Source: Idiomarina zobellii
GTDB taxonomy: Bacteria; Pseudomonadota; Gammaproteobacteria; Enterobacterales; Alteromonadaceae
DNA: 64,000 bases
NCBI RefSeq assembly: GCF_900100855.1
Contig: NZ_FNCB01000002.1
Span: 310,001 to 374,000, forward strand
Reading direction: 5' to 3'
The position numbers and the translations under genes were made by a program. The notes beneath the pieces are model-generated. The model did no database searches and was not told the DNA's origin. It saw nothing but the letters and a program-made list of their open reading frames with translations. Position 1 is the first letter of the stretch, and each line of letters opens with the position of its first letter. This document shows, piece by piece, positions 1 to 64,000 of the stretch.

Positions 1-302
1 TCGCCCGCTTTTTCCAGAACCGGCCCTGAAGTGGTTTTAATATTGACGTCCAGCTCATTAGCTACAATATTTGCCAGGGTGGTTTTACCAAGACCCGGAG
101 GACCAAAAATCAGCAGATGATCGAGCGCTTCCTGTCTTTTTCGTGCCGCCTCAATGAAAATCGCCATTTGCTCAACAACGTGCTTCTGCCCGGTATACTC
201 ATCGAGCTTTTTCGGGCGAATAGCACGATCTATGGCTTCATCGTCGCCCTGCACATCGGCTTCAACAATTCGGTCAGTTGGAATGTGGTCGGCTTCTATC
301 AT
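1..302 (-). CDS. ruvB: Holliday junction branch-migration ATPase RuvB (N-terminal part)
   Basis: The first 100 residues are visible; the gene runs off the left edge. RuvB is the hexameric AAA+ motor that drives branch migration on RuvA-bound Holliday junctions. The translation begins [13 protein letters not shown], contains the RuvB-typical [14 protein letters not shown] segment and a Walker A motif GPPGLGKTT near residues 77-85. The start at 302 is the ATG that gives the conserved N-terminus. It lies 10 bp after the ruvA stop in the order ruvC-ruvA-ruvB, so the three form one operon read leftward. Confidence 0.95.
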
Positions 303-311
303 TGTTTTACC

Positions 312-929
312 TTAAGACAGCTCTTTTAGCGCTAGTCGTATCAGAACTTCACTAGTATGTTCAGCAGAGTACACTTTCTGAATGGCTTTTTCAGCCTGAT
401 TTTCTTTGTACCCAAGTGCAACCAGAGCACTAACAGCATCAGAGCGAGTATCAGCTGGGTGGACACGAGCATCACCGCCTTTATTATCCACGGGCATAGC
501 ATCGGTAAACGGCGTTGCTGAGTTCCAGTCTTTCAGTCTGTCGCGCATTTCAATGACTAAACGCTCTGCGGTTTTCTTACCAACGCCTGGTAATTTTACT
601 AAGCGGCTCACGTCATTCTGATTCACAGCAAACACGAATTCGTCCGCAGACATGCCTGACAAAATACCTAGTGCTAGCTTTGGTCCTACACCTTGGGTTT
701 TTATTAATAACCGGAACAGTGAGCGCTCCGACAATGAGTTAAAGCCATACAAGAGTTGTGCATCTTCACGGACAACAAAGTGCGTTACCAGCGTTACAGG
801 CTGTCCTGTCGCAGGTAAGTCGTAAAAGCAAGTCATGGGTAATTGCACCTCATACCCGACGCCATTCACATCGACCAATACTTCCGGTGGCTGTTTGGCT
901 AATAATGTGCCTTGAATTTGTCCTATCAC
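312..929 (-). CDS. ruvA: Holliday junction DNA-binding protein RuvA
   Basis: RuvA forms a tetramer that holds the four-way junction flat and loads RuvB. The 205-residue length is normal. The N-terminal OB-like domain starts [10 protein letters not shown]; two helix-hairpin-helix motifs follow ([11 protein letters not shown] near residue 80, [13 protein letters not shown] near residue 115). The C-terminal RuvB-binding domain (about residues 158-205, [17 protein letters not shown]) is intact. It sits between ruvC (21 bp upstream) and ruvB (10 bp downstream), consistent with an operon. Confidence 0.97.
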
Positions 930-950
930 AACGGCTTTCTCCCTATTAAA

Positions 951-1487
951 TTAACGTAGCCTACCGCGAACGGTTTTCCTCGCTGCCCCTGACATTTTTA
1001 GCAGGCTTTCTGCGCTTTGCGCGTGGCATAGCGCTACCGCCAACGCATCAGCTGCATCGGCTTGCGGTGTCTTTTGTAAATTAAGCAGCGCGACGACCAT
1101 ATGTTGTACCTGTTCTTTTTCTGCGCCGCCGTTACCGACAACGGCTTGCTTTATCTGGCGCGCCGAATACTCAGCCACTGGCAACCCGGCTCTTGCCGCA
1201 GCTACTATGGCCGCTCCCCGCGCTTGTCCCAGCTTCAAGGCTGAGTCAGGGTTTTTCGCCATAAACACTTGTTCAATAGCAAACTCTGTAGGGCTAAACT
1301 GAGTGATTAACTCGCTGACACTGTCATGAATCAGCCGTAGTTTTTCGGCGAGCGACAGTGGTTTTGCCGACGTTCCTGTCGCGCGAATGCAACCACTGCC
1401 TAAATAGTGAAATTTACGGCCATGTTTTTGAATAACGCCATATCCGGTTAACCGTGAGCCTGGGTCAATACCTAATATGACGCTCAT
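951..1487 (-). CDS. ruvC: Holliday junction resolvase RuvC
   Basis: Endonuclease that resolves Holliday junctions by symmetric nicking in cooperation with RuvAB. The 178 residues carry the RNase H-like acidic catalytic residues: Asp8 in [14 protein letters not shown], a Glu in FAIEQVF (about residue 70) and Asp residues in the C-terminal [13 protein letters not shown]. The length matches the family. It starts 6 bp downstream of yebC, as in many gammaproteobacteria where yebC and ruvC are co-transcribed. Confidence 0.97.
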
Positions 1488-1493
1488 AATTCC

Positions 1494-2243
1494 TTAATCG
1501 TCCAGCTTCGCCAATACGTCATCAGAGATATCAGCATTATGGTACGCGTTCTGAACGTCGTCTAAGTCTTCCAGTGCGTCCAACAATTTCAAAAATGAAC
1601 GGGCACTGTCTTCGTCCAAGTCAACTTTGGTGTCTGGCACCTGAGTCACTTCCGCATTGGACGATTCCAGCCCTTTGGCGTCTAGGGCATCTTTAACAGG
1701 ACCAAAGTTTTCCGGTGACGTCATAACATCCAGACCGCTTCCCGGATACTTCACGATATCCTCAGCACCCGCTTCCAGTGCTGGCTCCATCACATCCTCT
1801 TCGGTAACGTCCGTTCCGTAGCTAATGACACCCATTTTATTGAATAAGTAAGCCACCGAGCCGTCTGTACCTAAGTTCCCGCCGTGCTTACTGAAGGCAT
1901 AACGCACTTCAGACACCGTCCGGTTTTTGTTGTCCGTCATGCACTCCAGAAGAATGGCCACGCCATTAGGACCATAACCCTCGTAGGTCAGCTCTTCGAC
2001 GTTGTCCCCTTCCATCTCACCGGTGCCGCGTTTTATTGCGGTATCGATGGTGTCTCGCTTCATGTTATTGGACAGCGCTTTGTCGATTGCTGCGCGCAGA
2101 CGTGGATTCGTTTCAGGATCGCCACCGCCTTCACGGGCGGCGACGTTAATTTCGCGAATCAATTTTGTGAAAATTTTGCCGCGCTTAGCATCCTGCGCGG
2201 CTTTTCGGTGCTTTATGTTCGACCACTTCGAGTGACCTGCCAT
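1494..2243 (-). CDS. yebC: YebC/PmpR family DNA-binding protein
   Basis: Member of the YebC/TACO1 family; members have been described as transcriptional regulators and, more recently, as translation factors that relieve ribosome stalling. The protein begins [23 protein letters not shown], the family signature, and has the usual length of 249 residues with an acidic C-terminal domain. It lies between aspS (34 bp upstream) and ruvC (6 bp downstream), the standard gammaproteobacterial order. Confidence 0.95.
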
Positions 2244-2277
2244 GTTTCACCCCACAAAGTTTAATCGTTGAATGTGT

Positions 2278-4047
2278 TTACTCTTTGTCTTCGACGGTGC
2301 TCTTCACGCCAAGTTCATTCAGCGCGTCCGGGTTGGCTAACCCTGGAGCGTCCGTTAGCACGCAAGCTGCAGTAGTTGTTTTCGGAAAAGCGATAACGTC
2401 ACGAATTGAGCTTGCTCCAACCATCAACATAACCAGCCTGTCTAAGCCGAAAGCTAAGCCAGCGTGCGGTGGCGTACCGTATTTAAGTGCCTCAAGTAAG
2501 AAGCCAAACTTCTCTTGTGCTTCTTCTTTGCCAATGCCCAGAACTTCAAATACGGCTTGTTGCATTTCGTTTTCGAAAATACGTGTTGAACCACCGCCGA
2601 CTTCAACACCGTTTAAAACCATATCGTAAGCATTAGACAGCGCCTGAGCCGGATTAGCACGTAACTCATCCGGTGTTACATTAACTGGTGCTGTAAACGG
2701 GTGGTGCAAGGCAGCTAGCGAGCCGTCATCGTCTTCTTCGAACATTGGGAAGTCAACAACCCACAATGGTTTCCACTCGTCACTGACAAGGTCAAACTCC
2801 TCACCCAACTTAAGGCGCAGCGCCCCCATTGCTTCAGCAACGGTGTTGGCTTTGTCTGAGCCAAAGAACAAGATGTCACCGGTAGCAGCCTCTGTACGCT
2901 CAAGAATTGCGTTCAGTGCGTCGTCTGGTAAGAATTTCAAAATTGGCGACTGTAAGCCATCGCGGCCCAGAGCCAAATCGTTCACTTTTATCCAGGCAAG
3001 GCCTTTCGCGCCGTAAATACCCACAAAATTGGTGTATTCATCAATCATTTTACGCGACACATTTTCCGCCTGGCCTGGCAGACGAATCACAGCTACACGC
3101 CCTTTTTCATCGTTCGCGGGACCTGAGAACACTTTGAACTCAACGTCTTTTAATAAGTCCGCGACGTCTACTAACTCTAATGGGTTACGTAAATCTGGCT
3201 TGTCTGAACCATAACGCTTCATGGCTTCATGCCAGGTCATACTCGGGAACTCGCCCAGCTCAATTCCCAGTAACTTGTCGAACAACTCACGAGTCATATT
3301 TTCAGTCACTTCCATCACTTGTTCAGCGGTCATGAAAGAGGTTTCGATATCGATTTGAGTAAATTCAGGCTGGCGGTCAGCACGTAAGTCTTCGTCGCGG
3401 AAGCATTTTACAATTTGGTAGTAACGGTCAAAACCCGACATCATCAGCAGTTGCTTAAACAATTGCGGGCTTTGTGGTAACGCGAAGAAGCGACCTTTAT
3501 GTGTACGGCTTGGCACTAAATAATCACGCGCTCCTTCCGGAGTGGCACGCGTTAACATTGGAGTTTCTATATCCAGGAAACCGTTGTCGTCCAGAAAGCG
3601 TCTTACTGCACTAGTAACTTTAGCGCGGAATTGAAGCTTTTCGTTCATTTGCGGACGGCGCAGGTCCAGATAGCGATAACGCAAACGCGCTTCTTCACTG
3701 ACCTGGCTGTTAAAGTCGATAGGCAGCGGTTCAGATCGGCTCAAAATATTAAGCTCTGATGCCAACAACTCAACCTCACCGGTTTTCATGTTGGCATTTA
3801 CCTGGCTGTCAGGGCGACGGTTTACTGTGCCGGTAATTTGTACACAGAATTCCTGACGTAACTTCTCAGCCTGCTCGAACAACGCTTTTTGGTCTGGGTC
3901 AAAAACAACCTGAATAAGACCTTCTCTGTCGCGTAAATCGATGAAAATCAGGCCGCCTAAGTCACGACGTTTATTAACCCAGCCACATAAAGTAACTTGT
4001 TGCTCTGCGAGTTCTGCGTTTACTTGTCCACAATAATGCGTGCGCAT
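2278..4047 (-). CDS. aspS: Aspartate--tRNA ligase
   Basis: Class II aminoacyl-tRNA synthetase charging tRNA-Asp. The 589-residue protein has the N-terminal OB anticodon-binding domain ([17 protein letters not shown] onward), class II motif 2 in [19 protein letters not shown] (about residues 215-233), the bacterial GAD insertion in the middle, and motif 3 [14 protein letters not shown] near residue 537. Length and order match the bacterial discriminating-size enzyme. A sigma-70-type promoter lies immediately upstream, so aspS probably heads the aspS-yebC-ruvCAB run. Confidence 0.98.
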
Positions 4048-4092
4048 GTACTTTTCCTACTACCGACGAATTCGTTAAAAGTGAAGCGCTAC

Positions 4093-4120
4093 ATTATAGC
4101 TAACTAGGGCTGAATGTCAT
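4093..4120 (-). promoter_or_regulatory. Sigma-70-type promoter for aspS
   Basis: On the minus strand there is a -35 box ATGACA (4120-4115), a 16-bp spacer and a perfect -10 box TATAAT (4098-4093), about 45 bp before the aspS start. The -35 box overlaps the stop codon of the upstream diguanylate cyclase gene. Assignment is by consensus match only. Confidence 0.6.
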
Positions 4121-5571
4121 CCGTCGGTACTGGCTAAGCGCACATCATTTTTGCCAGCGGCTTTGGCGGCATACATGGCTTTATCGGCGGAACGCAATAA
4201 CTTTTCTACATCGGTGCCATGAGCAGGGGACATAGCGACACCAATAGATACGCTCACTTCCAGTTGCTGTTTTTTGACTTTGTAGGGCTTGGCTAGCTGC
4301 ACGACCAACTTACGGGCTACTGCAAGTGCTGAACCCACAGCCACAGCGGTTGGTAGTATCACCACAAACTCGTCACCACCGTGGCGGCAGACGGTATCGG
4401 AACGACGCAATAAATTCTTCATGCGCTGCGCAGCCTGGATAAGTAACTCGTCACCATAATTGTGACCGAAATCGTCATTTATCTGCTTAAAACCGTCGAG
4501 ATCTAAAAATAACACTGCGAACGGCTTTTGCGTTCTTTCGCTCTGATGTAACGACTGCTCGAGACGGTCTTGCATTAAGTTTCGGTTCGGCAATCCTGTT
4601 AATTCGTCATGAGTGGCAATGTGACGAATACGGCGCTCAGCGGCTTTACGCGCTTTTATCTCTTTACGAAGTCGGCTGTTCCAAATGCCGAAACCGACAA
4701 TAATCAACAGCACAACCGAGCCCACTTTCATGACTAATTCGAACAGTTCTTCGTCGGTCCAGCCCTGCTCTAATTGGTAACCGTACCATTTGCGCTTTAA
4801 ATCCTCTGAGTGCTCCTGCGTCAGCGAATCGATACCACGATTAAGCAGGGTGACCAGAGGCTGCCAGTCATCACGTACGGCAATGTACAAAGTTTGCCCC
4901 TGAGTTGCGTCAAGTACTGACAACTTTGAACCCGGTAACGGATATTCCTGAAGTTCGTGCACCGAAATTGGCAAACTATCGACATAAGAATCAACCATTC
5001 GATTACGTAATAGCTCAATACCTTCGTCGATAGTAGAAACACCAACAACTTCAATGCGGCCCGTATTAATAAGTTGAGATTCGATGCTGTAGCCTTCAAC
5101 AACGCCAACACGCTGACCATGTAACTCGCTCATTCTCAAACTACTACCAGCACGCATGGTTGAGTCCAGGGTCAACACAGCCCAGGGCATCGACCAGTAA
5201 CTTTGAGTAAAATCCATGCTCTGGTTACGCTCAACGGAATAAGACACGCTGGTTAAAATATCAATATCTTTATTGGAGATAGCGTCTAAACAGTCTCGCC
5301 ACTGACCGCACGGCGTCCAGACTAACTCGACGTCCATCGTCGCGGTAAATTGCTTAAGTAAGTCGACATCGAGCCCAGCGACACCGTTTTCTGTCTCGTA
5401 AATCAGTGGTTGTAATTGGTTCGGCACACCCACGCGAATGGTTGAATGTTGCTCTAACCATTCATCTGGAGCATAGGCATACGTCGGCGCCGGCAATAAT
5501 GTCAAAAGCGACATAGCCAGACTCATTACCGAACAAAAATACAATGTTTTAGGCCAAATACTTACCAACAA
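4117..5571 (-). CDS. Membrane diguanylate cyclase with periplasmic solute-binding sensor domain
   Basis: Predicted to make cyclic di-GMP in response to a periplasmic ligand. A signal-type N-terminus (about residues 1-33) is followed by a family 3 solute-binding domain (about 40-265, with the VGVPNQLQPLIY and DLLKQFTATMDV segments typical of amino-acid binding proteins), one membrane segment (about 285-305, VVLLIIVGFGIW) and a GGDEF domain. The active-site motif GGDEF is intact, and the inhibitory I-site RRSD lies five residues before it, so product feedback is expected. The gene stands alone, divergent from cmoA. The ligand cannot be read from sequence. Confidence 0.9.
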   Translation of the reverse strand: MLVSIWPKTLYFCSVMSLAMSLLTLLPAPTYAYAPDEWLEQHSTIRVGVPNQLQPLIYETENGVAGLDVDLLKQFTATMDVELVWTPCGQWRDCLDAISNKDIDILTSVSYSVERNQSMDFTQSYWSMPWAVLTLDSTMRAGSSLRMSELHGQRVGVVEGYSIESQLINTGRIEVVGVSTIDEGIELLRNRMVDSYVDSLPISVHELQEYPLPGSKLSVLDATQGQTLYIAVRDDWQPLVTLLNRGIDSLTQEHSEDLKRKWYGYQLEQGWTDEELFELVMKVGSVVLLIIVGFGIWNSRLRKEIKARKAAERRIRHIATHDELTGLPNRNLMQDRLEQSLHQSERTQKPFAVLFLDLDGFKQINDDFGHNYGDELLIQAAQRMKNLLRRSDTVCRHGGDEFVVILPTAVAVGSALAVARKLVVQLAKPYKVKKQQLEVSVSIGVAMSPAHGTDVEKLLRSADKAMYAAKAAGKNDVRLASTDG

Positions 5572-5679
5572 CAGGCTCCTCCGAATAAGACGGCGATATA
5601 TTAATCAAAACGCGGCTGTCCGTCAGCACTAATTATCGGTAAAATACACAATATGTTTATTTATTTTGTAAGTTGACCC

Positions 5680-6411
5680 ATGAGCCAACACGACACTATT
5701 TTTTCTAAACCTCTGCCGAGTGTGTCTGACTTCTGCTTTGACCAGCAAGTTGTTGAAGTATTTCCCGATATGATCAATCGCTCGGTGCCCGGCTACTCGA
5801 GTATTCTGCAAACCTTGCCCCAATTGGTAAGTCGTTATGCGCAGAAGAATACCCAGTTGTTCGACTTAGGCTGTTCGTTAGGTGCTGCGACACTGGCTAT
5901 GCGCAAGGGCTGCGAAAACTTTGACGGTTGTAAAATTGTCGCGGTTGATAACTCAGAGCCTATGGTTGAGCGTGCGGAGTTACATTTAGGCGGCTTTAAA
6001 AGTCAGGTTCCCGTGGAGCTGCGTTGTGAGGACATTACCGACACTGTCATTGAAAACGCATCGGTGGTGGTTTTGAACTTTACTTTACAATTTGTACCTC
6101 CAGAAAAACGCGAAGCTATGATTCAACGTATTTATGACGGCTTAGCCGACGGCGGCGTTTTACTCATTGCTGAGAAGTTTCGCCATGTCGATGAAACTAT
6201 GAACGACGTATTGGTCGACTTACATCACGATTTCAAACGCGCTAACGGTTACAGCGAACTGGAAATTAGCCAAAAGCGGGCAGCTATAGAAAACGTCATG
6301 AAAATTGATACCTTAGAGGCACATGAGCAGCGTTTTCAAAAAGTCGGTTTTAAGCATCAGACTGTATGGTTCCAGTGTTTTAATTTCGCAGCCATGCTAG
6401 CGGTTAAATAA
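5680..6411 (+). CDS. cmoA: Carboxy-S-adenosyl-L-methionine synthase CmoA
   Basis: CmoA converts SAM and prephenate to carboxy-SAM, the donor for cmo5U34 modification of tRNA wobble uridine. The 243 residues contain the SAM-binding loop LFDLGCSLGAATLAM (about residue 60) and the SVVVLNFTLQFVPPEKR segment typical of CmoA. It is followed after 17 bp by cmoB, whose product uses carboxy-SAM. The start chosen gives MSQHDTIFSKPL, matching family N-termini. Confidence 0.95.
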   Translation: MSQHDTIFSKPLPSVSDFCFDQQVVEVFPDMINRSVPGYSSILQTLPQLVSRYAQKNTQLFDLGCSLGAATLAMRKGCENFDGCKIVAVDNSEPMVERAELHLGGFKSQVPVELRCEDITDTVIENASVVVLNFTLQFVPPEKREAMIQRIYDGLADGGVLLIAEKFRHVDETMNDVLVDLHHDFKRANGYSELEISQKRAAIENVMKIDTLEAHEQRFQKVGFKHQTVWFQCFNFAAMLAVK

Positions 6412-6428
6412 AGGATTATAACTCAACA

Positions 6429-7400
6429 ATGATTGATTTTAGCAACGACCTGAAAGCGCTAATCGACAGTCCGCATAAACAATGGCTGGATACGTTAGCG
6501 CCACAGCTGACGACCTTTAACAACAACCCTCACGGCAATTTAAAACGCTGGCAACGCGTAATTGAGCAGTTACCCAACATTCAGACCGAAAACTACCAGT
6601 TAGGTGACACCGTTACCGTAGGTTCTCCGGAAGAAGCATCCGATTCTGACCGCGCGCGCATTACTGGCTTGCTTCAGCAGTTACAGCCCTGGCGTAAAGG
6701 GCCGTTTGACCTATTTGGAGTGTTCATTGATACCGAATGGCGCTCAGACTGGAAATGGCAACGTGTAAAACCTCATATCGATGATTTAACAGGTAAGCAG
6801 GTGTTAGATGTCGGCTGCGGTAGTGGGTATCATTTATGGCGCATGCTGGAAGCGGGTGCCAAAAGAGTTTGGGGCATAGACCCGGGCGAACTGTTTTTAA
6901 TGCAGTTCCAGGCTATTCGAAACATGATGCCGGCAAGATACCAGAGCAAAGCACACTTTTTCCCAGTCGGCATTGAGCACATGCCGGAGTTAAAGAGCTT
7001 TGATACCGTATTCAGCATGGGCGTTTTGTATCATCGTCGCTCGCCTCTGGCGTTTTTGCAGGAGCTTAAATCGCTCATAAAGCCGGGGGGCCAGCTCGTA
7101 TTAGAAACCATTGTCGTTGAAGGCGACGAAACAACGGTTATGCTGCCCGGCGAGCGTTATGCTCAAATGCGAAATGTTTGGTTTTTACCCAGTGCAAAGG
7201 CCTTGTCGGTATGGCTGGAGCGGTTAGGCTTTAAAGACATTGCAATTGTTGATCACAACACGACTTCGCTTGAAGAACAAAGGCGCACAGACTGGATGAC
7301 GGGTGAGTCTTTAGCCGACTTTTTGGATGCTAAGAATCCGGATTTAACCGTGGAAGGTTATAAAGCGCCAATTCGGGCCGTATTAACAGCCCGAGTTTAG
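6429..7400 (+). CDS. cmoB: tRNA U34 carboxymethyltransferase CmoB
   Basis: Transfers the carboxymethyl group of carboxy-SAM to 5-hydroxyuridine at tRNA position 34. The 323-residue protein has the CmoB N-terminal region (RKGPFDLFGVFIDTEWRSDW) and the SAM-fold motif VLDVGCGSGYHLWRML near residue 125, with MGVLYHRRSPL further on. It is the second gene of the cmoAB pair and converges on galU with 13 bp between the stops. Confidence 0.95.
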   Translation: MIDFSNDLKALIDSPHKQWLDTLAPQLTTFNNNPHGNLKRWQRVIEQLPNIQTENYQLGDTVTVGSPEEASDSDRARITGLLQQLQPWRKGPFDLFGVFIDTEWRSDWKWQRVKPHIDDLTGKQVLDVGCGSGYHLWRMLEAGAKRVWGIDPGELFLMQFQAIRNMMPARYQSKAHFFPVGIEHMPELKSFDTVFSMGVLYHRRSPLAFLQELKSLIKPGGQLVLETIVVEGDETTVMLPGERYAQMRNVWFLPSAKALSVWLERLGFKDIAIVDHNTTSLEEQRRTDWMTGESLADFLDAKNPDLTVEGYKAPIRAVLTARV

Positions 7401-7413
7401 CGCTTTTTGCAAT

Positions 7414-8304
7414 TTAAGCGCTTTTTAACGACTTAATATACTGCTTCATGTCGCTGCCCAGCTCCGGGTGGCGCATTGCGTGTTCGATAAAGGCTTGTGC
7501 ATAGCCAAGCTTATTACCACAGTCATGGCTTTTGCCTTTCATGTAGTAAGCATTTACCGACTGCTTTTCAAGCAACATGGCCATTGCATCAGTTAATTGT
7601 ATTTCATTACCCGCACCAACCGGTGTTTTTTCCAGCAATGGCCATAGGTCAGCCGAGAATACATAACGACCCACTACAGCCAAGTCAGATGGCGCTTCTT
7701 CTTTGGACGGTTTCTCAACCAACTGGGTAATTGGAGATTGCTCGCCCGGCTTCAACTCTTCGCCACCAATATCCGCAATACCGTATTTGCTAACATCTTC
7801 CTGAGGCACTTTCTCAACCATTACCTGAGAGTGACCCGTTTCATCAAAGTTTCTAACCATTTCCGCTAAGTTGTCACGGTTTAAATTGCAGCTTGCTTCA
7901 TCCACTAACACGTCCGGTAACACAACAGCGAATGGCTCATTACCGACAAGCGGTTTTGCACAGAGTACCGCGTGACCTAAGCCTTTAGCCTGACCCTGAC
8001 GCACATGCATAATAGTGGTATTTTCCGGACAAATAGCCTGAACTTCCGCTAGCAATTGTCGCTTAACACGCTGCTCAAGCGTGGTTTCGAGTTCGAAGCT
8101 GGTATCAAAATGGTTTTCAATTGAGTTCTTACTCGAATGCGTTACCAAAATAACATCGGTAAGGCCTGCTGCCGCGCACTCTTCGACAATGTATTGAATA
8201 AGCGGTCTGTCGACCAGTGGTAACATTTCCTTTGGAATGGCTTTGGTTGCCGGTAGCATCCGGGTGCCGAGTCCTGCGACCGGTATTACAACTTTTTTGA
8301 CCAT
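7414..8304 (-). CDS. galU: UTP--glucose-1-phosphate uridylyltransferase GalU
   Basis: Makes UDP-glucose for envelope polysaccharides. The 296 residues open with the nucleotidyltransferase signature [20 protein letters not shown]; the conserved [11 protein letters not shown] segment and the C-terminal [17 protein letters not shown] are also present. rssB lies just upstream on the same strand apart from one small opposite gene; rssB and galU are also neighbours in E. coli. Confidence 0.96.
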
Positions 8305-8348
8305 AGCAGCTGTCCTTACAATAAATTCATTCTAATAAAGAGGGCAAG

Positions 8349-8378
8349 TTTATACCCGCTAAGCGTGTTACAATGCAA
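8349..8378 (-). promoter_or_regulatory. Candidate sigma-70 promoter for galU
   Basis: Minus-strand -35-like TTGCAT (8378-8373) and -10-like TATAAA (8354-8349) with an 18-bp spacer, about 45 bp before galU. The match is moderate. Confidence 0.35.
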
Positions 8379-8408
8379 GTCATTGTGCAAAATTCAATAA
8401 AACAAATT

Positions 8409-8720
8409 ATGGCGTTATATTTTTCTTCGCGCAAAATTCCACAGCTTGACTCATACAGTTTTACTGAGCGTGCGATGATTCTATCAATCGCCCAGGAGAA
8501 AATGCCAGTCCCCCGCCGACTTATTTGTAACTTAGCGAAGCTGGTTCCTATCTGCGTTATCTTTTTTTTGGTGGTGGAAGCTGAAGGTTGGTGGAAATTA
8601 CTCGCGCTACTGGCGGCAGGTATTGGCTATCCGTTATTCACTCAGCCCATTAATATCAATATGTCGATGCCCTATATCGACAAAGCCATTAAGCAATTTG
8701 AGGCTCAGCGCTCACAATAA
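8409..8720 (+). CDS. Small membrane protein of unknown function (DUF6170-like)
   Basis: A 103-residue protein with a soluble N-terminus (MALYFSSRKIPQLDSYSF) and two hydrophobic stretches (about residues 53-65, LVPICVIFFLVVE, and 70-85, LLALLAAGIGYPLF), so probably a small inner-membrane protein. The frame is open from 8373, but the ATG at 8409 is preferred because the upstream part overlaps the candidate galU promoter and looks non-coding. The last 32 bp overlap the 3' end of the rssB-like gene tail to tail. I recall similar proteins in Alteromonadales as DUF6170 but cannot verify this. Confidence 0.65.
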   Translation: MALYFSSRKIPQLDSYSFTERAMILSIAQEKMPVPRRLICNLAKLVPICVIFFLVVEAEGWWKLLALLAAGIGYPLFTQPININMSMPYIDKAIKQFEAQRSQ

Positions 8721-9678
8721 GCTCTTTGCCATAACTGCGACAATGCAGGCGGTGCAAGGACGCTAATTGGTGCGTACGATAATTCGCATGCTTCCAAATG
8801 CCCAGCGCTAAATCCGGTTTCGCACTGGGTGACGGCTCTAATTTATCGCCCGCCTGCGCCCATTGCCACTGTCCAGTTTCTGTATCCAGCACACCCGCCA
8901 GAATATCGAAGGCAGTTCTGACCTGAGAGTGGCACAGCTCAATATTCAAATGCTCTAATAACGACCCCGGCAGCACCAGCGTGTTATCCATACCGGATAA
9001 ATACTGTCGTATCACGGGGTCAACCAAGGTTTTAAGCACTAATAATGGCACCAGGCTTTGCTCCGTTGCGTTTTGCGCCGCCGCCATAACCACCAGCACT
9101 TTGCCGTTTCCTAAAGAGCGATAGTCAACCCAGGCTGGAGTTATATCAGCAGAGTCTGTAACGCAGGAAAAGCTATACGTACCAACCCTGAGAGGGCTTC
9201 TGGGCAAAAGCTCCTCTGTCAGCTTACCGGCTATCATATCGTCCTGATAAATGACATCAATATGAGCATCTAGCTCCCAAATATCGTGTAAATAAGAGGT
9301 TTCGAGCTCATGACGTTCCAGACAATGACCTATGGCACTGTCTAATACATCGAGGCTTTGTAGTGGTTTAACGAGGTAATCCCAGGCACCGAGGCGCACC
9401 GCTTCCCGGATATCTGACATTTTTTCAGATGCTGAAATCACAATGATAGGCAGGTGAGCACAGACTTTTAATAGCTTTTCAATGACTTCCAAACCATTAA
9501 TATCAGGTAGGTTTAAGTCACAAAGAACCACATCGGGGCACTGTTGCTCGCACAGTTCCAGGCCTTGCTTCCCAGCGCCGGCACAGCGCACATCATAGCC
9601 ATGCTGACTGAGATACTCATTCAGCATGGACTGGAATACTAAGTCATCTTCAATAACCGCAACGTGCGCTTTCGACAT
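8689..9678 (-). CDS. rssB: RssB-like response regulator
   Basis: In E. coli RssB delivers the stationary-phase sigma factor RpoS to ClpXP. The receiver domain (residues 1-120) is intact: acidic pocket VIEDD, phosphoacceptor Asp in VVLCDLNLPDINGLEV, and Lys in YLVKPLQ. The C-terminal part (about 130-329) resembles the degenerate PP2C-like domain of RssB rather than an output HTH or GGDEF. An in-frame ATG at 9702 exists, but the ATG at 9678 gives MSKAHVAVIEDD and has GAAGAG upstream. Position next to galU supports the assignment; function in this organism is inferred. Confidence 0.75.
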   Translation of the reverse strand: MSKAHVAVIEDDLVFQSMLNEYLSQHGYDVRCAGAGKQGLELCEQQCPDVVLCDLNLPDINGLEVIEKLLKVCAHLPIIVISASEKMSDIREAVRLGAWDYLVKPLQSLDVLDSAIGHCLERHELETSYLHDIWELDAHIDVIYQDDMIAGKLTEELLPRSPLRVGTYSFSCVTDSADITPAWVDYRSLGNGKVLVVMAAAQNATEQSLVPLLVLKTLVDPVIRQYLSGMDNTLVLPGSLLEHLNIELCHSQVRTAFDILAGVLDTETGQWQWAQAGDKLEPSPSAKPDLALGIWKHANYRTHQLASLHRLHCRSYGKELIVSAEPQIA

Positions 9679-9733
9679 GGTTTCATTCTCTTCGCTCACC
9701 ATGTTTTAAGCATTGTTCAGGAATAGAGATCCG

Positions 9734-10483
9734 TCAACGTGACTCGTCGTCAAAATCCTCAAAATCATCGTCGAAGTCATCAAAGTCTTCAAAATCGTCT
9801 TCTGGTAATGGTGGGTTGCCATCATAGACTTGATCTTGCCAGCGCTGATAATAAACATCTTTGACGAAAGAGTAAGGGTCAAGTGAGTTTTCCAGAACCT
9901 GTTCCTGGTCGCGCAAACGTATGCGCATCTCCAAACCTTTAACGGTATAACGAAGTATATCGACTGGCCAGGTCAATGACGGATACGGAAAATATTGTCT
10001 GTCAGCGTAGTCGCCACCGCGATCAACAATCACCGTTGGACCCATTAACGGTAGCATCACATAAGGTCCTTCAGGCACACCCCAGACCGCTAGTGTCTGT
10101 CCAAAGCTTTCTTCTTTTTTCTCCAGACCTATTGGCGTGGCCACATCAAAAAGACCAACAAGCCCAACTGTCGAGTTAATTAAAAAGCGTCCTAACGATA
10201 TACCGGCATCTCCTAACTTCCACTGCAGGATGTTGTTCACAAAAGACGACGGCTCTTCTAAGTTCTCAACAGCATTATACAGTGACGTACGAATTGGCTT
10301 TGGTACGTCATCATAAACATTCGCTGCGGGTTGAATAACGACTTCATCCACATCGCGATTAAACTCCCACATGCCGCGGTTAAAATCCTCAAACGGGTCG
10401 CGGGGGTCGGCATAAGGGTCTTCCGGAGTCGATGAGCATCCTACTAACAATACTGAGAAAAGTAACAATCCGTATTTTTTCAT
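9734..10483 (-). CDS. mlaA: MlaA (VacJ) family outer-membrane lipoprotein
   Basis: MlaA sits in the outer membrane and extracts mislocalised phospholipids from the outer leaflet for retrograde transport by the Mla system. The 249 residues start with a lipoprotein signal ending LLVGCSSTP (lipidated Cys16), followed by the family segment DPFEDFNRGMWEFNRDVDEV. The last 23 residues are a near-pure Asp/Glu/Phe tail (EDDFEDFDDFDDDFEDFDDE), which is not part of the MlaA core. It overlaps the ccmI stop by 4 bp (ATGA), so it is probably co-transcribed with the ccm operon. Confidence 0.93.
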   Translation of the reverse strand: MKKYGLLLFSVLLVGCSSTPEDPYADPRDPFEDFNRGMWEFNRDVDEVVIQPAANVYDDVPKPIRTSLYNAVENLEEPSSFVNNILQWKLGDAGISLGRFLINSTVGLVGLFDVATPIGLEKKEESFGQTLAVWGVPEGPYVMLPLMGPTVIVDRGGDYADRQYFPYPSLTWPVDILRYTVKGLEMRIRLRDQEQVLENSLDPYSFVKDVYYQRWQDQVYDGNPPLPEDDFEDFDDFDDDFEDFDDESR

Positions 10484-11688
10484 TCTTGAATCCGTGTTGA
10501 TAAAGTCACTGTCGCTGTTTGATTCGCTTTAGCTTTAATAGTCACTGTTGGCGCTTCCAGATCACCCGCTTCTGCTTCAATGTTTTCATCCTGAGAAATG
10601 CGAGCGTGAACTGTCCACTCATCTAAGTCAGACAGTTTGTGGTCCGGTAACATGGCGTTAGCATTAGATAAGGTATAAGTCACAGGAAAGCCTTCGACCG
10701 GCTCACGGATCACCGCTGCTGGCATAGGCGCCTCATTTCCGGTGACATAAACAAATAACGTTGCACCTTCGGGCAAAAATTCCTGAACCGCGTTATCGAT
10801 GTTCACCGTAACGGTTAATGTCATACCAGCGTTAGTCTGTTGCTGCTTCGCGTCTGCTAACGCATTCTGAACAGCCACGTAGCGCTCCGAGCCTGGCGAT
10901 AACTGCTGCTGTAGCAGCGTCCAAGCCTGAATTGCCTGCTCCCAGTCCTGTTGTTCATAAGCCACAAAGCCCAGTAGCGAAAGTGCCTCTATATTGGCTG
11001 GGTTTAGCTTCAATGCCCGGGCTAACAAATTCGCAGCTTTCGCTTTATTTTGAGCTGAGCCTGACATTAATAAGAAACGACTGTAGCTGACCAGGGTATT
11101 AAGCCGCTCAGGCTCTAAATCCAGTAACTTCTGGAAAGCCTCGTCCGCTTCTTCCGGTGCGCCAATATCCACCATTAGCCCCGCATATACCCACCATGCA
11201 ATGGCATCATTAGGGTCGCTCATAAGCTTCTGGCGAAGCCCCAAAGCGAACAGGTTAAGCTCTTCCGGATCGGCCGCCTGAGTCTGTTCGCTCAGTAACT
11301 TTTTGCCAAGTTCTGGTAAACGTTCACGAGCATCTGCCGCTTGCTCCTGCAATTGCCAGCTACCAAAGCTCCAGTACAAAGCAACCGATATAATCACAAC
11401 AATGACAGCCGGGAATACGACGGGCGCCGGGCGCCATTCTATAGTTTCTTCAATGTCCTTACTGTCATTAACAAAGGTTTTATCGAGCTCCTGCTTTGAA
11501 TACTCGTATTCTTCATCAGATAACCCGTGCAAAGAGCGCTCTTCTTCTAGCTCCGTTAAACGTTGCTCGTACCAGCGCTTATTTTCATCCTGTCTTTTTA
11601 GAATGCGTCGCTGTTTTCCTGTCGCTAACAGAATAAAAACGACAGCAACTAACAGCATCAACAACATTACGATGATTAAACTAGTCAT
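10480..11688 (-). CDS. ccmI: Cytochrome c maturation protein CcmI
   Basis: CcmI binds apocytochrome c and presents it to the CcmF/H haem-ligation complex. Two membrane segments lie near residues 2-22 and 90-110 around a cytoplasmic basic loop, followed by periplasmic TPR repeats (about 150-280) and a beta-rich C-terminal domain ending TATVTLSTRIQE. At 402 residues it is a separate CcmI rather than the fused CcmH of E. coli. It overlaps ccmH by 8 bp. Confidence 0.92.
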   Translation of the reverse strand: MTSLIIVMLLMLLVAVVFILLATGKQRRILKRQDENKRWYEQRLTELEEERSLHGLSDEEYEYSKQELDKTFVNDSKDIEETIEWRPAPVVFPAVIVVIISVALYWSFGSWQLQEQAADARERLPELGKKLLSEQTQAADPEELNLFALGLRQKLMSDPNDAIAWWVYAGLMVDIGAPEEADEAFQKLLDLEPERLNTLVSYSRFLLMSGSAQNKAKAANLLARALKLNPANIEALSLLGFVAYEQQDWEQAIQAWTLLQQQLSPGSERYVAVQNALADAKQQQTNAGMTLTVTVNIDNAVQEFLPEGATLFVYVTGNEAPMPAAVIREPVEGFPVTYTLSNANAMLPDHKLSDLDEWTVHARISQDENIEAEAGDLEAPTVTIKAKANQTATVTLSTRIQE

Positions 11689-12139
11689 TGTCGTTTTTCC
11701 TTAGCTGCTCTAACTGAGCGCGCTCTTCAGGGGTCAAAGCTGTTTGCTCTTTTTTCTTGCGTGTCAGCAAAACAGCAACACCAATACCGATAATCAAAAT
11801 AACCACAGGGCCGAACCAAAGTACTGCTGTCGCGGCCGTAAACGGCGGTTTGTAATGCACAAAGTTACCATATCGATCGACCATAAATTCGATGATTTCC
11901 TGCTTGGACTTACCCGCTTTCAGCATCTCGTAGCTTTTGTCTCGCATGTCTTCAGCAAGCGGAGCATTAGAGTCGGCTATATTTTGATTTTGGCACTTGG
12001 GGCAGCGCAATTCTTTAATCAACTGTTGATACGTTTCGCGCTGTTGCTCATTTTCAAACGAACGCGACACCGCGTCTTCCGCTGCGGCACAAAATACAAA
12101 AGTACTCAGCAAAAAAAGTAGGGAAATGAACCGGCTCAT
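11681..12139 (-). CDS. ccmH: Cytochrome c maturation thioredoxin-like protein CcmH
   Basis: CcmH reduces the apocytochrome haem-binding cysteines. A signal peptide (residues 1-20) is followed by the active site LRCPKCQNQNIADSNAP (Cys pair near residues 46 and 49) and a C-terminal membrane helix (about 107-127, VLWFGPVVILIIGIGVAVLL). The 152-residue length corresponds to the N-terminal half of E. coli CcmH; the other half is the separate ccmI. Its start overlaps the ccmG stop by 4 bp. Confidence 0.95.
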   Translation of the reverse strand: MSRFISLLFLLSTFVFCAAAEDAVSRSFENEQQRETYQQLIKELRCPKCQNQNIADSNAPLAEDMRDKSYEMLKAGKSKQEIIEFMVDRYGNFVHYKPPFTAATAVLWFGPVVILIIGIGVAVLLTRKKKEQTALTPEERAQLEQLRKNDND

Positions 12140-12687
12140 TGCGCCTCCTGCTTGAGCTGCTCATAAATGGGTTTTAATGTGCTCTGCCAATTACGTGCGT
12201 TCACGTCACCAACATGGCGATAACGTATAACACCCTGTTCATCAATAAAGTAAGTTTCCGGGGCTCCGTAAACACCAAACTCAAAGGCAACTTCGCCTTC
12301 TGGATCAAACAAGTTAATCGTGTATGGATCACCTAGCGTATTTAGCCAGTTAACCGCTTTCCCACGCGAGTCATCTTTATAATTTAAGCCAACAATAGGG
12401 ATACCCTCTGACGCTAACTGGTTCAGAAACTCATGTTCCGCACGGCACGTCGGGCACCAAGTTGCCCAAACATTTAGCAGTATAGGTTTGCCTTTTAACA
12501 CCGATTCGTCATAAACGATACTGGTGTCATAAAGATCAACAGTTTTAAACGCCGGCACAGGTTCATTAATTAAAGCCGAATCGAGCTTAGTCGGGTCACT
12601 GCCCAGCCCTTTTAGTAAAAAGGCCGCTAATGCGATAAATAAAACGAGCGGCGCAAATAAAACTATCCAGCGAAGGTTCTTATTCAT
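12136..12687 (-). CDS. ccmG: Thiol:disulfide interchange protein CcmG (DsbE)
   Basis: Membrane-anchored periplasmic thioredoxin that keeps apocytochrome c and CcmH reduced. The N-terminal anchor (about residues 6-26, WIVLFAPLVLFIALAAFLL) is followed by a thioredoxin fold with WCPTC in NVWATWCPTCRAEH and the family GVYGAPETYFID loop (cis-Pro). The frame is open to 12741, but the ATG at 12687 gives MNKNLRWIV, overlaps the ccmF stop by 8 bp and has GAGGGG upstream, so 183 residues. Confidence 0.95.
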   Translation of the reverse strand: MNKNLRWIVLFAPLVLFIALAAFLLKGLGSDPTKLDSALINEPVPAFKTVDLYDTSIVYDESVLKGKPILLNVWATWCPTCRAEHEFLNQLASEGIPIVGLNYKDDSRGKAVNWLNTLGDPYTINLFDPEGEVAFEFGVYGAPETYFIDEQGVIRYRHVGDVNARNWQSTLKPIYEQLKQEAQ

Positions 12688-14632
12688 TTTCCCCTCCGTT
12701 TTTGCGCTTACGATAGCGTTTATCGGCCATAGCAAAGACACCGCCTATTGCCATAATAATCGCACCAAGCCATATCCAGCGAACAAATGGTTTAACATAG
12801 AAACGGATTGCCCATGCACCATCATCCAATGGTTCACCCATAGCAATATAAATATCTCTTAATAAGCTCGCGTCGAGGCCTACTTCTGTCATGCTGGTTC
12901 GTTGCACTCGGTAAAAGCGTTTTTCACTAGTGACTTGGGTAACAACATCGCCACCTTTAGTCACTGTAAAGTCGCCAGAGTCGGCATCATAATTCGGTCC
13001 TTCCCTATGCTCTAAAGAGTCAAAACTGACGTTATAACCAATAACGTTGACCGATTGCCCCGGCGCCAAGGCAATGTCTCTTTCCTGCTCATAATGCGAC
13101 ACCAGAGTGATGCCAATTAAGGTTACCGCAAAGCCGATATGACCCAGCACCATGCCCCAGTGGCTTCCCGACAGCCGGGTAATACCCTGCCAGCCTTGTT
13201 TACGCTGTTTCACCGTCTGCTGCACTTCGGTCAATGTTGCCAGACCAACCCAAAACGCTAAGAACAAGCCTATAACCACCATTGCAGGCAATTCGTCGGC
13301 CCAAATTTTTGGTAGCGTATAAGCCAGTACCACAGCAAGGCTAAGGGCCAATGCAATAGGCTTCAGTAGAGGCTTAATTGCCTGTCGACGCCAGCGCAAT
13401 AAAGGCCCCAGACCAACCATCAGTGCGAATGGAATGACCAACCAACTGTAGACGCTGTTGAAGAAGGGCTCTCCGACTGAAATGCTGCCCAAGCCAATTT
13501 CTTTATGCACTAATGGCAGCATAGTACCAAGGAAGACCACAACCATCGCAGCCATCAGCAAGACGTTGTTACCCAGCAGCATGACTTCGCGGGAAAATAG
13601 CTCGTACCGGCTGTAGCTCTGCATTTGTCCGGCACGCATGCCGTACAGTATTAAAGACCCACCAATAACCAATGCGAGTAAGACCAAAATAAATAAACCA
13701 CGGGTTGGGTCTGACGCAAAGGCATGCACCGACACCAAAACCCCCGACCGAACCAGGAAAGTCCCCAATAGGCTCAAACTAAAGGCTGCTATTGCCAGTA
13801 ATACTGTCCAGGATTTGAAACTGCCCCGCTTTTCAGTAACCGCTAACGAGTGCAGCAAAGCCGTTCCAACCAGCCATGGCATAAAGCTAGCATTTTCGAC
13901 CGGATCCCAGAACCACCAGCCACCCCAGCCAAGTTCGTAATAGGCCCACCAACTGCCGATTGCGATACCCAGAGTCAGGAAGATCCAGGCCGCTAATGTC
14001 CACGGTCGTGACCACCGTGCCCAGGCCGCATCTAGCTTACCCGACATAAGCGCAGCAATGGCAAACGCAAAGGCTACCGAGAACCCGACATACCCCATAT
14101 ACAATAACGGTGGATGGATGATCATGCCCGGGTCTTGTAACAGTGGATTTAAGTCACGCCCGTCGACAGGAATTAACGGTAACGCGCGGTCGAACGGGTT
14201 GGACACCGTTAACATAAATAAGTAGAAGCCAATACTGATTAAACCAAGAATGGCTAAAACCCGCGCCACCATGGGCAAAGGCATAGAACGTGAAAACAGC
14301 GCAACCGCGGCTATCCAGCCTGCCTGCATCAACATCCATAAAAGAAAAGAACCTTCATGGGAGCCCCATACCGCTGTTACCCGATAGGCAACCGGTAAGT
14401 CTGAGTTAGAATTTGCAGCGACATAGGCAATGCTAAAGTCATTACTGACGAATCCCCAAACTAATAACCCAAAAGCCACAGCGGTGAAGAAAAACTGGCC
14501 TAGGGCAAAAGGCCTTGCCAGTGACATCAAGCCACCATGGCCTTTTATCGCCCCCCACAATGGGTAAAACGCTAGCAAGCAAGAAAATGCAAGCGCTATG
14601 GCTATAGAGAGATGCCCTGCTTCCGCTATCAT
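12680..14632 (-). CDS. ccmF: Cytochrome c haem lyase subunit CcmF
   Basis: Large polytopic membrane protein that ligates haem to apocytochrome c. The 650 residues carry many membrane helices and the tryptophan-rich WWD haem-handling motif [19 protein letters not shown] (about residue 235), plus conserved His residues ([13 protein letters not shown]). Its start overlaps ccmE by 4 bp and its end overlaps ccmG. Confidence 0.97.
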
Positions 14633-15111
14633 TGTTCACTACCCTCGTACGGTTTGTTCGGGTTAACGTGTTTAATACCTTTCATTTTCTCAGCTAACTC
14701 CGGCGGCATATATTCTTCGTCGTGTTTAGCCAGTACTTCCGTTGCTTTCAAAACGGTAGGCTCTACCAATTCACCCTGAGCAACAATGCCCTGACCTTCG
14801 CGGAATAAGTCCGGCAAAATACCTTGATAAAGCACCGTGATTTCAGGGCCTGTGTCGGTAATATTAAAAGACACTTCCAGGGTTTTCGGGTCGCGTTTAA
14901 CCGAGCCTTCAACCACCATGCCGCCAACGCGCATACGCTGACCAACCTGTGGCTTTTGCTTGTCTTCACCTTTGCCTTCTACCAACTCGCTAGGTGTATA
15001 AAACAAGTCGATACTTTGACTCAATGCGTACAACATTAGTCCTGTCGCTACAGACACCCCGAACACTAAAATAAGCACCCAGGTAAGTCTTTGTTTACGT
15101 CTCGGATTCAT
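14629..15111 (-). CDS. ccmE: Haem chaperone CcmE
   Basis: Periplasmic membrane-anchored chaperone that covalently carries haem to CcmF. The 160 residues have an N-terminal anchor (about 9-29), a beta-barrel domain and the haem-binding motif [12 protein letters not shown] with the key His near residue 132. It starts 9 bp after ccmD. The length is normal. Confidence 0.97.
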
Positions 15112-15120
15112 ACTTCTCTC

Positions 15121-15324
15121 CTACTGCGACACTGACCGTTGTCGCTTGGCTAAGCGCTGCTGACGATTCTGCAACTGCTGGCTTTTTTTCTGCAAGGACT
15201 TACGAGCGATAGCCGTTTCCAGCGCAACTAACGCAATAACGACAAAGCTCAAGAAAAAAGACAACCAAACATATAAGCCATAGCCGCCCATAATGATAAA
15301 GTCCTGAAAACTGTCGAATGGCAT
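15121..15324 (-). CDS. ccmD: Haem exporter accessory protein CcmD
   Basis: Small membrane protein that helps release holo-CcmE from CcmABC. The 67 residues start MPFDSFQDFIIMGGYGLYVW and include one membrane helix (about 17-38) followed by a basic tail. The frame is open further upstream, but this ATG overlaps the ccmC stop (CTGATG) and gives the conserved CcmD N-terminus. Confidence 0.93.
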   Translation of the reverse strand: MPFDSFQDFIIMGGYGLYVWLSFFLSFVVIALVALETAIARKSLQKKSQQLQNRQQRLAKRQRSVSQ

Positions 15325-16061
15325 CAGTTTTTCTCCAGTTCCTGCTGCGCCCACGGGCGACCTAATTCATGTCGTAGTATCTCATTTTTTAACCGCATCA
15401 TCACCAGTGAAATGGTTAAAAATAAGAAGCCTGCCAGGCATATTAATAATGGAATAAGCATACTGGTTGCTATCGACGGTCTCTCAAATTTGGTAATAGT
15501 CGCCCCCTGATGCAGGGTGTTCCACCACTCAACGGAGTAATGAATAATAGGCAGGTTAATAACCCCCACAAGCGAGAGTATGGCAGCGGCTTTAGCGCCT
15601 GTTCTAGCGTCATCGAAAGCAAAATAAAGCGCCATAACACCAATGTATAAGAATAAAAGAATCAGCTCGGAAGTAAGGCGTGCGTCCCAAATCCACCAAG
15701 TGCCCCACATGGGCTTACCCCAAATGGCTCCGGTCAACAAGGCGACAACCGTCAACGCAGCTCCGACAGGGGCTATGGCCGGTATCGACCACTCCGCTGT
15801 TTTAATTTGCCAAATAAGTGCTATGCCACCCATTATTGCCATACCGGCATACGCGCCCATTGAAAAAATAGCCGCCGGTACATGCAGGAATATAATTCGG
15901 TAACTGTCGCCCTGCTGGTAGTCTGCCGGCGCGAATGCCAGGCCCCAAACCACGCCGACGACCAACGAAATAAAGGTTAATGCCGCAAACCACGGCAGTA
16001 ACTTTTCGACAAGTCGATAGGTTGCTTCAGGCTTTGCGTAAGGGTGTAACCATCGCCACAT
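15324..16061 (-). CDS. ccmC: Haem export/transfer protein CcmC
   Basis: Inner-membrane protein that loads haem onto CcmE. It has about six membrane helices and the WWD motif PMWGTWWIWDARLTSELIL (about residue 119), with flanking conserved His residues (IIFLHVPAA, IIHYSVEWWNTLHQG). The 245-residue length is standard. It starts just after ccmB. Confidence 0.97.
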   Translation of the reverse strand: MWRWLHPYAKPEATYRLVEKLLPWFAALTFISLVVGVVWGLAFAPADYQQGDSYRIIFLHVPAAIFSMGAYAGMAIMGGIALIWQIKTAEWSIPAIAPVGAALTVVALLTGAIWGKPMWGTWWIWDARLTSELILLFLYIGVMALYFAFDDARTGAKAAAILSLVGVINLPIIHYSVEWWNTLHQGATITKFERPSIATSMLIPLLICLAGFLFLTISLVMMRLKNEILRHELGRPWAQQELEKN

Positions 16062-16062
16062 A

Positions 16063-16758
16063 TTAATTCACACTCATTTTTATGCCCGCAGCTATCGCCA
16101 GCGGGGACAATGTTATGGTCAAAACAGAAATAGCCGCAAGAATAGCCAATTGTCCGTGCACTGCAAGCCCCATAGAGGCATTTTCGACAGCGGCAGTGGC
16201 AAAAATCAGCAGCGGAATAAACAAAGGAATAAGGATAAGGCTAATTAGCGAACTGCCGCGCTGAACCTGAAGGGTTAGCGCCGCGCCAATAGCACCGAGT
16301 GCACTCAAAGCTGGTGTGCCAAGCAGCAAGCTGAGCGCTAACGCCCACCAGCCTTGCATCGGCAAGCTTAGCAGTAGCGCCAGCAACGGCGACAATATGA
16401 CTAAAGGTAGTCCCGTTAACAGCCAGTGAGCCATCACTTTGGCGGTTGTAGTGAACGCCAGCGGCTGTGGCAGCAAGCACAACTGCTCCAGCGTGCCGTC
16501 CTGGAAATCGTCTTTAAATAAACGCTCGAGCCCTAGCAGGCTGGCTAAAAGAGCAGCCACCCAAATAATGCCGGGTGCTATACGCGCCAGAATATCAGGC
16601 CCCGGACCGACGCCCAACGGAAACAGAGTGACGACCATCAGTAAAAACAATAGTGGGTTTAAGGCGTCACTGCGTCGACGCGCCGCAATGCGTAAGTCAC
16701 GCTTGAGTACGGCCAGCCAAACCTGTCGCATGGAAGCGTTAATCATAAGCCGCCTCAC
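16063..16758 (-). CDS. ccmB: Haem exporter membrane subunit CcmB
   Basis: Membrane partner of the CcmA ATPase in the CcmABCD complex. The 231 residues contain about six hydrophobic segments and the family N-terminal pattern VLKRDLRIAARRRSDALNPLLF. Frames with an earlier Met (16758) and later Met (16743, MINASMRQVW) are both possible. The gene overlaps the ccmA stop by 20 bp from the first ATG. Confidence 0.94.
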   Translation of the reverse strand: MRRLMINASMRQVWLAVLKRDLRIAARRRSDALNPLLFLLMVVTLFPLGVGPGPDILARIAPGIIWVAALLASLLGLERLFKDDFQDGTLEQLCLLPQPLAFTTTAKVMAHWLLTGLPLVILSPLLALLLSLPMQGWWALALSLLLGTPALSALGAIGAALTLQVQRGSSLISLILIPLFIPLLIFATAAVENASMGLAVHGQLAILAAISVLTITLSPLAIAAGIKMSVN

Positions 16759-17413
16759 TATGCACCTGGGCAGCTTGACTTAAATCGATAAGCTTGGGCG
16801 ATAACTCGGACAAGGTCAGCGACTGATGCGAAGTAAAAATAATACAGCCACCGTCCGCTAAGTGTTCAGCAAAGCGCTTTTGCAGCAGAGCAACCCCTTG
16901 TACATCTAAGGAAGTAAAGGGTTCATCCAGAATCCACAGCTTTGCCTTATTCGCCCACAACCGGGTTAAAGCGACACGTCGCTGTTGGCCAGCTGATAGG
17001 CGACCTGTGAGCTCATCTTCTAACCCCAGCAAACCGAGTTTTTCCAATAAATCCCAGCCATCGGTATTAGGGCTTGCAGTAAGCTGCTGTTGCCAATAGA
17101 AGTTTTCTAATGCGGTAAGTTCGCCTTTTACAGCGGCTTTATGACCAATAAACAGCAGTTGCTGACAGTAGCTTTGCCAGTTGTCGTGTACGCTTGCGCC
17201 GTTAAACCGAATACGCCCTTCAGTAGGCTCTAACAGCCCGGCCAGTATTCTCAGCAACGTCGACTTGCCCGCCCCATTAGGGCCGGTCACCTGCCATAAC
17301 TCACCAGGATGTAACTGGAAGCTCAGCTCATCAAACAGTACTCGACCACCACGCGTTGAGCTAAGCTGCTCGGCATGCAACAGTGGCACTTTAGCGGTAG
17401 TTTCTTGTGTCAT
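16739..17413 (-). CDS. ccmA: Haem exporter ATP-binding subunit CcmA
   Basis: ABC ATPase that powers release of holo-CcmE. Walker A is GPNGAGKST (about residues 43-51), the signature is RLSAGQQRR, and Walker B is LWILDEPFTSLD. The 224 residues are slightly longer than E. coli CcmA. It heads the minus-strand run ccmABCDEFGHI-mlaA and is divergent from the fliK-like gene. Confidence 0.95.
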   Translation of the reverse strand: MTQETTAKVPLLHAEQLSSTRGGRVLFDELSFQLHPGELWQVTGPNGAGKSTLLRILAGLLEPTEGRIRFNGASVHDNWQSYCQQLLFIGHKAAVKGELTALENFYWQQQLTASPNTDGWDLLEKLGLLGLEDELTGRLSAGQQRRVALTRLWANKAKLWILDEPFTSLDVQGVALLQKRFAEHLADGGCIIFTSHQSLTLSELSPKLIDLSQAAQVHSEAAYD

Positions 17414-17491
17414 GAGGATTTTACTACTGAGCCCTTACTGGTAAGCTGACGCAAATGCCACCGAGTCTACCATAAAATTTGAGTAAAGCGC

Positions 17492-19252
17492 ATGGCTGAT
17501 ATCACGCAACTGTTACAACAAATGCTGAACGCTCCAGAGCGCTCTATGGCTCGTATTGATAAGCAAAACGTAACAACCCTTGCGCGCATTTTAACAGGCG
17601 CGAATACTGCAGGTAGCAATTCAGCTTCAACCGCCAGCAAGCCAACCTTGCAAATACCGGCCTCGGTGCTTTTGCCGCAAGCCAGTGGGAGCTCTGGCGG
17701 TAATACGCAACAATCCCCCCAAATACAAGGGGCCGGGTGGCAATGGCCAAACCCACCGAAAGCCCTTATGGCACAGTTGCCTCCAAAGCTTTCACCGGGG
17801 ACGCAATTACAGCTACAAATATCGATAGCACCGGGAAACAAGCCTATGGTGCAGCTAGTTGTTACGCAAGCGCCAGGCAAACTGCCGCCCGGTGGCAATA
17901 CTCATCAAGGTCAGCCAATACCTCAAACTCAGACGGGGCAACTTCAGTCGACCTCACAGCAGGCTGGGACGCCAAAGACACAGCTTGCAAAGATCGATAT
18001 ACCAATAACTCAGTTGCCACCCAAGCTTGTTAAAGCGTTGGTTGAAAGTTCTCAGGCGACACAATTTTTAAAGGCCACTAGTGCAAATAAAGCGGCCTCC
18101 ATACAGACACCTGCAGTCAACAGCTTGACGCCACCGACCGACAAAGTTCCGGTCGACACAGGTAGCCCTGTTCAGTTATCGCGGGGTATTGCTATTAAAC
18201 AAGCGCACCAGTTAAGTCCGCAGCAATTTCAGCAAGCCTTGCAAACACTGGTCGCACAAATAAAAACACAACTTTCGGCACAAACGGCAGTGCCACCCAA
18301 TAATGCGGCAAATACTTCATTAAAAATCCCCGAGCTGTCTGCGCTTATCGCTAAAATAAACACTGTCAACACGACGTCTGCAACTCAGAGTGCACAAGCG
18401 GCACAGACAGCCGCAACCTTAACAGCGGCGTTACGTTCCCCCTCTAATGCCATTGAACAGTTAGTTAAAGTCGTACTGCAACAACAACCCTCGGGCGAAT
18501 CCATGCAACGTCCGAAAGCGTTACAGCGTTGGGTGAGCGACTGGTTTGCGGCGCGTCCGGTCAGTGTGCAGTCAAGCCAGCAAATGGGGTCACTTGGTCA
18601 AATGCTAATGACGCTGCTGGGGCTGAGCTTACAACAGAACAGTCAACAACAAAGCACCGCACAAGCAAGTTTGCAATCTTTGCCAAAGCAATTCACTCAA
18701 GCATTGATACAGCAGGTGTTAAACCCGTCCCCTGACGTTGCCGGCGATGTGCGCGAACGCATTAATCAACTGCTGCTTCAGCTTCCGCAGCAACAATTGC
18801 AACGATTATTGCAGTTATTCACTGGCGTATTAAATTCAGCACAAAGCGCACAGGCCAGGCTTCAGGAATCGCCAATGCAGCAACCTGAATATTTCATTTT
18901 GCTGCCGACTGACCCACAAAAGGCCGGACAAAACGAGTTGCTTATTCGCCCGGAGCGAGAGCCCGATACGCCGGAGCAGGAGGGTCGCACGTTATGGCTT
19001 TTCACCTTACGCTTTGAGTTAGAAGCAACAGGCGCTTTACTGGTTAAAGGCCGGTATCATCCGCAGGGCTCGTCAGTCGACTTTTATGCCGAGTCACCTT
19101 CAGCGCAAAGCATTATCGAGAAACACCTGGAGCAACTGGAGAAGCGGTTGTCCGATTTAGCGGTTAACAGTGTGAAGTTTCGCGTTCAGCAAGGGCGAAT
19201 TCCGGAAACCTTGGCGACACAACAAAGCGGCATTATTCGGGTGAAAGTATGA
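17492..19252 (+). CDS. fliK: FliK-like flagellar hook-length control protein
   Basis: The 586-residue protein has a long Gln/Pro/Ala/Ser/Thr-rich low-complexity region (about residues 30-440) and a compact C-terminal domain (about 470-586; LWLFTLRFELEATGALLVKGRYHP, LSDLAVNSVKFRVQQGRI) like the hook-length control domain that contacts FlhB. The downstream gene is a detached FlhB C-terminal domain overlapping by 4 bp (ATGA), which supports a role at the export-switch step. It might be a FliK paralogue, since the export genes and any fliK near fliJ lie outside the window. Confidence 0.7.
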   Translation: MADITQLLQQMLNAPERSMARIDKQNVTTLARILTGANTAGSNSASTASKPTLQIPASVLLPQASGSSGGNTQQSPQIQGAGWQWPNPPKALMAQLPPKLSPGTQLQLQISIAPGNKPMVQLVVTQAPGKLPPGGNTHQGQPIPQTQTGQLQSTSQQAGTPKTQLAKIDIPITQLPPKLVKALVESSQATQFLKATSANKAASIQTPAVNSLTPPTDKVPVDTGSPVQLSRGIAIKQAHQLSPQQFQQALQTLVAQIKTQLSAQTAVPPNNAANTSLKIPELSALIAKINTVNTTSATQSAQAAQTAATLTAALRSPSNAIEQLVKVVLQQQPSGESMQRPKALQRWVSDWFAARPVSVQSSQQMGSLGQMLMTLLGLSLQQNSQQQSTAQASLQSLPKQFTQALIQQVLNPSPDVAGDVRERINQLLLQLPQQQLQRLLQLFTGVLNSAQSAQARLQESPMQQPEYFILLPTDPQKAGQNELLIRPEREPDTPEQEGRTLWLFTLRFELEATGALLVKGRYHPQGSSVDFYAESPSAQSIIEKHLEQLEKRLSDLAVNSVKFRVQQGRIPETLATQQSGIIRVKV

Positions 19253-19530
19253 CGGACAAAAAAGAGAAGCAAGCCATTGGGCTGTCGTACGACGGCTTTA
19301 ACGCGCCCAAAGTTATCGCTCGCGGGTTTGACGAATTAGCAGAAGAAATTATTGCCGTCGCCAAAGAGCATGGCGTGTTAGTTCATGAAGACCCGCTGCT
19401 GTCGGACTCACTGGCGAAACTCAACGTGGGTGACGAGATTCCGCGCGAACTTTATATCATTATTGCTGAAATTATTGCTTTTGCTTATCTACTGGATGGC
19501 AAGTTTCCGCGACAATGGGAGGAAGGCTAA
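19249..19530 (+). CDS. Stand-alone FlhB C-terminal domain protein
   Basis: The 93 residues correspond to the cytoplasmic C-terminal domain of FlhB (type III export switch protein). It starts near AIGLSYDGFNAPKVIARG, includes HGVLVHEDPLLSDSLAKLNVGDEIP and ends AYLLDGKFPRQWEEG. The NPTH autocleavage motif and all membrane helices of full FlhB are absent. Such short FlhB homologues are known to substitute partly for the cleaved FlhB fragment. It is translationally coupled to the fliK-like gene and overlaps the DUF2802 gene by 4 bp tail to tail. Confidence 0.85.
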   Translation: MTDKKEKQAIGLSYDGFNAPKVIARGFDELAEEIIAVAKEHGVLVHEDPLLSDSLAKLNVGDEIPRELYIIIAEIIAFAYLLDGKFPRQWEEG

Positions 19531-19964
19531 CCTTTACGCTGGTGCAGCGAGACTAACAGCTCTGCTTCCGCCTGCGGTAATTCGCATTCATGCATAAGCT
19601 CTTCAACGGTTGCTCCACTTGCTACCAATTTACTCGCCCGGTGGTACAGCTTCGAGCCAGGATCCTGCTCAGCTAATTCCTGCAGTTTTTCCTGAAGTCG
19701 ACGCTGCTCGTCATTAAGTGTTGAGACTTGCTGTTCTAACTGCGCCAACAGCTGCTTTTCCGCGAAGTTAGAATCAGGCTTAGGCTCATTCAATTGTTCT
19801 TTTAAAGAAAGCACTTCGGTCGCCGTTTCTGTGAGCATTAATAGTCGCTGCTGTTGGCGCTCAATAAGCTCGGCCTGACGTCGCGATGTCATAATAACCG
19901 CAACCAACGCAATCAGCGCCAGCCCAAGAGCCAGCGCTGATAAAGCAATAAGCCAAAGCGTCAT
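19527..19964 (-). CDS. DUF2802 domain protein at the end of the chemotaxis operon
   Basis: The 145 residues have one N-terminal membrane helix (about 2-24), a coiled-coil stretch (about 30-95) and a small C-terminal domain (GSKLYHRASKLVASGATVEELMHECELPQAEAELL). DUF2802 genes commonly follow cheW in polar-flagellum gammaproteobacteria; the role is unknown. The ATG at 19964 is preferred because AGGTGG lies just before it, while the upstream Met at 19985 abuts the cheW stop. Confidence 0.75.
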   Translation of the reverse strand: MTLWLIALSALALGLALIALVAVIMTSRRQAELIERQQQRLLMLTETATEVLSLKEQLNEPKPDSNFAEKQLLAQLEQQVSTLNDEQRRLQEKLQELAEQDPGSKLYHRASKLVASGATVEELMHECELPQAEAELLVSLHQRKG

Positions 19965-19985
19965 GGTTAAACCACCTGCCCGCAA

Positions 19986-20489
19986 TTAACCCAGACGAGA
20001 AATTTCATCCCACTCGTCATCGGTTAGCATTTTATCCAGATCAACCAAAATCAGCAGTTCGTCATCTCGGTTGCTCACGCCCTGAATGAAACGAGCACTC
20101 TCGTCTGTACCCACATTTGGCGCGCTGTCAATTTCAGAAGTTTTCAGGTAAACCACTTCGGCGACGCTGTCGACCAAAATGCCAATAACTTGTTTTTCTG
20201 ATTCAATGATAACAATACGTGTATTGTCGGTTACTTCGGTCGTTTGCAAACCAAAGCGCAGACGAGTATCAATAACGGTGACAACGTTGCCACGCAAATT
20301 AATAATACCCAACACATAGTTCGGAGCTCCGGGTACGGGTGCTATTTCGCTGTAGCGAAGCACTTCCTGAACCTGCATGACATTAATGCCATAGGTTTCA
20401 TCGTCAAGCTGAAACGTCACCCACTGTAGCACTTCGTCGTTACTGTCAGCGTCCGTCTCATTCTTTAGAGCGCGATTATCTTTACTCAT
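19986..20489 (-). CDS. cheW: Chemotaxis coupling protein CheW
   Basis: Scaffold that links chemoreceptors to CheA. The 167 residues contain one CheW domain: VTFQLDDETYGINVMQVQEVLRY, PGAPNYVLGIINLRGNVVTVIDTR and the C-terminal LLILVDLDKML. The extra N-terminal 20 residues are polar. It follows parP by 21 bp in the operon. Confidence 0.95.
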   Translation of the reverse strand: MSKDNRALKNETDADSNDEVLQWVTFQLDDETYGINVMQVQEVLRYSEIAPVPGAPNYVLGIINLRGNVVTVIDTRLRFGLQTTEVTDNTRIVIIESEKQVIGILVDSVAEVVYLKTSEIDSAPNVGTDESARFIQGVSNRDDELLILVDLDKMLTDDEWDEISRLG

Positions 20490-20510
20490 GTTTCACTCCG
20501 CCATGCGTTA

Positions 20511-21281
20511 TTAGTCTTGCTGGATATGTCCCAGACCGTTATCCAGAAGTGTAATCAATGCGTTTACATCGAGCAATGCACACATTCTGTCACGAACCAC
20601 TCCGGCCAGCCACGGCCGCTTATTACTGCCTTCTTTACGCCATTGAATGGCTTCGGGTTGCAATGGTTCGCTGGTTACCAATTCTTCACACAACAGTCCC
20701 CATGGGCTGTCATTTAACGTTATAAGATACTGGTAGTCTAATGATTCTTCCAGCTCTTCCGTGTATTTCTCCGGCATAACCCAGCGGGCAGTATCAACCA
20801 CCTGTAGCTTGTCTTCCCGCTCTGTCATTATGCCTTTAAACCATTTTGGTTTACCCATCAGCGGGCTTATTTTCCCTACCTGATGAATACCACCTAAACT
20901 TTTCAGCGGCACAGCCAATGTTAACCCCGCCACCTTAAAGAACAGCGCCTGAAAGTCGTCCTCCATATACTCAGACATAGCGTCTGGCTGAGGCTCTTCT
21001 TCCGGCTCAACCTGAGTATCCGTTTCCACTACGGCCTCAGTCTCAGCAAGCGCTTCTCTAGTATCAGTATCGTCCGCTTTTACAGAAACTAAAGGTAATA
21101 AATCTTCATCTCTGTTCAGTGCCACCGACTCTTGCTGAGTCACTTGCTGTATTTTTGGGGCCGCCTGCTCCAGCAATTTCTTAACCGGCTCATTGTCGAA
21201 CTCAACCACTTCATCCTCGAGTAATAATGCATCGAGGTACTCCGTCATTGCCTGTTCACTATTGGAATGTTTGCTATTCAT
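20511..21281 (-). CDS. parP: CheW-domain protein ParP
   Basis: In Vibrio, ParP links CheA arrays to the polar ParA-like protein ParC and prevents array loss from the pole. The 256 residues have an acidic linker N-terminus (about 1-100) and a C-terminal CheW-like domain (QALFFKVAGLTLAVPLKSLGGI; WLAGVVRDRMCALLDVNALI), the arrangement of ParP. It lies directly after a parC homologue (3 bp) and before cheW, which is the Vibrio order. Function is inferred from this. Confidence 0.85.
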   Translation of the reverse strand: MNSKHSNSEQAMTEYLDALLLEDEVVEFDNEPVKKLLEQAAPKIQQVTQQESVALNRDEDLLPLVSVKADDTDTREALAETEAVVETDTQVEPEEEPQPDAMSEYMEDDFQALFFKVAGLTLAVPLKSLGGIHQVGKISPLMGKPKWFKGIMTEREDKLQVVDTARWVMPEKYTEELEESLDYQYLITLNDSPWGLLCEELVTSEPLQPEAIQWRKEGSNKRPWLAGVVRDRMCALLDVNALITLLDNGLGHIQQD

Positions 21282-21284
21282 AAC

Positions 21285-22061
21285 TTAGCCTAACTCCAAT
21301 TGTTGCAGGTGAATCAATAACGACTGATACGCCAGCACACCACGTGATTTAGGCGCATAGAGAGATGGCGGGGTTTGCTCGTTCGACGCATCCCGGAATT
21401 TGGTGTCGATAGGTATCATGCCGTTCCACACCGACTTACCATAACGACCAACGAGCTTCTTATACGTCTGCAACGATGCATTGGTTCGTTTATCGTACAA
21501 GGTTGGAATAATAGTATATGGCCGCTCTTCGCCACGAGACTTTTGAATGAGCATAAGCGTACGCATCATTCTGTCGAGGCCTTTCAACGCCAAAAATTCA
21601 GTTTGAACGGGTATGAGCACACGGTTGCAACAGGCTAATGCGTTAACCATTAGTACGCCAAGTACCGGCGGCACATCGATAAGCACGTAGTCGTAGTCAT
21701 CTTTAACCGATGCTAACCCTCTTTTTAATACCAATCCCATACCACCCTGTGTGCCCAGCTTCCGGTCAAGCGTGGCTAAAGCCATGGTTGCCGGCATAAC
21801 ACTCAAGTTCTCAAATTCGGTGGGCAGTATGCACTCACGCATGAGTTCGCGATTAACACTTTTACCCGCACTGAAGACATCAAAAACGCTGTGAGTCAGC
21901 TCTTCAGAGTCGAAGCCAAAGTAATACGTCAGTGAGGCATGAGGGTCGGTGTCAATACACAAAACCCGCTTACCCTGCTCGGCCAATAGCCCTGCCAGAG
22001 CGACTGTTGTGGTGGTCTTTCCCACGCCGCCTTTCTGGTTAGCTACCGTCCAAACAATCAT
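21285..22061 (-). CDS. parC: ParA-like ATPase ParC for polar placement of chemotaxis arrays
   Basis: Deviant Walker A ATPase of 258 residues: NQKGGVGKTTTTVALAGLL at residues 8-26, the CIDTDPHASLTYYFG motif and VLIDVPPVLGVLMVNALA. These are MinD/ParA features. In Vibrio the ParA-like protein in this position recruits chemotaxis arrays to the flagellated pole. It lies between cheB and parP. It is not the chromosome-partitioning ParA, judging by context. Confidence 0.88.
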   Translation of the reverse strand: MIVWTVANQKGGVGKTTTTVALAGLLAEQGKRVLCIDTDPHASLTYYFGFDSEELTHSVFDVFSAGKSVNRELMRECILPTEFENLSVMPATMALATLDRKLGTQGGMGLVLKRGLASVKDDYDYVLIDVPPVLGVLMVNALACCNRVLIPVQTEFLALKGLDRMMRTLMLIQKSRGEERPYTIIPTLYDKRTNASLQTYKKLVGRYGKSVWNGMIPIDTKFRDASNEQTPPSLYAPKSRGVLAYQSLLIHLQQLELG

Positions 22062-22073
22062 ATAAGCACCTTA

Positions 22074-23240
22074 TTAAACGCCGCTGTAACCGACTTCTTT
22101 CATGATTGAGCGCGCCATATTATCCAAACTAATACTTTTCGTTGAAATACCCGCTGAAGCAACCGCCTGAGGCATTCCATAAACAACACAGCTGGCCTGA
22201 TCCTGAGCCCAAATTGTGGCGCCCTGTTGCTTTAACATGCGGGAGCCTTCGCGGCCGTCAGCGCCCATGCCGGTTAAAATAACGCCCAGAACTTTGCCCA
22301 TATAGACTTTCGACAAGCTGGCAAAGGTTAAATCGACACTCGGCTTGTATGTGACTCGCCCACTGGTGTCCTCTTTGACTCGTAAACGGGCACTACCTGA
22401 ACGTCCTTCTACTAATAATTGCTTACCGCCCGGCGCTAAATAAGCTGTACCAGGCGTTAACACATCACCGTCTTCGGCTTCTTTCACTCGCACTTTACAC
22501 AAGCCATCTAAACGTTGTGAAAAGGCCTTAGTGAAAGCCGCAGGCATGTGCTGCACCATAACAATAGGGTACGGGAAATTGCCCGGTAATTGCGTCAGTA
22601 TTTTCTGCAAGGCAACGGGACCACCGGTTGAAGTGCCAATCGCCAAAATTTGATACGCCCGATTAATACTCAGAGAACCGGCAGTGTCAGCTAACCGTGA
22701 TGCGGCTTCACGCTGGCTCTGGCGCTCTTCGTTGCGTTGACGAATACGCTCGAGTGCCGATGTTGGCTCTTTCGGCTTCGCTGGCTCTGTGGTTCTGCTT
22801 GAAGGCGGTGGAGTGCGGGTAATTGTTGGCGTTCGCGCTGCAGGCTGATTAGCAATAGCCAGAACTCGATCTTGCAGCGTTTTGACGGCTTCGTCGCGGT
22901 TACGGGCAATATCTTCAAATTTCTTAGGTAAGAAATCTGCCGCACCTGCCTCTAACGCATTTAACGTTGCGGTCGCGCCTTCGTGAGTCAGTGACGAGAA
23001 CATTAAAATGGGGCAAGGGTTGCTGCCCATAATGGTTTTCACCGCATCAATGCCGTTCATCACTGGCATTTCAATGTCCATGGTTATAACGTCAGGCCTT
23101 AAGGCTTTTGCTTGCGCCACAGCTTCTTCGCCGTTATTAGCGGAGCCAATAACTTGTATATTTGAGTGTGCTTCCAGAATCTCGGTAACTCGGCGTCTAA
23201 AAAACGCCGAGTCGTCCACTACGAGAACTTTAACTGTCAT
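22074..23240 (-). CDS. cheB: Protein-glutamate methylesterase CheB
   Basis: Removes methyl groups from chemoreceptors for adaptation. The receiver domain (residues 1-120; [12 protein letters not shown], phosphoacceptor in [14 protein letters not shown]) is followed by a basic, Arg/Pro-rich linker (about 140-195) and the methylesterase domain with the catalytic Ser in [12 protein letters not shown], His in [10 protein letters not shown] and Asp in [10 protein letters not shown]. The 388-residue length includes a longer linker than in E. coli. Confidence 0.96.
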
Positions 23241-23255
23241 GAACGGCGTGTCCCG

Positions 23256-25424
23256 TTATCGTTTAGCGTAATACTTCAGCATGCTTGGTACGTCGATGAT
23301 TAGCGCGATACCACCATCACTGGTAATAGTTGCACCCGCCATACCCGGCGTGCCCTGTAACAGTTTATCCAATGGCTTAATGACCACTTCTTCCTGACCA
23401 ATAAGGGCATCAACTACAAAGCCAACTTGCTGGTTGCCTATTTGAACAACCACAACGTGACCATTCACATTTCGGCTTGAGCGATCTGGGTTTCTTACCA
23501 GCCAATGCTCGAGGAAGAACAACGGTATCGCTCGGTCACGTACAATCAGTGTTAACTGACCATCGACTGTATTGGTGCGCTTCATATCCAAATCGATAAT
23601 TTCGCTGACAACCGCCAGTGGCAACGCAAACGTCTGCTCTTTTACTGCCACCATCAGGGTCGGCAAAATAGCTAAGGTTAACGGCACTTTTATCAGTAAC
23701 TCAGTACCTTTACCCAGCTCTGACTGAATTTTGACACTACCGTTTAATTGGCTGATTTTAGTTTTTACGACATCCATGCCGACACCACGGCCGGAAATAT
23801 CAGACACTTGCTCTTTGGTCGAAAAGCCGGCGGCAAAAATCAGGTTGTAAGCGTCTTCGTCGCTTAAGCGTGCGGCTGCGTCGGCATCTAAAATACCTTT
23901 ATTAATGGCAATGCCTTTAAGCTTTTCAGCGTCCATACCGGCGCCATCGTCTTTGATCGACAACATGATATGGTCGCCCTCCTGAGAGGCTGACAGCGTC
24001 ACCGTACCCGCCCTTGGCTTACCGTTGGTTTCACGAACGTCCGGCATTTCAATACCATGGTCAACCGAGTTGCGCACTAAGTGAACCAGTGGATCGGCCA
24101 ACGCTTCGACGAGGTTTTTATCCAAATCGGTATCTTCACCGAACATTTCTAAATTAATTTCTTTTTTCAGGCTGCGTGCTAAGTCACGAACTACCCTGGG
24201 GAAGCGACCAAAGACTTTCTTAATTGGCTGCATACGGGTTTTCATGACCGCGCCTTGTAAGTCACCTGTCACCACATCCAGGTTAGAAATGGCTTTACCC
24301 ATTTCGTCGCTGTCAGAGTCATCTGAATTGCTCAGGCTCAGCAAGCGGTTACGCACCAAGACTAGCTCACCAACCATGTTCATTATGTCATCGAGACGCT
24401 TGGTATCGACCCGAACAGTGGTTTCTGCGGCTGGTTGCTGCGGTGCTGCAGGTTTCTTGTCAGCCGGCTTATCCGCCGCTTTCGGTTTATCGTCTTTAGC
24501 GGCTGGTTTAGCTGCAGGCTTGGCTTTTGGCTCAGGTTTAGGCTCTGGCTTAGCTTCAGCTTTTTTCTCTGACTTAGGTTTATCTTTCGACTTGTCTTCT
24601 TTGCCGTTATCTACACTCTTTGTCGGTGCCTTACCGGAACCGTGCAGCTCATCGAGCAACGACTCAAACTCATCATCGGTTATTTCGTCACTATCAGCGG
24701 GCTTCTCTTGTTTCTTCTCGGCACTTTGCGGTGCTTTACCCGAGCCATGCAGCTCATCTAACAGAGATTCAAACTCGTCGTCGGTAATTTCATCGCTGTC
24801 ACTCTGGGTGGAATCAGCAGACGCTTTTGGCTTTTCTGACGCCTGTTCCGATTTACCGGCGCCAGGGCCTTTCCCCTCGCCGTGTAACTCGTCCAACAAC
24901 GCTTCAAATTCATCGTCCTGAATCTCGTCAATACCGTCGCCGCCTGAGCTTTCAATCGCTTCCTCTTTGGGTGCTTCTTCCGGCTCCGGCTCAGCTTCTT
25001 TAGCCGGCGCTTCAATAGGCGCCTCGTCTTCAGACTCTGGCTGACTGAGTTTATGCAGTAGTTCGAGCAAGTCTTTATCTGCCGGTACAGGCTCTTCACG
25101 TGCCTGAACCTGGGCAAACTGAGCATTGATAGTGTCTAACGCTTGCAGAATCACGTCCATTAAGTCTGACGTAACCGTGCGTTGACCATTACGCAAAGTA
25201 TCAAACACGTTTTCAGCACCGTGACAGGTATCCACTAAGGCGGTTAGCGACAGGAAGCCTGCGCCACCTTTCACGGTATGGAAACCACGGAAAATCGCGT
25301 TTAATAAATCTTTGTTTTCTGGGTCGTTTTCTAGCTCAACTAACTGCTCAGACAACTGCTCGAGGATTTCTCCCGCCTCGATCAAAAAGTCCTGCAGTAT
25401 GTCTTCATCCATATCAAAGCTCAT
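23256..25424 (-). CDS. cheA: Chemotaxis histidine kinase CheA
   Basis: Autophosphorylating kinase that feeds CheY and CheB. The HPt domain (residues 1-105) has the phospho-His49 in FHTVKGGAGF. A long linker (about 130-335) holds three near-identical copies of DEITDDEFESLLDELHG (residues 166-182, 211-227, 246-262) and a Lys/Pro/Ala-rich stretch. Then come the dimerisation domain (VRVDTKRLDDIMNMVGELVL), the ATP-binding domain (N box LVHLVRNSVDHG, G1 DDGAGMD, G2 GRGVGMDVV) and a C-terminal CheW-like regulatory domain. No ordinary P2 CheY-binding domain is evident; the repeats occupy its place. Confidence 0.96.
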   Translation of the reverse strand: MSFDMDEDILQDFLIEAGEILEQLSEQLVELENDPENKDLLNAIFRGFHTVKGGAGFLSLTALVDTCHGAENVFDTLRNGQRTVTSDLMDVILQALDTINAQFAQVQAREEPVPADKDLLELLHKLSQPESEDEAPIEAPAKEAEPEPEEAPKEEAIESSGGDGIDEIQDDEFEALLDELHGEGKGPGAGKSEQASEKPKASADSTQSDSDEITDDEFESLLDELHGSGKAPQSAEKKQEKPADSDEITDDEFESLLDELHGSGKAPTKSVDNGKEDKSKDKPKSEKKAEAKPEPKPEPKAKPAAKPAAKDDKPKAADKPADKKPAAPQQPAAETTVRVDTKRLDDIMNMVGELVLVRNRLLSLSNSDDSDSDEMGKAISNLDVVTGDLQGAVMKTRMQPIKKVFGRFPRVVRDLARSLKKEINLEMFGEDTDLDKNLVEALADPLVHLVRNSVDHGIEMPDVRETNGKPRAGTVTLSASQEGDHIMLSIKDDGAGMDAEKLKGIAINKGILDADAAARLSDEDAYNLIFAAGFSTKEQVSDISGRGVGMDVVKTKISQLNGSVKIQSELGKGTELLIKVPLTLAILPTLMVAVKEQTFALPLAVVSEIIDLDMKRTNTVDGQLTLIVRDRAIPLFFLEHWLVRNPDRSSRNVNGHVVVVQIGNQQVGFVVDALIGQEEVVIKPLDKLLQGTPGMAGATITSDGGIALIIDVPSMLKYYAKR

Positions 25425-25437
25425 GCGACTGATGCTC

Positions 25438-26187
25438 CTAGAAACCTAAACTGGACAATAAATCGTCCACTTCGTCTTGCCCACCAACAACGTCATCACG
25501 TTTATCGGCATCAATAATTGGGCCTTCTGCCTCACTGGCACTTTTCTGCTTTGAAGATTCGGCCTTTTCCGCTTCTCTGCGCGCTTCTTCTTTGCCAAAT
25601 ATTTTTAACAGTTCAATGAGGTTTTTTTCGACGTCTTCAACCAGTTGAATAACCCGTCGAATGACCTGCCCGGTAATGTCTTGATAATCCTGAGCCATAA
25701 GTACTTCGGTCATAAGCCCATGCACTTGTGGCATATTTTCACCACAGCGCTTAAGTACATCATCGACCTCATGGCACAAAGACTTGAATTCATTTAACTG
25801 AATATCGTTGCTCATCAGTCGATTCCAGACCGGCATTACGCTCTCAACGCGCTGATGCATGTCGTCAGCCATCGGCAAACAAGCCTCTACCGCGTCCATT
25901 GTCCTATTAGCGGCGTCTTCTGTTTTTTGAATGACGTACTGTAAACGGTTTTGCGCGTCAGGAAGATCATCTTCTGTCATTTGCACAATGCGAGGATCCA
26001 GCTGGAAATCCTGCAGAGCTTCGTGGAGGTCACGCGTCAACTGACCCACTGAAGTAAACAGTTTGTCGTTGCGGCGGTTATAAACGTCTTCCAGAAGTTG
26101 ATTGGCTTGTTGCTGCTTCCCCTCTTCCAGCAAAGACACGAGCTCTTTAGCCTGCTCGAGGGAAATATCGTGGGCTTTATCAGACAT
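25438..26187 (-). CDS. cheZ: CheY-phosphate phosphatase CheZ
   Basis: Dephosphorylates CheY-P. The 249 residues are mostly long helices; the catalytic Gln lies in MAQDYQDITGQVIRRV (about residue 155), and the C-terminal peptide DDLLSSLGF is the CheY-binding tail. It lies between cheY and cheA with 14-bp spacings. Confidence 0.95.
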   Translation of the reverse strand: MSDKAHDISLEQAKELVSLLEEGKQQQANQLLEDVYNRRNDKLFTSVGQLTRDLHEALQDFQLDPRIVQMTEDDLPDAQNRLQYVIQKTEDAANRTMDAVEACLPMADDMHQRVESVMPVWNRLMSNDIQLNEFKSLCHEVDDVLKRCGENMPQVHGLMTEVLMAQDYQDITGQVIRRVIQLVEDVEKNLIELLKIFGKEEARREAEKAESSKQKSASEAEGPIIDADKRDDVVGGQDEVDDLLSSLGF

Positions 26188-26201
26188 GGTAATAGCCCTT
26201 T

Positions 26202-26585
26202 TTAGCTAATGCGTTCGAAAATCTTGTCGAGCTTTTCTTTTAACGTCACAGCTGTAAACGGTTTAACGATATAGCCGTTAACCCCTGCTTGAGCAGCAGC
26301 GATGATTTGTTCGCGTTTGGCTTCCGCCGTTACCATCAGTACCGGCAAGTGCGACAAGTTATCGTCTTTACGAATTTCTTTAAGCAGGTCGATACCCTGC
26401 ATGCCCGGCATGTTCCAGTCGGTCACGACAAAGTCGAAATCGCCGTTCTGCAACATTGGCAAAGCCGTGTTGCCGTCATCGGCTTCCTGAATATTCGTAA
26501 AACCAAGATCACGAAGTAAGTTCTTAATGATTCGTCTCATTGTAGAAAAGTCATCTACAACGAGAATTTTCATATTTTTATCCAA
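26202..26585 (-). CDS. cheY: Chemotaxis response regulator CheY
   Basis: Single receiver domain that binds the flagellar switch when phosphorylated. The acidic pocket is [10 protein letters not shown], the phosphoacceptor Asp is in [13 protein letters not shown], and the Lys in [13 protein letters not shown] start at 26585 ([12 protein letters not shown]) is preferred because GGAGGG precedes it by 5 bp; alternatives are GTG at 26597 and ATG at 26573. It is followed by cheZ. Confidence 0.95.
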
Positions 26586-26621
26586 AGCACCCTCCACTGA
26601 GGCTCTCGATTACCACCAAAA

Positions 26622-27347
26622 TTATTCAACCCAATTCTGCATTCGCGACTTGAGCCGCACCATTGCCTGACTGTGAATTTGGCTGACGCGAGATTCACTC
26701 ACACTCAGCACTTCACCTATCTCTTTCAAATTCAATTCTTCATCATAATACAATGAAAGCACTAAAGCTTCACGCTCTGGTAACGAAGAAATTGTCGATA
26801 CCAGGGCTTTATGAAACGCTGCGTTTTCGACATCGCGCTGCGGTTCGTACGCTGAGCCTGTCACTTGCTCGGGCATTAGAGCGTCTTCTGAAACACCTAA
26901 ATCTTCAATACCTATAATGCGTCCCGAACTCACATCTCTTAAAATGGCGTGATATTCATCCAGACTCATGCCCAGCTTACTGGCAACTTCTGTATCTTTT
27001 GCGTCACGACCGGTGTCATTCTCTACCTGCCGTATGGCCTCTAGTACGCGGCGATGATTTCTGTGAACTGAGCGCGGAGCCCAGTCACCACGTCGAATTT
27101 CATCCAACATGGCACCACGAATACGTATTCCGGCAAAGGTTTCAAAACTGGCCCCTTTGCTGTTATCAAAATTCCGCGCCGCTTCTAATAAGCCTATCAT
27201 GCCCGCTTGAATTAAGTCATCGACTTGCACACTCGCTGGCAACCTCGCCATCATGTGGTGTGCAATTCGCTTAACCAGCCCCGTATGCTGCTCAATAATG
27301 GCGTTACGGTTGTCGGCTGTTGCGGCATAAGCGGCGGCTTTATTCAT
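26622..27347 (-). CDS. fliA: Flagellar sigma factor FliA (sigma-28)
   Basis: Sigma-28 directs late flagellar and chemotaxis transcription. The 241 residues contain region 2 (HTGLVKRIAHHMMARLP, DDLIQAGMIGLLEAARNF), region 3, and region 4 (LNLKEIGEVLSVSESRVSQIH). Its start overlaps the flhG 3' end by 8 bp. The window contains several matching promoters and the anti-sigma gene flgM. A further in-frame ATG lies at 27356. Confidence 0.97.
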   Translation of the reverse strand: MNKAAAYAATADNRNAIIEQHTGLVKRIAHHMMARLPASVQVDDLIQAGMIGLLEAARNFDNSKGASFETFAGIRIRGAMLDEIRRGDWAPRSVHRNHRRVLEAIRQVENDTGRDAKDTEVASKLGMSLDEYHAILRDVSSGRIIGIEDLGVSEDALMPEQVTGSAYEPQRDVENAAFHKALVSTISSLPEREALVLSLYYDEELNLKEIGEVLSVSESRVSQIHSQAMVRLKSRMQNWVE

Positions 27348-28212
27348 TGGCAACATCCCGCTTACTCCCGTTATCGGCAGAAGTTATCAATTGCTCAAGG
27401 AAAAATTCTAAATGCCCTCCTGCCTGAGCAGGAATTGGCCAATCCAGAGCTTTCTTCGCTAATGCTTTAAACGCCAGTGACGCCGGCGATTTGGGATACG
27501 CCAACACCATTGGTTGTTGTTTTCTAACGGCCAACCGCAAATTTTCGTCGTGAGGAACTATCGCTGCTAACTCTAATGCCACATCGAGGAAACGATCCGT
27601 GACCTTAGTCAACTTATTGAACAGTACTTGCCCTTCGCGCATATTGCGAACCATATTGGCAACCACTTTGAATTTAAACAGTCCTTGTTCACGACTTAAC
27701 ACTTTAATAAGTGCGTAAGCATCGGTGATTGAAGTAGGTTCATCGCAGACAACCACAAGGACATCCTGCGAAGCGCGGGCAAAGCTGACCACGGTGTTTC
27801 CAATACCCGCCGCCGTATCGACAATAAGAACGTCGTAGTTTCCCTGCAGTTGGCTAAACGCCCGAATAAGACCGGCGTGCTCTGACTCGCTCAAGTCAAC
27901 CATAGAGCGGGTTCCTGAGGTCGCTGGGACAATTTTTATGCCACCTGGCCCTTCAATTAAAATATCTTCCAGTTCGCATTGGCCGCTCAGTACATGAGAC
28001 AGGTTGCGCTCAACACGCAAGCCCAGCATGACGTCGACATTAGCCAAGCCAAGGTCGGCATCAAGTACCAGTACTCGTTTTCCCTGCTTCGCCATAGCAA
28101 TGGCCATATTCAGTGAGACGTTGGTTTTACCCACGCCACCTTTACCACCTGTGACTGCTATGACTTTTACTTTTGACTGTTTCATTCTTCGCAGACCGCT
28201 TGCTTGATCCAT
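27340..28212 (-). CDS. flhG: Flagellar number regulator FlhG (FleN)
   Basis: MinD-like ATPase that limits polar flagella number, opposing FlhF. The 290 residues have the deviant Walker A GGKGGVGKTNVSLNMA (about residues 22-37), LVLDADLGLANVDVMLGL and VLIVDTAAGIGNTV. It overlaps fliA by 8 bp at its 3' end and follows flhF by 56 bp. Confidence 0.95.
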   Translation of the reverse strand: MDQASGLRRMKQSKVKVIAVTGGKGGVGKTNVSLNMAIAMAKQGKRVLVLDADLGLANVDVMLGLRVERNLSHVLSGQCELEDILIEGPGGIKIVPATSGTRSMVDLSESEHAGLIRAFSQLQGNYDVLIVDTAAGIGNTVVSFARASQDVLVVVCDEPTSITDAYALIKVLSREQGLFKFKVVANMVRNMREGQVLFNKLTKVTDRFLDVALELAAIVPHDENLRLAVRKQQPMVLAYPKSPASLAFKALAKKALDWPIPAQAGGHLEFFLEQLITSADNGSKRDVANE

Positions 28213-28268
28213 CGGGCGTATCTCTTATTTTACATCTTCGACAACAGCGTCATTGTATAACGGCTCAC

Positions 28269-29624
28269 TCAGCGAGAAAACGCCGCATTCCAGTACGATT
28301 TTGGCACGTCTGATACCGAGGAACAAATGCTTTTGTCCATTAACCGCTCGGCTTCAGATACCAGGTAATTTGCATCGGCAACTTTAATGTCTTCAGGTAC
28401 TTGCTGACCGTTGGTGACATATCCAACCGGCAGGCCGTACTCAATTGCCACACTGATACTTTCTCCTAAACTTAAGCATTCGTCCAGTTTGGTAAAAATG
28501 CAACCCGACAAAGGTAGTGTTTTGAATTGTTTAACGGCGTCATTTAACACTTGGCTTTGTGAGGTTGCCGACAATACCAGATAAGGTCGAATTCTCAGGC
28601 GGGTATTCTGGATAAGCTGACCCAATTGCTCGCTTAAGCGCTTGTCGCGCTGACCCATACCTGCCGTATCAATTAAAATCAGGCTCTTATCACGTAGCGA
28701 CAGTAATGAATCCGCTAGCTCTTTTGCATCTTTTGCCACTTTTACCGGACAGCCAATAATACGTCCGTAAGTCTGTAATTGTTCACTGGCACCAATTCGG
28801 AAGGTGTCAGTGGTAATTAAAGCAACTTTGTCAGAGCCATGACGCTGAGCGTAACGGGCCGCCAGCTTAGCAATAGTGGTGGTTTTACCAACGCCGGTAG
28901 GACCAACTAGTGCCACTGCACCGCCGCGTGTCAAAATATCGTCATTGGTGGTATTCAACTGACCTTCCAACAGATGCATGGTTTGCTCCCAGGCATCCTC
29001 GTCTGAGCTGCTTTCAGGAATAAAACAAGCAATCTGATCCGCGATGCGTTCACTCAACCCCATCGTCATAAGTCGTTGCATCAACATGGCGCGCACTGGC
29101 TCTTCGCGATCCATCTCTTGCTTCATGAGACCGCTTAACTGGTGCTCTAACAACTGGCGAATACCGTTCACTTGTGAGCGCAGCTCTGCGATTGCTTCCG
29201 AGTCGTTGCTGTCCGGCGTATTCACTTGCTCAGGAAAGACATCCGCTTGTGAAGGCTCTTGTTGAGCCGATGCTGCCTGATGCGCCATTTGGTGATAAGC
29301 GTCATGCTTTGCTGCCGTTTCAGGTTGACCGGTCATCTGTTCTGCCGCTTGCGAAGACGTTTGCGAAGGCGCGGCATTTTGACGCTGCAACAATTCAGCC
29401 AACGACTGAGCCGGTGCTTCCGACTCTTGCTTTGGTGCCTGAGTATTTGCGGAGGTCTCTGGAGCCGCTTCTGGTGCTCGTGCGTCCGGGTCAACAGCCG
29501 CCACTAATTCAATACCACCGTTCACCTTTTTATTGGATAGAATAATCGCATCAGCGCCTAAGGTTTCTTTAACCTGCTGTAAGCCTCGACGCATATCCTC
29601 TGCAAAAAAGCGTTTAATTTTCAC
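28269..29624 (-). CDS. flhF: Flagellar polar-placement GTPase FlhF
   Basis: SRP-like GTPase that marks the cell pole for flagellum assembly. The N-terminal B domain begins MKIKRFFAEDMRRGLQQVKE; a Gln/Ala-rich linker spans about residues 65-150; the NG domain carries G1 GPTGVGKTTTIAKLAARYA, G3 LILIDTAGMGQRD and G4 FTKLDECLSLG. The 451 residues fit the family. flhA lies 17 bp upstream. Confidence 0.96.
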   Translation of the reverse strand: MKIKRFFAEDMRRGLQQVKETLGADAIILSNKKVNGGIELVAAVDPDARAPEAAPETSANTQAPKQESEAPAQSLAELLQRQNAAPSQTSSQAAEQMTGQPETAAKHDAYHQMAHQAASAQQEPSQADVFPEQVNTPDSNDSEAIAELRSQVNGIRQLLEHQLSGLMKQEMDREEPVRAMLMQRLMTMGLSERIADQIACFIPESSSDEDAWEQTMHLLEGQLNTTNDDILTRGGAVALVGPTGVGKTTTIAKLAARYAQRHGSDKVALITTDTFRIGASEQLQTYGRIIGCPVKVAKDAKELADSLLSLRDKSLILIDTAGMGQRDKRLSEQLGQLIQNTRLRIRPYLVLSATSQSQVLNDAVKQFKTLPLSGCIFTKLDECLSLGESISVAIEYGLPVGYVTNGQQVPEDIKVADANYLVSEAERLMDKSICSSVSDVPKSYWNAAFSR

Positions 29625-29641
29625 AAGCGACTCCCGTTGTC

Positions 29642-31789
29642 TTAGGTAGCGGTTTGTTCACCACTGTTTTGTTGTCCACCAATTGAGCTGACAATGCGAA
29701 TTTGTTTGTCATCCGGAATTTCCTGATACGACAACACTCGCATACCATCGGTAGCGTGGCGCGCAAATCGCGCCATGGTTGAGCGTAGTAGCCCGGATGT
29801 CAGCAACACAGACGGTTCTCCGTTCATTTCCTGCTGCTGATGCGTTTCGCGTAACGACTGTTGCAAGCGTTCGGCTAAACCTGGTTCAATGCCTGCACCT
29901 TGCTGATTTCCGTCGTTACCAGCCATCTGTAGTGACTGATGCAACATCTGTTCCAACTCTGGCGCCAAAGTTATGACAGGCAGTTCGGTTTCGCCTTCTG
30001 AGATATCCTGAACAATCAAACGGCGCAGAGAAATTCGAACGGCGGCCGTTAGTACATCCGGATCCTGACTGCGTCCGGCGTACTCAACCAAGGTTTGTAC
30101 AATGGTGCGCATATCGCGTATAGCAATGCCTTCATCCAGCAAGTTCTGCAGCACTTTGACAAAGTTACCCAGTGACAATAAGTCAGGAATAAGTCCTTCC
30201 ACCAATTTCGGATGCGTGCGACCCAGGCGATCCAACAGCTCCTGTGCTTCTTCATGACCAAGTAACTGCGATGCGTGATTCGTGACAATTTGACTTAAGT
30301 GAGTGGCCACTACCGTTGCAGCATCCACCACGGTATAGCCTAAGGTTTGCGCGTGCTCTTTTTGCTCCGGGCGTATCCATACTGCGTCCAGACCGAACGC
30401 CGGATCCGTGGTTTTTTCACCTTCAAGTTCCCCGAAGACCTGACCTGGGTTAATAGCAAGCTCCCAATCATGGCGAATTTCCGCTTCCCCCATGGTCACA
30501 CCCATTAACGTAATACGGTAGCTGTTAGGCCCTAAGTCGAGGTTGTCCCGAATATGCACCGCGGGCACCAGAAAGCCGAACTCCTGCGACTGCTTCTTAC
30601 GCACCCCTTTAATACGGGAAAGGAGCTCGCCGCCTTGTTGCTTGTCCACCAGCGGAATAAGACGATACCCCACTTCCAGACCAATGGTGTCGACATGGCG
30701 AACGTCGTCCCAGGACAACTCTTTTTGCTGTGCCTGCTGAACTTGCTGCTCTTGTTCTTTTTCCACCAGCTCGCCCTGCTCGGTTTTGTTCTTTTTAAGT
30801 TTGAAATACGCAGCGCCCGCAAGAATTGCCGACATGCTGAGGAACGCTAAATGAGGCATACCCGGAATCACACCCATAGCGAACAATACCGAGCTGGAAA
30901 TAACCAATACTTTCGGGTTGTCGAGCAACTGCAGAACAACCGCGTCACCCATGTCTTTACTGTCATTCTCGCGGGTAATAATAATTGCGGTTGCAACAGA
31001 CAGTAACAGTGCTGGAATTTGGGCGACCAAGCCGTCACCAATGGTCAGAAGCGTGTACACTTCTACCGCTTCACCGAAGGTCAAGCCGTACTGGATCATA
31101 CCAATGAGCAAGCCACCAACAATGTTGATAAGAAGAATAAGAATACCGGCGATGGCGTCGCCTTTAACGAACTTACTGGCACCATCCATTGAGCCGTAGA
31201 AGTCAGCTTCCCGGGTGACGTCACTGCGGCGCTGTTTGGCTTCTTCCTGGTTAATAAGGCCAGCGTTCAAGTCCGCATCAATGGCCATTTGCTTACCCGG
31301 CATGGCGTCTAACGTAAAGCGAGCGGTTACTTCGGAGATACGCCCCGCACCCTTGGTAATAACTACGAAGTTAATAATAACGAGAATAGCGAAGACCACT
31401 AAACCAACGGTGTAGTTACCGCCGATGACAACACTACCAAAAGCTTCAATGACGCTACCGGCTGCGCCCGGCCCATTGTGGCCCTCGAGTAAAACGATAC
31501 GTGTCGATGCCACGTTTAAGCTAAGCCGCAGTACTGTGGCGATAAGCAGAACTGTCGGAAAGGCAGCGAAATCCAGTGGTCGTTGGGTATAAACCGCAAC
31601 CAGCATAACCACCAGCGACAATGTAATAGAGAACGAAAACAGAATATCCAGCACCATTGCCGGAATAGGCAGCACCACCATCGCCAAAATGGCCATAATG
31701 GCTAAAGGCGTACCAAAGCCCTTAATTAAATGGGCATTGTTTTGCGTGAAATGTCTTAAACTTACTAACTTTTCGGCACCGCTCGCCAT
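29642..31789 (-). CDS. flhA: Flagellar export gate protein FlhA
   Basis: FlhA forms the nonameric ring of the flagellar type III export gate. Seven or eight membrane helices (about residues 20-330) include the conserved FHIPEP-region segment (RISEVTARFTLDAMPGKQMA), followed by the large cytoplasmic chaperone-docking domain. The frame is open to 31876, but the ATG at 31789 (MASGAEKLVSLR) has a strong AGGAAG ribosome site and gives the family length, 715 residues. It heads the minus-strand run; the usual upstream partner flhB is absent here. Confidence 0.96.
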   Translation of the reverse strand: MASGAEKLVSLRHFTQNNAHLIKGFGTPLAIMAILAMVVLPIPAMVLDILFSFSITLSLVVMLVAVYTQRPLDFAAFPTVLLIATVLRLSLNVASTRIVLLEGHNGPGAAGSVIEAFGSVVIGGNYTVGLVVFAILVIINFVVITKGAGRISEVTARFTLDAMPGKQMAIDADLNAGLINQEEAKQRRSDVTREADFYGSMDGASKFVKGDAIAGILILLINIVGGLLIGMIQYGLTFGEAVEVYTLLTIGDGLVAQIPALLLSVATAIIITRENDSKDMGDAVVLQLLDNPKVLVISSSVLFAMGVIPGMPHLAFLSMSAILAGAAYFKLKKNKTEQGELVEKEQEQQVQQAQQKELSWDDVRHVDTIGLEVGYRLIPLVDKQQGGELLSRIKGVRKKQSQEFGFLVPAVHIRDNLDLGPNSYRITLMGVTMGEAEIRHDWELAINPGQVFGELEGEKTTDPAFGLDAVWIRPEQKEHAQTLGYTVVDAATVVATHLSQIVTNHASQLLGHEEAQELLDRLGRTHPKLVEGLIPDLLSLGNFVKVLQNLLDEGIAIRDMRTIVQTLVEYAGRSQDPDVLTAAVRISLRRLIVQDISEGETELPVITLAPELEQMLHQSLQMAGNDGNQQGAGIEPGLAERLQQSLRETHQQQEMNGEPSVLLTSGLLRSTMARFARHATDGMRVLSYQEIPDDKQIRIVSSIGGQQNSGEQTAT

Positions 31790-31946
31790 ACGTCTTCCTG
31801 TTGCGTCAAAAAGTTGAACCTGCGGTGTTTTATTCAAGAATCGAGCCAGCTTTTTAAATACTTGCTGACAATACATTGCGAACTAGCTTACAGACATTTT
31901 TCTGCTTACGGCTAAACTATCTGCACTTCGAATAACAGGGGGCTCT

Positions 31947-32363
31947 GTGCGCGGTTACTCCTTAATTGAATTGCTGATTGCATTGGCTATAACGGCTGGG
32001 TTAGGTGCCTTGTCGATGCCTTTGTTCAAACAGCAGACTGAGAGTTTATTGCTGCAGCAGGCAAGTTCTCGGTGGCTGTCGTATTTACACCAAGTCAAAG
32101 CAAAAGCACAACGAGCAGAGGACAGTATAATTGCAGAGCTTGTGCCTCTCGAAGGTCGTTCAAATGTGTTTGAGCTGGCAACGGAGTCGACTTATAGCTC
32201 AACAAGCCCGTTAATATTCTACGGTGCTTCTGGCGGGGCTGTGCCCGGGCATATTCGAATCATGAACGAAAATAATACCGTTAAAGTCATTATTAGTAGC
32301 AAAGGACGTGTTCGCTCCTGTGTCAGTCATGGGCCAGCTTTGCCCGGTTTGCCCTTATGCTAG
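31947..32363 (+). CDS. GspH/FimT-type minor pseudopilin (PpdA-like)
   Basis: The 138-residue protein starts with GTG after AGGGGG and has a class III prepilin leader: MRG followed by YSLIELLIALAITAGLGAL. This is a cleavage site after Gly3 with Glu5 of the mature protein. Length and position as first of four pseudopilin genes match E. coli ppdA. The mature part has a Cys pair near the end. It probably takes part in priming type IV pilus or DNA-uptake fibres; this is inferred from the family. Confidence 0.75.
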   Translation: MRGYSLIELLIALAITAGLGALSMPLFKQQTESLLLQQASSRWLSYLHQVKAKAQRAEDSIIAELVPLEGRSNVFELATESTYSSTSPLIFYGASGGAVPGHIRIMNENNTVKVIISSKGRVRSCVSHGPALPGLPLC

Positions 32364-32881
32364 AAAGAAATATCGCTCAAAAAAGCGATGGGTACAGCCT
32401 GGTTGAAGTACTTATTGCTGCGTCGCTGGGAGCCATTATTGTCATGACCGCACAACAGTTATTGCAATGGCAGAAAGGCGCTCAACATAGCTCGGTATCA
32501 AAGGCACGGTTTATGTTGAGCGGGCAAGCGGTCGCAGAGACGTTTTTAAGCAGTTTAAGCAATTCGGTGGTTGCAGACGTCCAAAACCCGGAGCGTGGTT
32601 GCTATGTCTTTCCGACACAAAACGGAGGCTCTGTCGGTTTTCGGGTTAGACGTTATCAATTACAACATAACCCTATGACGCTGGACTGCGCGGGTTATGG
32701 TTGGCAGTCGTTAACCGATAGTGCGCAATTTTACGTTCAGGAATTACGGGTTGAAGCTGACGCCTCCTTAAATTCAGGAAACAGCTCAAAGCTGTTTATT
32801 ACATTGTTGATTTCGCGAGAGACAACCCAAGGCGTTCAGGAACAACAATTTAATCGGACAATTACCGTTTTCCCTCAGTAA
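32357..32881 (+). CDS. PilW/GspJ-type minor pseudopilin (PpdB-like)
   Basis: The 174 residues begin with a charged 12-residue leader ending in Gly, then YSLVEVLIAASLGAIIVMTAQQ, a prepilin signal with Glu5. It overlaps the upstream pseudopilin gene by 7 bp. Two cysteines (CYVFP, LDCAGYG) could pair. Order and size fit E. coli ppdB. Confidence 0.75.
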   Translation: MLERNIAQKSDGYSLVEVLIAASLGAIIVMTAQQLLQWQKGAQHSSVSKARFMLSGQAVAETFLSSLSNSVVADVQNPERGCYVFPTQNGGSVGFRVRRYQLQHNPMTLDCAGYGWQSLTDSAQFYVQELRVEADASLNSGNSSKLFITLLISRETTQGVQEQQFNRTITVFPQ

Positions 32882-32899
32882 CAGAAATGGATGTTCATT

Positions 32900-33094
32900 A
32901 TGAAAGCGAAAGGATTCGCGTTGATACTGACGTTAGTCACACTCATAAGCCTTAGCTCCGCGAGCTTGGCTGCTCTGTTGTTTTATGCGCAAATGCTGGA
33001 GGCTCAACAAGCGCATCAGTGGCAAGTGCTTTCTGAACAACTTGCGGCTGACTTTAACCAACAAAAAGTGCTTTATGAGTCATCACAGCAGTAA
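32900..33094 (+). CDS. Short prepilin-like protein (YgdB-like)
   Basis: Only 64 residues from the preferred ATG (MKAKGFALILTLVTLISLSSASLAALLF). The N-terminal helix resembles PilX/YgdB prepilins, with Gly before the cleavage site but without the usual Glu5. The protein stops soon after the helix, about half the E. coli YgdB length (about 135), so it may be naturally short or decayed. An in-frame ATG lies at 32891. It overlaps the next gene by 20 bp. Confidence 0.6.
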   Translation: MKAKGFALILTLVTLISLSSASLAALLFYAQMLEAQQAHQWQVLSEQLAADFNQQKVLYESSQQ

Positions 33095-33419
33095 AGGCTT
33101 TTCGCTGGTTGAGACATTAGTCGCTTCCGCACTTGTGGCGATGTGGGCTGTAAGCAGCCAACAACTGCTTCAGATAGGATTAACTGCTATTGAGAGAGCT
33201 GAGCGCAAAGCACAGGCTGTGGAAGCTTTAAATAGCTATATACAAGATGCTCATATTGCTTGGAGGAACGGCTCTCCCCCTCGACCTGAAGCCGAGATTA
33301 ACGGATTTCTTATCAGCTCCATTATTAACCCAGTAAACGAGAACAATGTTTCAGTTAATACCAAAGTAATCTGGGGCGAAGACAACTCTTACTCGTTACA
33401 AATCTGGTTATCTCGATAA
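33075..33419 (+). CDS. PilV/GspI-type minor pseudopilin (PpdC-like)
   Basis: The 114-residue protein starts MSHHSSKG followed by FSLVETLVASALVAMWAVSSQQ, a clear prepilin cleavage site with Glu5. It is the last of the four-gene cluster, matching the position and size of E. coli ppdC. In E. coli recC follows; here a toxin-antitoxin pair does. The frame is open further upstream, but that part overlaps the preceding gene and lacks a prepilin leader. Confidence 0.75.
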   Translation: MSHHSSKGFSLVETLVASALVAMWAVSSQQLLQIGLTAIERAERKAQAVEALNSYIQDAHIAWRNGSPPRPEAEINGFLISSIINPVNENNVSVNTKVIWGEDNSYSLQIWLSR

Positions 33420-33447
33420 ATTAGCAATAACTTATTTATAATATATA

Positions 33448-33702
33448 ATGAATAAAATAGAATGGACAAGGAAAGCCATTAAGCAACTTCATAAAATATC
33501 TGAAGTTGCTAAGGAGCCCGTCGTTGAGAAAGTCTCAACATTGAAGAGGTTTCCTAATTGCTTACATGTAAAAAAGCTAAAGGGAGCAACCCATTTATAT
33601 CGGCTGAGAGTTGGACGTTACAGAGTTCTGTTCACCCATCTCGACACAGTCAGAATTGTTCGCATAAACGAGGTGAAAAAGAGAGATGAACGCACCTACT
33701 GA
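33448..33702 (+). CDS. RelE/ParE-superfamily toxin
   Basis: The 84 residues follow the RelE/HigB pattern: IEWTRKAIKQLHKI at the N-terminus, VKKLKGATHLYRLRVGRYRVLF in the middle (basic strand with the catalytic-type Arg residues) and VRIVRINEVKKRDERTY at the end. Such toxins cleave mRNA on the ribosome. The following antitoxin gene overlaps by 17 bp; toxin-first order is like higBA. The start has no clear Shine-Dalgarno, and a TATAAT lies only about 6 bp before the ATG. Confidence 0.85.
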   Translation: MNKIEWTRKAIKQLHKISEVAKEPVVEKVSTLKRFPNCLHVKKLKGATHLYRLRVGRYRVLFTHLDTVRIVRINEVKKRDERTY

Positions 33703-34018
33703 CGTACAAATTATTGAGAAAAATGGGCAACCCGAGTATGCCGTTATTCCCTACGAAGATTATATCGCCCTGCTCCACTCTCAGAACAGCAATGAATTTA
33801 TTCCTCACGAGGTAGTAGAGCTCAGCCTATCAACAGGGGGCAATATGATCGCAGCCTGGAGAAAGTTTAAGACAATCAGTCAGACAGAGTTAGCAGATAA
33901 GCTTGGTATTTCACAGTCAGCCGTCGCACAGATGGAACGCCCTGGGTATAACCCAAGAAGCGATACGTTAAAACGCATCGCTATTGCATTGGATATTAGT
34001 CCTGAACAGTTATTTTAA
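33686..34018 (+). CDS. XRE-family antitoxin with Phd/YefM-like N-terminus
   Basis: The 110 residues combine an N-terminal segment (IIEKNGQPEYAVIPYEDYIALL, about 9-30) resembling the dimerisation part of Phd/YefM antitoxins with a C-terminal helix-turn-helix domain (about 60-108; SQTELADKLGISQSAVAQME and DTLKRIAIALDISPEQLF). It should neutralise the upstream RelE-type toxin and repress the operon. It ends 12 bp from the convergent ispH stop. Confidence 0.85.
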   Translation: MNAPTDVQIIEKNGQPEYAVIPYEDYIALLHSQNSNEFIPHEVVELSLSTGGNMIAAWRKFKTISQTELADKLGISQSAVAQMERPGYNPRSDTLKRIAIALDISPEQLF

Positions 34019-34030
34019 CGGCCATTCAAA

Positions 34031-34975
34031 CTAAGCTGCTGGGTGAGGTCTTAACTCTGGCGGAATAGAGAAAGTGATGTTTTCTTCGCGGCCACTGAGT
34101 TCTACAGCCGTTTTTCCACCCCAGGACTGCAACTTGGCAATGACTTCCTGCACCAATACTTCAGGTGCTGATGCGCCGGCTGTGACAGCGACTTTTTCTT
34201 TGCCTTCAAGCCATGACTTATCAATACAGCTGGCATCATCAATTAAATAAGCCGGTGTGCCTATCTTTTCTGAGAGCTCACGCAAACGGTTTGAGTTCGA
34301 GCTATTGCGCGCTCCTACAACCAACATTATATCCGCGTCACTGGCCAATTCACGCACTGCGTCCTGTCGGTTTTGGGTGGCATAGCAAATATCGTCTTTT
34401 CGTGGGCCGTTAATATCTGGGAATTTCTGACGCAGGGCTTCAATAACGTCGGCAGTGTCATCAACCGACAACGTTGTTTGGCTCATATAATGAAGGTTTT
34501 TCGGGTCTTTAACTTCCAGCTTGTCAACGTCTTCTGGCGACTCAACCAGATAAATGCCGCCTTCTTCGTTTTTATACTGGCCCATTGTGCCTTCAACTTC
34601 CGGATGGCCGGCATGACCAATGAGCACACACTCGTGGCCTTTGCGGCTGGCACGGGTGACTTCCATATGTACTTTAGTCACTAACGGACAAGTGGCATCA
34701 AACACTTTCAAGCCGCGATCTTTTGCTTCCTGACGTACCGCCTGAGATACGCCGTGAGCACTGAAAATCACGATATGATCGTCTGGCACTTCATGCAGCT
34801 CTTCAACAAAAATAGCGCCTGCATCACGCAATTTATTGACGACGTATTTGTTGTGAACCACTTCATGACGCACATAAATTGGCGGCTCAAAAATCTCTAA
34901 AGCACGCTCAACAATGGTTATGGCTCTATCAACACCTGCACAAAAGCCACGTGGGTTCGCCAACAAAATCTGCAT
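34031..34975 (-). CDS. ispH: 4-hydroxy-3-methylbut-2-enyl diphosphate reductase IspH
   Basis: Last enzyme of the MEP isoprenoid pathway; a [4Fe-4S] enzyme making IPP and DMAPP. The 314 residues begin [19 protein letters not shown] with the first cluster Cys; further Cys are in [13 protein letters not shown] and [10 protein letters not shown], and the active-site Glu in [10 protein letters not shown]. An earlier in-frame Met (34993) is less likely, since AGGAGG lies right before the ATG at 34975. It is the last gene of the murJ-side block. Confidence 0.97.
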
Positions 34976-35006
34976 AGTTCCTCCTGCGTTCAACCGACTC
35001 AGTCAG

Positions 35007-35447
35007 TTACGGCTCAACGCTGATAATTTCTACTTCAAAAATCACCGTCTGTCCTGCCAGTGGGTGATTAAAATCGATAGTCACTGTTGGACCTTCAATT
35101 TTTCGAACAATTCCCGGTAAGTCCGTTCCATCCGGTTGAGTAAAGGCTAAAATTGCCCCCACTTCCGGCCTAGTCTCGTCCGAAAACTTCGCCGAATCAA
35201 CGTAATAATAGTTATCCGGGTTTGGCTCTCCGAACGCGTCTTTAGGCTCCAGCGTAAATTCACGCTCTGCCCCTTCACGCAAGCCAACCAAACAGGCTTC
35301 AAAATTTTCCGTTAAGCTACCGTCGCCCATACGGAACTTGGCCGGTTTACCCGACATTTTCGTACTGTCTGCAACCGACCCATCGGTCAGCTTAATGGTA
35401 AAGTGCATGACCACTTCGCGGCCATGCTCAATTGGTAAACGACTCAA
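35007..35447 (-). CDS. fkpB: FKBP-type peptidyl-prolyl isomerase FkpB (SlpA)
   Basis: The 146 residues have the split FKBP fold with the IF insertion of the SlyD/SlpA group: VVMHFTIKLTDGSVADST at the N-terminus, MGDGSLTENFEACLVGL, and FNHPLAGQTVIFEVEI at the end. No His-rich tail is present, so SlpA rather than SlyD. It lies between lspA (9 bp) and ispH, the common gammaproteobacterial order. Confidence 0.93.
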   Translation of the reverse strand: MSRLPIEHGREVVMHFTIKLTDGSVADSTKMSGKPAKFRMGDGSLTENFEACLVGLREGAEREFTLEPKDAFGEPNPDNYYYVDSAKFSDETRPEVGAILAFTQPDGTDLPGIVRKIEGPTVTIDFNHPLAGQTVIFEVEIISVEP

Positions 35448-35456
35448 AACGTACCC

Positions 35457-36008
35457 CTACGACTTGTCACCCTCGTCCAGTTTGTCACGACGGTTATCAA
35501 AAAAGGCTTCCAGCAACATCAAAGCGGCGCCTATCGTTATTGCCATATCAGCAACGTTAAACGCTGGCCAATGCCAACCTTGATAATGCACATCGAAAAA
35601 GTCGATGACATAACCGTACATCAAGCGATCGGCAACATTGCCTATCGCGCCGGCTAAAATCAGTGCAAAAGCCAGGTTCTGACGCCATAAACCCACTGGA
35701 TTACGGCGCATCCAAATAAGCAGCACCACACTAATGGCAATCGCGATAGCCGTAAACAGCCAACGCTGCCAGCCGCCACTGTCACTTAAAAAGCTAAATG
35801 CGGCACCGTAGTTATGGACATAGGTGAAGTTGAACAAGCCCTCTATGACCACGCGACTTTCATACAGCTCGAACTCACCAGCCACCCAAATTTTGGTGAC
35901 TTGGTCGATCACGAACAGCAACAGCGTCAGCCACAAAAAGCGTAAGCCAGTGGCTCTTTTTGAGTGTGCAAAATCAGGCAAAACGACGCTCCTCACCTTC
36001 ACCATCAA
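35457..36008 (-). CDS. lspA: Prolipoprotein signal peptidase LspA
   Basis: Inner-membrane aspartic protease that removes lipoprotein signal peptides. The 183 residues have four hydrophobic segments. The catalytic motifs are [19 protein letters not shown] (first Asp) and [14 protein letters not shown] (second Asp). The gene overlaps the ileS 3' end by 35 bp if the first ATG is used; the later ATG at 36005 is equally possible. Confidence 0.96.
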
Positions 36009-38808
36009 TATTAGTTACACAGCGCTGACACAAGTCATCGTGCTCTGACAAAGTGCCAACTTCTTCACGATGATGCCAGCAGCGCTCACATTTTTTATAA
36101 GTACTCTGCTTAACTTCCACCGCCAGTGCCAGTTTCTCCGCTTTAACCGCGTTAGCTGGAGCGTTATCCAATGCTTCAACACGAGCTTCAGAGGTCAGCA
36201 ATGCAAAACGCAGCTCTTCACCTAAACGGTTCAGAGAGGTCGCCAGCTTATCATCGGCATATAAGGTTACTTCTGCCTGCAGCGAGCCGCCAATCACATC
36301 GTCACGACGCGACTGCTCCAGCGCTTGGTTAACGGTGTCACGTACGTCCAGCAGCTGCATCCAAAATTCGTTTTCGGTGTCACTCACACCGGCAAAGTCG
36401 CTAAAGCCTTCATACCAACTTTCGGTAAAGACATACTCGCCACGCTCGCCCGGCAATAAGCCCCAAATTTCCTGAGCCGTAAAGCTACAAATTGGGGCCA
36501 TCCAGCGAACCAACGCTTCGGCGATATGATGCAGTGCGGTCTGACATGAACGACGCGCCAATCCATCAGACTTAGCCGTATACTGGCGGTCTTTAATGAT
36601 ATCCAGATAAAAACTGCCCAGTTCAATCGAGCAGAAGTGCATTAATTTTTGCACCACGCTGTGGAACTGATAGTTGTCGTACGCTTCCAGTAACTGCTTC
36701 TGTAAGTCTGCAGCACGACCGACGATCCAGCGATCCAGCTCGACCATGTCGTCCATTGCAACGGTATCTTTTTTCGGGTCGAAGCCACTTAAGTTAGCCA
36801 ACAAGAAGCGTGACGTATTACGAATACGGCGGTACGCATCGGCAGAGCGCTTTAGAATTTCATCGGATACCGTCATTTCGCCTGAATAATCGGCCGAAGC
36901 GACCCACAAGCGCAGAATGTCGCCACCTAGCTTATTCATCACGTCCTGCGGTGCAACCACGTTACCCACTGACTTCGACATCTTGCGACCTTGCGCGTCA
37001 ACAGTAAAGCCGTGTGTCAGAACTTGATGGTACGGTGCTTCGTCATACATAGCGACGCCTGTGACCAATGAGCTCTGGAACCAGCCACGGTGCTGATCCG
37101 AGCCTTCCAGGTACAAGTCTGCTGGCCAACGTAAACCATCAAATTCGCGTAATACGCAGTGGTGCGTCACACCTGAGTCGAACCAAACGTCCAGCGTGTC
37201 GGTGACTTTACGGTATTTATCCGCTTCATCGCCCAACAACGTCTCTGGCTCTAAATCGAACCACGCCTGCACACCCTCTTTCTCAATCAGCTGTGCAACC
37301 TTTTCCATTAATTCCAATGTATTCGGGTGCAGCTCATCGGTTTCACGGTTCACGAAAACCGCAATAGGGTTGCCCCATGTGCGCTGGCGAGAAATACACC
37401 AGTCCGGACGCCCTTCAACCATCGACTCAATACGGCTTTGCCCCCACTCAGGGAACCAGCCCACTTTCTTAATTTGATCTAATGCGCCGGCACGCAAACC
37501 TTTTTTGTCCATGCTAATAAACCACTGCGGCGTCGCACGGAAAATAATCGGTGTTTTATGGCGCCAGCAATGCGGGTACGAGTGGTTGTAACTTTCTGCA
37601 TGCATCAGGTTGCCAACTTCGCGCAGCTTATCCACGATAGGTTCGTTCGCTTTGAAGACATGCTGACCGGCAAATAGTGGCGTGTCGTCTTTATACACAC
37701 CGTTATCGCCCACTGGGTTATACACTTCCAGTCCGTATTTCTGACCGACCAAAAAGTCGTCAACACCATGGCCTGGTGCCGTGTGGACACAGCCTGTACC
37801 GCTTTCAGTCGTAACGTGGTCGCCTAAAATAATCGGTACTTGCAAATCAAATAACGGATGCTGAAGCTGCAGCCCTTCTAAGTCTTTACCTTTGCAGAAG
37901 CCCAGCTTATGGTAATGCGCAATATTCCAGCGCTCCATGCAGTCCGTGACCAGGTCGTCAGCTAAAATGACGCGCTCTGCCGGCTGTTCGCCGTCGGCTT
38001 CAATTTGCACCAGCGTGTACTCGAGGCCTTCGGCCAAAGTTACCGCACGGTTTGCCGGAATGGTCCACGGAGTGGTGGTCCAGATAACCATGCTGACATC
38101 GCCGTCACCCACATGCCCTTCTGGCGTGCTAAAGCGTTCTACCGTCTCTGCGCTAGCCGCAACAGGCAGACGCACATCAATTGCCGGCGAGTTTTTGTCT
38201 TTATACTCAACTTCCGCTTCGGCCAGAGCCGAGCCACAGTCTGTACACCAATGCACCGGCTTAAAGCCTTGATGCAAATGGCCTTTATCAATAATTTTTG
38301 CCAAAGCCCGAACGCTGTCCGCTTCCTGCTTAAAGTTCATGGTCAGGTACGGGTTGTCCCAGTCGCCTAGTACCCCCAGGCGTTTAAAGTCAGTGCGTTG
38401 CTGATCAATTTGGGTTTGCGCGTATTCACGGCATTTTTCGCGGAACTGAGCTAAGTCGAGCTTTTTACCCGGTTTTCCGTGCTTTTTCTCTACCTGTAGC
38501 TCAATGGGCAGTCCGTGGCAGTCCCAGCCGGGCACATACGGCGCATCAAAGTCGCTTAATGTTTTCGCTTTAACAATAACGTCTTTCAGAATTTTATTTA
38601 CGGCGTGACCAATGTGAATTTGCCCGTTTGCGTAAGGAGGGCCGTCGTGCAGAATAAATTTCGGCTTGCCGTTTTTGGCTTCACGAATTTGACCGTAAAG
38701 GTCATCTTCATACCATTGCTCCAGCATTTTCGGCTCGCGCTGAGCCAAGTTGCCGCGCATTGGGAACGCTGTTTCTGGCAAGTTTAAGGTGTGTTTGTAA
38801 TCACTCAT
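35974..38808 (-). CDS. ileS: Isoleucine--tRNA ligase
   Basis: Class I synthetase of 944 residues charging tRNA-Ile. The HIGH motif is in [19 protein letters not shown] (about residue 66) and KMSKS in [11 protein letters not shown] (about residue 606). The editing domain lies between. The C-terminal zinc site has [12 protein letters not shown] and CQRCVTNI. It lies between ribF (26 bp upstream) and lspA. Confidence 0.98.
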
Positions 38809-38834
38809 TAGTCACTGTTTCCATTTCCGCATAG

Positions 38835-39773
38835 TTACTGACTCCGGCACGCTAAAGCATCGCGTGCGCGGGCGGCATCTTTTTCAATTTGTTCTTGTAA
38901 ATGCTGTAACGACGCAAAGCGTTGCTCGTTACGCAATTTAGCCACCGGAGTGACCGTTAAATTCTGACCGTACAGATTGCCTGAAAACTCAAACAAATGC
39001 ACCTCTAGCTGCACTTCGTCGCCATTTAATGTGGGCCGTGTGCCTAAATTGGCGACACCGGAATAAGTTTGTCCACTTTTCTCGTGTGTCGCTGTTACCG
39101 CGAACACCCCATGCAACGGACTTTTAAGACGCTTTAATGGCACATTTGCCGTAGGAAAACCAATAGTTCGGCCATTCTTGCGGCCATGAACCACTTTTCC
39201 CATCATTTGGTATGGTCGGCCCAGCATTTGTTCGGCAAGCTCAAAGTCACCGTCATCCAACGCCTGGCGAATGGCCGTGCTGCTGACACGCTGTTGTTGT
39301 TGACGATAACTGCGCGTGTCGACCACTTCAAAGCCCAGCTTGTCGCCCTCTTTTTTCAGCAGCTCAAAATCGCCTTCTCGCTTAAAGCCAAAACGAAAGT
39401 CATCGCCCACCACCAGGAATTTTACGCCCAGCTTTTTAACCAGGGTCTGTTCAATGAATTCCTGAGCCGGCTGGCTAGCAAACTTTTTATTAAACTCAAT
39501 AACGATATGACGGTCGATATTCTGCGCTTTTAACGCCGTATACTTCTCGCGCCAATTGGTCAGGCGTGCCGGTGCTTGTTCTGGTTGGAACAACTCCTGC
39601 GGCTGCGGCTCGAAGGTCATAACTGCTGACGGAACACCAAGCTGCTTCGCTTTCTCACGCACCTGAGCCAATACCGCCTGATGGCCCAAATGCACACCAT
39701 CGAAGTTACCAATGGTTAGTACGCAGCCATTATGCTCGTCTCGTAAATTGTGAGTACCGCGAATCAGTTCCAT
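38835..39773 (-). CDS. ribF: Bifunctional riboflavin kinase/FAD synthetase RibF
   Basis: Converts riboflavin to FMN and FAD. The 312 residues have the N-terminal nucleotidyltransferase domain (TIGNFDGVHLGHQAVL at about 22-37) and the C-terminal kinase domain (MMGKVVHGRKNGRTIGFPTAN, GVANLGTRPT). No RFN riboswitch is visible upstream; the gene lies 61 bp after murJ in the conserved ribF-ileS-lspA order. Confidence 0.97.
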   Translation of the reverse strand: MELIRGTHNLRDEHNGCVLTIGNFDGVHLGHQAVLAQVREKAKQLGVPSAVMTFEPQPQELFQPEQAPARLTNWREKYTALKAQNIDRHIVIEFNKKFASQPAQEFIEQTLVKKLGVKFLVVGDDFRFGFKREGDFELLKKEGDKLGFEVVDTRSYRQQQQRVSSTAIRQALDDGDFELAEQMLGRPYQMMGKVVHGRKNGRTIGFPTANVPLKRLKSPLHGVFAVTATHEKSGQTYSGVANLGTRPTLNGDEVQLEVHLFEFSGNLYGQNLTVTPVAKLRNEQRFASLQHLQEQIEKDAARARDALACRSQ

Positions 39774-39834
39774 ACCCGAACAGTCTTAAGGTCGTTTGAG
39801 AAAGTCGCGATTATAACCGATAACCGCGTGATAA

Positions 39835-41397
39835 TCAGTACTCGCGAGCACGGAAATGTCGCGGTCGCATCCCCGTGACAAGCAAGGTCACTAAATAGGC
39901 AGCCACGCCAGCACCTATCATTTGTGCCAGTAGCCACGGCCGCTCTACTAAACTACTTTGTTGCCATGCTGTTTCGTCTGGGTTTAGCCATAGAATGACG
40001 CCTATCATGACTGCCGTTGCCAAAATCACCTGAACGATGAAGCGCCACGTGCCTGGCTGTGCTTTTAAAACCCCTTCTTTATATAAGGTAAAGCCCAACA
40101 GGCCTGCGTTAATAGCTGCGGACGCCGCCGTTGCCATTGCCAAGCCTACATAACTAAAGGGAATGGCCAGCGCGACGTTAAACACCATATTCGAAACCAT
40201 AGCAATAATGCCAAATTTGACCGGGCGCTTAGTGTCCTGCCGCGAGTAAAAGCCCGTTGCCAGTACTTTTACCAACATAAAACTGACAAGGCCTGTTGCG
40301 TACGCCATTAAGCTATACGACGCCATGCGCGCATCTTCCGGGCTAAAGGCTCCGTGCATAAAGAGCACCATTAACATAGGCTCAGCGAGTACAAATAACC
40401 CCGCCATAGCCGGTACGCCCAAAAGCAGCACCATGCGTACGCCCCAGTCCAAAGTGGAGCTGAAGTTTTGTGTGGACTTATCAACATGGCGCGAAGATAG
40501 AGCCGGCAGTATGACCGTTGCTATGGCGATACCGAAGAGCCCTAACGGAAACTCCAGAAGCCGGTCTGAGTAATACAGCCAACTGATAGAACCGGTCATT
40601 AAGAAACTGGCTATGAGTGTATCGAGTAACAGATTAATTTGGCTCACCGAAACCCCGAAAATAGCCGGCAGCATCAGCTTGCGAATTTTGGTGACGCCCG
40701 GGTCTTTCCAGCCCCACTTGGGCCTCACCAACAGTCCGGCTTTTTTCAAAAACGGAATTTGGAACAGCAGCTGGATTAAACCACCGAAGAATACGCCCCA
40801 CGCAAGCCCGTATTCCGGTTGCTCCATATTCGGTGCTAGCCAGACGGCGGCAGAGATAATGGCTATGTTTAAAAACACCGGCGTAAATGCAGCCACTGCG
40901 AACTTCCCAAGCGTGTTGAGAATGGCACCCGCCATGGCAGTAAAGGTAATGAACCATAAATAAGGAAAGGTAATGCGAAGCAAGTCACTGGCCAGCACGA
41001 ACTTATGCCCCTGCGGGCCGTCGTTCCACCAGTCCAGAAACCAGCCCATGCCAAACAGCGCCGTGACAATAGGTGATGCAATAACACCAAACAAAGTCAC
41101 CACGGTAATAATAGTGCCCAGCGTACCTGACACACGCGCAATTAAGAGCTGTTGCTCAGGCAACTCTTTGCCTTGCTTGTATTCAGTGAGTACTGGCACG
41201 AACGCCTGAGCAAATGCGCCCTCGGCAAATAAGCGTCGGAGAAAGTTCGGGATTTTGTTCGCAAAGAAGAAGACATCCGCCGCCGCGCCTGCGCCCATAA
41301 GGTTAGCAATGACCACATCGCGCACTAAGCCCAAAACCCGCGAAATGAGGGTCATGAAACTTACGATGAAACCGGAGCGGAGCAAGGCTTTCGACAC
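39835..41397 (-). CDS. murJ: Lipid II flippase MurJ
   Basis: Moves lipid II across the inner membrane for peptidoglycan synthesis. The 520 residues have about 14 membrane helices and family motifs such as NKIPNFLRRLFAEGAFAQAF (about residues 47-66) and FYSRQDTKRPVKFG near residue 380. It is divergent from rpsT, a conserved arrangement in gammaproteobacteria. Confidence 0.97.
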   Translation of the reverse strand: MSKALLRSGFIVSFMTLISRVLGLVRDVVIANLMGAGAAADVFFFANKIPNFLRRLFAEGAFAQAFVPVLTEYKQGKELPEQQLLIARVSGTLGTIITVVTLFGVIASPIVTALFGMGWFLDWWNDGPQGHKFVLASDLLRITFPYLWFITFTAMAGAILNTLGKFAVAAFTPVFLNIAIISAAVWLAPNMEQPEYGLAWGVFFGGLIQLLFQIPFLKKAGLLVRPKWGWKDPGVTKIRKLMLPAIFGVSVSQINLLLDTLIASFLMTGSISWLYYSDRLLEFPLGLFGIAIATVILPALSSRHVDKSTQNFSSTLDWGVRMVLLLGVPAMAGLFVLAEPMLMVLFMHGAFSPEDARMASYSLMAYATGLVSFMLVKVLATGFYSRQDTKRPVKFGIIAMVSNMVFNVALAIPFSYVGLAMATAASAAINAGLLGFTLYKEGVLKAQPGTWRFIVQVILATAVMIGVILWLNPDETAWQQSSLVERPWLLAQMIGAGVAAYLVTLLVTGMRPRHFRAREY

Positions 41398-41510
41398 GTT
41401 TTTCGTCCCTGAGTTATTGAGTTAACATTGCAGCTGAATAAGGATTGTACGTCGACAATGAAAGCTTGTCAGCAAAGAGTCCGAAAAGCTATTTTTTCTT
41501 ACCTCAGCTG

Positions 41511-41538
41511 TTGACTTTTGCGGCAAAAACGGCATAAT
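41511..41538 (+). promoter_or_regulatory. Sigma-70-type promoter for rpsT
   Basis: A -35 box TTGACT (41511-41516) and -10 box CATAAT (41533-41538) with a 16-bp spacer lie about 50 bp before rpsT. A GC-rich discriminator (CGCC) follows, as is common for ribosomal-protein promoters. Consensus match only. Confidence 0.6.
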
Positions 41539-41588
41539 CGCCAACCTTTATAAGAGAAGCGTTCTGTTAATGAATTTAGGAGTTCACC

Positions 41589-41849
41589 TTGGCTAACATT
41601 AAGTCTGCTAAAAAGCGTGCGATTCAGGCCGAGAAAAATCGCCGCCACAATGCAAGCCGTCGTTCAATGATGCGTACTTACCTTAAACGTGTAAACGCAG
41701 CAATTGAAAGCAAAGATAAAGAAGCAGCAAACGCTGCAATGAAAGACGTAACCCCAATGCTGGACCGTTACGCGACTAAAGGTCTTATCAGCAAAAACAA
41801 AGCGGCACGTCATAAGAGCCGTTTAAACGCTAAGATCCAAGCACTGTAA
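41589..41849 (+). CDS. rpsT: 30S ribosomal protein S20
   Basis: Primary 16S rRNA-binding protein of the small subunit. The 86 residues begin (M)[24 protein letters not shown] and are Lys/Arg-rich helices. The start is TTG with AGGAG eight bases before; E. coli rpsT also uses UUG, which takes part in autoregulation. It is followed by a strong intrinsic terminator. Confidence 0.97.
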
Positions 41850-41885
41850 AGAAATTTACTGACCTAGGCTTGTAGCGTAGGGAAA

Positions 41886-41914
41886 GAAAAGCCGGCTTTT
41901 TAGCCGGTTTTTTT
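41886..41914. terminator. Bidirectional terminator between rpsT and fliT-like gene
   Basis: GC-rich hairpin (GCCGGC and GCCGGT arms around a T/A loop), flanked by an A run on the left and a run of seven T on the right. It can stop both rpsT (plus) and the flaG-fliD-fliS-fliT operon (minus). Confidence 0.8.
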
Positions 41915-42209
41915 ATTTGGTATAAGCTCTGACGCCTTTCTTGCTTTTACCAATTTTGGTAATAGCTGCGCTGGTTTCTTCGAGGACTTTTTCTAGCTCT
42001 GGTTGTACTTCATTGAGGTAGCTATCAACCGCAGCAACTGCAGTTACCCATTCGCTAGACTCTGTCCAGCCATCAGGTAACTGTTCTAGAAAGGAAAGTA
42101 TTTTAGGGAGAGTGTCAGCGGCAGACTCATACTCTGAGTCTGCCACTTGTTGTTTTAGCTGCTTGTAGAGCCCACTTAACTGTTCTGGTGAGCGTGTCTC
42201 TTCAGACAA
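41913..42209 (-). CDS. FliT-like flagellar protein
   Basis: A 98-residue mostly helical, acidic protein (MSEETRSPEQLSGLYKQLKQQ...) with a basic C-terminal end (GKSKKGVRAYTK). It lies directly after fliS (1 bp) at the end of flaG-fliD-fliS, where fliT (FliD chaperone) is usual. Sequence similarity to FliT cannot be judged by eye, so the name rests on position and size. Confidence 0.55.
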   Translation of the reverse strand: MSEETRSPEQLSGLYKQLKQQVADSEYESAADTLPKILSFLEQLPDGWTESSEWVTAVAAVDSYLNEVQPELEKVLEETSAAITKIGKSKKGVRAYTK

Positions 42210-42210
42210 T

Positions 42211-42633
42211 TTAAGCTCCGGCTGCCTGCTGCATTTGGTTCATAGCAACGTCACGCTGGTCGGCAGGAATTTGGTCCCATGCGCCTTTAATGTCCAGCAT
42301 TAAACGTGCTACTTCGTCAATTGCATCAATATCCATATCAATAGAGGCGTCAGCAATACGCGTACTCATGTACATATAAAGCTCGCGTAAGTTGCCAGTT
42401 GCCTCAGCGCCAGCAGTGTCATCCAGGCTATAACGCAAAGAATCAACAATAGCCTGGGCTTTACTTAAATAATGGCTCTTTTTCTCAAGGTCTTTACGCT
42501 GAATCGCTCCTTTGGCGTAATTCAGGTTCTCTAACACACCCGCCATCAGCATTTGTACTAGCTGATATGGGTCTGCACCCGCAACACGGGTTTCTAGTGA
42601 GCCTTTGGTGTAGCCTTTAAGCTTCATATTCAT
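42211..42633 (-). CDS. fliS: Flagellin export chaperone FliS
   Basis: Cytoplasmic chaperone that binds the C-terminus of flagellin. The 140 residues have the family pattern YTKGSLETRVAGADPYQLVQMLMAG at the N-terminus, followed by a four-helix bundle. It lies 16 bp after fliD. Confidence 0.95.
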   Translation of the reverse strand: MNMKLKGYTKGSLETRVAGADPYQLVQMLMAGVLENLNYAKGAIQRKDLEKKSHYLSKAQAIVDSLRYSLDDTAGAEATGNLRELYMYMSTRIADASIDMDIDAIDEVARLMLDIKGAWDQIPADQRDVAMNQMQQAAGA

Positions 42634-42649
42634 ACGTAATTACCTCTAA

Positions 42650-44038
42650 TTAATCATTGTCCCGTGTAAATCCAGGGAGGTTTGCAAGCTGAGCACTGAC
42701 TGCATTACCACGGTTTTGCAACTGCCCAACTAAGGAATCCAGTGCCTGATATTTTGAGTTCAGTGTTTCGCGCAGTGACTCCATGCGCAATGCCAGCGAC
42801 TCTCGGCTTTCTTCGACACGGTCCAAACTTTCATTGATAGAGTCTCGGCGCAGTTGCAAGGAGCCACCGGCACCAGCATAGCCGTCTAGTAAAGTTTCCA
42901 TGCGCGCTGCTAAGCCATTTTCGCCACCAATGACATTTTGTAATGCCGATGGGTTTTCAGCGAGCACATCCTTGACGTTAGTGACTGGGTTTTCCTGCTG
43001 CAAGCGGCCATCGTTGTCTAAACCGAAACCTAAGTCAAACAAGGTTTGCCCTTCACCAAAAGTACTAGTCAGCACATTGTTAAGCTGTCCTTTCAGAGTA
43101 CGAACAGTTGCATCACCCTGCATCATGCTGTCTTCGCCACCAATTTCACTGAGCAAATCAACAGTGCTGTTATAGGCTTTTACAAAGCTGTCTATGGACT
43201 TTTGAACACCGGCGTCATCACGAGCTATCGACAACTGCGCCTTTTCAGTGCCTTCCGATTCTTTCAGAGCCGTAATGGTCGATCCCTGAATAACATCGGT
43301 GAAAGTATTGGTGTCGTTGGTAGCCCGAATGCCGTCAATCTCAATAATGGCGTCAGTCGCCTGATCATCTGCGGCAATGGCCATGCCCCCAGCGCCACCG
43401 CCGTTGGCTTGAGTTGAAATAGCGTCAAATTCAGCGTTGTCGTTAGTAACTGTTAAATCATTACCCGCACCGGTGACACTTGAGCGGAAGACTAACTTCG
43501 CTTCAGTACCGGTATTAATAATGTCCGCTGTAACGCCAAAGTTGTCCTCAGATGAGTTGACCGCCTTACGGATATCTTCAAGCGTTGAGCCAGCTTCAAT
43601 ATTTAATGTAAAACTCTCATCACCAGCACCAAAGGTTAACGAACCCGCGTTGGTGTTAACTTGATCATCCGCACTGACAAATGCTCCATCAGCAGACACG
43701 GCGCGACTGCCTTTCGCTAATTGCTGAACAAATAGTTCAAAGTCACCCGCACTGGCATCCTCAGAGCTTTCAACACTGACAACATCACCAGAATCGGGTT
43801 GAGTAACGGACGCTTTCATAGCACTAAATAAGCTACCGTCAGTCAGCTTCTCAGCACTTTCCTGGAGCTTTGATAATGCCGAACGCATTTCACCAACAGC
43901 CGATAGCTCCACGGTTAAGCGGCCTTCCTGTTGGTCCAAGCGGTTTTTCTTAGGAACACGCTCGGCCTCTAATGTCGCATCGATGATGCCCTGCAGGTCT
44001 AACCCTGAACGCGCACCCGTTGATGAAATTAATGGCAT
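42650..44038 (-). CDS. fliD: Flagellar filament cap protein FliD
   Basis: Caps the growing filament and helps flagellin fold. The 462 residues have the FliD N-terminal domain (STGARSGLDLQGIIDATLEAERVPKK), a variable middle, and the C-terminal coiled coil (LDRVEESRESLALRMESLRE...) ending LGNAV-type sequence. It lies 13 bp after flaG. Confidence 0.95.
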   Translation of the reverse strand: MPLISSTGARSGLDLQGIIDATLEAERVPKKNRLDQQEGRLTVELSAVGEMRSALSKLQESAEKLTDGSLFSAMKASVTQPDSGDVVSVESSEDASAGDFELFVQQLAKGSRAVSADGAFVSADDQVNTNAGSLTFGAGDESFTLNIEAGSTLEDIRKAVNSSEDNFGVTADIINTGTEAKLVFRSSVTGAGNDLTVTNDNAEFDAISTQANGGGAGGMAIAADDQATDAIIEIDGIRATNDTNTFTDVIQGSTITALKESEGTEKAQLSIARDDAGVQKSIDSFVKAYNSTVDLLSEIGGEDSMMQGDATVRTLKGQLNNVLTSTFGEGQTLFDLGFGLDNDGRLQQENPVTNVKDVLAENPSALQNVIGGENGLAARMETLLDGYAGAGGSLQLRRDSINESLDRVEESRESLALRMESLRETLNSKYQALDSLVGQLQNRGNAVSAQLANLPGFTRDND

Positions 44039-44051
44039 ATCAACACCTCAC

Positions 44052-44453
44052 TTAAATCTGGTTGTCGAATAAAAATCCCATCCGACTGTTCTCGTTATCG
44101 GCCATTTCTTCAATAGCTTTAGATAACTTCACAACCAATTCTGACGGAATTTGACGAATCATTTCACCGTTGTCTGTATCAATCACCTTAACCACCGGTG
44201 GCTCGTCTCTTTCATCGAATACAAACTGCAAACTGGTATTCCGAATAGTCGATGACTGATTCATTTCCTCTACCGTGTCTGCAATACTCTCACTACTTGC
44301 CTGCTTTTCCACTTTATCAGCGGTGCGTTCCTGAACTTGGCTGACCGCGTCCATGACCTTTTGGTCCTGCGGCCGCTCCGCCTTGTTCGGTGAACCACCC
44401 GCTGCACTACTTAAGGGACTTAACGCGCGGCTTTCAACTGACATGTCTGCCAT
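44052..44453 (-). CDS. flaG: Flagellar protein FlaG
   Basis: Small protein linked to filament length in polar flagella. The 133 residues have a disordered N-terminal half and the FlaG core (LQFVFDERDEPPVVKVIDTD, GEMIRQIPSELVVKLSKAI). The ATG at 44453 is preferred: it has AAGGTGAG upstream, and the first in-frame Met (44492) would lie almost at the expected transcript start of the sigma-28 promoter. Confidence 0.9.
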   Translation of the reverse strand: MADMSVESRALSPLSSAAGGSPNKAERPQDQKVMDAVSQVQERTADKVEKQASSESIADTVEEMNQSSTIRNTSLQFVFDERDEPPVVKVIDTDNGEMIRQIPSELVVKLSKAIEEMADNENSRMGFLFDNQI

Positions 44454-44513
44454 AATACTCACCTTTTCCTTAGTTACTGTGCAGTTTAGCACTAAAACAA
44501 TTATCCATGTATG

Positions 44514-44541
44514 TTATCGGTAAGTCGTGCTGAAAACTTTA
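44514..44541 (-). promoter_or_regulatory. Sigma-28 promoter for flaG-fliD-fliS-fliT
   Basis: Minus strand: -35 TAAAGTTT (44541-44534) identical to consensus, and -10 ACCGATAA (44521-44514), with a 12-bp spacer (one more than the usual 11). It lies about 60 bp before flaG. Confidence 0.7.
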
Positions 44542-44603
44542 GCGTTTAATTGAAGTTTTTTTAAGCGGTATCGATTTTATTGTTAAGTTGCTGAATTACA
44601 GGC

Positions 44604-44636
44604 ATAAAAAAACCGGAGCCAAAGCCCCGGTTTTTA
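44604..44636 (-). terminator. Intrinsic terminator after fliC
   Basis: The hairpin pairs ACCGG...CCGGT with a GC-rich stem, flanked by seven A on the plus strand (a T run on the minus strand), 25-55 bp after the fliC stop. It isolates fliC from the flaG operon. It also has T residues on the other side, so it could act in both directions. Confidence 0.75.
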
Positions 44637-44660
44637 GTAACGATTGAGTTAGTTGAGCTA

Positions 44661-46100
44661 TTAGCCCAGTAACTGCAGTGCCGCCTGTGGACGCTGGTTC
44701 GCCTGCGCCAGGATAGTCTGTGAAGCCTGCTGCAGGATCTGAGCCTGAGTCAGTTTCGCAGTTTCTGCAGCAAAGTCAGCATCTTTGATTCGAGACTTCG
44801 CACCTTCCAGGTTCTCTGCGATGTTCGATTGATTACGAATTGTCGCCTGGAAACGGTTTTGGACCGCACCTAAGTCTGCTCGTTGCGAATCGATACGAGA
44901 AATCGCAGCATCAATTGTTTTCAACGCATCTTGAGAACCTTCATAAGTAGAAATATCTACTTGAGCTACCTCTGAAAGATCTCCTGATGTAGCATTTAGG
45001 GCATCTCCAATATCAGTGCCACCTCCATTATCGGTTACGGCAAAATCGTTACTAGAGGATAGTTCTAACTGAGCATCAACAACCCCAGCATTATTTGCTG
45101 TTGAAAAGTCAACAGTTGTTCCTGCTAAATCTACCGAGCCTGTGTCAGTTGCGCCAGCAGAAACCTTAACACCTTTAACATTTTCTGCTGTAATTTCTAA
45201 CGAGCCATCATCTTTTATCTCGTTGCGAATACCCGATTTACCTAGGTCTTCAGACAGTTTACTCAAGTCACCGCCATAAGCTTCTAAACTGAATGTTTTT
45301 TCACCTATCTCAAGTGTTCCAGTTGCATCATTTGTCAAGTTAGACAATGTTGTGGTTACACTTGTTTTAGCTGAAACGCCTGACTCAGCTGATTTAGCGT
45401 TAATCGTTTCCGATATATCTGTAATAGTAGTGTTCGCATCGCTATAAGTGTAATCTGCGGTGCCTTCCGAGCCTTGGATAGAAAAATCTAAGGTGTTTGT
45501 CGAAGTGTCTACTTCAGTGTAGTCTTGGTTAGCCGCTACCGTTGCACTTGATGAATCAAATGTAGTTGAAGCTCCCTTAACATCATAGCTACCGATTGCG
45601 TCAGCTGACATATTGCCTAACTGAACAGAAATAGTTTCATTTGCATTCGCGCCAACTTGATATTGCTCTGTACCAAATGAACCATCTAATAAGTTCTTAC
45701 CGCCAAAGCTAGTGGTTTCAGCAATTCGAGTAAGCTCCTGCTGCAAGTTACCGATTTCTTTCTGTAATGCTGCACGATCTGAATCAGAGTTTGAGCCGTT
45801 AGCTGACTGGATAGACAGCGTACGCATACGCTGAAGAATGTTAGTTGATTCGTCCAGTGCACCTTCTGCAGTTTGCGCCATTGAGATAGCGTCATTTGCA
45901 TTACGGTTACCCTGATTCAGGCCGTTGATTTGAGAACCCAAACGGTTGGAAATTTGTAAGCCTGCCGCGTCATCTGCGGCGCTGTTAATACGGAAGCCTG
46001 ACGACAAACGTTCGAATGCTTGGTCAAGCGAGTTACCTGAGCCCATCAGCTGACGCTGTGCGTTCAGTGAGCTGACGTTAGTGTTTACATATAGTGCCAT
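44661..46100 (-). CDS. fliC: Flagellin
   Basis: Filament subunit of 479 residues. The conserved N-terminal D0/D1 region ([20 protein letters not shown] through about 170) and C-terminal D1/D0 region (about 395-479, ending [17 protein letters not shown]) flank a Thr/Ser/Asp-rich variable domain. An upstream in-frame Met (46151) would add 17 residues that flagellins lack; the ATG at 46100 has AGGAG upstream. It has its own sigma-28 promoter and terminator. Only one flagellin gene is in the window. Confidence 0.97.
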
Positions 46101-46208
46101 GATAATGCTCCTAAGTTTCTGCTTAAGCTTGGATTCAATCGTTGTTGCCAAGCTGGAGGAATGTTTCGGCTTCGTGTTTTGCCTGGTTAAATTTTCCTCT
46201 CACAAAAG

Positions 46209-46235
46209 GTATCGGCAGGATTTGGGGGAGCTTTA
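46209..46235 (-). promoter_or_regulatory. Sigma-28 promoter for fliC
   Basis: Minus strand: -35 TAAAGCTC (46235-46228), 11-bp spacer, -10 GCCGATAC (46216-46209). This is close to the TAAAGTTT-N11-GCCGATAA consensus and leaves a leader of about 100 nt before the flagellin ATG. Confidence 0.85.
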
Positions 46236-46270
46236 GAATTTTTTTGAAAAAATTTGAAGTTTTTAAATAG

Positions 46271-46288
46271 CCTGACATTGATGTCAGG
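46271..46288. repeat. Short inverted repeat between flgL and fliC
   Basis: Perfect 8-bp arms CCTGACAT and ATGTCAGG with a 2-bp centre. It lies between the flgL hairpin and the fliC promoter. On the minus strand it is followed by an A/T-rich stretch, so it may be part of the flgKL transcription end, or a protein-binding site. Confidence 0.5.
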
Positions 46289-46333
46289 TGGAGAACGATA
46301 TAAAGAACGGTCAGTTAGTAATTTAAGCAACTC

Positions 46334-46355
46334 ACCTGCCGTAATAACGGCAGGT
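46334..46355. terminator. Hairpin just after flgL
   Basis: Perfect 9-bp stem (ACCTGCCGT / ACGGCAGGT) with a 4-base loop, 9 bp after the flgL stop. No long T run follows on the minus strand, so it could be a weak terminator or an mRNA 3' stabilising hairpin. Confidence 0.55.
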
Positions 46356-46364
46356 TACATCCGT

Positions 46365-47579
46365 TTATAAATAGTCGAACAAGCTTAGGCGGCTTACCCG
46401 GCTGAACACTTGTTGGGCTGCTGAGTAAATGGTTTCGTTTTTGACTAAGTCGGTTACGGCTTCTGAGTAGTCTACGTCGGAAATATCAGCTCGTGCCTTC
46501 TTATTCACTATTTCAATATCAGCATTGCTGAGTTTTGCATTATCCATAACGTTTAAGCGTGCACCAACAGAGGCTTGGGTGTCGGTTAAGTCGCTAATAA
46601 CGGTATTAAAATCATCTAGCGCAAAAGCAATTTCGCTTTCATGAAAGCCTTTGCTTTCAGGGGCCGACTCTTCCAGTGCAGTGGCCAAGTCTCGAATTTG
46701 GGTTAACAGGTTGCGCGACACTGGCTCACCAATAGAGTAGCTGAACGAATCACCAGCAGCTGGCATATTATCTGGGTTAAGCTCTAGCGCCATGCCGTTG
46801 TATTCGACTTTGCCGTCCGTTACCGTTCCTGTCACCACAGGGTTAACGCCGTCATCAACTTCATAAGTGTCCGGTCCGGTAAAGGTCACCGTGAAATCAG
46901 TGGGATCACCTGCATCAATACGTGCTTCCGTATCGGCAATAAGTGCGTCGCGATCAGTAACTTCGACTTTCTCGATAAAATTATTTCCACCGGTTAGCTC
47001 AAAGTCTACTCGCTTAGACACATTAGAAAATGCACGGCTGCCCGGGTCATTTGCTGGTAAATATAACGTTGGTGACAACTGAATCGTACGCTGCCCCTGG
47101 TCGCCTACATACTCATAAGCTTGGTCTGCGTCATTAAACTCCATGGGCTGAATACGATTTTGGTAGCCAGCAAATATATATTCGCCTGACTCGTCCTGTG
47201 CATTGGTTAAATCAAAAATAGAAGTCTCGATATTGCGTAACTCTGATGCTATCGCTTTACGGTTCGTTTGATCATAGCTTGCGTTACCTGCCTGAACAGC
47301 CAGCGTCCGGGCCTTTTGAATAGAGTCAGTGATGCTATTTAACACACTCTCCTCACGGCGCAGGTTGTTCTCGAGTGTTACCGAGTTACGATCGAACTGT
47401 TCGTTCTGGCCAATTTTTTCATTCAACGCCAGTACCTGCGAATTACCAATAGGGTCATCCGCCGGACTTAGAATTTTTGTCTGCTTGGTCAGCATTAGCT
47501 GAATTTTATCCAACCGACTCTGTGAGGTTTGTAAGCTGTCCAGCCCACGCTGGAAAAATAAGTTAGTACTTAGTCGCAT
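46365..47579 (-). CDS. flgL: Flagellar hook-filament junction protein FlgL
   Basis: Second junction protein between hook and filament. The 404 residues begin MRLSTNLFFQRGLDSLQTSQ and share flagellin-like terminal coiled coils (ILSPADDPIGNSQVLALNE; C-terminal SAAQQVFSRVSRLSLFDYL). It follows flgK by 5 bp. Confidence 0.96.
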   Translation of the reverse strand: MRLSTNLFFQRGLDSLQTSQSRLDKIQLMLTKQTKILSPADDPIGNSQVLALNEKIGQNEQFDRNSVTLENNLRREESVLNSITDSIQKARTLAVQAGNASYDQTNRKAIASELRNIETSIFDLTNAQDESGEYIFAGYQNRIQPMEFNDADQAYEYVGDQGQRTIQLSPTLYLPANDPGSRAFSNVSKRVDFELTGGNNFIEKVEVTDRDALIADTEARIDAGDPTDFTVTFTGPDTYEVDDGVNPVVTGTVTDGKVEYNGMALELNPDNMPAAGDSFSYSIGEPVSRNLLTQIRDLATALEESAPESKGFHESEIAFALDDFNTVISDLTDTQASVGARLNVMDNAKLSNADIEIVNKKARADISDVDYSEAVTDLVKNETIYSAAQQVFSRVSRLSLFDYL

Positions 47580-47584
47580 AATTC

Positions 47585-49600
47585 TTACCTCAATGACGTC
47601 AGCAAGGTGTCAAAAATAGTCTGTGATGTCGTAATAATTCGGGCCGACGCTGTGTACGCTTGCTGGTACTGAATAAGGTTCGCCGCTTCTTCTTCCAGGT
47701 TCACACCGGCTTGCGAGTCATACAACGTTTCTGTTTGTGACTTTATGGCTTCAGCAGAGTCTCGTAATACACGGTTTTGGCTCACTCGGCTGCCCACGTC
47801 CGACACTAAGCGACCGTAACTCTCGTTAAAGGTCATAGTCGGCTCTGCTTCTTCTCCGCCAGAGCGGCGGACGAGTTGTTGACGCTGCAAGTCAGCCATT
47901 GCCTGACCATTGCTGTTATCATCAAAACCATTGGTGTTGTATTCGATAGTGTATTCATCACCAACGGCTGGCTCACCATTAATATCGACTTCGTAGTCCG
48001 GATCGGTTAAACCCGCCTGACCTAAAATGCCATTAAGATCGGTGGTTCCGGTAATGGAGTTTATAAGATTACCGTCTTTATCAAATACATCCAGGTCATA
48101 AGCATTTCCTGTCTGTCCCGTCACCTCGATGCGTGCAGGAGCAGTACCTAGTAAAGTATTATTTGCAGTATCGAAATAATCATCCGGTGTATTAATAGCT
48201 GCTATTTCAATACCGGCAGCGCCTTGGTTGTCCAAACCGTCTTTAACCCGAATAGGATTCGCTAACGCAATGTCTTCCGGACGCCGAATGGCTAAGCTTA
48301 TTTCTGATGCTGCGCGGTCAGCTGGTTTTGCAAGGAACTGGTCACCTGTGTCCGCTGCGCCAGTTAAGTCTAACGAAATACCCAGCTCACTAATATCAAT
48401 AGTTCCCGGCGACGCTTGAGTCACGGTAATTGTATCCGCACCACTTACAACCGAACCATCTTCATTAACCGGTACTATTTCGTATTCGTCCGGGTTACCC
48501 GTTTTAGTAATACGTAAATTTTCTGAAGGAAACGACTTACTATCCCCTTCCAAAATACGCACAGTTATTTCACCGGTACCGGTATTGTCTGCATACTGCA
48601 ATGCTTGCGATTCAGTTTGTGACAAATCGAATATTTTACGCCCCAATTGGTTGTCTAAGTCCATACCTTTTTGGTTTTGAGTGTTCATGGAATCAGCGAT
48701 ACGAACAGCAAGTTGTCCTAACCTTTTCTGGGTTGGCACTAGTACTTCGTCGCGATACTCAAGATAGCCACCTATCGAGCCGCCAATCTCACCAGTCGGC
48801 ACATAGAACTCACTGACACTACCACCGCTGTGCTCTTTTTTTAGCACCATTTCCAACCGCTCGGTATCAGGGTTACTTTTCATAGCAACAGCGTTGAAAC
48901 GACCATTCTCCAGTACTATAGGCTGGCCGTTTTTCAAGTTAACACTTACTGCACCGCTTTTTTGCTCCACGGTACTGAATTCGACTAACTCAGCCAACTC
49001 TCTTAATTGCTCATCGCGCTTATTCAATAATGCGTTCAAGTCGCCATTATCGTTATTTTTTCCCGCGGAGTTTTGAATTTTTGAATTCAACTCTGCCAGG
49101 TTCTTTGAAATTGAGTTAATTCTGTCTGTTGATAATGTCAGACGGTCGTTGATGATGCTTTTCTGGTCATTTAAATACTGCGAGAAGTCATTGAACTTAG
49201 TGACCATTGCATCCGCTTCCGCTAACACCAACTGGCGGGCTGTAACAGAGCCCGGGTCATTATTAGCGTCTTGTAGAGTATTAAAAAAGCTCTCTACCGA
49301 TGAAGCTACGTTTGTGGTGCTATCACCCAGCAGAGTGTCTAACTGCTCTGCCTGTTCTAGATTCGCTTCGTAGTAGCTCACATTGGAAATGTCGTTTCGT
49401 AACTGGCGATTGGCAAATTCATCGATCATGCGCTGCACACGCAGGCGCTCCAAGCCGCCGTACTCGCTTTCCATATACTCGGTGCGTTCACGAACGTAGC
49501 TTGGAGTGTTTGTATTATTAATGTTTTTACCGGTAATTTGCAGGCTCTGCTGATGAGCTAATATGCCGTTTTTACCGATATTTAATAAGTCAAAACTCAT
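47585..49600 (-). CDS. flgK: Flagellar hook-filament junction protein FlgK
   Basis: First hook-associated protein, 671 residues. The N-terminal rod/hook motif is LLNIGKNGILAHQQSLQITGKNINNTNTPSY, and the C-terminal coiled coil is NLEEEAANLIQYQQAYTASARIITTSQ. The middle is long and variable. It has its own sigma-28 promoter and probably forms the operon flgK-flgL. Confidence 0.96.
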   Translation of the reverse strand: MSFDLLNIGKNGILAHQQSLQITGKNINNTNTPSYVRERTEYMESEYGGLERLRVQRMIDEFANRQLRNDISNVSYYEANLEQAEQLDTLLGDSTTNVASSVESFFNTLQDANNDPGSVTARQLVLAEADAMVTKFNDFSQYLNDQKSIINDRLTLSTDRINSISKNLAELNSKIQNSAGKNNDNGDLNALLNKRDEQLRELAELVEFSTVEQKSGAVSVNLKNGQPIVLENGRFNAVAMKSNPDTERLEMVLKKEHSGGSVSEFYVPTGEIGGSIGGYLEYRDEVLVPTQKRLGQLAVRIADSMNTQNQKGMDLDNQLGRKIFDLSQTESQALQYADNTGTGEITVRILEGDSKSFPSENLRITKTGNPDEYEIVPVNEDGSVVSGADTITVTQASPGTIDISELGISLDLTGAADTGDQFLAKPADRAASEISLAIRRPEDIALANPIRVKDGLDNQGAAGIEIAAINTPDDYFDTANNTLLGTAPARIEVTGQTGNAYDLDVFDKDGNLINSITGTTDLNGILGQAGLTDPDYEVDINGEPAVGDEYTIEYNTNGFDDNSNGQAMADLQRQQLVRRSGGEEAEPTMTFNESYGRLVSDVGSRVSQNRVLRDSAEAIKSQTETLYDSQAGVNLEEEAANLIQYQQAYTASARIITTSQTIFDTLLTSLR

Positions 49601-49628
49601 CGATGTCTCTCCAGTAACTCTGTGCCCT

Positions 49629-49655
49629 GTATCGGCAGTGAGTAAATAATGTTTA
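49629..49655 (-). promoter_or_regulatory. Sigma-28 promoter for flgKL
   Basis: Minus strand: -35 TAAACATT (49655-49648), 11-bp spacer, -10 GCCGATAC (49636-49629), 29 bp before the flgK ATG. The -10 box is identical to that of fliC. Confidence 0.8.
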
Positions 49656-49694
49656 GTTTAGACGGCAATTTTTTGCCGCCCATTGCAGACGCTT

Positions 49695-50654
49695 TTAAAT
49701 TGCTTTGTCCGCAAATGCCGGGTTATTTAACACCGACTGAATTTTTTGTGCGTATTTAGGATCCGTCGCGTACCCCGCTGACTGTAAGGCTTCAGCGTAC
49801 TGCGCCGGATCATCAGCGACCTCTAACGCCTGCTGGTAACGCGGGTGCCCTTTTATAAAATCAACATAGTCCTGCAAGCTCTGTTCCACGTTAGAGTATG
49901 AGCGAAAAGCAGCGCGCTCTTTGCGGGCCACGTCGCCGTCAAACTCTAATGTACTGACGTGAGATTTATCGCCTGCCCAGCGCTGGTCAGCTTTTATATT
50001 GAATAAATTATTGCTTGAGCCGCCATGGCGCCCCGGTACTAATCGTTGCCCCCAGCCGGTTTCCAGGGCTGCTTGAGCAATAAGTGCGTTCGGGTTCAGC
50101 CCTTCCTGTTTTGCTATTTTCTCAGCATGCGGCTTAAGCGCTGCGACAAAACTCTCGGGGCTGTTAAATCGCGCTTCACCATCACTTAACTTAGCGGTAT
50201 TAACGCGCTTATTGCCGTAATAAAGCCCTGCGTCGACACCACCGTGTTCACTCAGTCTTTCCGCTCTGTTTTTCATGCGCGGGTCATCTAAGTTCGCACC
50301 AGAGCGATTCTTATGCCCATGCTGGTAGCTGTCGTCACCGCCGAGCTGCTTAACCATAAGCTCAGCCAAACCTAACGAGCCCTGACTGGATAGTTCAGAC
50401 GTCAGCTGCTGATCGTACATATCTCGGTACATCTTGGTGTAGCGGCTGTCCAACATGTTGCCTTCTTCAAATACGGCGTTGGCTTTACGCATACTGCCCA
50501 TGACCATATTCAGGAAAATGGCTTCGAACTGCTGCGCCGCCTCCATTAAGGCTTGCTTGTCATCCGGGTTAAACGCACGCTCACGCAAGCCATTCAGGCT
50601 GTGCGTGTCCATGGCTAATTCAGCTTGTTTGAATTGTGCGTTTGAGCTTGTCAT
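49695..50654 (-). CDS. flgJ: Flagellar rod assembly protein/peptidoglycan hydrolase FlgJ
   Basis: The 319 residues combine the N-terminal rod-capping domain (FEAIFLNMVMGSMRKAN, about 48-64) and a C-terminal glucosaminidase-type domain (ALIAQAALETGWGQRLVPG, catalytic Glu near residue 196). Both domains are intact, so a dual-domain FlgJ that opens peptidoglycan for the rod. It follows flgI by 12 bp. Confidence 0.95.
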   Translation of the reverse strand: MTSSNAQFKQAELAMDTHSLNGLRERAFNPDDKQALMEAAQQFEAIFLNMVMGSMRKANAVFEEGNMLDSRYTKMYRDMYDQQLTSELSSQGSLGLAELMVKQLGGDDSYQHGHKNRSGANLDDPRMKNRAERLSEHGGVDAGLYYGNKRVNTAKLSDGEARFNSPESFVAALKPHAEKIAKQEGLNPNALIAQAALETGWGQRLVPGRHGGSSNNLFNIKADQRWAGDKSHVSTLEFDGDVARKERAAFRSYSNVEQSLQDYVDFIKGHPRYQQALEVADDPAQYAEALQSAGYATDPKYAQKIQSVLNNPAFADKAI

Positions 50655-50666
50655 ATCAGCCTCGGC

Positions 50667-51773
50667 TTAAATAACAATGAGTTCGCCGCTGAGCGCGCCA
50701 GCTTGTTTTAGTGCTTCCAGCACGGCAATGATGTCGCCTGGTGCCGCACCAATTTGATTCACTGCCCGAACCAGATCATTAAGCGTTGTGCCCGGCTGGA
50801 ATACAAACATACGAGCGTCGTCTTGGTTCACATCAATAATCGACTGCGGCGTTACTACAGTTTCACCGTCACCAAACGGGTTCGGTTGGTCGACGTTCAC
50901 GTTTTCGGAAATAGTCACCTGCATGTTGCCGTGCGCAACAGCGGCTGGTCGTAGCTCAACATTCTGACCGACCACAATAGTGCCAGTGCGAGAATTCACA
51001 ATAACTTTAGCCGATGCAGACGCTTGCTGAACTTCTAAATTTTCCAGCGTGGACATATAACTCACGCGCTGATTCATATCACGCGGTGCACGAACACGAA
51101 CCGAAGTTGCATCCACAGCCTGCGCAGCGCCTTCACCGACTAAACTATTAATGGTCTGAGCCATACGTTTGGCCGTTGTAAAGTCGGACTGATGCAGGTT
51201 AAAGGTAAAATAGTCCGAAGAACCAAATGAGGTGCGCACTTCACGTTCAACCGTTGCGCCTCCCGGTATACGACCAACTGTTGGCGTATTAATTACAATA
51301 CGGGAACCGTCGTTACCCTCTGCACCCAAGCCGCCGACAATCAGGTTACCTTGTGCGACGGCGTACACTTCGCCGTTTGCACCTTTTAAGAAAGTTTGCA
51401 GCAAGGTACCGCCGGTTAGGCTGTCTGCTCTGCCCACAGAAGACACCGTCACATCAATTTTCTGACCGGGTTTCGCGAAAGCCGGCAAGTCAGCATGCAC
51501 CGCAACGGCCGCCACATTTTCAATTTTGGGTCGCTCATTAGCGGGGACATTAATACCAAAGTTACCCAGCATAGTGCGGAAAGTTTGGTCAGTAAACGGG
51601 GTTCGCTCGCCCGTTCCCGGCAAACCAACAACTAAACCATAACCTATTAGCTGGTTGTCACGAATACCCTGCACCGATGCAATGTCTTTAATACGAGATG
51701 CCTGCACGGGTGCTACCAACATCGAGACTAAGCACAGGGTTAAGGTAATTAGTTTTGCTACTTTCATGCCCAA
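50667..51773 (-). CDS. flgI: Flagellar P-ring protein FlgI
   Basis: Periplasmic ring around the rod in the peptidoglycan layer. A cleavable signal peptide (about residues 1-25) is followed by the conserved [20 protein letters not shown] and VVGLPGTGE. The C-terminus reads [17 protein letters not shown], typical of FlgI. The 368 residues are normal length. It follows flgH by 4 bp. Confidence 0.97.
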
Positions 51774-51777
51774 CTCC

Positions 51778-52461
51778 TTAGAACGGCCAAATTGGACTGT
51801 TGAAGAAACGTGTTAACCAGCCCTGCTCCTGCACTTGGGCAAGGCTGCCCGTGCCTGAGTATTCAATACGTGCATTGGCAACACGAGTCGATGGAATTTG
51901 GTTAGCTGCAGTTATGTCCCGTGGCCGGATCATGCCGGTTAAACGAATGTACTCGTCGCCGGTATTAATGCGCATCCACTTCTCACCACGCACTATTAAG
52001 TTGCCATTCGGCAGTACTTTTATCACCGTCACAGTAATTTCACCGGTAAGTTGATTGCTTTGATCCGAACTGGCGTCGCCATTAAAGTCCCGCGTTCCGT
52101 TAATGCCAGCAGACAACGGGTTGCCTCCAACGGTAATATCCCGTCCAAACATTGTTGGCGCACCAAGCTCTGCCGTGCTTTCTTTAGAGGTTTCAGTCGT
52201 TGCCGTTTTACTGGCGGTTGTCTGCTCCTGCAGGGTCACCGTAATAATGTCGCCTAAGCGACGCGCTTTTATGTCTGAGTACAGGTTGTCTGCGTACGCA
52301 TCCTGAAATAGAGACCCCGTTGGCACGACCGGCTGTGCACGCTCTTCCGGCAATACCGGTGCGTAGTAAGGGTCATCCGGCATTGGCTTATGCGGTGAGC
52401 TTGCACAGCCCGTCACCGCTAAAATTGCTAAAGTTGCTAATAAGTAACGCATCACAGCCAC
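51778..52461 (-). CDS. flgH: Flagellar L-ring lipoprotein FlgH
   Basis: Outer-membrane ring lipoprotein. The lipobox is [10 protein letters not shown] (Cys19). Core motifs include [29 protein letters not shown] and a C-terminal [14 protein letters not shown]. It is 227 residues long and lies between flgG and flgI. Confidence 0.97.
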
Positions 52462-52474
52462 CTGTTATTGATTA

Positions 52475-53263
52475 TTAAAGTTGCTGGGTGACGAAGCTCA
52501 GCATTTGGTCAACCGAGGAAATCACTTTTGAGTTCATCTCGTAACCACGCTGACTCTCAATCAGGTTGACCAGCTCTTCAGTCACGTTGACGTTAGAGGT
52601 TTCCAGAGCCCCCTGAATGGTGTTACCCATACCATCAACACCTGGCACAGCCTCAAGTGGTGCGCCGCTGACCGCTGTCTCGCGATACAGGTTTTGACCC
52701 ATAGGCTCTAAACCCGCTGGGTTAATGAAGTTGACCAGGTTAATTTGGCCGACCACAACGTTGTCCGGGTTACCGGGCTGAGTTACCGTCACTTCACCTT
52801 CCTGAGAAATGCTGACTGACATAGCGTCTTCAGGAATTTGAATAGCCGGCTCTAACGTATAACCGTTACCCGAAGTCACCATCTCCCCCTCTTCGTTTAG
52901 TGAAAACTGACCGTTACGCGTGTAGGAGATAGTTCCGTCCGGCATCAAAATCTGGAAGAAACCTTTGCCGTCAATCATCACATCCAGCGAGTTGTCGGTC
53001 GTTTGCACATTACCTTGAGTGTGCGATTTTTGCGTCGCAACAACTTTGGTACCGGCGCCGACCATAAGGCCATTCGGTAACTCGGTGTCCTGAGCAGACT
53101 GGCCGCCCGGCTGGTTAATGTTTTGATACAGCAAGTCTTCAAACACCGCGCGACTTTTCTTAAAACCAACGGTGCTTGAGTTCGCCAGGTTATTTGAAAT
53201 GACCGAGATATCGCGCTGCTGCGCATCCAGTCCGGTTTTACTGATCCATAATGCTGGGTTCAT
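52475..53263 (-). CDS. flgG: Flagellar distal rod protein FlgG
   Basis: Distal rod subunit of 262 residues. The N-terminal motif ALWISKTGLDAQQRDISVISNNLANSSTVG and the C-terminal LETSNVNVTEELVNLIESQRGYEMNSK are the rod-protein signatures. It follows flgF by 37 bp. Confidence 0.97.
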   Translation of the reverse strand: MNPALWISKTGLDAQQRDISVISNNLANSSTVGFKKSRAVFEDLLYQNINQPGGQSAQDTELPNGLMVGAGTKVVATQKSHTQGNVQTTDNSLDVMIDGKGFFQILMPDGTISYTRNGQFSLNEEGEMVTSGNGYTLEPAIQIPEDAMSVSISQEGEVTVTQPGNPDNVVVGQINLVNFINPAGLEPMGQNLYRETAVSGAPLEAVPGVDGMGNTIQGALETSNVNVTEELVNLIESQRGYEMNSKVISSVDQMLSFVTQQL

Positions 53264-53300
53264 GTTATGTCTCCTCTATACGCCATTAATGAAAGTTCGA

Positions 53301-54044
53301 CTAACTGATGCGCATCAGCGACTCTGAGCGCTGTGCGTTCTCATCGGCGGTTTTCATTAATTTGACGTTCATTTCGTATTGGCGCTGCAGAGCAATCATG
53401 CTTGTCATTTCTTCGACGCTGTTGACGTTGCTGCTTTCCAGAGCACCAATTTGTAATTTAACGTTGGCATCGGCTAGCGCGACTTGGTCATCTTTCAGCT
53501 TGAATAAACCATCCGTGCCTTTCTCGATATTGCCATTTGGCGGGTTCACCAACTTGATACGGCCTATCACTTCCATAACATTTTCCGGTGCGCCCATAGG
53601 ACGAATGGACACATTACCGTTAGAGCCTATTGTCAGCTTGTCGACAGGTTGCGGCACAAAAATAGGACCGTTGTCACCAATAATGGTGTTGCCTTTTGAG
53701 TTTTTAAGAAGGCCGTCGGTACCCACTTCCAAGCTGCCATTTCGGGTGTAGCGCTCATTGCCGTTTTGATCCTGAACTGCTATCCAGCCCTGGTCTTTTA
53801 TGGCGACATCCATATTGCGGCCGGTGGTTTGCAGCGCACCTGCGGCAAAGTTCTGCCCAGGACTTTCGGTCATGGCAAACACCCGCGTTGGCAAGCCTTC
53901 GCCAAACGCCTGCATAGAGCGGGCTTGTTCCAAATCCGCCTTAAAACCGTCAGTGTTTGCGTTGGCAAGGTTATTTGCCCGCACCGACACCGCGTTCATG
54001 TTTTCTTTGGCGCCGCTCATGGCTATCCAGAGCATTTTGTCCAT
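53301..54044 (-). CDS. flgF: Flagellar proximal rod protein FlgF
   Basis: Rod protein of 247 residues with the N-terminal LWIAMSGAKENMNAVSVRANNLANANTDGFK and C-terminal ALESSNVNSVEEMTSMIALQRQYEMNVK. It is the first gene after a terminator and has its own sigma-54-type promoter, so it starts the flgFGHIJ operon. Confidence 0.96.
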   Translation of the reverse strand: MDKMLWIAMSGAKENMNAVSVRANNLANANTDGFKADLEQARSMQAFGEGLPTRVFAMTESPGQNFAAGALQTTGRNMDVAIKDQGWIAVQDQNGNERYTRNGSLEVGTDGLLKNSKGNTIIGDNGPIFVPQPVDKLTIGSNGNVSIRPMGAPENVMEVIGRIKLVNPPNGNIEKGTDGLFKLKDDQVALADANVKLQIGALESSNVNSVEEMTSMIALQRQYEMNVKLMKTADENAQRSESLMRIS

Positions 54045-54094
54045 AGCTGACCTCCAGCCAAAATTTTGTCGTTTTCGATCGTTATCCTAGATAA

Positions 54095-54110
54095 TGCAGA
54101 TTCCGTGCCA
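54095..54110 (-). promoter_or_regulatory. Sigma-54 promoter for flgFGHIJ
   Basis: Minus strand TGGCACGGAATCTGCA (54110-54095): GG at -24 and GC at -12 with the required 10-bp separation. It lies 50 bp before flgF and nearly copies the flgB promoter. Confidence 0.8.
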
Positions 54111-54116
54111 AGAACG

Positions 54117-54142
54117 AAAAAAGACGCCCGAAGGCGTCTTTT
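54117..54142. terminator. Intrinsic terminator between flgE and flgF
   Basis: Perfect 8-bp stem (AAGACGCC / GGCGTCTT) with a CGAA loop, with A and T runs on the two sides. It ends the flgBCDE transcript just ahead of the flgF promoter. Confidence 0.85.
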
Positions 54143-54167
54143 GTTTTACATTTCCCAGTTAACTCAA

Positions 54168-55523
54168 TTATCGAATCTGTAGGATAGTCTGGTTAATCGT
54201 GTTATTCACTTCCAACGAACGCGAGTTTGCCTGGAAGTTACGTTGCGCGGTAATCAGATCCACCAGCTCTTTGGTTAGGTTAACGTTGGAGTTTTCCAGG
54301 GCTGACGCTTCAATGCCACCAAAAGTTCCGGTATTGGCTTCGCCTGACAGCGGCTCACCCGAGTCAATGCTCTCACGCCACTTGGTACCACCAATTTGCG
54401 TTAAGCCCTGCTCGTTGGCAAAGCGAACAATGGCAACCTGGCCTAAGTATTGAACGTCACCATTTGAATAAGTTGCAGCAATAAGGCCTGACTTGTCGAT
54501 ATCAACGTTAGTCAGACGGCCTACGGTGCTACCGTCTTGGTCCAGGTTAGTCACCTCGAAATCTGATGCGAACTGAGTCGGTGTTGTTGTGCCGCTTAGA
54601 TCTTGGAAGTTAAATTGAATTGTTTGAGCCGTTGCACCGTTATCAAGGTATGGTCCATCGGGCCCTGCTCCACTCAAGTCGAAGTTCGCAGGATCAAAGT
54701 TCGTCTGACCTGGGACTCCCGTATCAGGCTCACCATTCCCCTGGAATGCAATTTGAACCCCCGAATAGCCATTTACTGATGTTGTAGCAGAAGCTGTTCC
54801 AGAGCCGGTTGGGGTCATATCAATTTCTTGCCCGTCAAATGTTGCGTAGACATCCCATTGGTTGTTCGCATTATCTCGTTTCACGTAATAAGTAGAAAGC
54901 GTATGCGACTCACCCAGTGAATCATAGACGGTTGCAGAGGTTGAACTGTGATAAGTACTTGGCGTCTCAGGATCAAACGGGTTTGCTGTACCATCAATCG
55001 GCGAGCGACGCGCATCCACGTTAAATGCGGTAAATACATTATCGGTACTTTGCGGAGCACCCGCCACATCTGGTATACGAATAGGCTGTGTAGTAGCTAA
55101 AGCAACAGATGAATTCACACCACTGTTTCTATCGACCTGATATCCTTGTAAGTAGTTGCCTTGGTTATCAACAATAAATTTATCGTCGTTCAACTTAAAC
55201 GCACCCGAGCGCGTATAAGTCATATCACGAGAGCCGAGATCATCGGTTGTTGCAAAGAAACCGTTGCCTGAAATCGCCATATCCAATGAGTTTTCAGTGA
55301 GTTCTAGCGCGCCTTGACTAAACTGCTGAGCTACCGATGAGGTCAAAACGCCGTCCCCAACTTTGGTATTACCGGCATTAAAGATGCTTGTCGCATAAAC
55401 GTCAGCGAATTCAGCTCTAGATTGTTTAAAACCCGACGTCTTGACGTTTGAAATATTATTAGCAGTTACATCTAAATCTTTTTGAGATGCATTGATACCG
55501 CTGAGTGCAATACTAAATGACAT
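54168..55523 (-). CDS. flgE: Flagellar hook protein FlgE
   Basis: Hook subunit of 451 residues. N-terminal SFSIALSGINASQKDLDVTANNISNVKTSGFKQSRAEF and C-terminal ALENSNVNLTKELVDLITAQRNFQANSRSLEV are intact, with a variable Ser/Thr-rich middle. It follows flgD by 15 bp and precedes the terminator. Confidence 0.97.
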   Translation of the reverse strand: MSFSIALSGINASQKDLDVTANNISNVKTSGFKQSRAEFADVYATSIFNAGNTKVGDGVLTSSVAQQFSQGALELTENSLDMAISGNGFFATTDDLGSRDMTYTRSGAFKLNDDKFIVDNQGNYLQGYQVDRNSGVNSSVALATTQPIRIPDVAGAPQSTDNVFTAFNVDARRSPIDGTANPFDPETPSTYHSSTSATVYDSLGESHTLSTYYVKRDNANNQWDVYATFDGQEIDMTPTGSGTASATTSVNGYSGVQIAFQGNGEPDTGVPGQTNFDPANFDLSGAGPDGPYLDNGATAQTIQFNFQDLSGTTTPTQFASDFEVTNLDQDGSTVGRLTNVDIDKSGLIAATYSNGDVQYLGQVAIVRFANEQGLTQIGGTKWRESIDSGEPLSGEANTGTFGGIEASALENSNVNLTKELVDLITAQRNFQANSRSLEVNNTINQTILQIR

Positions 55524-55538
55524 AAGTCACCTCACTTG

Positions 55539-56222
55539 TTAACTAATTTCAGAGACATCGGAAAGCTTGATGCCACCTAATCCTTTAAGATTCAAAACAA
55601 CGCCACGTTCACCGCCAGTACTGACACTTTGAACGCGTGCATGCATTTGTAATGGAAGCTCTTCGGTTTGACCGCCGACTGTCGCGTTCACCGAAAATGA
55701 GTAATTACCGGCCGGCGCTTGTTCGCCGGTTGTCGTGGTTCCGTCCCACTCAAACTCTTTGGTGCCTTCCGGCATATCGCCCAGGTTAAGGGTTTTCACC
55801 ACCGCACCGGTCGAGTCCTTAATGTTAATTTTCACATTCTGAGCGGTTTGCGGCGTGGCTATCATCCCCGACACACCTGCACCTTCTTCCAGGTTTGCCT
55901 GATCAGTCGGAACCAATACTTTGCGCCCAACCATAGTCGAAGCCTGCAATGCCTGGTTTGATGTCATGTCTTCCGCAAACTGGTCAAAACGCTCAGACAT
56001 TCCGGTAATACCTTCCGCCATGGTGAAGCTGGTCATTTGAGCAATCATCTGATCATTCTCAACCGGCTTGGACGGATCCTGCATATTTAACTGCTGCGTC
56101 AACAACTTGAAGAAGTCTTCCTGCTCAAGCTTTTGCTGCTCGTCAGGGTCAGCGTATTTCGCGCCTTCGTCCTTCTTCCATTTCATGCTGTCGATGTAGG
56201 AGTTATTGCTTACGCCTTCCAT
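55539..56222 (-). CDS. flgD: Hook assembly scaffold protein FlgD
   Basis: Hook cap protein of 227 residues. The N-terminal QEDFFKLLTQQLNMQDPSKPVENDQMIAQMTSF is the FlgD signature; the C-terminal part has the FlgD tudor/Ig-like segment (GTKEFEWDGTTTTGEQAPAGNYSFSV). It lies between flgC and flgE. Confidence 0.96.
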   Translation of the reverse strand: MEGVSNNSYIDSMKWKKDEGAKYADPDEQQKLEQEDFFKLLTQQLNMQDPSKPVENDQMIAQMTSFTMAEGITGMSERFDQFAEDMTSNQALQASTMVGRKVLVPTDQANLEEGAGVSGMIATPQTAQNVKINIKDSTGAVVKTLNLGDMPEGTKEFEWDGTTTTGEQAPAGNYSFSVNATVGGQTEELPLQMHARVQSVSTGGERGVVLNLKGLGGIKLSDVSEIS

Positions 56223-56236
56223 TTGTTATCTCCTGC

Positions 56237-56689
56237 TTACCCTTGACCCATGCGTAGTAAACGCTGCGTCATTGTTTTGGCTGTATCCGCCACCTGAACG
56301 TTGGTCTGGTATGAGCGGGATGCCGAAATCATGTTGGCCATTTCTTCCATGGTGTTAACGTTCGGCTTATAGATGTAGCCGTTTTCGTCCGCCATGGGGT
56401 GGTTTGGTGCGTACTCAATTTGCAGTGGGTCATCACTTTCGACTATGCCCAAAACTTTTACGCCCGCCGCTTGTCCGGCTTGTGTCTGATTCGTCAGACT
56501 GTTGCCGCGATAATCGCCTTTAGCGTCAGCTAGTGCGGTCGCGAAGACCGGGTTACGCGCTTTGTAGGTTTCATCGATACTGCTACTAACTGAGTTTGCA
56601 TTGGCCAGATTACTGGCTGTGGTGTTCAGTCGTACTGACTGGGCACTCATTGCCGAACCGGTCACGTTGAAAATATTAAATAGGCTCAT
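56237..56689 (-). CDS. flgC: Flagellar proximal rod protein FlgC
   Basis: Rod protein of 150 residues: N-terminal NIFNVTGSAMSAQSVRLNTTASNLANANS and C-terminal PNVNTMEEMANMISASRSYQTNVQV. It follows flgB by 15 bp. Confidence 0.97.
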   Translation of the reverse strand: MSLFNIFNVTGSAMSAQSVRLNTTASNLANANSVSSSIDETYKARNPVFATALADAKGDYRGNSLTNQTQAGQAAGVKVLGIVESDDPLQIEYAPNHPMADENGYIYKPNVNTMEEMANMISASRSYQTNVQVADTAKTMTQRLLRMGQG

Positions 56690-56704
56690 TGTTTTTCACC
56701 TCAC

Positions 56705-57106
56705 CTACTGTCCGCCGCCAAGGGCTTTCTTCACACCACTGATACGACCGTCGAGAAAATTCATGGTCATTTCATATTCCAGTGCATTTTGTGCATACAA
56801 GTTTTGTTCCAACTGCACATCGACAGTATTACCGTCACCCGTGTCGGGTTGGTTTGGAACCCGAAACTTTTCTGTGCCCTGCGGTTTTATTTCAACATTG
56901 AAGTGCTTTTCGTGGGTGCGCGCCATTTTGTGACTTTCAATGCCGCGCTGTGCCTGTTGCAGCGCTTGCTGAAAATCCAGCCCTTTGGCCTTGTAGCCGG
57001 GGGTGTCTGCGTTTGCAATATTATTGGCAATAAGCTCTGCACGTTGGGTGCGTATACCCAGCGTGTGTTGCTGTATTCCCATAATTTTATCCATGGAAAG
57101 TGCCAT
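56705..57106 (-). CDS. flgB: Flagellar proximal rod protein FlgB
   Basis: Rod protein of 133 residues with HTLGIRTQRAELIANNIANADTPGYKAKGLDF near the N-terminus and the C-terminal QNALEYEMTMNFLDGRISGVKKAL. It is the first gene of flgBCDE and is preceded by a sigma-54-type promoter. Confidence 0.96.
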   Translation of the reverse strand: MALSMDKIMGIQQHTLGIRTQRAELIANNIANADTPGYKAKGLDFQQALQQAQRGIESHKMARTHEKHFNVEIKPQGTEKFRVPNQPDTGDGNTVDVQLEQNLYAQNALEYEMTMNFLDGRISGVKKALGGGQ

Positions 57107-57141
57107 TTTTTTGTCTCCACAGTGTTCGATGGTGAAGACAA

Positions 57142-57157
57142 TGCAGATATCGTGCCA
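57142..57157 (-). promoter_or_regulatory. Sigma-54 promoter for flgBCDE
   Basis: Minus strand TGGCACGATATCTGCA (57157-57142) with GG/GC separated by 10 bp, 36 bp before the flgB ATG and after the cheR stop. This is a near-perfect -24/-12 element. Confidence 0.85.
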
Positions 57158-57201
57158 GAATTTCCGACAGATATTTTTGAAAAGGAGGCTAAGGGGCGTC
57201 G

Positions 57202-58035
57202 TTACTTACGACGGTAGATAATACCGGGGTTGCAGCGAATCATCTCGAAATCATCGGTTAAGCCTGAAATAGACTCCGATGCGCCAAGAATGAGGTAGCC
57301 GCCCGGGTTTAATGATTGCCGGAATTGGGCAATAATTTTCCGCTTTACTTCCGGGGAGAAGTAAATAAGCACATTGCGGCAAAAAATAACATCGAACTTG
57401 CCGAGTAATGAATAGCTGTCCAATAAGTTCAGGTGCCGGAAGTGGATATATGTTTTTAAGTTATCTCTGACTTTCATCGCCCCCGGCTTACTACCCTCAG
57501 TAAAGTACTTTTGACGACGCTCTGCGGATAAGCCACGCGCTAGTGCCAAACTGTCGTACTCACCAATACCACACTGCTCTAATACCTTATTGGAAATATC
57601 CGTGGCGGTCACTTTAATGCCACCTTTTAGAGCACCAGGGTTTTTGGCCTTAAATTCGTCATAGGTAATGGCAATAGAGTACGGCTCCTGTCCGGACGAA
57701 CAGGCCGCTGACCATATTTTTAGAGGTCCGGTGTGGTTTTTGTATTCAGCAAAAATACGATCGTGCAGAATTTGAAATGGGTAAGTGTCGCGAAACCATA
57801 AGGTTTCATTAGTGGTCATGGCGTCAATAACCGCCGCCCTCAGTGCGCGTTCACTAATTTTCATAGAGCGCTTTACCAACTCTGACAACGAGTCAATATT
57901 AAAGCGCCCCATTAACGGGCTGAGCCGGCTTTTAACCAAGTACAGTTTACTCTCGCCCAGCACAATACCGCACTGGTGCTCCAGGAACTGACGAAACTCT
58001 TGGTATTCCGATAAACTTAATTCGCGATTCGACAC
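57202..58035 (-). CDS. cheR: Chemoreceptor methyltransferase CheR
   Basis: Methylates chemoreceptor glutamates from SAM. The 277 residues have the helical N-terminal domain, the SAM-fold motif IWSAACSSGQEPYSIAI (about residue 107), ATDISNKVLEQ, and FDVIFCRNVLIYF. It follows cheV by 20 bp, upstream of the flg operon, as in Vibrio. Confidence 0.97.
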   Translation of the reverse strand: MSNRELSLSEYQEFRQFLEHQCGIVLGESKLYLVKSRLSPLMGRFNIDSLSELVKRSMKISERALRAAVIDAMTTNETLWFRDTYPFQILHDRIFAEYKNHTGPLKIWSAACSSGQEPYSIAITYDEFKAKNPGALKGGIKVTATDISNKVLEQCGIGEYDSLALARGLSAERRQKYFTEGSKPGAMKVRDNLKTYIHFRHLNLLDSYSLLGKFDVIFCRNVLIYFSPEVKRKIIAQFRQSLNPGGYLILGASESISGLTDDFEMIRCNPGIIYRRK

Positions 58036-58055
58036 GTTATATTAACTGCTACTCT

Positions 58056-58991
58056 TTAAATGGTTACTTCGGTATTAAGCCATTTTTGAACGGCTGTCGC
58101 CAGCTCATCGGGATGAAATTTTGCAATAAAATCATCGGCGCCGACTTTCTTCACCATAGCCTGATTAAAGACGCCACTCAATGATGTATGCAAAATAACA
58201 TGAATATCGCGTAAATCGGGGTCAGCTTTTACCTCAGCGGTTAATGTATAGCCATCCATCACCGGCATCTCTACGTCGGACACCATAACAGGTACGTGGG
58301 TGTGCACATTGCCGCCCAACTCTTTTGCTTTCTCTTTTAAATACTCAAGCGCTTCTTTACCGTTTTTCTTCACTTCCAGATTGATACCCAACGACTGAAG
58401 CGCGCGCTTAATTTGGTTGCGTGCTACTGAAGAGTCATCGGTAATAAGAATAGTGAGATCTTCTTTGGCAACATTGATTTCGGCACTAGCTACTTCTTCA
58501 CTAACGTCCGAGTTAACCGGCACTATGTCGGCCAAAATACGTTCAACGTCAATTATTTCAACCAATTCATTTTCGATTTCGGTGACCGCGGTCAGATAAG
58601 CGTCACGCCCTGCCCCTTTCGGCGGTGGCATTACGTCTTCCCAATTAATATTCATAATGCGATCAACACCACCCACCAGGAAGCCCTGAACAGTTCGGTT
58701 GTATTCGGAAATAATGACGAAGCGGTTTTCAATGTCGGTGATAGCCGGCCCGCCGGTTGCCATGCTCAAATCGATAATGGAAATAGCCTGGCCACGAATA
58801 TGTGCAACACCTCTGACTAACGGGTTGCGCTGCGGCATTGCCGTTAATTTAGGGCATTGCAATACTTCGCGCACTTTAAATACGTTGATGCCGAAACGCT
58901 GTTTGCCAGCGAGGTTGAACATCAACAATTCCAGTCGGTTCTGTCCGACCATTTGTGTGCGCTGATTCACTGAATCGAGAATACTGGCCAT
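58056..58991 (-). CDS. cheV: Chemotaxis coupling/response protein CheV
   Basis: Fusion of a CheW domain (about residues 15-160; FGINVFKVREVLQCPKLTAMP, GVAHIRGQAISIIDL) and a receiver domain (about 182-311; ILITDDSSVARNQIKRAL, phosphoacceptor Asp in VMVSDVEMPVMDGY, Lys in FIAKFHPDE). An AGGAG site precedes the ATG. It is divergent from flgA. Confidence 0.96.
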   Translation of the reverse strand: MASILDSVNQRTQMVGQNRLELLMFNLAGKQRFGINVFKVREVLQCPKLTAMPQRNPLVRGVAHIRGQAISIIDLSMATGGPAITDIENRFVIISEYNRTVQGFLVGGVDRIMNINWEDVMPPPKGAGRDAYLTAVTEIENELVEIIDVERILADIVPVNSDVSEEVASAEINVAKEDLTILITDDSSVARNQIKRALQSLGINLEVKKNGKEALEYLKEKAKELGGNVHTHVPVMVSDVEMPVMDGYTLTAEVKADPDLRDIHVILHTSLSGVFNQAMVKKVGADDFIAKFHPDELATAVQKWLNTEVTI

Positions 58992-59025
58992 GCTTCACTC
59001 CTGTAATATGGCAGGCTACCTTACT

Positions 59026-59042
59026 TCGGCACGGTATTTGCT
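59026..59042 (+). promoter_or_regulatory. Candidate sigma-54 promoter for flgA
   Basis: Plus strand TCGGCACGGTATTTGCT: GG at 59028-59029 and GC at 59040-59041, 10-bp separation, with TTGC as in consensus. It lies about 110 bp before flgA, leaving a long leader. Confidence 0.65.
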
Positions 59043-59153
59043 TAAACCACTACCAGCAAATATGTATTGGTGACGCCGCCGAACTTTTGACGTTATACCG
59101 TTTTTTTCGGCAGGCAGCCAGATAACCTTAATAGATAACGTCAGGATATTTTT

Positions 59154-59879
59154 ATGATAGTACGTAAATCGCTGCTGATCAGTTCGATTTTTGCAATAAC
59201 GACCTTATTTACTGGTCTGAGCGCAAATCACGCACAAGCGCAAGGTAATGACGTACGCCTGGATTATAAGGCATTACAGACTCTGGCGCATGACTTTGTG
59301 CGCTCAAGAGTCAGTGCGCCTGAAAATGGTCGTATTGATGTTGTTGCCAATAACCTCGACCCAAGAATGACGCCTAAACGCTGCTCAGCAGCACCAGATG
59401 TTGGTTTAGCGAGCAACGCGCGCTTAGACGGCTACACAACCGTTGAAATTAAATGTGCGACGGCAAATGGGTGGCGTACTTATGTACCGGTCAGAATTTA
59501 CCGTTACAAAAATGTCGTGACGGCGTCCGGCCCCATGACTCCGGGTCAAATGATTAGCGAAAGCGATTTAACGTTTGCCGAAGTGGACTTAAACCAAATA
59601 CGCTCTAATGTTTACACCGAGAAGGAACTATTGGTTGGCGCTCGCGTCAAAAAGCGCATTGGTGCGGGACAGGCCATTCGAGCGACTGACACCTGCCTTG
59701 TTTGTGAGGACCAAACGGTTACAATAGTAGCTCAAAACAAGGCGTTGAGAATTACCGCTGACGGAAAAGCGTTAGCTGACGGTTTAAAAGGCGAGTCGGT
59801 TGTTGTAAAAAATGCCCGCTCAGGCAAATCGATAGAGGCTGTTGTGACAGGGCTTAACGAGGTTACCGTCAACCTTTAG
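59154..59879 (+). CDS. flgA: Flagellar P-ring assembly chaperone FlgA
   Basis: Periplasmic chaperone for FlgI. A signal peptide (about residues 1-30, ending SANHAQAQ) is followed by the FlgA SAF domain (YTEKELLVGARVKKRIGAGQAIRATD) and the C-terminal KGESVVVKNARSGKSIEAVVTG. 241 residues, standard. It is divergent from cheV. Confidence 0.95.
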   Translation: MIVRKSLLISSIFAITTLFTGLSANHAQAQGNDVRLDYKALQTLAHDFVRSRVSAPENGRIDVVANNLDPRMTPKRCSAAPDVGLASNARLDGYTTVEIKCATANGWRTYVPVRIYRYKNVVTASGPMTPGQMISESDLTFAEVDLNQIRSNVYTEKELLVGARVKKRIGAGQAIRATDTCLVCEDQTVTIVAQNKALRITADGKALADGLKGESVVVKNARSGKSIEAVVTGLNEVTVNL

Positions 59880-59908
59880 AATACTTTACAAAAAAGTGCA
59901 TTTTTTAG

Positions 59909-59935
59909 TTAAGTTTTTTCGGATATGGTCGATAA
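59909..59935 (+). promoter_or_regulatory. Sigma-28 promoter for flgMN
   Basis: -35 TTAAGTTT (59909-59916), 11-bp spacer, -10 GTCGATAA (59928-59935), 34 bp before the flgM ATG. This fits autoregulation of the anti-sigma gene by sigma-28. Confidence 0.8.
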
Positions 59936-59969
59936 GTAACCGAGACTTACTATCTAGCGAGGCAAGAAA

Positions 59970-60296
59970 ATGGCTATTAATATCAATAATGCCGGGCTGA
60001 AAAACGCCAGCATCGACAACAAGTCAAGCAACCGTCAGGTCCAAAATGGTGGCCAGGCAGGTAACTCTGCATCGGTTTCTCAGAAAGGCGGTGATGCGGT
60101 TTCTTTAACCAGCGAAGCGCAACAACTGGGCGGCTTGCAGGAAAAAGCCATGAACAGTAGTGGCATCGACCAGGCTAAAGTCGACAAAATTAAATCAGAA
60201 ATTGAAAGCGGCTCATACAAAATTAATGTTGAGCAGTTAGCGTCAAAGCTAGCTCAGTTTGAGTCGGATCTGTTTGCAGGTGGTAACGACGAGTAA
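59970..60296 (+). CDS. flgM: Anti-sigma-28 factor FlgM
   Basis: Holds FliA inactive until it is exported through the finished hook. The 108 residues have a disordered Asn/Gln/Ser-rich N-terminus and the conserved C-terminal sigma-binding helices (IDQAKVDKIKSEIESGSYKINVEQLASKL). Its stop overlaps the flgN start (TAATG). Confidence 0.93.
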   Translation: MAININNAGLKNASIDNKSSNRQVQNGGQAGNSASVSQKGGDAVSLTSEAQQLGGLQEKAMNSSGIDQAKVDKIKSEIESGSYKINVEQLASKLAQFESDLFAGGNDE

Positions 60297-60697
60297 TGAC
60301 GGAAGTAGCGTCGGTAAACCAATTGCTTGATGACATGACGGAGTCGCTAGATAGGCTGGCTTTGCTGCAACAGCGCGAGCTAAATGCCATTGTCGAACGC
60401 GAGCATGCCGACGTTCCTGCTATTACTTCAGAAAAAGAAAAAGCTCTGGCCGAAGTGACACGCCTCGACACTTTGTTGTCAGAGCATCCCGACAAAGACA
60501 CTTTGAAAGAAGACGCGCAGTTAGCCGCTGCGGTTGAGTCCATTAAGCAAACCCTCGCCAATATTCAACACCAAAACCAAGTCAATGAACGTGTGGTTCA
60601 GTCGACGCTGAACAGCATTGACCAACTCAAGCAAAGTATTTTGCAGTCGGCCCGCAAAGACTCTCTGACCTACAACAGTAAAGGCAAAATTCGTTAA
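60296..60697 (+). CDS. flgN: Flagellar export chaperone FlgN
   Basis: Chaperone for FlgK and FlgL. The 133 residues are almost entirely helical coiled coil (LLDDMTESLDRLALLQQRELNAI ... HQNQVNERVVQSTLNSIDQL), as FlgN proteins are. It is translationally coupled to flgM. Confidence 0.88.
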   Translation: MTEVASVNQLLDDMTESLDRLALLQQRELNAIVEREHADVPAITSEKEKALAEVTRLDTLLSEHPDKDTLKEDAQLAAAVESIKQTLANIQHQNQVNERVVQSTLNSIDQLKQSILQSARKDSLTYNSKGKIR

Positions 60698-60719
60698 AGA
60701 ATTCTGTGCTTCAGCCGTT
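60693..60719 (+). promoter_or_regulatory. Weak sigma-28-like promoter for flgP
   Basis: -35 TAAAGAAT (60693-60700), 11-bp spacer, -10 GCCGTTAT (60712-60719), overlapping the flgN stop. The spacing is right but the -10 box deviates from GCCGATAA. Confidence 0.45.
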
Positions 60720-60755
60720 ATAACGATTAGTACGTTTTAGTCCGTAGAGGTCGTT

Positions 60756-61235
60756 ATGACAAAGCAAATTTTGACACTGGGTGTTATCCTTTCATCAATG
60801 CTGTTGAGCGGTTGTGCCGCTTACAACAACTTTGTGTACGATCAAAAGCACGTCGAATGGGAAACCCAAACTCCTGACACCTTTCCGGTTTTAAATGCGG
60901 TTGGCTATGCCCCCATTGAAAAACAAGCCGGCGACTCCGCTCAAGTAAAAGACTTAAACGCTATGCGCGCCTCAAAGCTCGCTGCGTACCGAGAGCTTGC
61001 AGAGCAAGTTTACGGACAACGGATTGCCGGTAGCAGTTCAGTGGAAGACTGGGCGTTAAATAACGACAGCTTTCAGGCATCGGTTGACGGTGTTATTCGC
61101 GGGGCCGAAGTTGTGAAAACCTACACTGTAGGCGAGTATTACGCGACAGAGTTGCGTTTAGACTTTGAGAAAGTGCACCGCTTGTATCAAAGCACCAACC
61201 GCCAGCAAAAAGTAAAACGTGTTGTTTATTATTAA
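60756..61235 (+). CDS. flgP: Outer-membrane lipoprotein FlgP
   Basis: LPP20-family lipoprotein that in Vibrio forms part of the basal disk around the flagellum. The lipobox is MLLSGCAAYN (Cys21); the conserved NAMRASKLAAYRELAEQVYGQRI lies at about residues 69-91. 159 residues. It stands between flgN and flgT. Confidence 0.9.
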   Translation: MTKQILTLGVILSSMLLSGCAAYNNFVYDQKHVEWETQTPDTFPVLNAVGYAPIEKQAGDSAQVKDLNAMRASKLAAYRELAEQVYGQRIAGSSSVEDWALNNDSFQASVDGVIRGAEVVKTYTVGEYYATELRLDFEKVHRLYQSTNRQQKVKRVVYY

Positions 61236-61257
61236 GCGGCGCTTTTAAGTCATAATT

Positions 61258-61273
61258 TGGCAGGGTTCTTGCA
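61258..61273 (+). promoter_or_regulatory. Sigma-54 promoter for flgT
   Basis: Plus strand TGGCAGGGTTCTTGCA: GG at 61259-61260 and GC at 61271-61272 with 10 bp between, TTGCA at -12. It lies about 70 bp before the flgT start. Confidence 0.7.
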
Positions 61274-61342
61274 GTTTATTTCAGAGAAAACCACAAAGAC
61301 CGACAATAAATCGACACTTTGGATAAGACTGGGATACGACAC

Positions 61343-62506
61343 ATGAACTGGAAGACCTTGCTTTTACTCGCGTCACTTATTTTTCTTGCGTTTCCAAGCG
61401 ACGCCCGCTGGATTGAAGCTCAGGGTACGGCGCGTATTGTTAACGGTGATGTCGAAAAGGCACGCCAGCAAGCCATTGAAAACGCTCTTCAGCAAGCCCT
61501 ACTCTCCTCCGGTGGCAGTATCAGCAGTATTCAGCAAGTTGTCGATGGTGTATTAAGTAACACAGAAACCCAGTGGACCAGTCGAGGCAATGTTGATCAA
61601 GTCAGTATTGTTCGTGAAGAGGTTCGCGATGATCGTGTCGTGGTTTTATTACGTGCTGATATCTGGAACCGTGAAGGTGACTGCACCCGCAGTAGCTACA
61701 AAAATTCCGTCACTATTGTGCCGTTTGAGCTTCGTGATCGAGCCCATGGCACCTGGGGCCAAATTTGGGACATTGGTGAAGTTGCCGCTGAGCGCTTTTC
61801 CCGCACTCTGGGCGGTGTTGGCAGCCAAATTCATATTGCGCATACCTTGCAGCGTCACGCCGGTCTAAACAACGCTTTAAGTGGTCTGAACCTTGAAGAG
61901 TTAGGTCGTATGGCACGAAGTCTTGGGCTGGCTAATGACAGTCAGTTTGTGGTGTTTGGATTATTTGACGACCTGGCTATGATGAATACGGATTCAGGCT
62001 GGTTATGGTCGTCAACGCCTGACCGCCATTACGCACTAACCCTTTATTTATTAGATGCAAGCACTGGCCAGCTAGTGACTCGTGCCCGAGTTGAAGACAC
62101 TCAACCCTGGACGTTTGACCGCTCGGCAACCGTTGATGTGGCTACTGCTAACTTCTGGGACGAACCTTTTGGCGCCGCTCTCGACAGTGGCTTAGAAGAC
62201 CTGGCCGGTGGCGTGAAAGAAAAGCTTGTTTGTAAGCCAGTGCGCGGCCGGGTTGTTGCTGTTGATGAAAAGACCGTACAGTTTAATTTAGGCCAGCAAC
62301 ACGGCGTTAAAGTAGGCGACAAATTAAAGGTCCTGCACCCGAGCCACTTTACCGATGACCAGGGTCGTTTTCGCCAAAAATGGGAAGTCAGCCAGTTTGA
62401 CGTGGAAGTGCAACAAGTTCAGCAAAGCACAGCAGTGGCTCAGTTAACCGGCAGCAATATGCTGCATAATGTACAAGTCAGAGACTGGGTTGTTCCCATT
62501 GACTAG
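61343..62506 (+). CDS. flgT: Flagellar H-ring protein FlgT
   Basis: Periplasmic ring protein that in Vibrio stabilises the LP ring and stator. The ATG at 61343 gives a clean signal peptide (MNWKTLLLLASLIFLAFPSDA) and mature RWIEAQGTARIVNGDVEKAR, the FlgT N-terminal domain; a TTG at 61319 is an unlikely alternative. The C-terminal domain contains FNLGQQHGVKVGDKLKVLHP. 387 residues. Confidence 0.92.
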   Translation: MNWKTLLLLASLIFLAFPSDARWIEAQGTARIVNGDVEKARQQAIENALQQALLSSGGSISSIQQVVDGVLSNTETQWTSRGNVDQVSIVREEVRDDRVVVLLRADIWNREGDCTRSSYKNSVTIVPFELRDRAHGTWGQIWDIGEVAAERFSRTLGGVGSQIHIAHTLQRHAGLNNALSGLNLEELGRMARSLGLANDSQFVVFGLFDDLAMMNTDSGWLWSSTPDRHYALTLYLLDASTGQLVTRARVEDTQPWTFDRSATVDVATANFWDEPFGAALDSGLEDLAGGVKEKLVCKPVRGRVVAVDEKTVQFNLGQQHGVKVGDKLKVLHPSHFTDDQGRFRQKWEVSQFDVEVQQVQQSTAVAQLTGSNMLHNVQVRDWVVPID

Positions 62507-62509
62507 GGG

Positions 62510-62538
62510 ATGAAACCGCTCGCCGGTTCTGGCATAAT
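62510..62538 (+). promoter_or_regulatory. Candidate promoter for tRNA-Arg
   Basis: A -35-like ATGAAA (62510-62515) and -10 box CATAAT (62533-62538) with a 17-bp spacer, then a GC-rich discriminator (GCGGCAC) just before the tRNA. The -35 match is weak. Confidence 0.35.
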
Positions 62539-62547
62539 TCGCGGCAC

Positions 62548-62621
62548 GTCCCCGTAGCTCAGCTGGATAGAGCAATTGCCTCCTAAGCAATAGGTCGCAG
62601 GTTCGACTCCTGCCGGGGACG
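62548..62621 (+). tRNA. tRNA-Arg (anticodon CCU)
   Basis: Full cloverleaf readable: acceptor GTCCCCG/CGGGGAC, D stem GCTC/GAGC, anticodon stem ATTGC/GCAAT with loop CTCCTAA (anticodon CCT at 62582-62584), T stem GCAGG/CCTGC with TTCGACT loop, discriminator G. The 3' CCA is not encoded (CAA follows). It decodes AGG. Gene fragments follow it, and tRNA-Arg genes are common integration sites. Confidence 0.97.
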
Positions 62622-62630
62622 CAAGCCAAC

Positions 62631-62879
62631 TCAGTTGCGAGTAAAAGGTATTTTCAATACGCCCCAGCCGCTGTTTTCAGCCCATACCGCTACGCCAGTT
62701 AAACCAATGGGGGCGATAACTCTTAAAAGCACGGTATCAATAACCACAATGCCTAAGTTTGCCGGCCAGCGCTCCTTACGGCTGTAGCGCGATCGGCGCT
62801 TAGGCGACGCATACTCCCACAACACCATGAGAATAAGCACACCCAAAAATACGCTCAGTCGCCAGGCTGTTTCAGACAT
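62631..62879 (-). pseudogene. Sterol desaturase/fatty acid hydroxylase family, N-terminal fragment
   Basis: Only 82 residues: MSETAWRLSVFLGVLILMVL, WEYASPKRRSRYSRKERWPANLG and the second hydrophobic segment VVIDTVLLRVIAPIGLTGVA, then KIPFTRN and a stop. Family members are about 250-280 residues and carry His-box metal sites after this point, all missing here. The break lies within about 10 bp of the tRNA 3' end. Its start overlaps the upstream CDP-alcohol phosphatidyltransferase fragment by 8 bp, so the two were an operon. Family call is from memory of the N-terminal pattern. Confidence 0.65.
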
Positions 62880-63303
62880 TGTCAGCCGCTCCCTTTCTTA
62901 AGGTTCGGTAACCCGCCAGAATGCGGGTTATTGCTGTTATCCAACAGGCCGCGGCAAAAATATACGCCAACACAGCAAAAAGCTGAGGCCACAGACAAAA
63001 TGCGACAAGCGCCAGTATGGTTTCAAAACCTTCCGTTAAACCGCCCATGTAGTGCAGTGACTTATTGGGGTACGAAGGGTTCTCGATTCCCCGCTTTCCC
63101 GCCACGCTGGCAAATGCCAAAAACGTTGACCCCGTGCCCATAAAGGTCACCAGTAGCACTCCGGCTGCTACGGCGTTCTGCTCTGGAGATGCCAGTAAAA
63201 AACCAAACACCACCGCACTATAGAAAACAAAGTCGAGCACAATATCGATGTAACCGCCAGCATCGGTCAGTTGCGTTCTTCTGGCGACTGCCCCGTCGAG
63301 GCC
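62872..63303 (-). pseudogene. CDP-alcohol phosphatidyltransferase, C-terminal fragment
   Basis: The frame reads GLDGAVARRTQLTDAGGYID followed by IVLDFVFYSA, that is most of the family motif D(x)2DG(x)2AR(x)8G(x)3D(x)3D, then several membrane helices to the end. The first catalytic Asp and the N-terminal region are missing: upstream of 63303 the sequence is a foreign insertion-sequence end, and the frame hits a stop (TAG) about 65 bp further. Only a GTG at 63240 could serve as start, which would remove the whole motif. So this is a non-functional remnant. Confidence 0.8.
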
Positions 63304-63399
63304 GCCGGCACAGTTCCAATGATCAGTTATCGCCGGTAGAGTATGAAAAACGTTTTGAAAAAACGGCTACTGAGTGTCTAGTGAACTAGTGGCGATTCA
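63304..63399 (+). mobile_element. 3' end of an IS3-family insertion sequence
   Basis: On the plus strand 63306-63389 reads RHSSNDQLSPVEYEKRF, EKTATECLVN and a stop, the pattern of IS3-type transposase C-termini. Ten bases later the sequence GGCGATTCA ends at 63399, consistent with an inverted-repeat end (TG...CA type). The fic-like reading frame on the other strand breaks exactly at this point. The rest of the element, its left end and target duplication are gone. Confidence 0.65.
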
Positions 63400-63540
63400 G
63401 TACGTTTTATAACGCTCTGCGGTAAAAGCAACTTCAGCTTCTGCTAATAAGTCCGCATCTTTAATGTCTAGCAGGTTAATAAGTATGTCAGTGCCCGGAT
63501 AACAGTATTTATCCTCAGCTACCCCATATTTATCGCGCAT
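63397..63540 (-). pseudogene. Fic-family protein, N-terminal fragment cut by an insertion-sequence end
   Basis: The 47-residue frame reads MRDKYGVAEDKYCYPGTDIL, INLLDIKDADLLAEAEVAFT, then AERYKTY and TGA. This is the N-terminal pattern of Fic/Doc-type AMP-transferases (KYG...YCYPGT...LxIxDAxxLxxAE). Full proteins are about 200 residues and carry the HPFxxGNGR active site, missing here. The stop TGA is formed by the terminal TGA of the inserted element. The ATG overlaps the upstream antitoxin-like gene by 11 bp. Confidence 0.75.
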
Positions 63541-63688
63541 ACTTTCGCTTTAGCTCTTGTATGGATGTACTTTTTGACGATTTTTTGTACGTCAATCCTT
63601 CATAATTAAGGCTTGTTTCAAAATTATCCATTTTAGGTTTAAAGCTGCCTTGATATTGATTTTCCGACGAAGAACCAGCTTGAGACAT
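63530..63688 (-). CDS. Small antitoxin-like protein upstream of the fic fragment
   Basis: A 52-residue protein (MSQAGSSSENQYQGSFKPKM...SLNYEGLTYKKSSKSTSIQE...) preceded by a GAGGG ribosome site and a TATAAT box. It overlaps the fic start. Small genes directly before fic commonly encode Fic-inhibiting antitoxins (VbhA/YhfG-like); I see no motif that proves this, so the role is inferred from position. It appears intact although its partner is broken. Confidence 0.6.
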   Translation of the reverse strand: MSQAGSSSENQYQGSFKPKMDNFETSLNYEGLTYKKSSKSTSIQELKRKYAR

Positions 63689-63719
63689 AACACCCTCGAA
63701 ATACCAAATTTGTTACCCA

Positions 63720-63725
63720 ATTATA
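63720..63725 (-). promoter_or_regulatory. -10 box of the fic-module promoter
   Basis: Perfect TATAAT on the minus strand (63725-63720), 31 bp before the antitoxin-like ATG. The position expected for the -35 box (about 63743-63748) falls in the centre of the first palindromic repeat, so a bound repressor would block the promoter. Confidence 0.6.
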
Positions 63726-63733
63726 ACAAACAA

Positions 63734-63790
63734 CACTTTTATGCGCATAAAAAAGTAGAAACACGCACTTTTATGCGCATAAAAGTGCGT
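63734..63790. promoter_or_regulatory. Paired palindromic operator upstream of the fic module
   Basis: The 19-bp unit CACTTTTATGCGCATAAAA occurs twice, at 63734-63752 and 63766-63784, exactly 32 bp apart (about three helical turns). The second copy is the core of a perfect 28-bp palindrome (63763-63790, half-site ACGCACTTTTATGC). The first copy is an imperfect palindrome covering the expected -35 region. The right-hand palindrome lies 7 bp after the flgO stop and could also form a hairpin at the end of that transcript. Confidence 0.65.
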
Positions 63791-63796
63791 AATTGG

Positions 63797-64000
63797 TTAA
63801 GGCGCTTTTCTAATAACCGGCTTGCCGTGGTCTTCGCTTAATTGATGAACCACGTGAGCCGGAATAAATACCTGAGCCACACTAGCAACATCTTTGGTGT
63901 TGATGTCGACCAAGCGAGCGTTTGCCATAATACCATCACGATGATGCGACAAAGTCCCCACCATCACGTGCGTTATTGGCATGATCTCGTCAAGTTCCAT
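63797..64000 (-). CDS. flgO: FlgO-family outer-membrane protein (C-terminal part)
   Basis: The last 67 residues of a gene that continues beyond the window. The sequence HVMVGTLSHHRDGIMANARL, VDINTKDVASVAQVFIP matches the C-terminal core of FlgO, the flagellum-associated outer-membrane protein of Vibrio. The first Met seen at 64000 is probably internal. It is on the opposite strand from flgP and flgT and 1.3 kb from flgT. Confidence 0.7.
   Translation of the reverse strand: MELDEIMPITHVMVGTLSHHRDGIMANARLVDINTKDVASVAQVFIPAHVVHQLSEDHGKPVIRKAP

What the first reader, a model, noticed from the sequence alone, without database searches (positions are those of the whole stretch)
63303..63540. Three-way junction: phosphatidyltransferase fragment / IS3-type end / truncated fic
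Within 240 bp three unrelated coding remnants meet. The fic-like frame (minus) stops at a TGA that is the outermost TGA of an IS3-type end; on the plus strand the same segment encodes a transposase C-terminus; at 63303 the segment abuts a CDP-alcohol phosphatidyltransferase frame cut inside its catalytic motif (first Asp lost). The simplest history is IS insertion into fic, then a deletion from inside the IS into the neighbouring operon. Seen: frames, stops and motifs. Known: IS3 transposase and CDP-alcohol phosphatidyltransferase motifs. Inferred: order of events.
Basis: partly seen in the sequence, partly recalled or inferred. Interest (0 to 1): 0.75.

Follow-up and report, generated by a model that had tools for sequence, protein, structure and literature searches.

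The report
Jumping-gene scar with nearby gene deletion
A mobile DNA element jumped into a bacterial toxin gene and a later deletion fused its last 97 bases to a broken lipid-enzyme gene, removing about 9 thousand bases of a transport operon that related bacteria keep; this is an ordinary but unusually clear genome scar.

Summary
Window 63303-63399 is the right end of an IS3-family element (97/97 identical to the element in the nearest relative, G002). To its right lies fic, cut after codon 47 exactly at the IS terminus; the antitoxin gene beside it (ficA/yhfG-like, 63530-63688) is intact. To its left lies a ynjF-type CDP-alcohol phosphatidyltransferase gene cut inside its catalytic motif (first Asp lost). 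In related Idiomarina genomes the two sides are 8.9-10.8 kb apart, with ynjDCB (ABC transporter), a VTT/oxidoreductase, a TonB receptor and a DUF1499 gene in between. That DNA is nowhere else in the window's genome, so a wrong assembly join is unlikely. The junction has a strict 2-bp (imperfect 7-bp) overlap. That fits IS insertion into fic followed by an illegitimate deletion starting inside the IS, rather than a classical adjacent deletion, which leaves the IS whole. A separate 549-bp deletion has gutted the neighbouring fatty-acid-hydroxylase gene. This is a known kind of event, of low interest. A double palindrome upstream of ficA, shared with ATPase and HipA-like loci, is a side lead.

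The parts
62872..63304 (-). Remnant of a ynjF-type CDP-alcohol phosphatidyltransferase gene: codon 66 onward plus one base of codon 65 (numbering of the 208-aa G002 protein); the first usual start codon in frame is GTG at 63240, after all but the last Asp of the motif
63303..63309 (.). Deletion junction: strict overlap 63303-63304 (CG), 6 of 7 bases shared between the G002 phosphatidyltransferase gene and the IS over 63303-63309
63303..63399 (+). Right end (97 bp) of an IS3-family element, with the transposase C-terminus ending at the stop 63387-63389
63397..63540 (-). First 47 codons of fic (63400-63540) and a TGA stop supplied by the IS terminus (63397-63399); catalytic Fic domain absent
63530..63688 (-). 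Intact 52-aa ficA/yhfG-like antitoxin ORF with inhibition-type motif SLNYEG
   Evidence: motif definition from PMC5033356
63733..63787 (.). Two palindromes of the type ACTTTTATGCGCATAAAAGT, 32 bp apart, upstream of the antitoxin ORF
63797..64000 (-). Right flank: flgO-like gene (continues beyond the window), collinear with kin
62631..62879 (-). Neighbouring fatty-acid-hydroxylase gene with a separate 549-bp in-frame internal deletion (breakpoint 62656-62666)

Best explanation
A ficA-fic toxin-antitoxin cassette sat between a DUF1499 gene and a flgO-like gene. An IS3-family element inserted into fic after codon 47. Later a deletion, most likely a single illegitimate one, joined a point 97 bp from the right end of the IS to codon 65 of ynjF. 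It removed the rest of the IS, the 3' part of fic, the DUF1499 gene, the TonB receptor, the VTT/oxidoreductase, ynjB, ynjC, ynjD and the 5' end of ynjF. Result: fic dead, its antitoxin left alone, ynjF dead, the transporter operon gone. Shown: the parts, their exact borders, the kin arrangement, and the absence of the DNA elsewhere in the genome. Inferred: the order, that it was one deletion, and the molecular route.
For: IS end 97/97 identical to G002's element, IS3 family by NF033516. fic homology to L052 breaks at the IS terminus. Flanks collinear with kin on both sides but 8.9 kb (G003), 10.4 kb (G002) and 10.8 kb (G017) apart there, against about 490 bp here. ynjB, VTT/oxidoreductase, TonB receptor and DUF1499 found in 10 of 10 kin stretches; ynjC, ynjD and ynjF in 9 of 10, L044 ending inside ynjB. 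A 10.5-kb stretch of G002 finds only its two edges and the palindromes in the window's genome, listed as 100% complete. In 39 of 39 loci from the genome collection the ynjF match includes the N-terminal half (38 start at residue 1, one at residue 8). Strict 2-bp, 6-of-7 imperfect overlap at the junction.
Against: The left IS end and any target duplication are gone, so insertion cannot be proved by duplicated bases. The strain's own pre-deletion fic is not available; the fragment is compared with relatives only about two thirds identical (65-67%). One search was a DNA search, so strongly diverged paralogues of the lost genes elsewhere are not excluded. No reads were available to test the contig directly. 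One deletion cannot be told from a stepwise series.
Confidence: 0.92

Rival explanations
1. Variant of the same history with another route: a transposase-driven adjacent deletion from a whole IS, then a second deletion that trimmed the IS to 97 bp. (The 0.92 above is for the history; this route is a share of it.)
For: Deletions next to IS150 (IS3 family) are frequent in the Lenski lines and some grow in steps (PMC11708052, passages).
Against: In those cases the IS is at the edge of the deletion. Here the deletion begins inside the IS, so two steps are needed where one suffices.
Confidence: 0.2
2. Homologous recombination between two IS copies, one in fic and one near ynjF, with later decay of the hybrid IS.
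For: The element is multicopy in the nearest relative (right ends at G002:C7 and G002:C8).
Against: It would leave one full IS; only 97 bp remain. The window's genome shows no other copy of this element beyond a 36-bp relic at C28; its C9 holds only a more distant IS3-type transposase, in two pieces at 51% and 57% identity.
Confidence: 0.05
3. Assembly artefact: two stretches wrongly joined at a repeated IS end.
For: IS copies are where draft assemblies break (G002's C7 and C8 both start inside this IS).
Against: The missing operon DNA is nowhere in the assembly, and the rest of this fic was not found (the only other hit in G000 is a 28%-identical Fic-family stretch at C11). The junction falls inside the IS, not at its border.
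Confidence: 0.03

Closest known systems
IS3-family insertion sequence (ISSod17-like)
   Same: Transposase of the matching element passes NF033516 and is 76% identical over 95% of its length to a Shewanella oneidensis plasmid copy annotated 'IS3-like element ISSod17 family transposase'. Ends in CA.
   Different: Only the last 97 bp remain in the window; no left end, no target duplication.
IS-associated adjacent deletions (IS150 in the Lenski lines, PMC11708052)
   Same: IS insertion followed by loss of several kb beside it.
   Different: There the deletion lies next to the IS; here it starts inside the IS and took most of it.
FicT-FicA (Fic-YhfG) class I toxin-antitoxin module of E. coli
   Same: Antitoxin ORF directly upstream of and overlapping the toxin; inhibition-type motif [S/T]xxxE[G/N] in the antitoxin (PMC5033356, passages).
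   Different: The toxin is truncated before its catalytic domain, so only the antitoxin could be made.
E. coli ydjX ... ynjB-ynjC-ynjD ... ynjF cluster
   Same: G002 proteins match YnjF 58%, YnjD 45%, YnjC 32%, YnjB 36%, and the VTT part matches YdjX 35%.
   Different: Idiomarina adds a fatty-acid hydroxylase, an oxidoreductase part and a TonB receptor; the window strain has lost nearly all of it.

Membership tests
IS3-family insertion sequence | IS3-type DDE transposase | tested here: met
   NF033516 268 bits, cutoff 160, on the G002 ORF (5'-cut by its contig end) whose last 97 bp are identical to the window remnant
IS3-family insertion sequence | orfA/orfB joined by programmed frameshift | tested here: inconclusive
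   Not present in the remnant; a 77%-identical relative in G006 has a 94-aa and a 270-aa ORF in tandem; frameshift not tested
IS3-family insertion sequence | Defined terminus ending in CA (recalled) | tested here: met
   ...GATTCA meets different flanks at the window, G002:C8, G002:C7 and the C28-type relic site
IS3-family insertion sequence | Short target-site duplication | not testable with these tools
   Left end deleted in the window
Class I Fic (FicT-FicA) module | Small upstream antitoxin with [S/T]xxxE[G/N] | tested here: met
   SLNYEG in a 52-aa ORF overlapping fic, 50% identical to L052's partner (motif from PMC5033356). Against: Pfam's YhfG model gave no hit for the window protein or L053's and only E 0.074, below cutoff, for L052's; NCBIfam none
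Class I Fic (FicT-FicA) module | Fic domain with HxFx[D/E]GNGR motif | tested here: not met
   The window fragment stops at residue 47; the PF02661 domain is at 57-154 in L052
CDP-alcohol phosphatidyltransferase | D-x2-DG-x2-AR-x8-G-x3-D-x3-D motif (recalled) | tested here: not met
   First Asp replaced by Gly at the junction; no usual start codon in frame before 63240. The intact G002 gene hits PF01066; the window ORF does not
IS adjacent deletion (transposase-driven) | Deletion begins at the edge of a retained IS | tested here: not met
   Deletion begins inside the IS, 97 bp from its right end

The most novel reading that the evidence does not exclude
The double palindrome left upstream of the orphan antitoxin is a common control element (or recombination point) carried by unrelated toxin-like cassettes. 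The same 32-bp-spaced kind of array precedes AAA_14/DUF4143 ATPase genes and HTH-HipA-like pairs in other Alteromonadales-type relatives, and the spot next to flgO holds an ATPase cassette in G002 and G016 and this fic cassette here. Cassettes of different kinds would then share one operator.
Probability: 0.3. Interest if true: 0.5.

Novelty: new member of a known kind. Interest (0 to 1): 0.2.

Why it matters
It is a clean scar: borders are exact to a few bases, the IS remnant is undecayed, and close relatives keep the ancestral order. It shows that one Idiomarina lineage lives without the ynjBCD-type transporter, ynjF and linked genes, for which the family searches gave only general names, so the strain and its nearest relative are a natural loss-of-function pair. 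It also leaves an antitoxin without its toxin. None of this changes how such events are understood.

Tried and rejected
Considered and set aside: 63303-63399 as a normal gene or spacer (matches IS copies instead); recombination between two IS copies (would leave a whole IS); wrong assembly join (the operon DNA is nowhere in the assembly); chance read-through of fic into the IS (fic homology to L052 breaks at the IS terminus).

Led nowhere: Pfam on the short window fragments and NCBIfam on the antitoxin gave no family. A paper search for 'DUF4143' with 'palindrom' found 0 papers in the held library (only that one search was made). PMC11708052 and PMC5033356 were seen as passages only; the other papers only as search listings.

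The palindrome might be a leftover of an ATPase cassette that once stood here, as in G002. Against this, it is no closer to G002's array (87.5%) than to those of other genomes (82-88%), although the surrounding DNA is about 95% identical, and it lies on the flgO side, not the DUF1499 side. It may belong to the fic cassette, but the other ficA-fic loci looked at (L052, L053, L071, L072) gave no hit with it. Unresolved.

Full report
Observation. The window is G000:C13:310001-374000 of a 30-contig genome listed as 100% complete. 63303-63399 is 97/97 identical to the right end of an element at G002:C8:524-620. The ORF of that element scores 268 bits to NCBIfam IS3 family transposase against a cutoff of 160 and resembles plasmid copies annotated as IS3 family, one as ISSod17 family. 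The same terminus...GATTCA, abuts three other flanks: G002:C8, G002:C7, and a relic site at G000:C28 shared with five congeners. So 63399 is the IS border.

fic side. The minus-strand ORF 63397-63540 holds the first 47 codons of a fic gene. Homology to the intact fic of L052 begins at 63400, the base next to the IS terminus; the aligned block with L053 begins at 63394, a few bases into the IS. The stop codon is the outermost TGA of the IS. Intact relatives are 197-198 aa with a PF02661 domain at about residues 57-154, all of which the window has lost. In 19 genus genomes (the window's own included) a near full-length match was found in G011 only (61%). G016 has a shorter one (residues 8-92), and G000:C11, G014 and G015 have weak Fic-domain hits of 28-39%. 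The ORF upstream (63530-63688) is a 52-aa partner, the same length as in L052, L053 and L072, with SLNYEG. That fits the [S/T]xxxE[G/N] inhibition motif of FicA antitoxins; E. coli yhfG is ecficA (PMC5033356, passages). Pfam's YhfG model was below cutoff for L052's partner and gave no hit for the window's or L053's, so the name rests on neighbourhood, length, likeness and motif.

Phosphatidyltransferase side. The G002 gene (208 aa, PF01066) is 58% identical to E. coli YnjF. Window homology runs to 63304; 63305 fits only the IS; 63306-63309 fit both. The first motif Asp (codon 65 in G002, GAC) has become Gly (GGC). The frame is open back to 63366, but the first usual start codon in it is GTG at 63240, after all but the last Asp of the motif, so no active enzyme is expected (inference).

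Kin. The flanks are collinear with G002 at about 95% identity but 10.4 kb apart there; 8.9 kb in G003 and 10.8 kb in G017. tblastn of G002's proteins on ten kin stretches (L035, which is G002 itself, to L044) finds ynjB, the VTT/oxidoreductase, the TonB receptor, DUF1499 and the flgO genes in 10 of 10. ynjC, ynjD and ynjF are found in 9 of 10, L044 ending inside ynjB. The hydroxylase is found in 8 of 10, L043 and L044 ending before it. A 10.5-kb stretch of G002 finds only its two edges and the palindromes in the window's genome. This is a DNA search, so diverged paralogues are not excluded. G002 appears to be Idiomarina piscisalsi TPS4-2: 100% identical ynjF on a contig of the same length, 50,710. 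In that of 39 loci match from the N-terminal part of the query (38 from residue 1, one from residue 8). The search may leave out the window's own genome and used peptide patterns, two of the six from the N-terminal part.

History and mechanism. An intact IS terminus against fic and a cut IS interior against ynjF leave one simple order: insertion into fic, then deletion from inside the IS to ynjF. The strict 2-bp, 6-of-7 imperfect overlap suits illegitimate end-joining or slippage (inference); an overlap this short could also be chance. In the Lenski lines IS150-linked deletions are described as insertion, then a deletion next to the IS, sometimes extended (PMC11708052, passages). Here the IS itself was cut, so the plain form of adjacent deletion is not met, though one followed by trimming is possible. 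The undecayed remnant (97/97), in DNA otherwise about 5% diverged from G002, suggests a recent arrival of the IS (inference).

Second lesion. Beside ynjF, the fatty-acid-hydroxylase gene has lost 549 bp in frame at an imperfect direct repeat (9 of 11 bases, window 62656-62666). It is left with 82 of 265 codons and no Pfam hit. It is a separate event; which came first is unknown.

Side lead. Upstream of ficA lie two palindromes 32 bp apart. In 98 genomes searched at up to 1 mismatch, 10 have the palindrome, one place each. The neighbours are DUF4143-type ATPase genes in 5 (G002, G006, G035, G051, G097). In 3 they are a 101-aa HTH-like ORF beside a HipA-like ORF (G022, G046, G093). There HipA_C was hit in the two tested, G022 and G093; in G046 the HipA-like ORF is broken and was judged by eye. 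HTH_26 was just below cutoff in all three. In 1 there is an HTH gene and a DEAD-box helicase (G068), and 1 is this fic cassette. By BLAST, G016 and G054 also have the array before the ATPase gene. The window's genome has no other copy at up to 2 mismatches. This looks like a cassette-borne operator, unproven.

Verdict. Confirmed and well explained; a new instance of a known kind of event; interest low.

Noticed in passing
window 63733-63787; L035:12212-12299; L081-L085; L024; L026; L038: Double palindrome (ACTTTTATGCGCATAAAAGT type, 32-bp spacing in the window) upstream of the antitoxin ORF here and of AAA_14/DUF4143 ATPases, HipA-like pairs and an HTH gene elsewhere; one place per genome at up to 1 mismatch.
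   Followed up: partly
window 62631-62879: Fatty-acid-hydroxylase gene with a 549-bp in-frame internal deletion at an imperfect direct repeat, next to the main scar.
   Followed up: yes
L005:5120-5155 (G000:C28:44119-44154); L047, L048, L049, L050, L051: A 36-bp relic of the same IS end sits at one site between a MerR-like regulator gene and an efflux-type operon (gene names by eye). The surrounding 4.5-5 kb are 97.7-98.9% identical in five congeners, against 65-85% at the main locus for three of them, G003, G007 and G016, which suggests horizontal spread.
   Followed up: partly
L035:11340-13670, L041:10472-16969, L042:2518-10190, L043:2373-10945: The intervals TonB receptor-DUF1499 and DUF1499-flgO vary in length and content among congeners (for example an ATPase cassette in G002 and G016), so the lost region adjoined an insertion hot spot.
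   Followed up: no
L072:1333-1830 (G016:C1): A second ficA-fic locus in the genus whose fic also looks truncated (about 100 codons open) while the 52-aa partner is intact.
   Followed up: no
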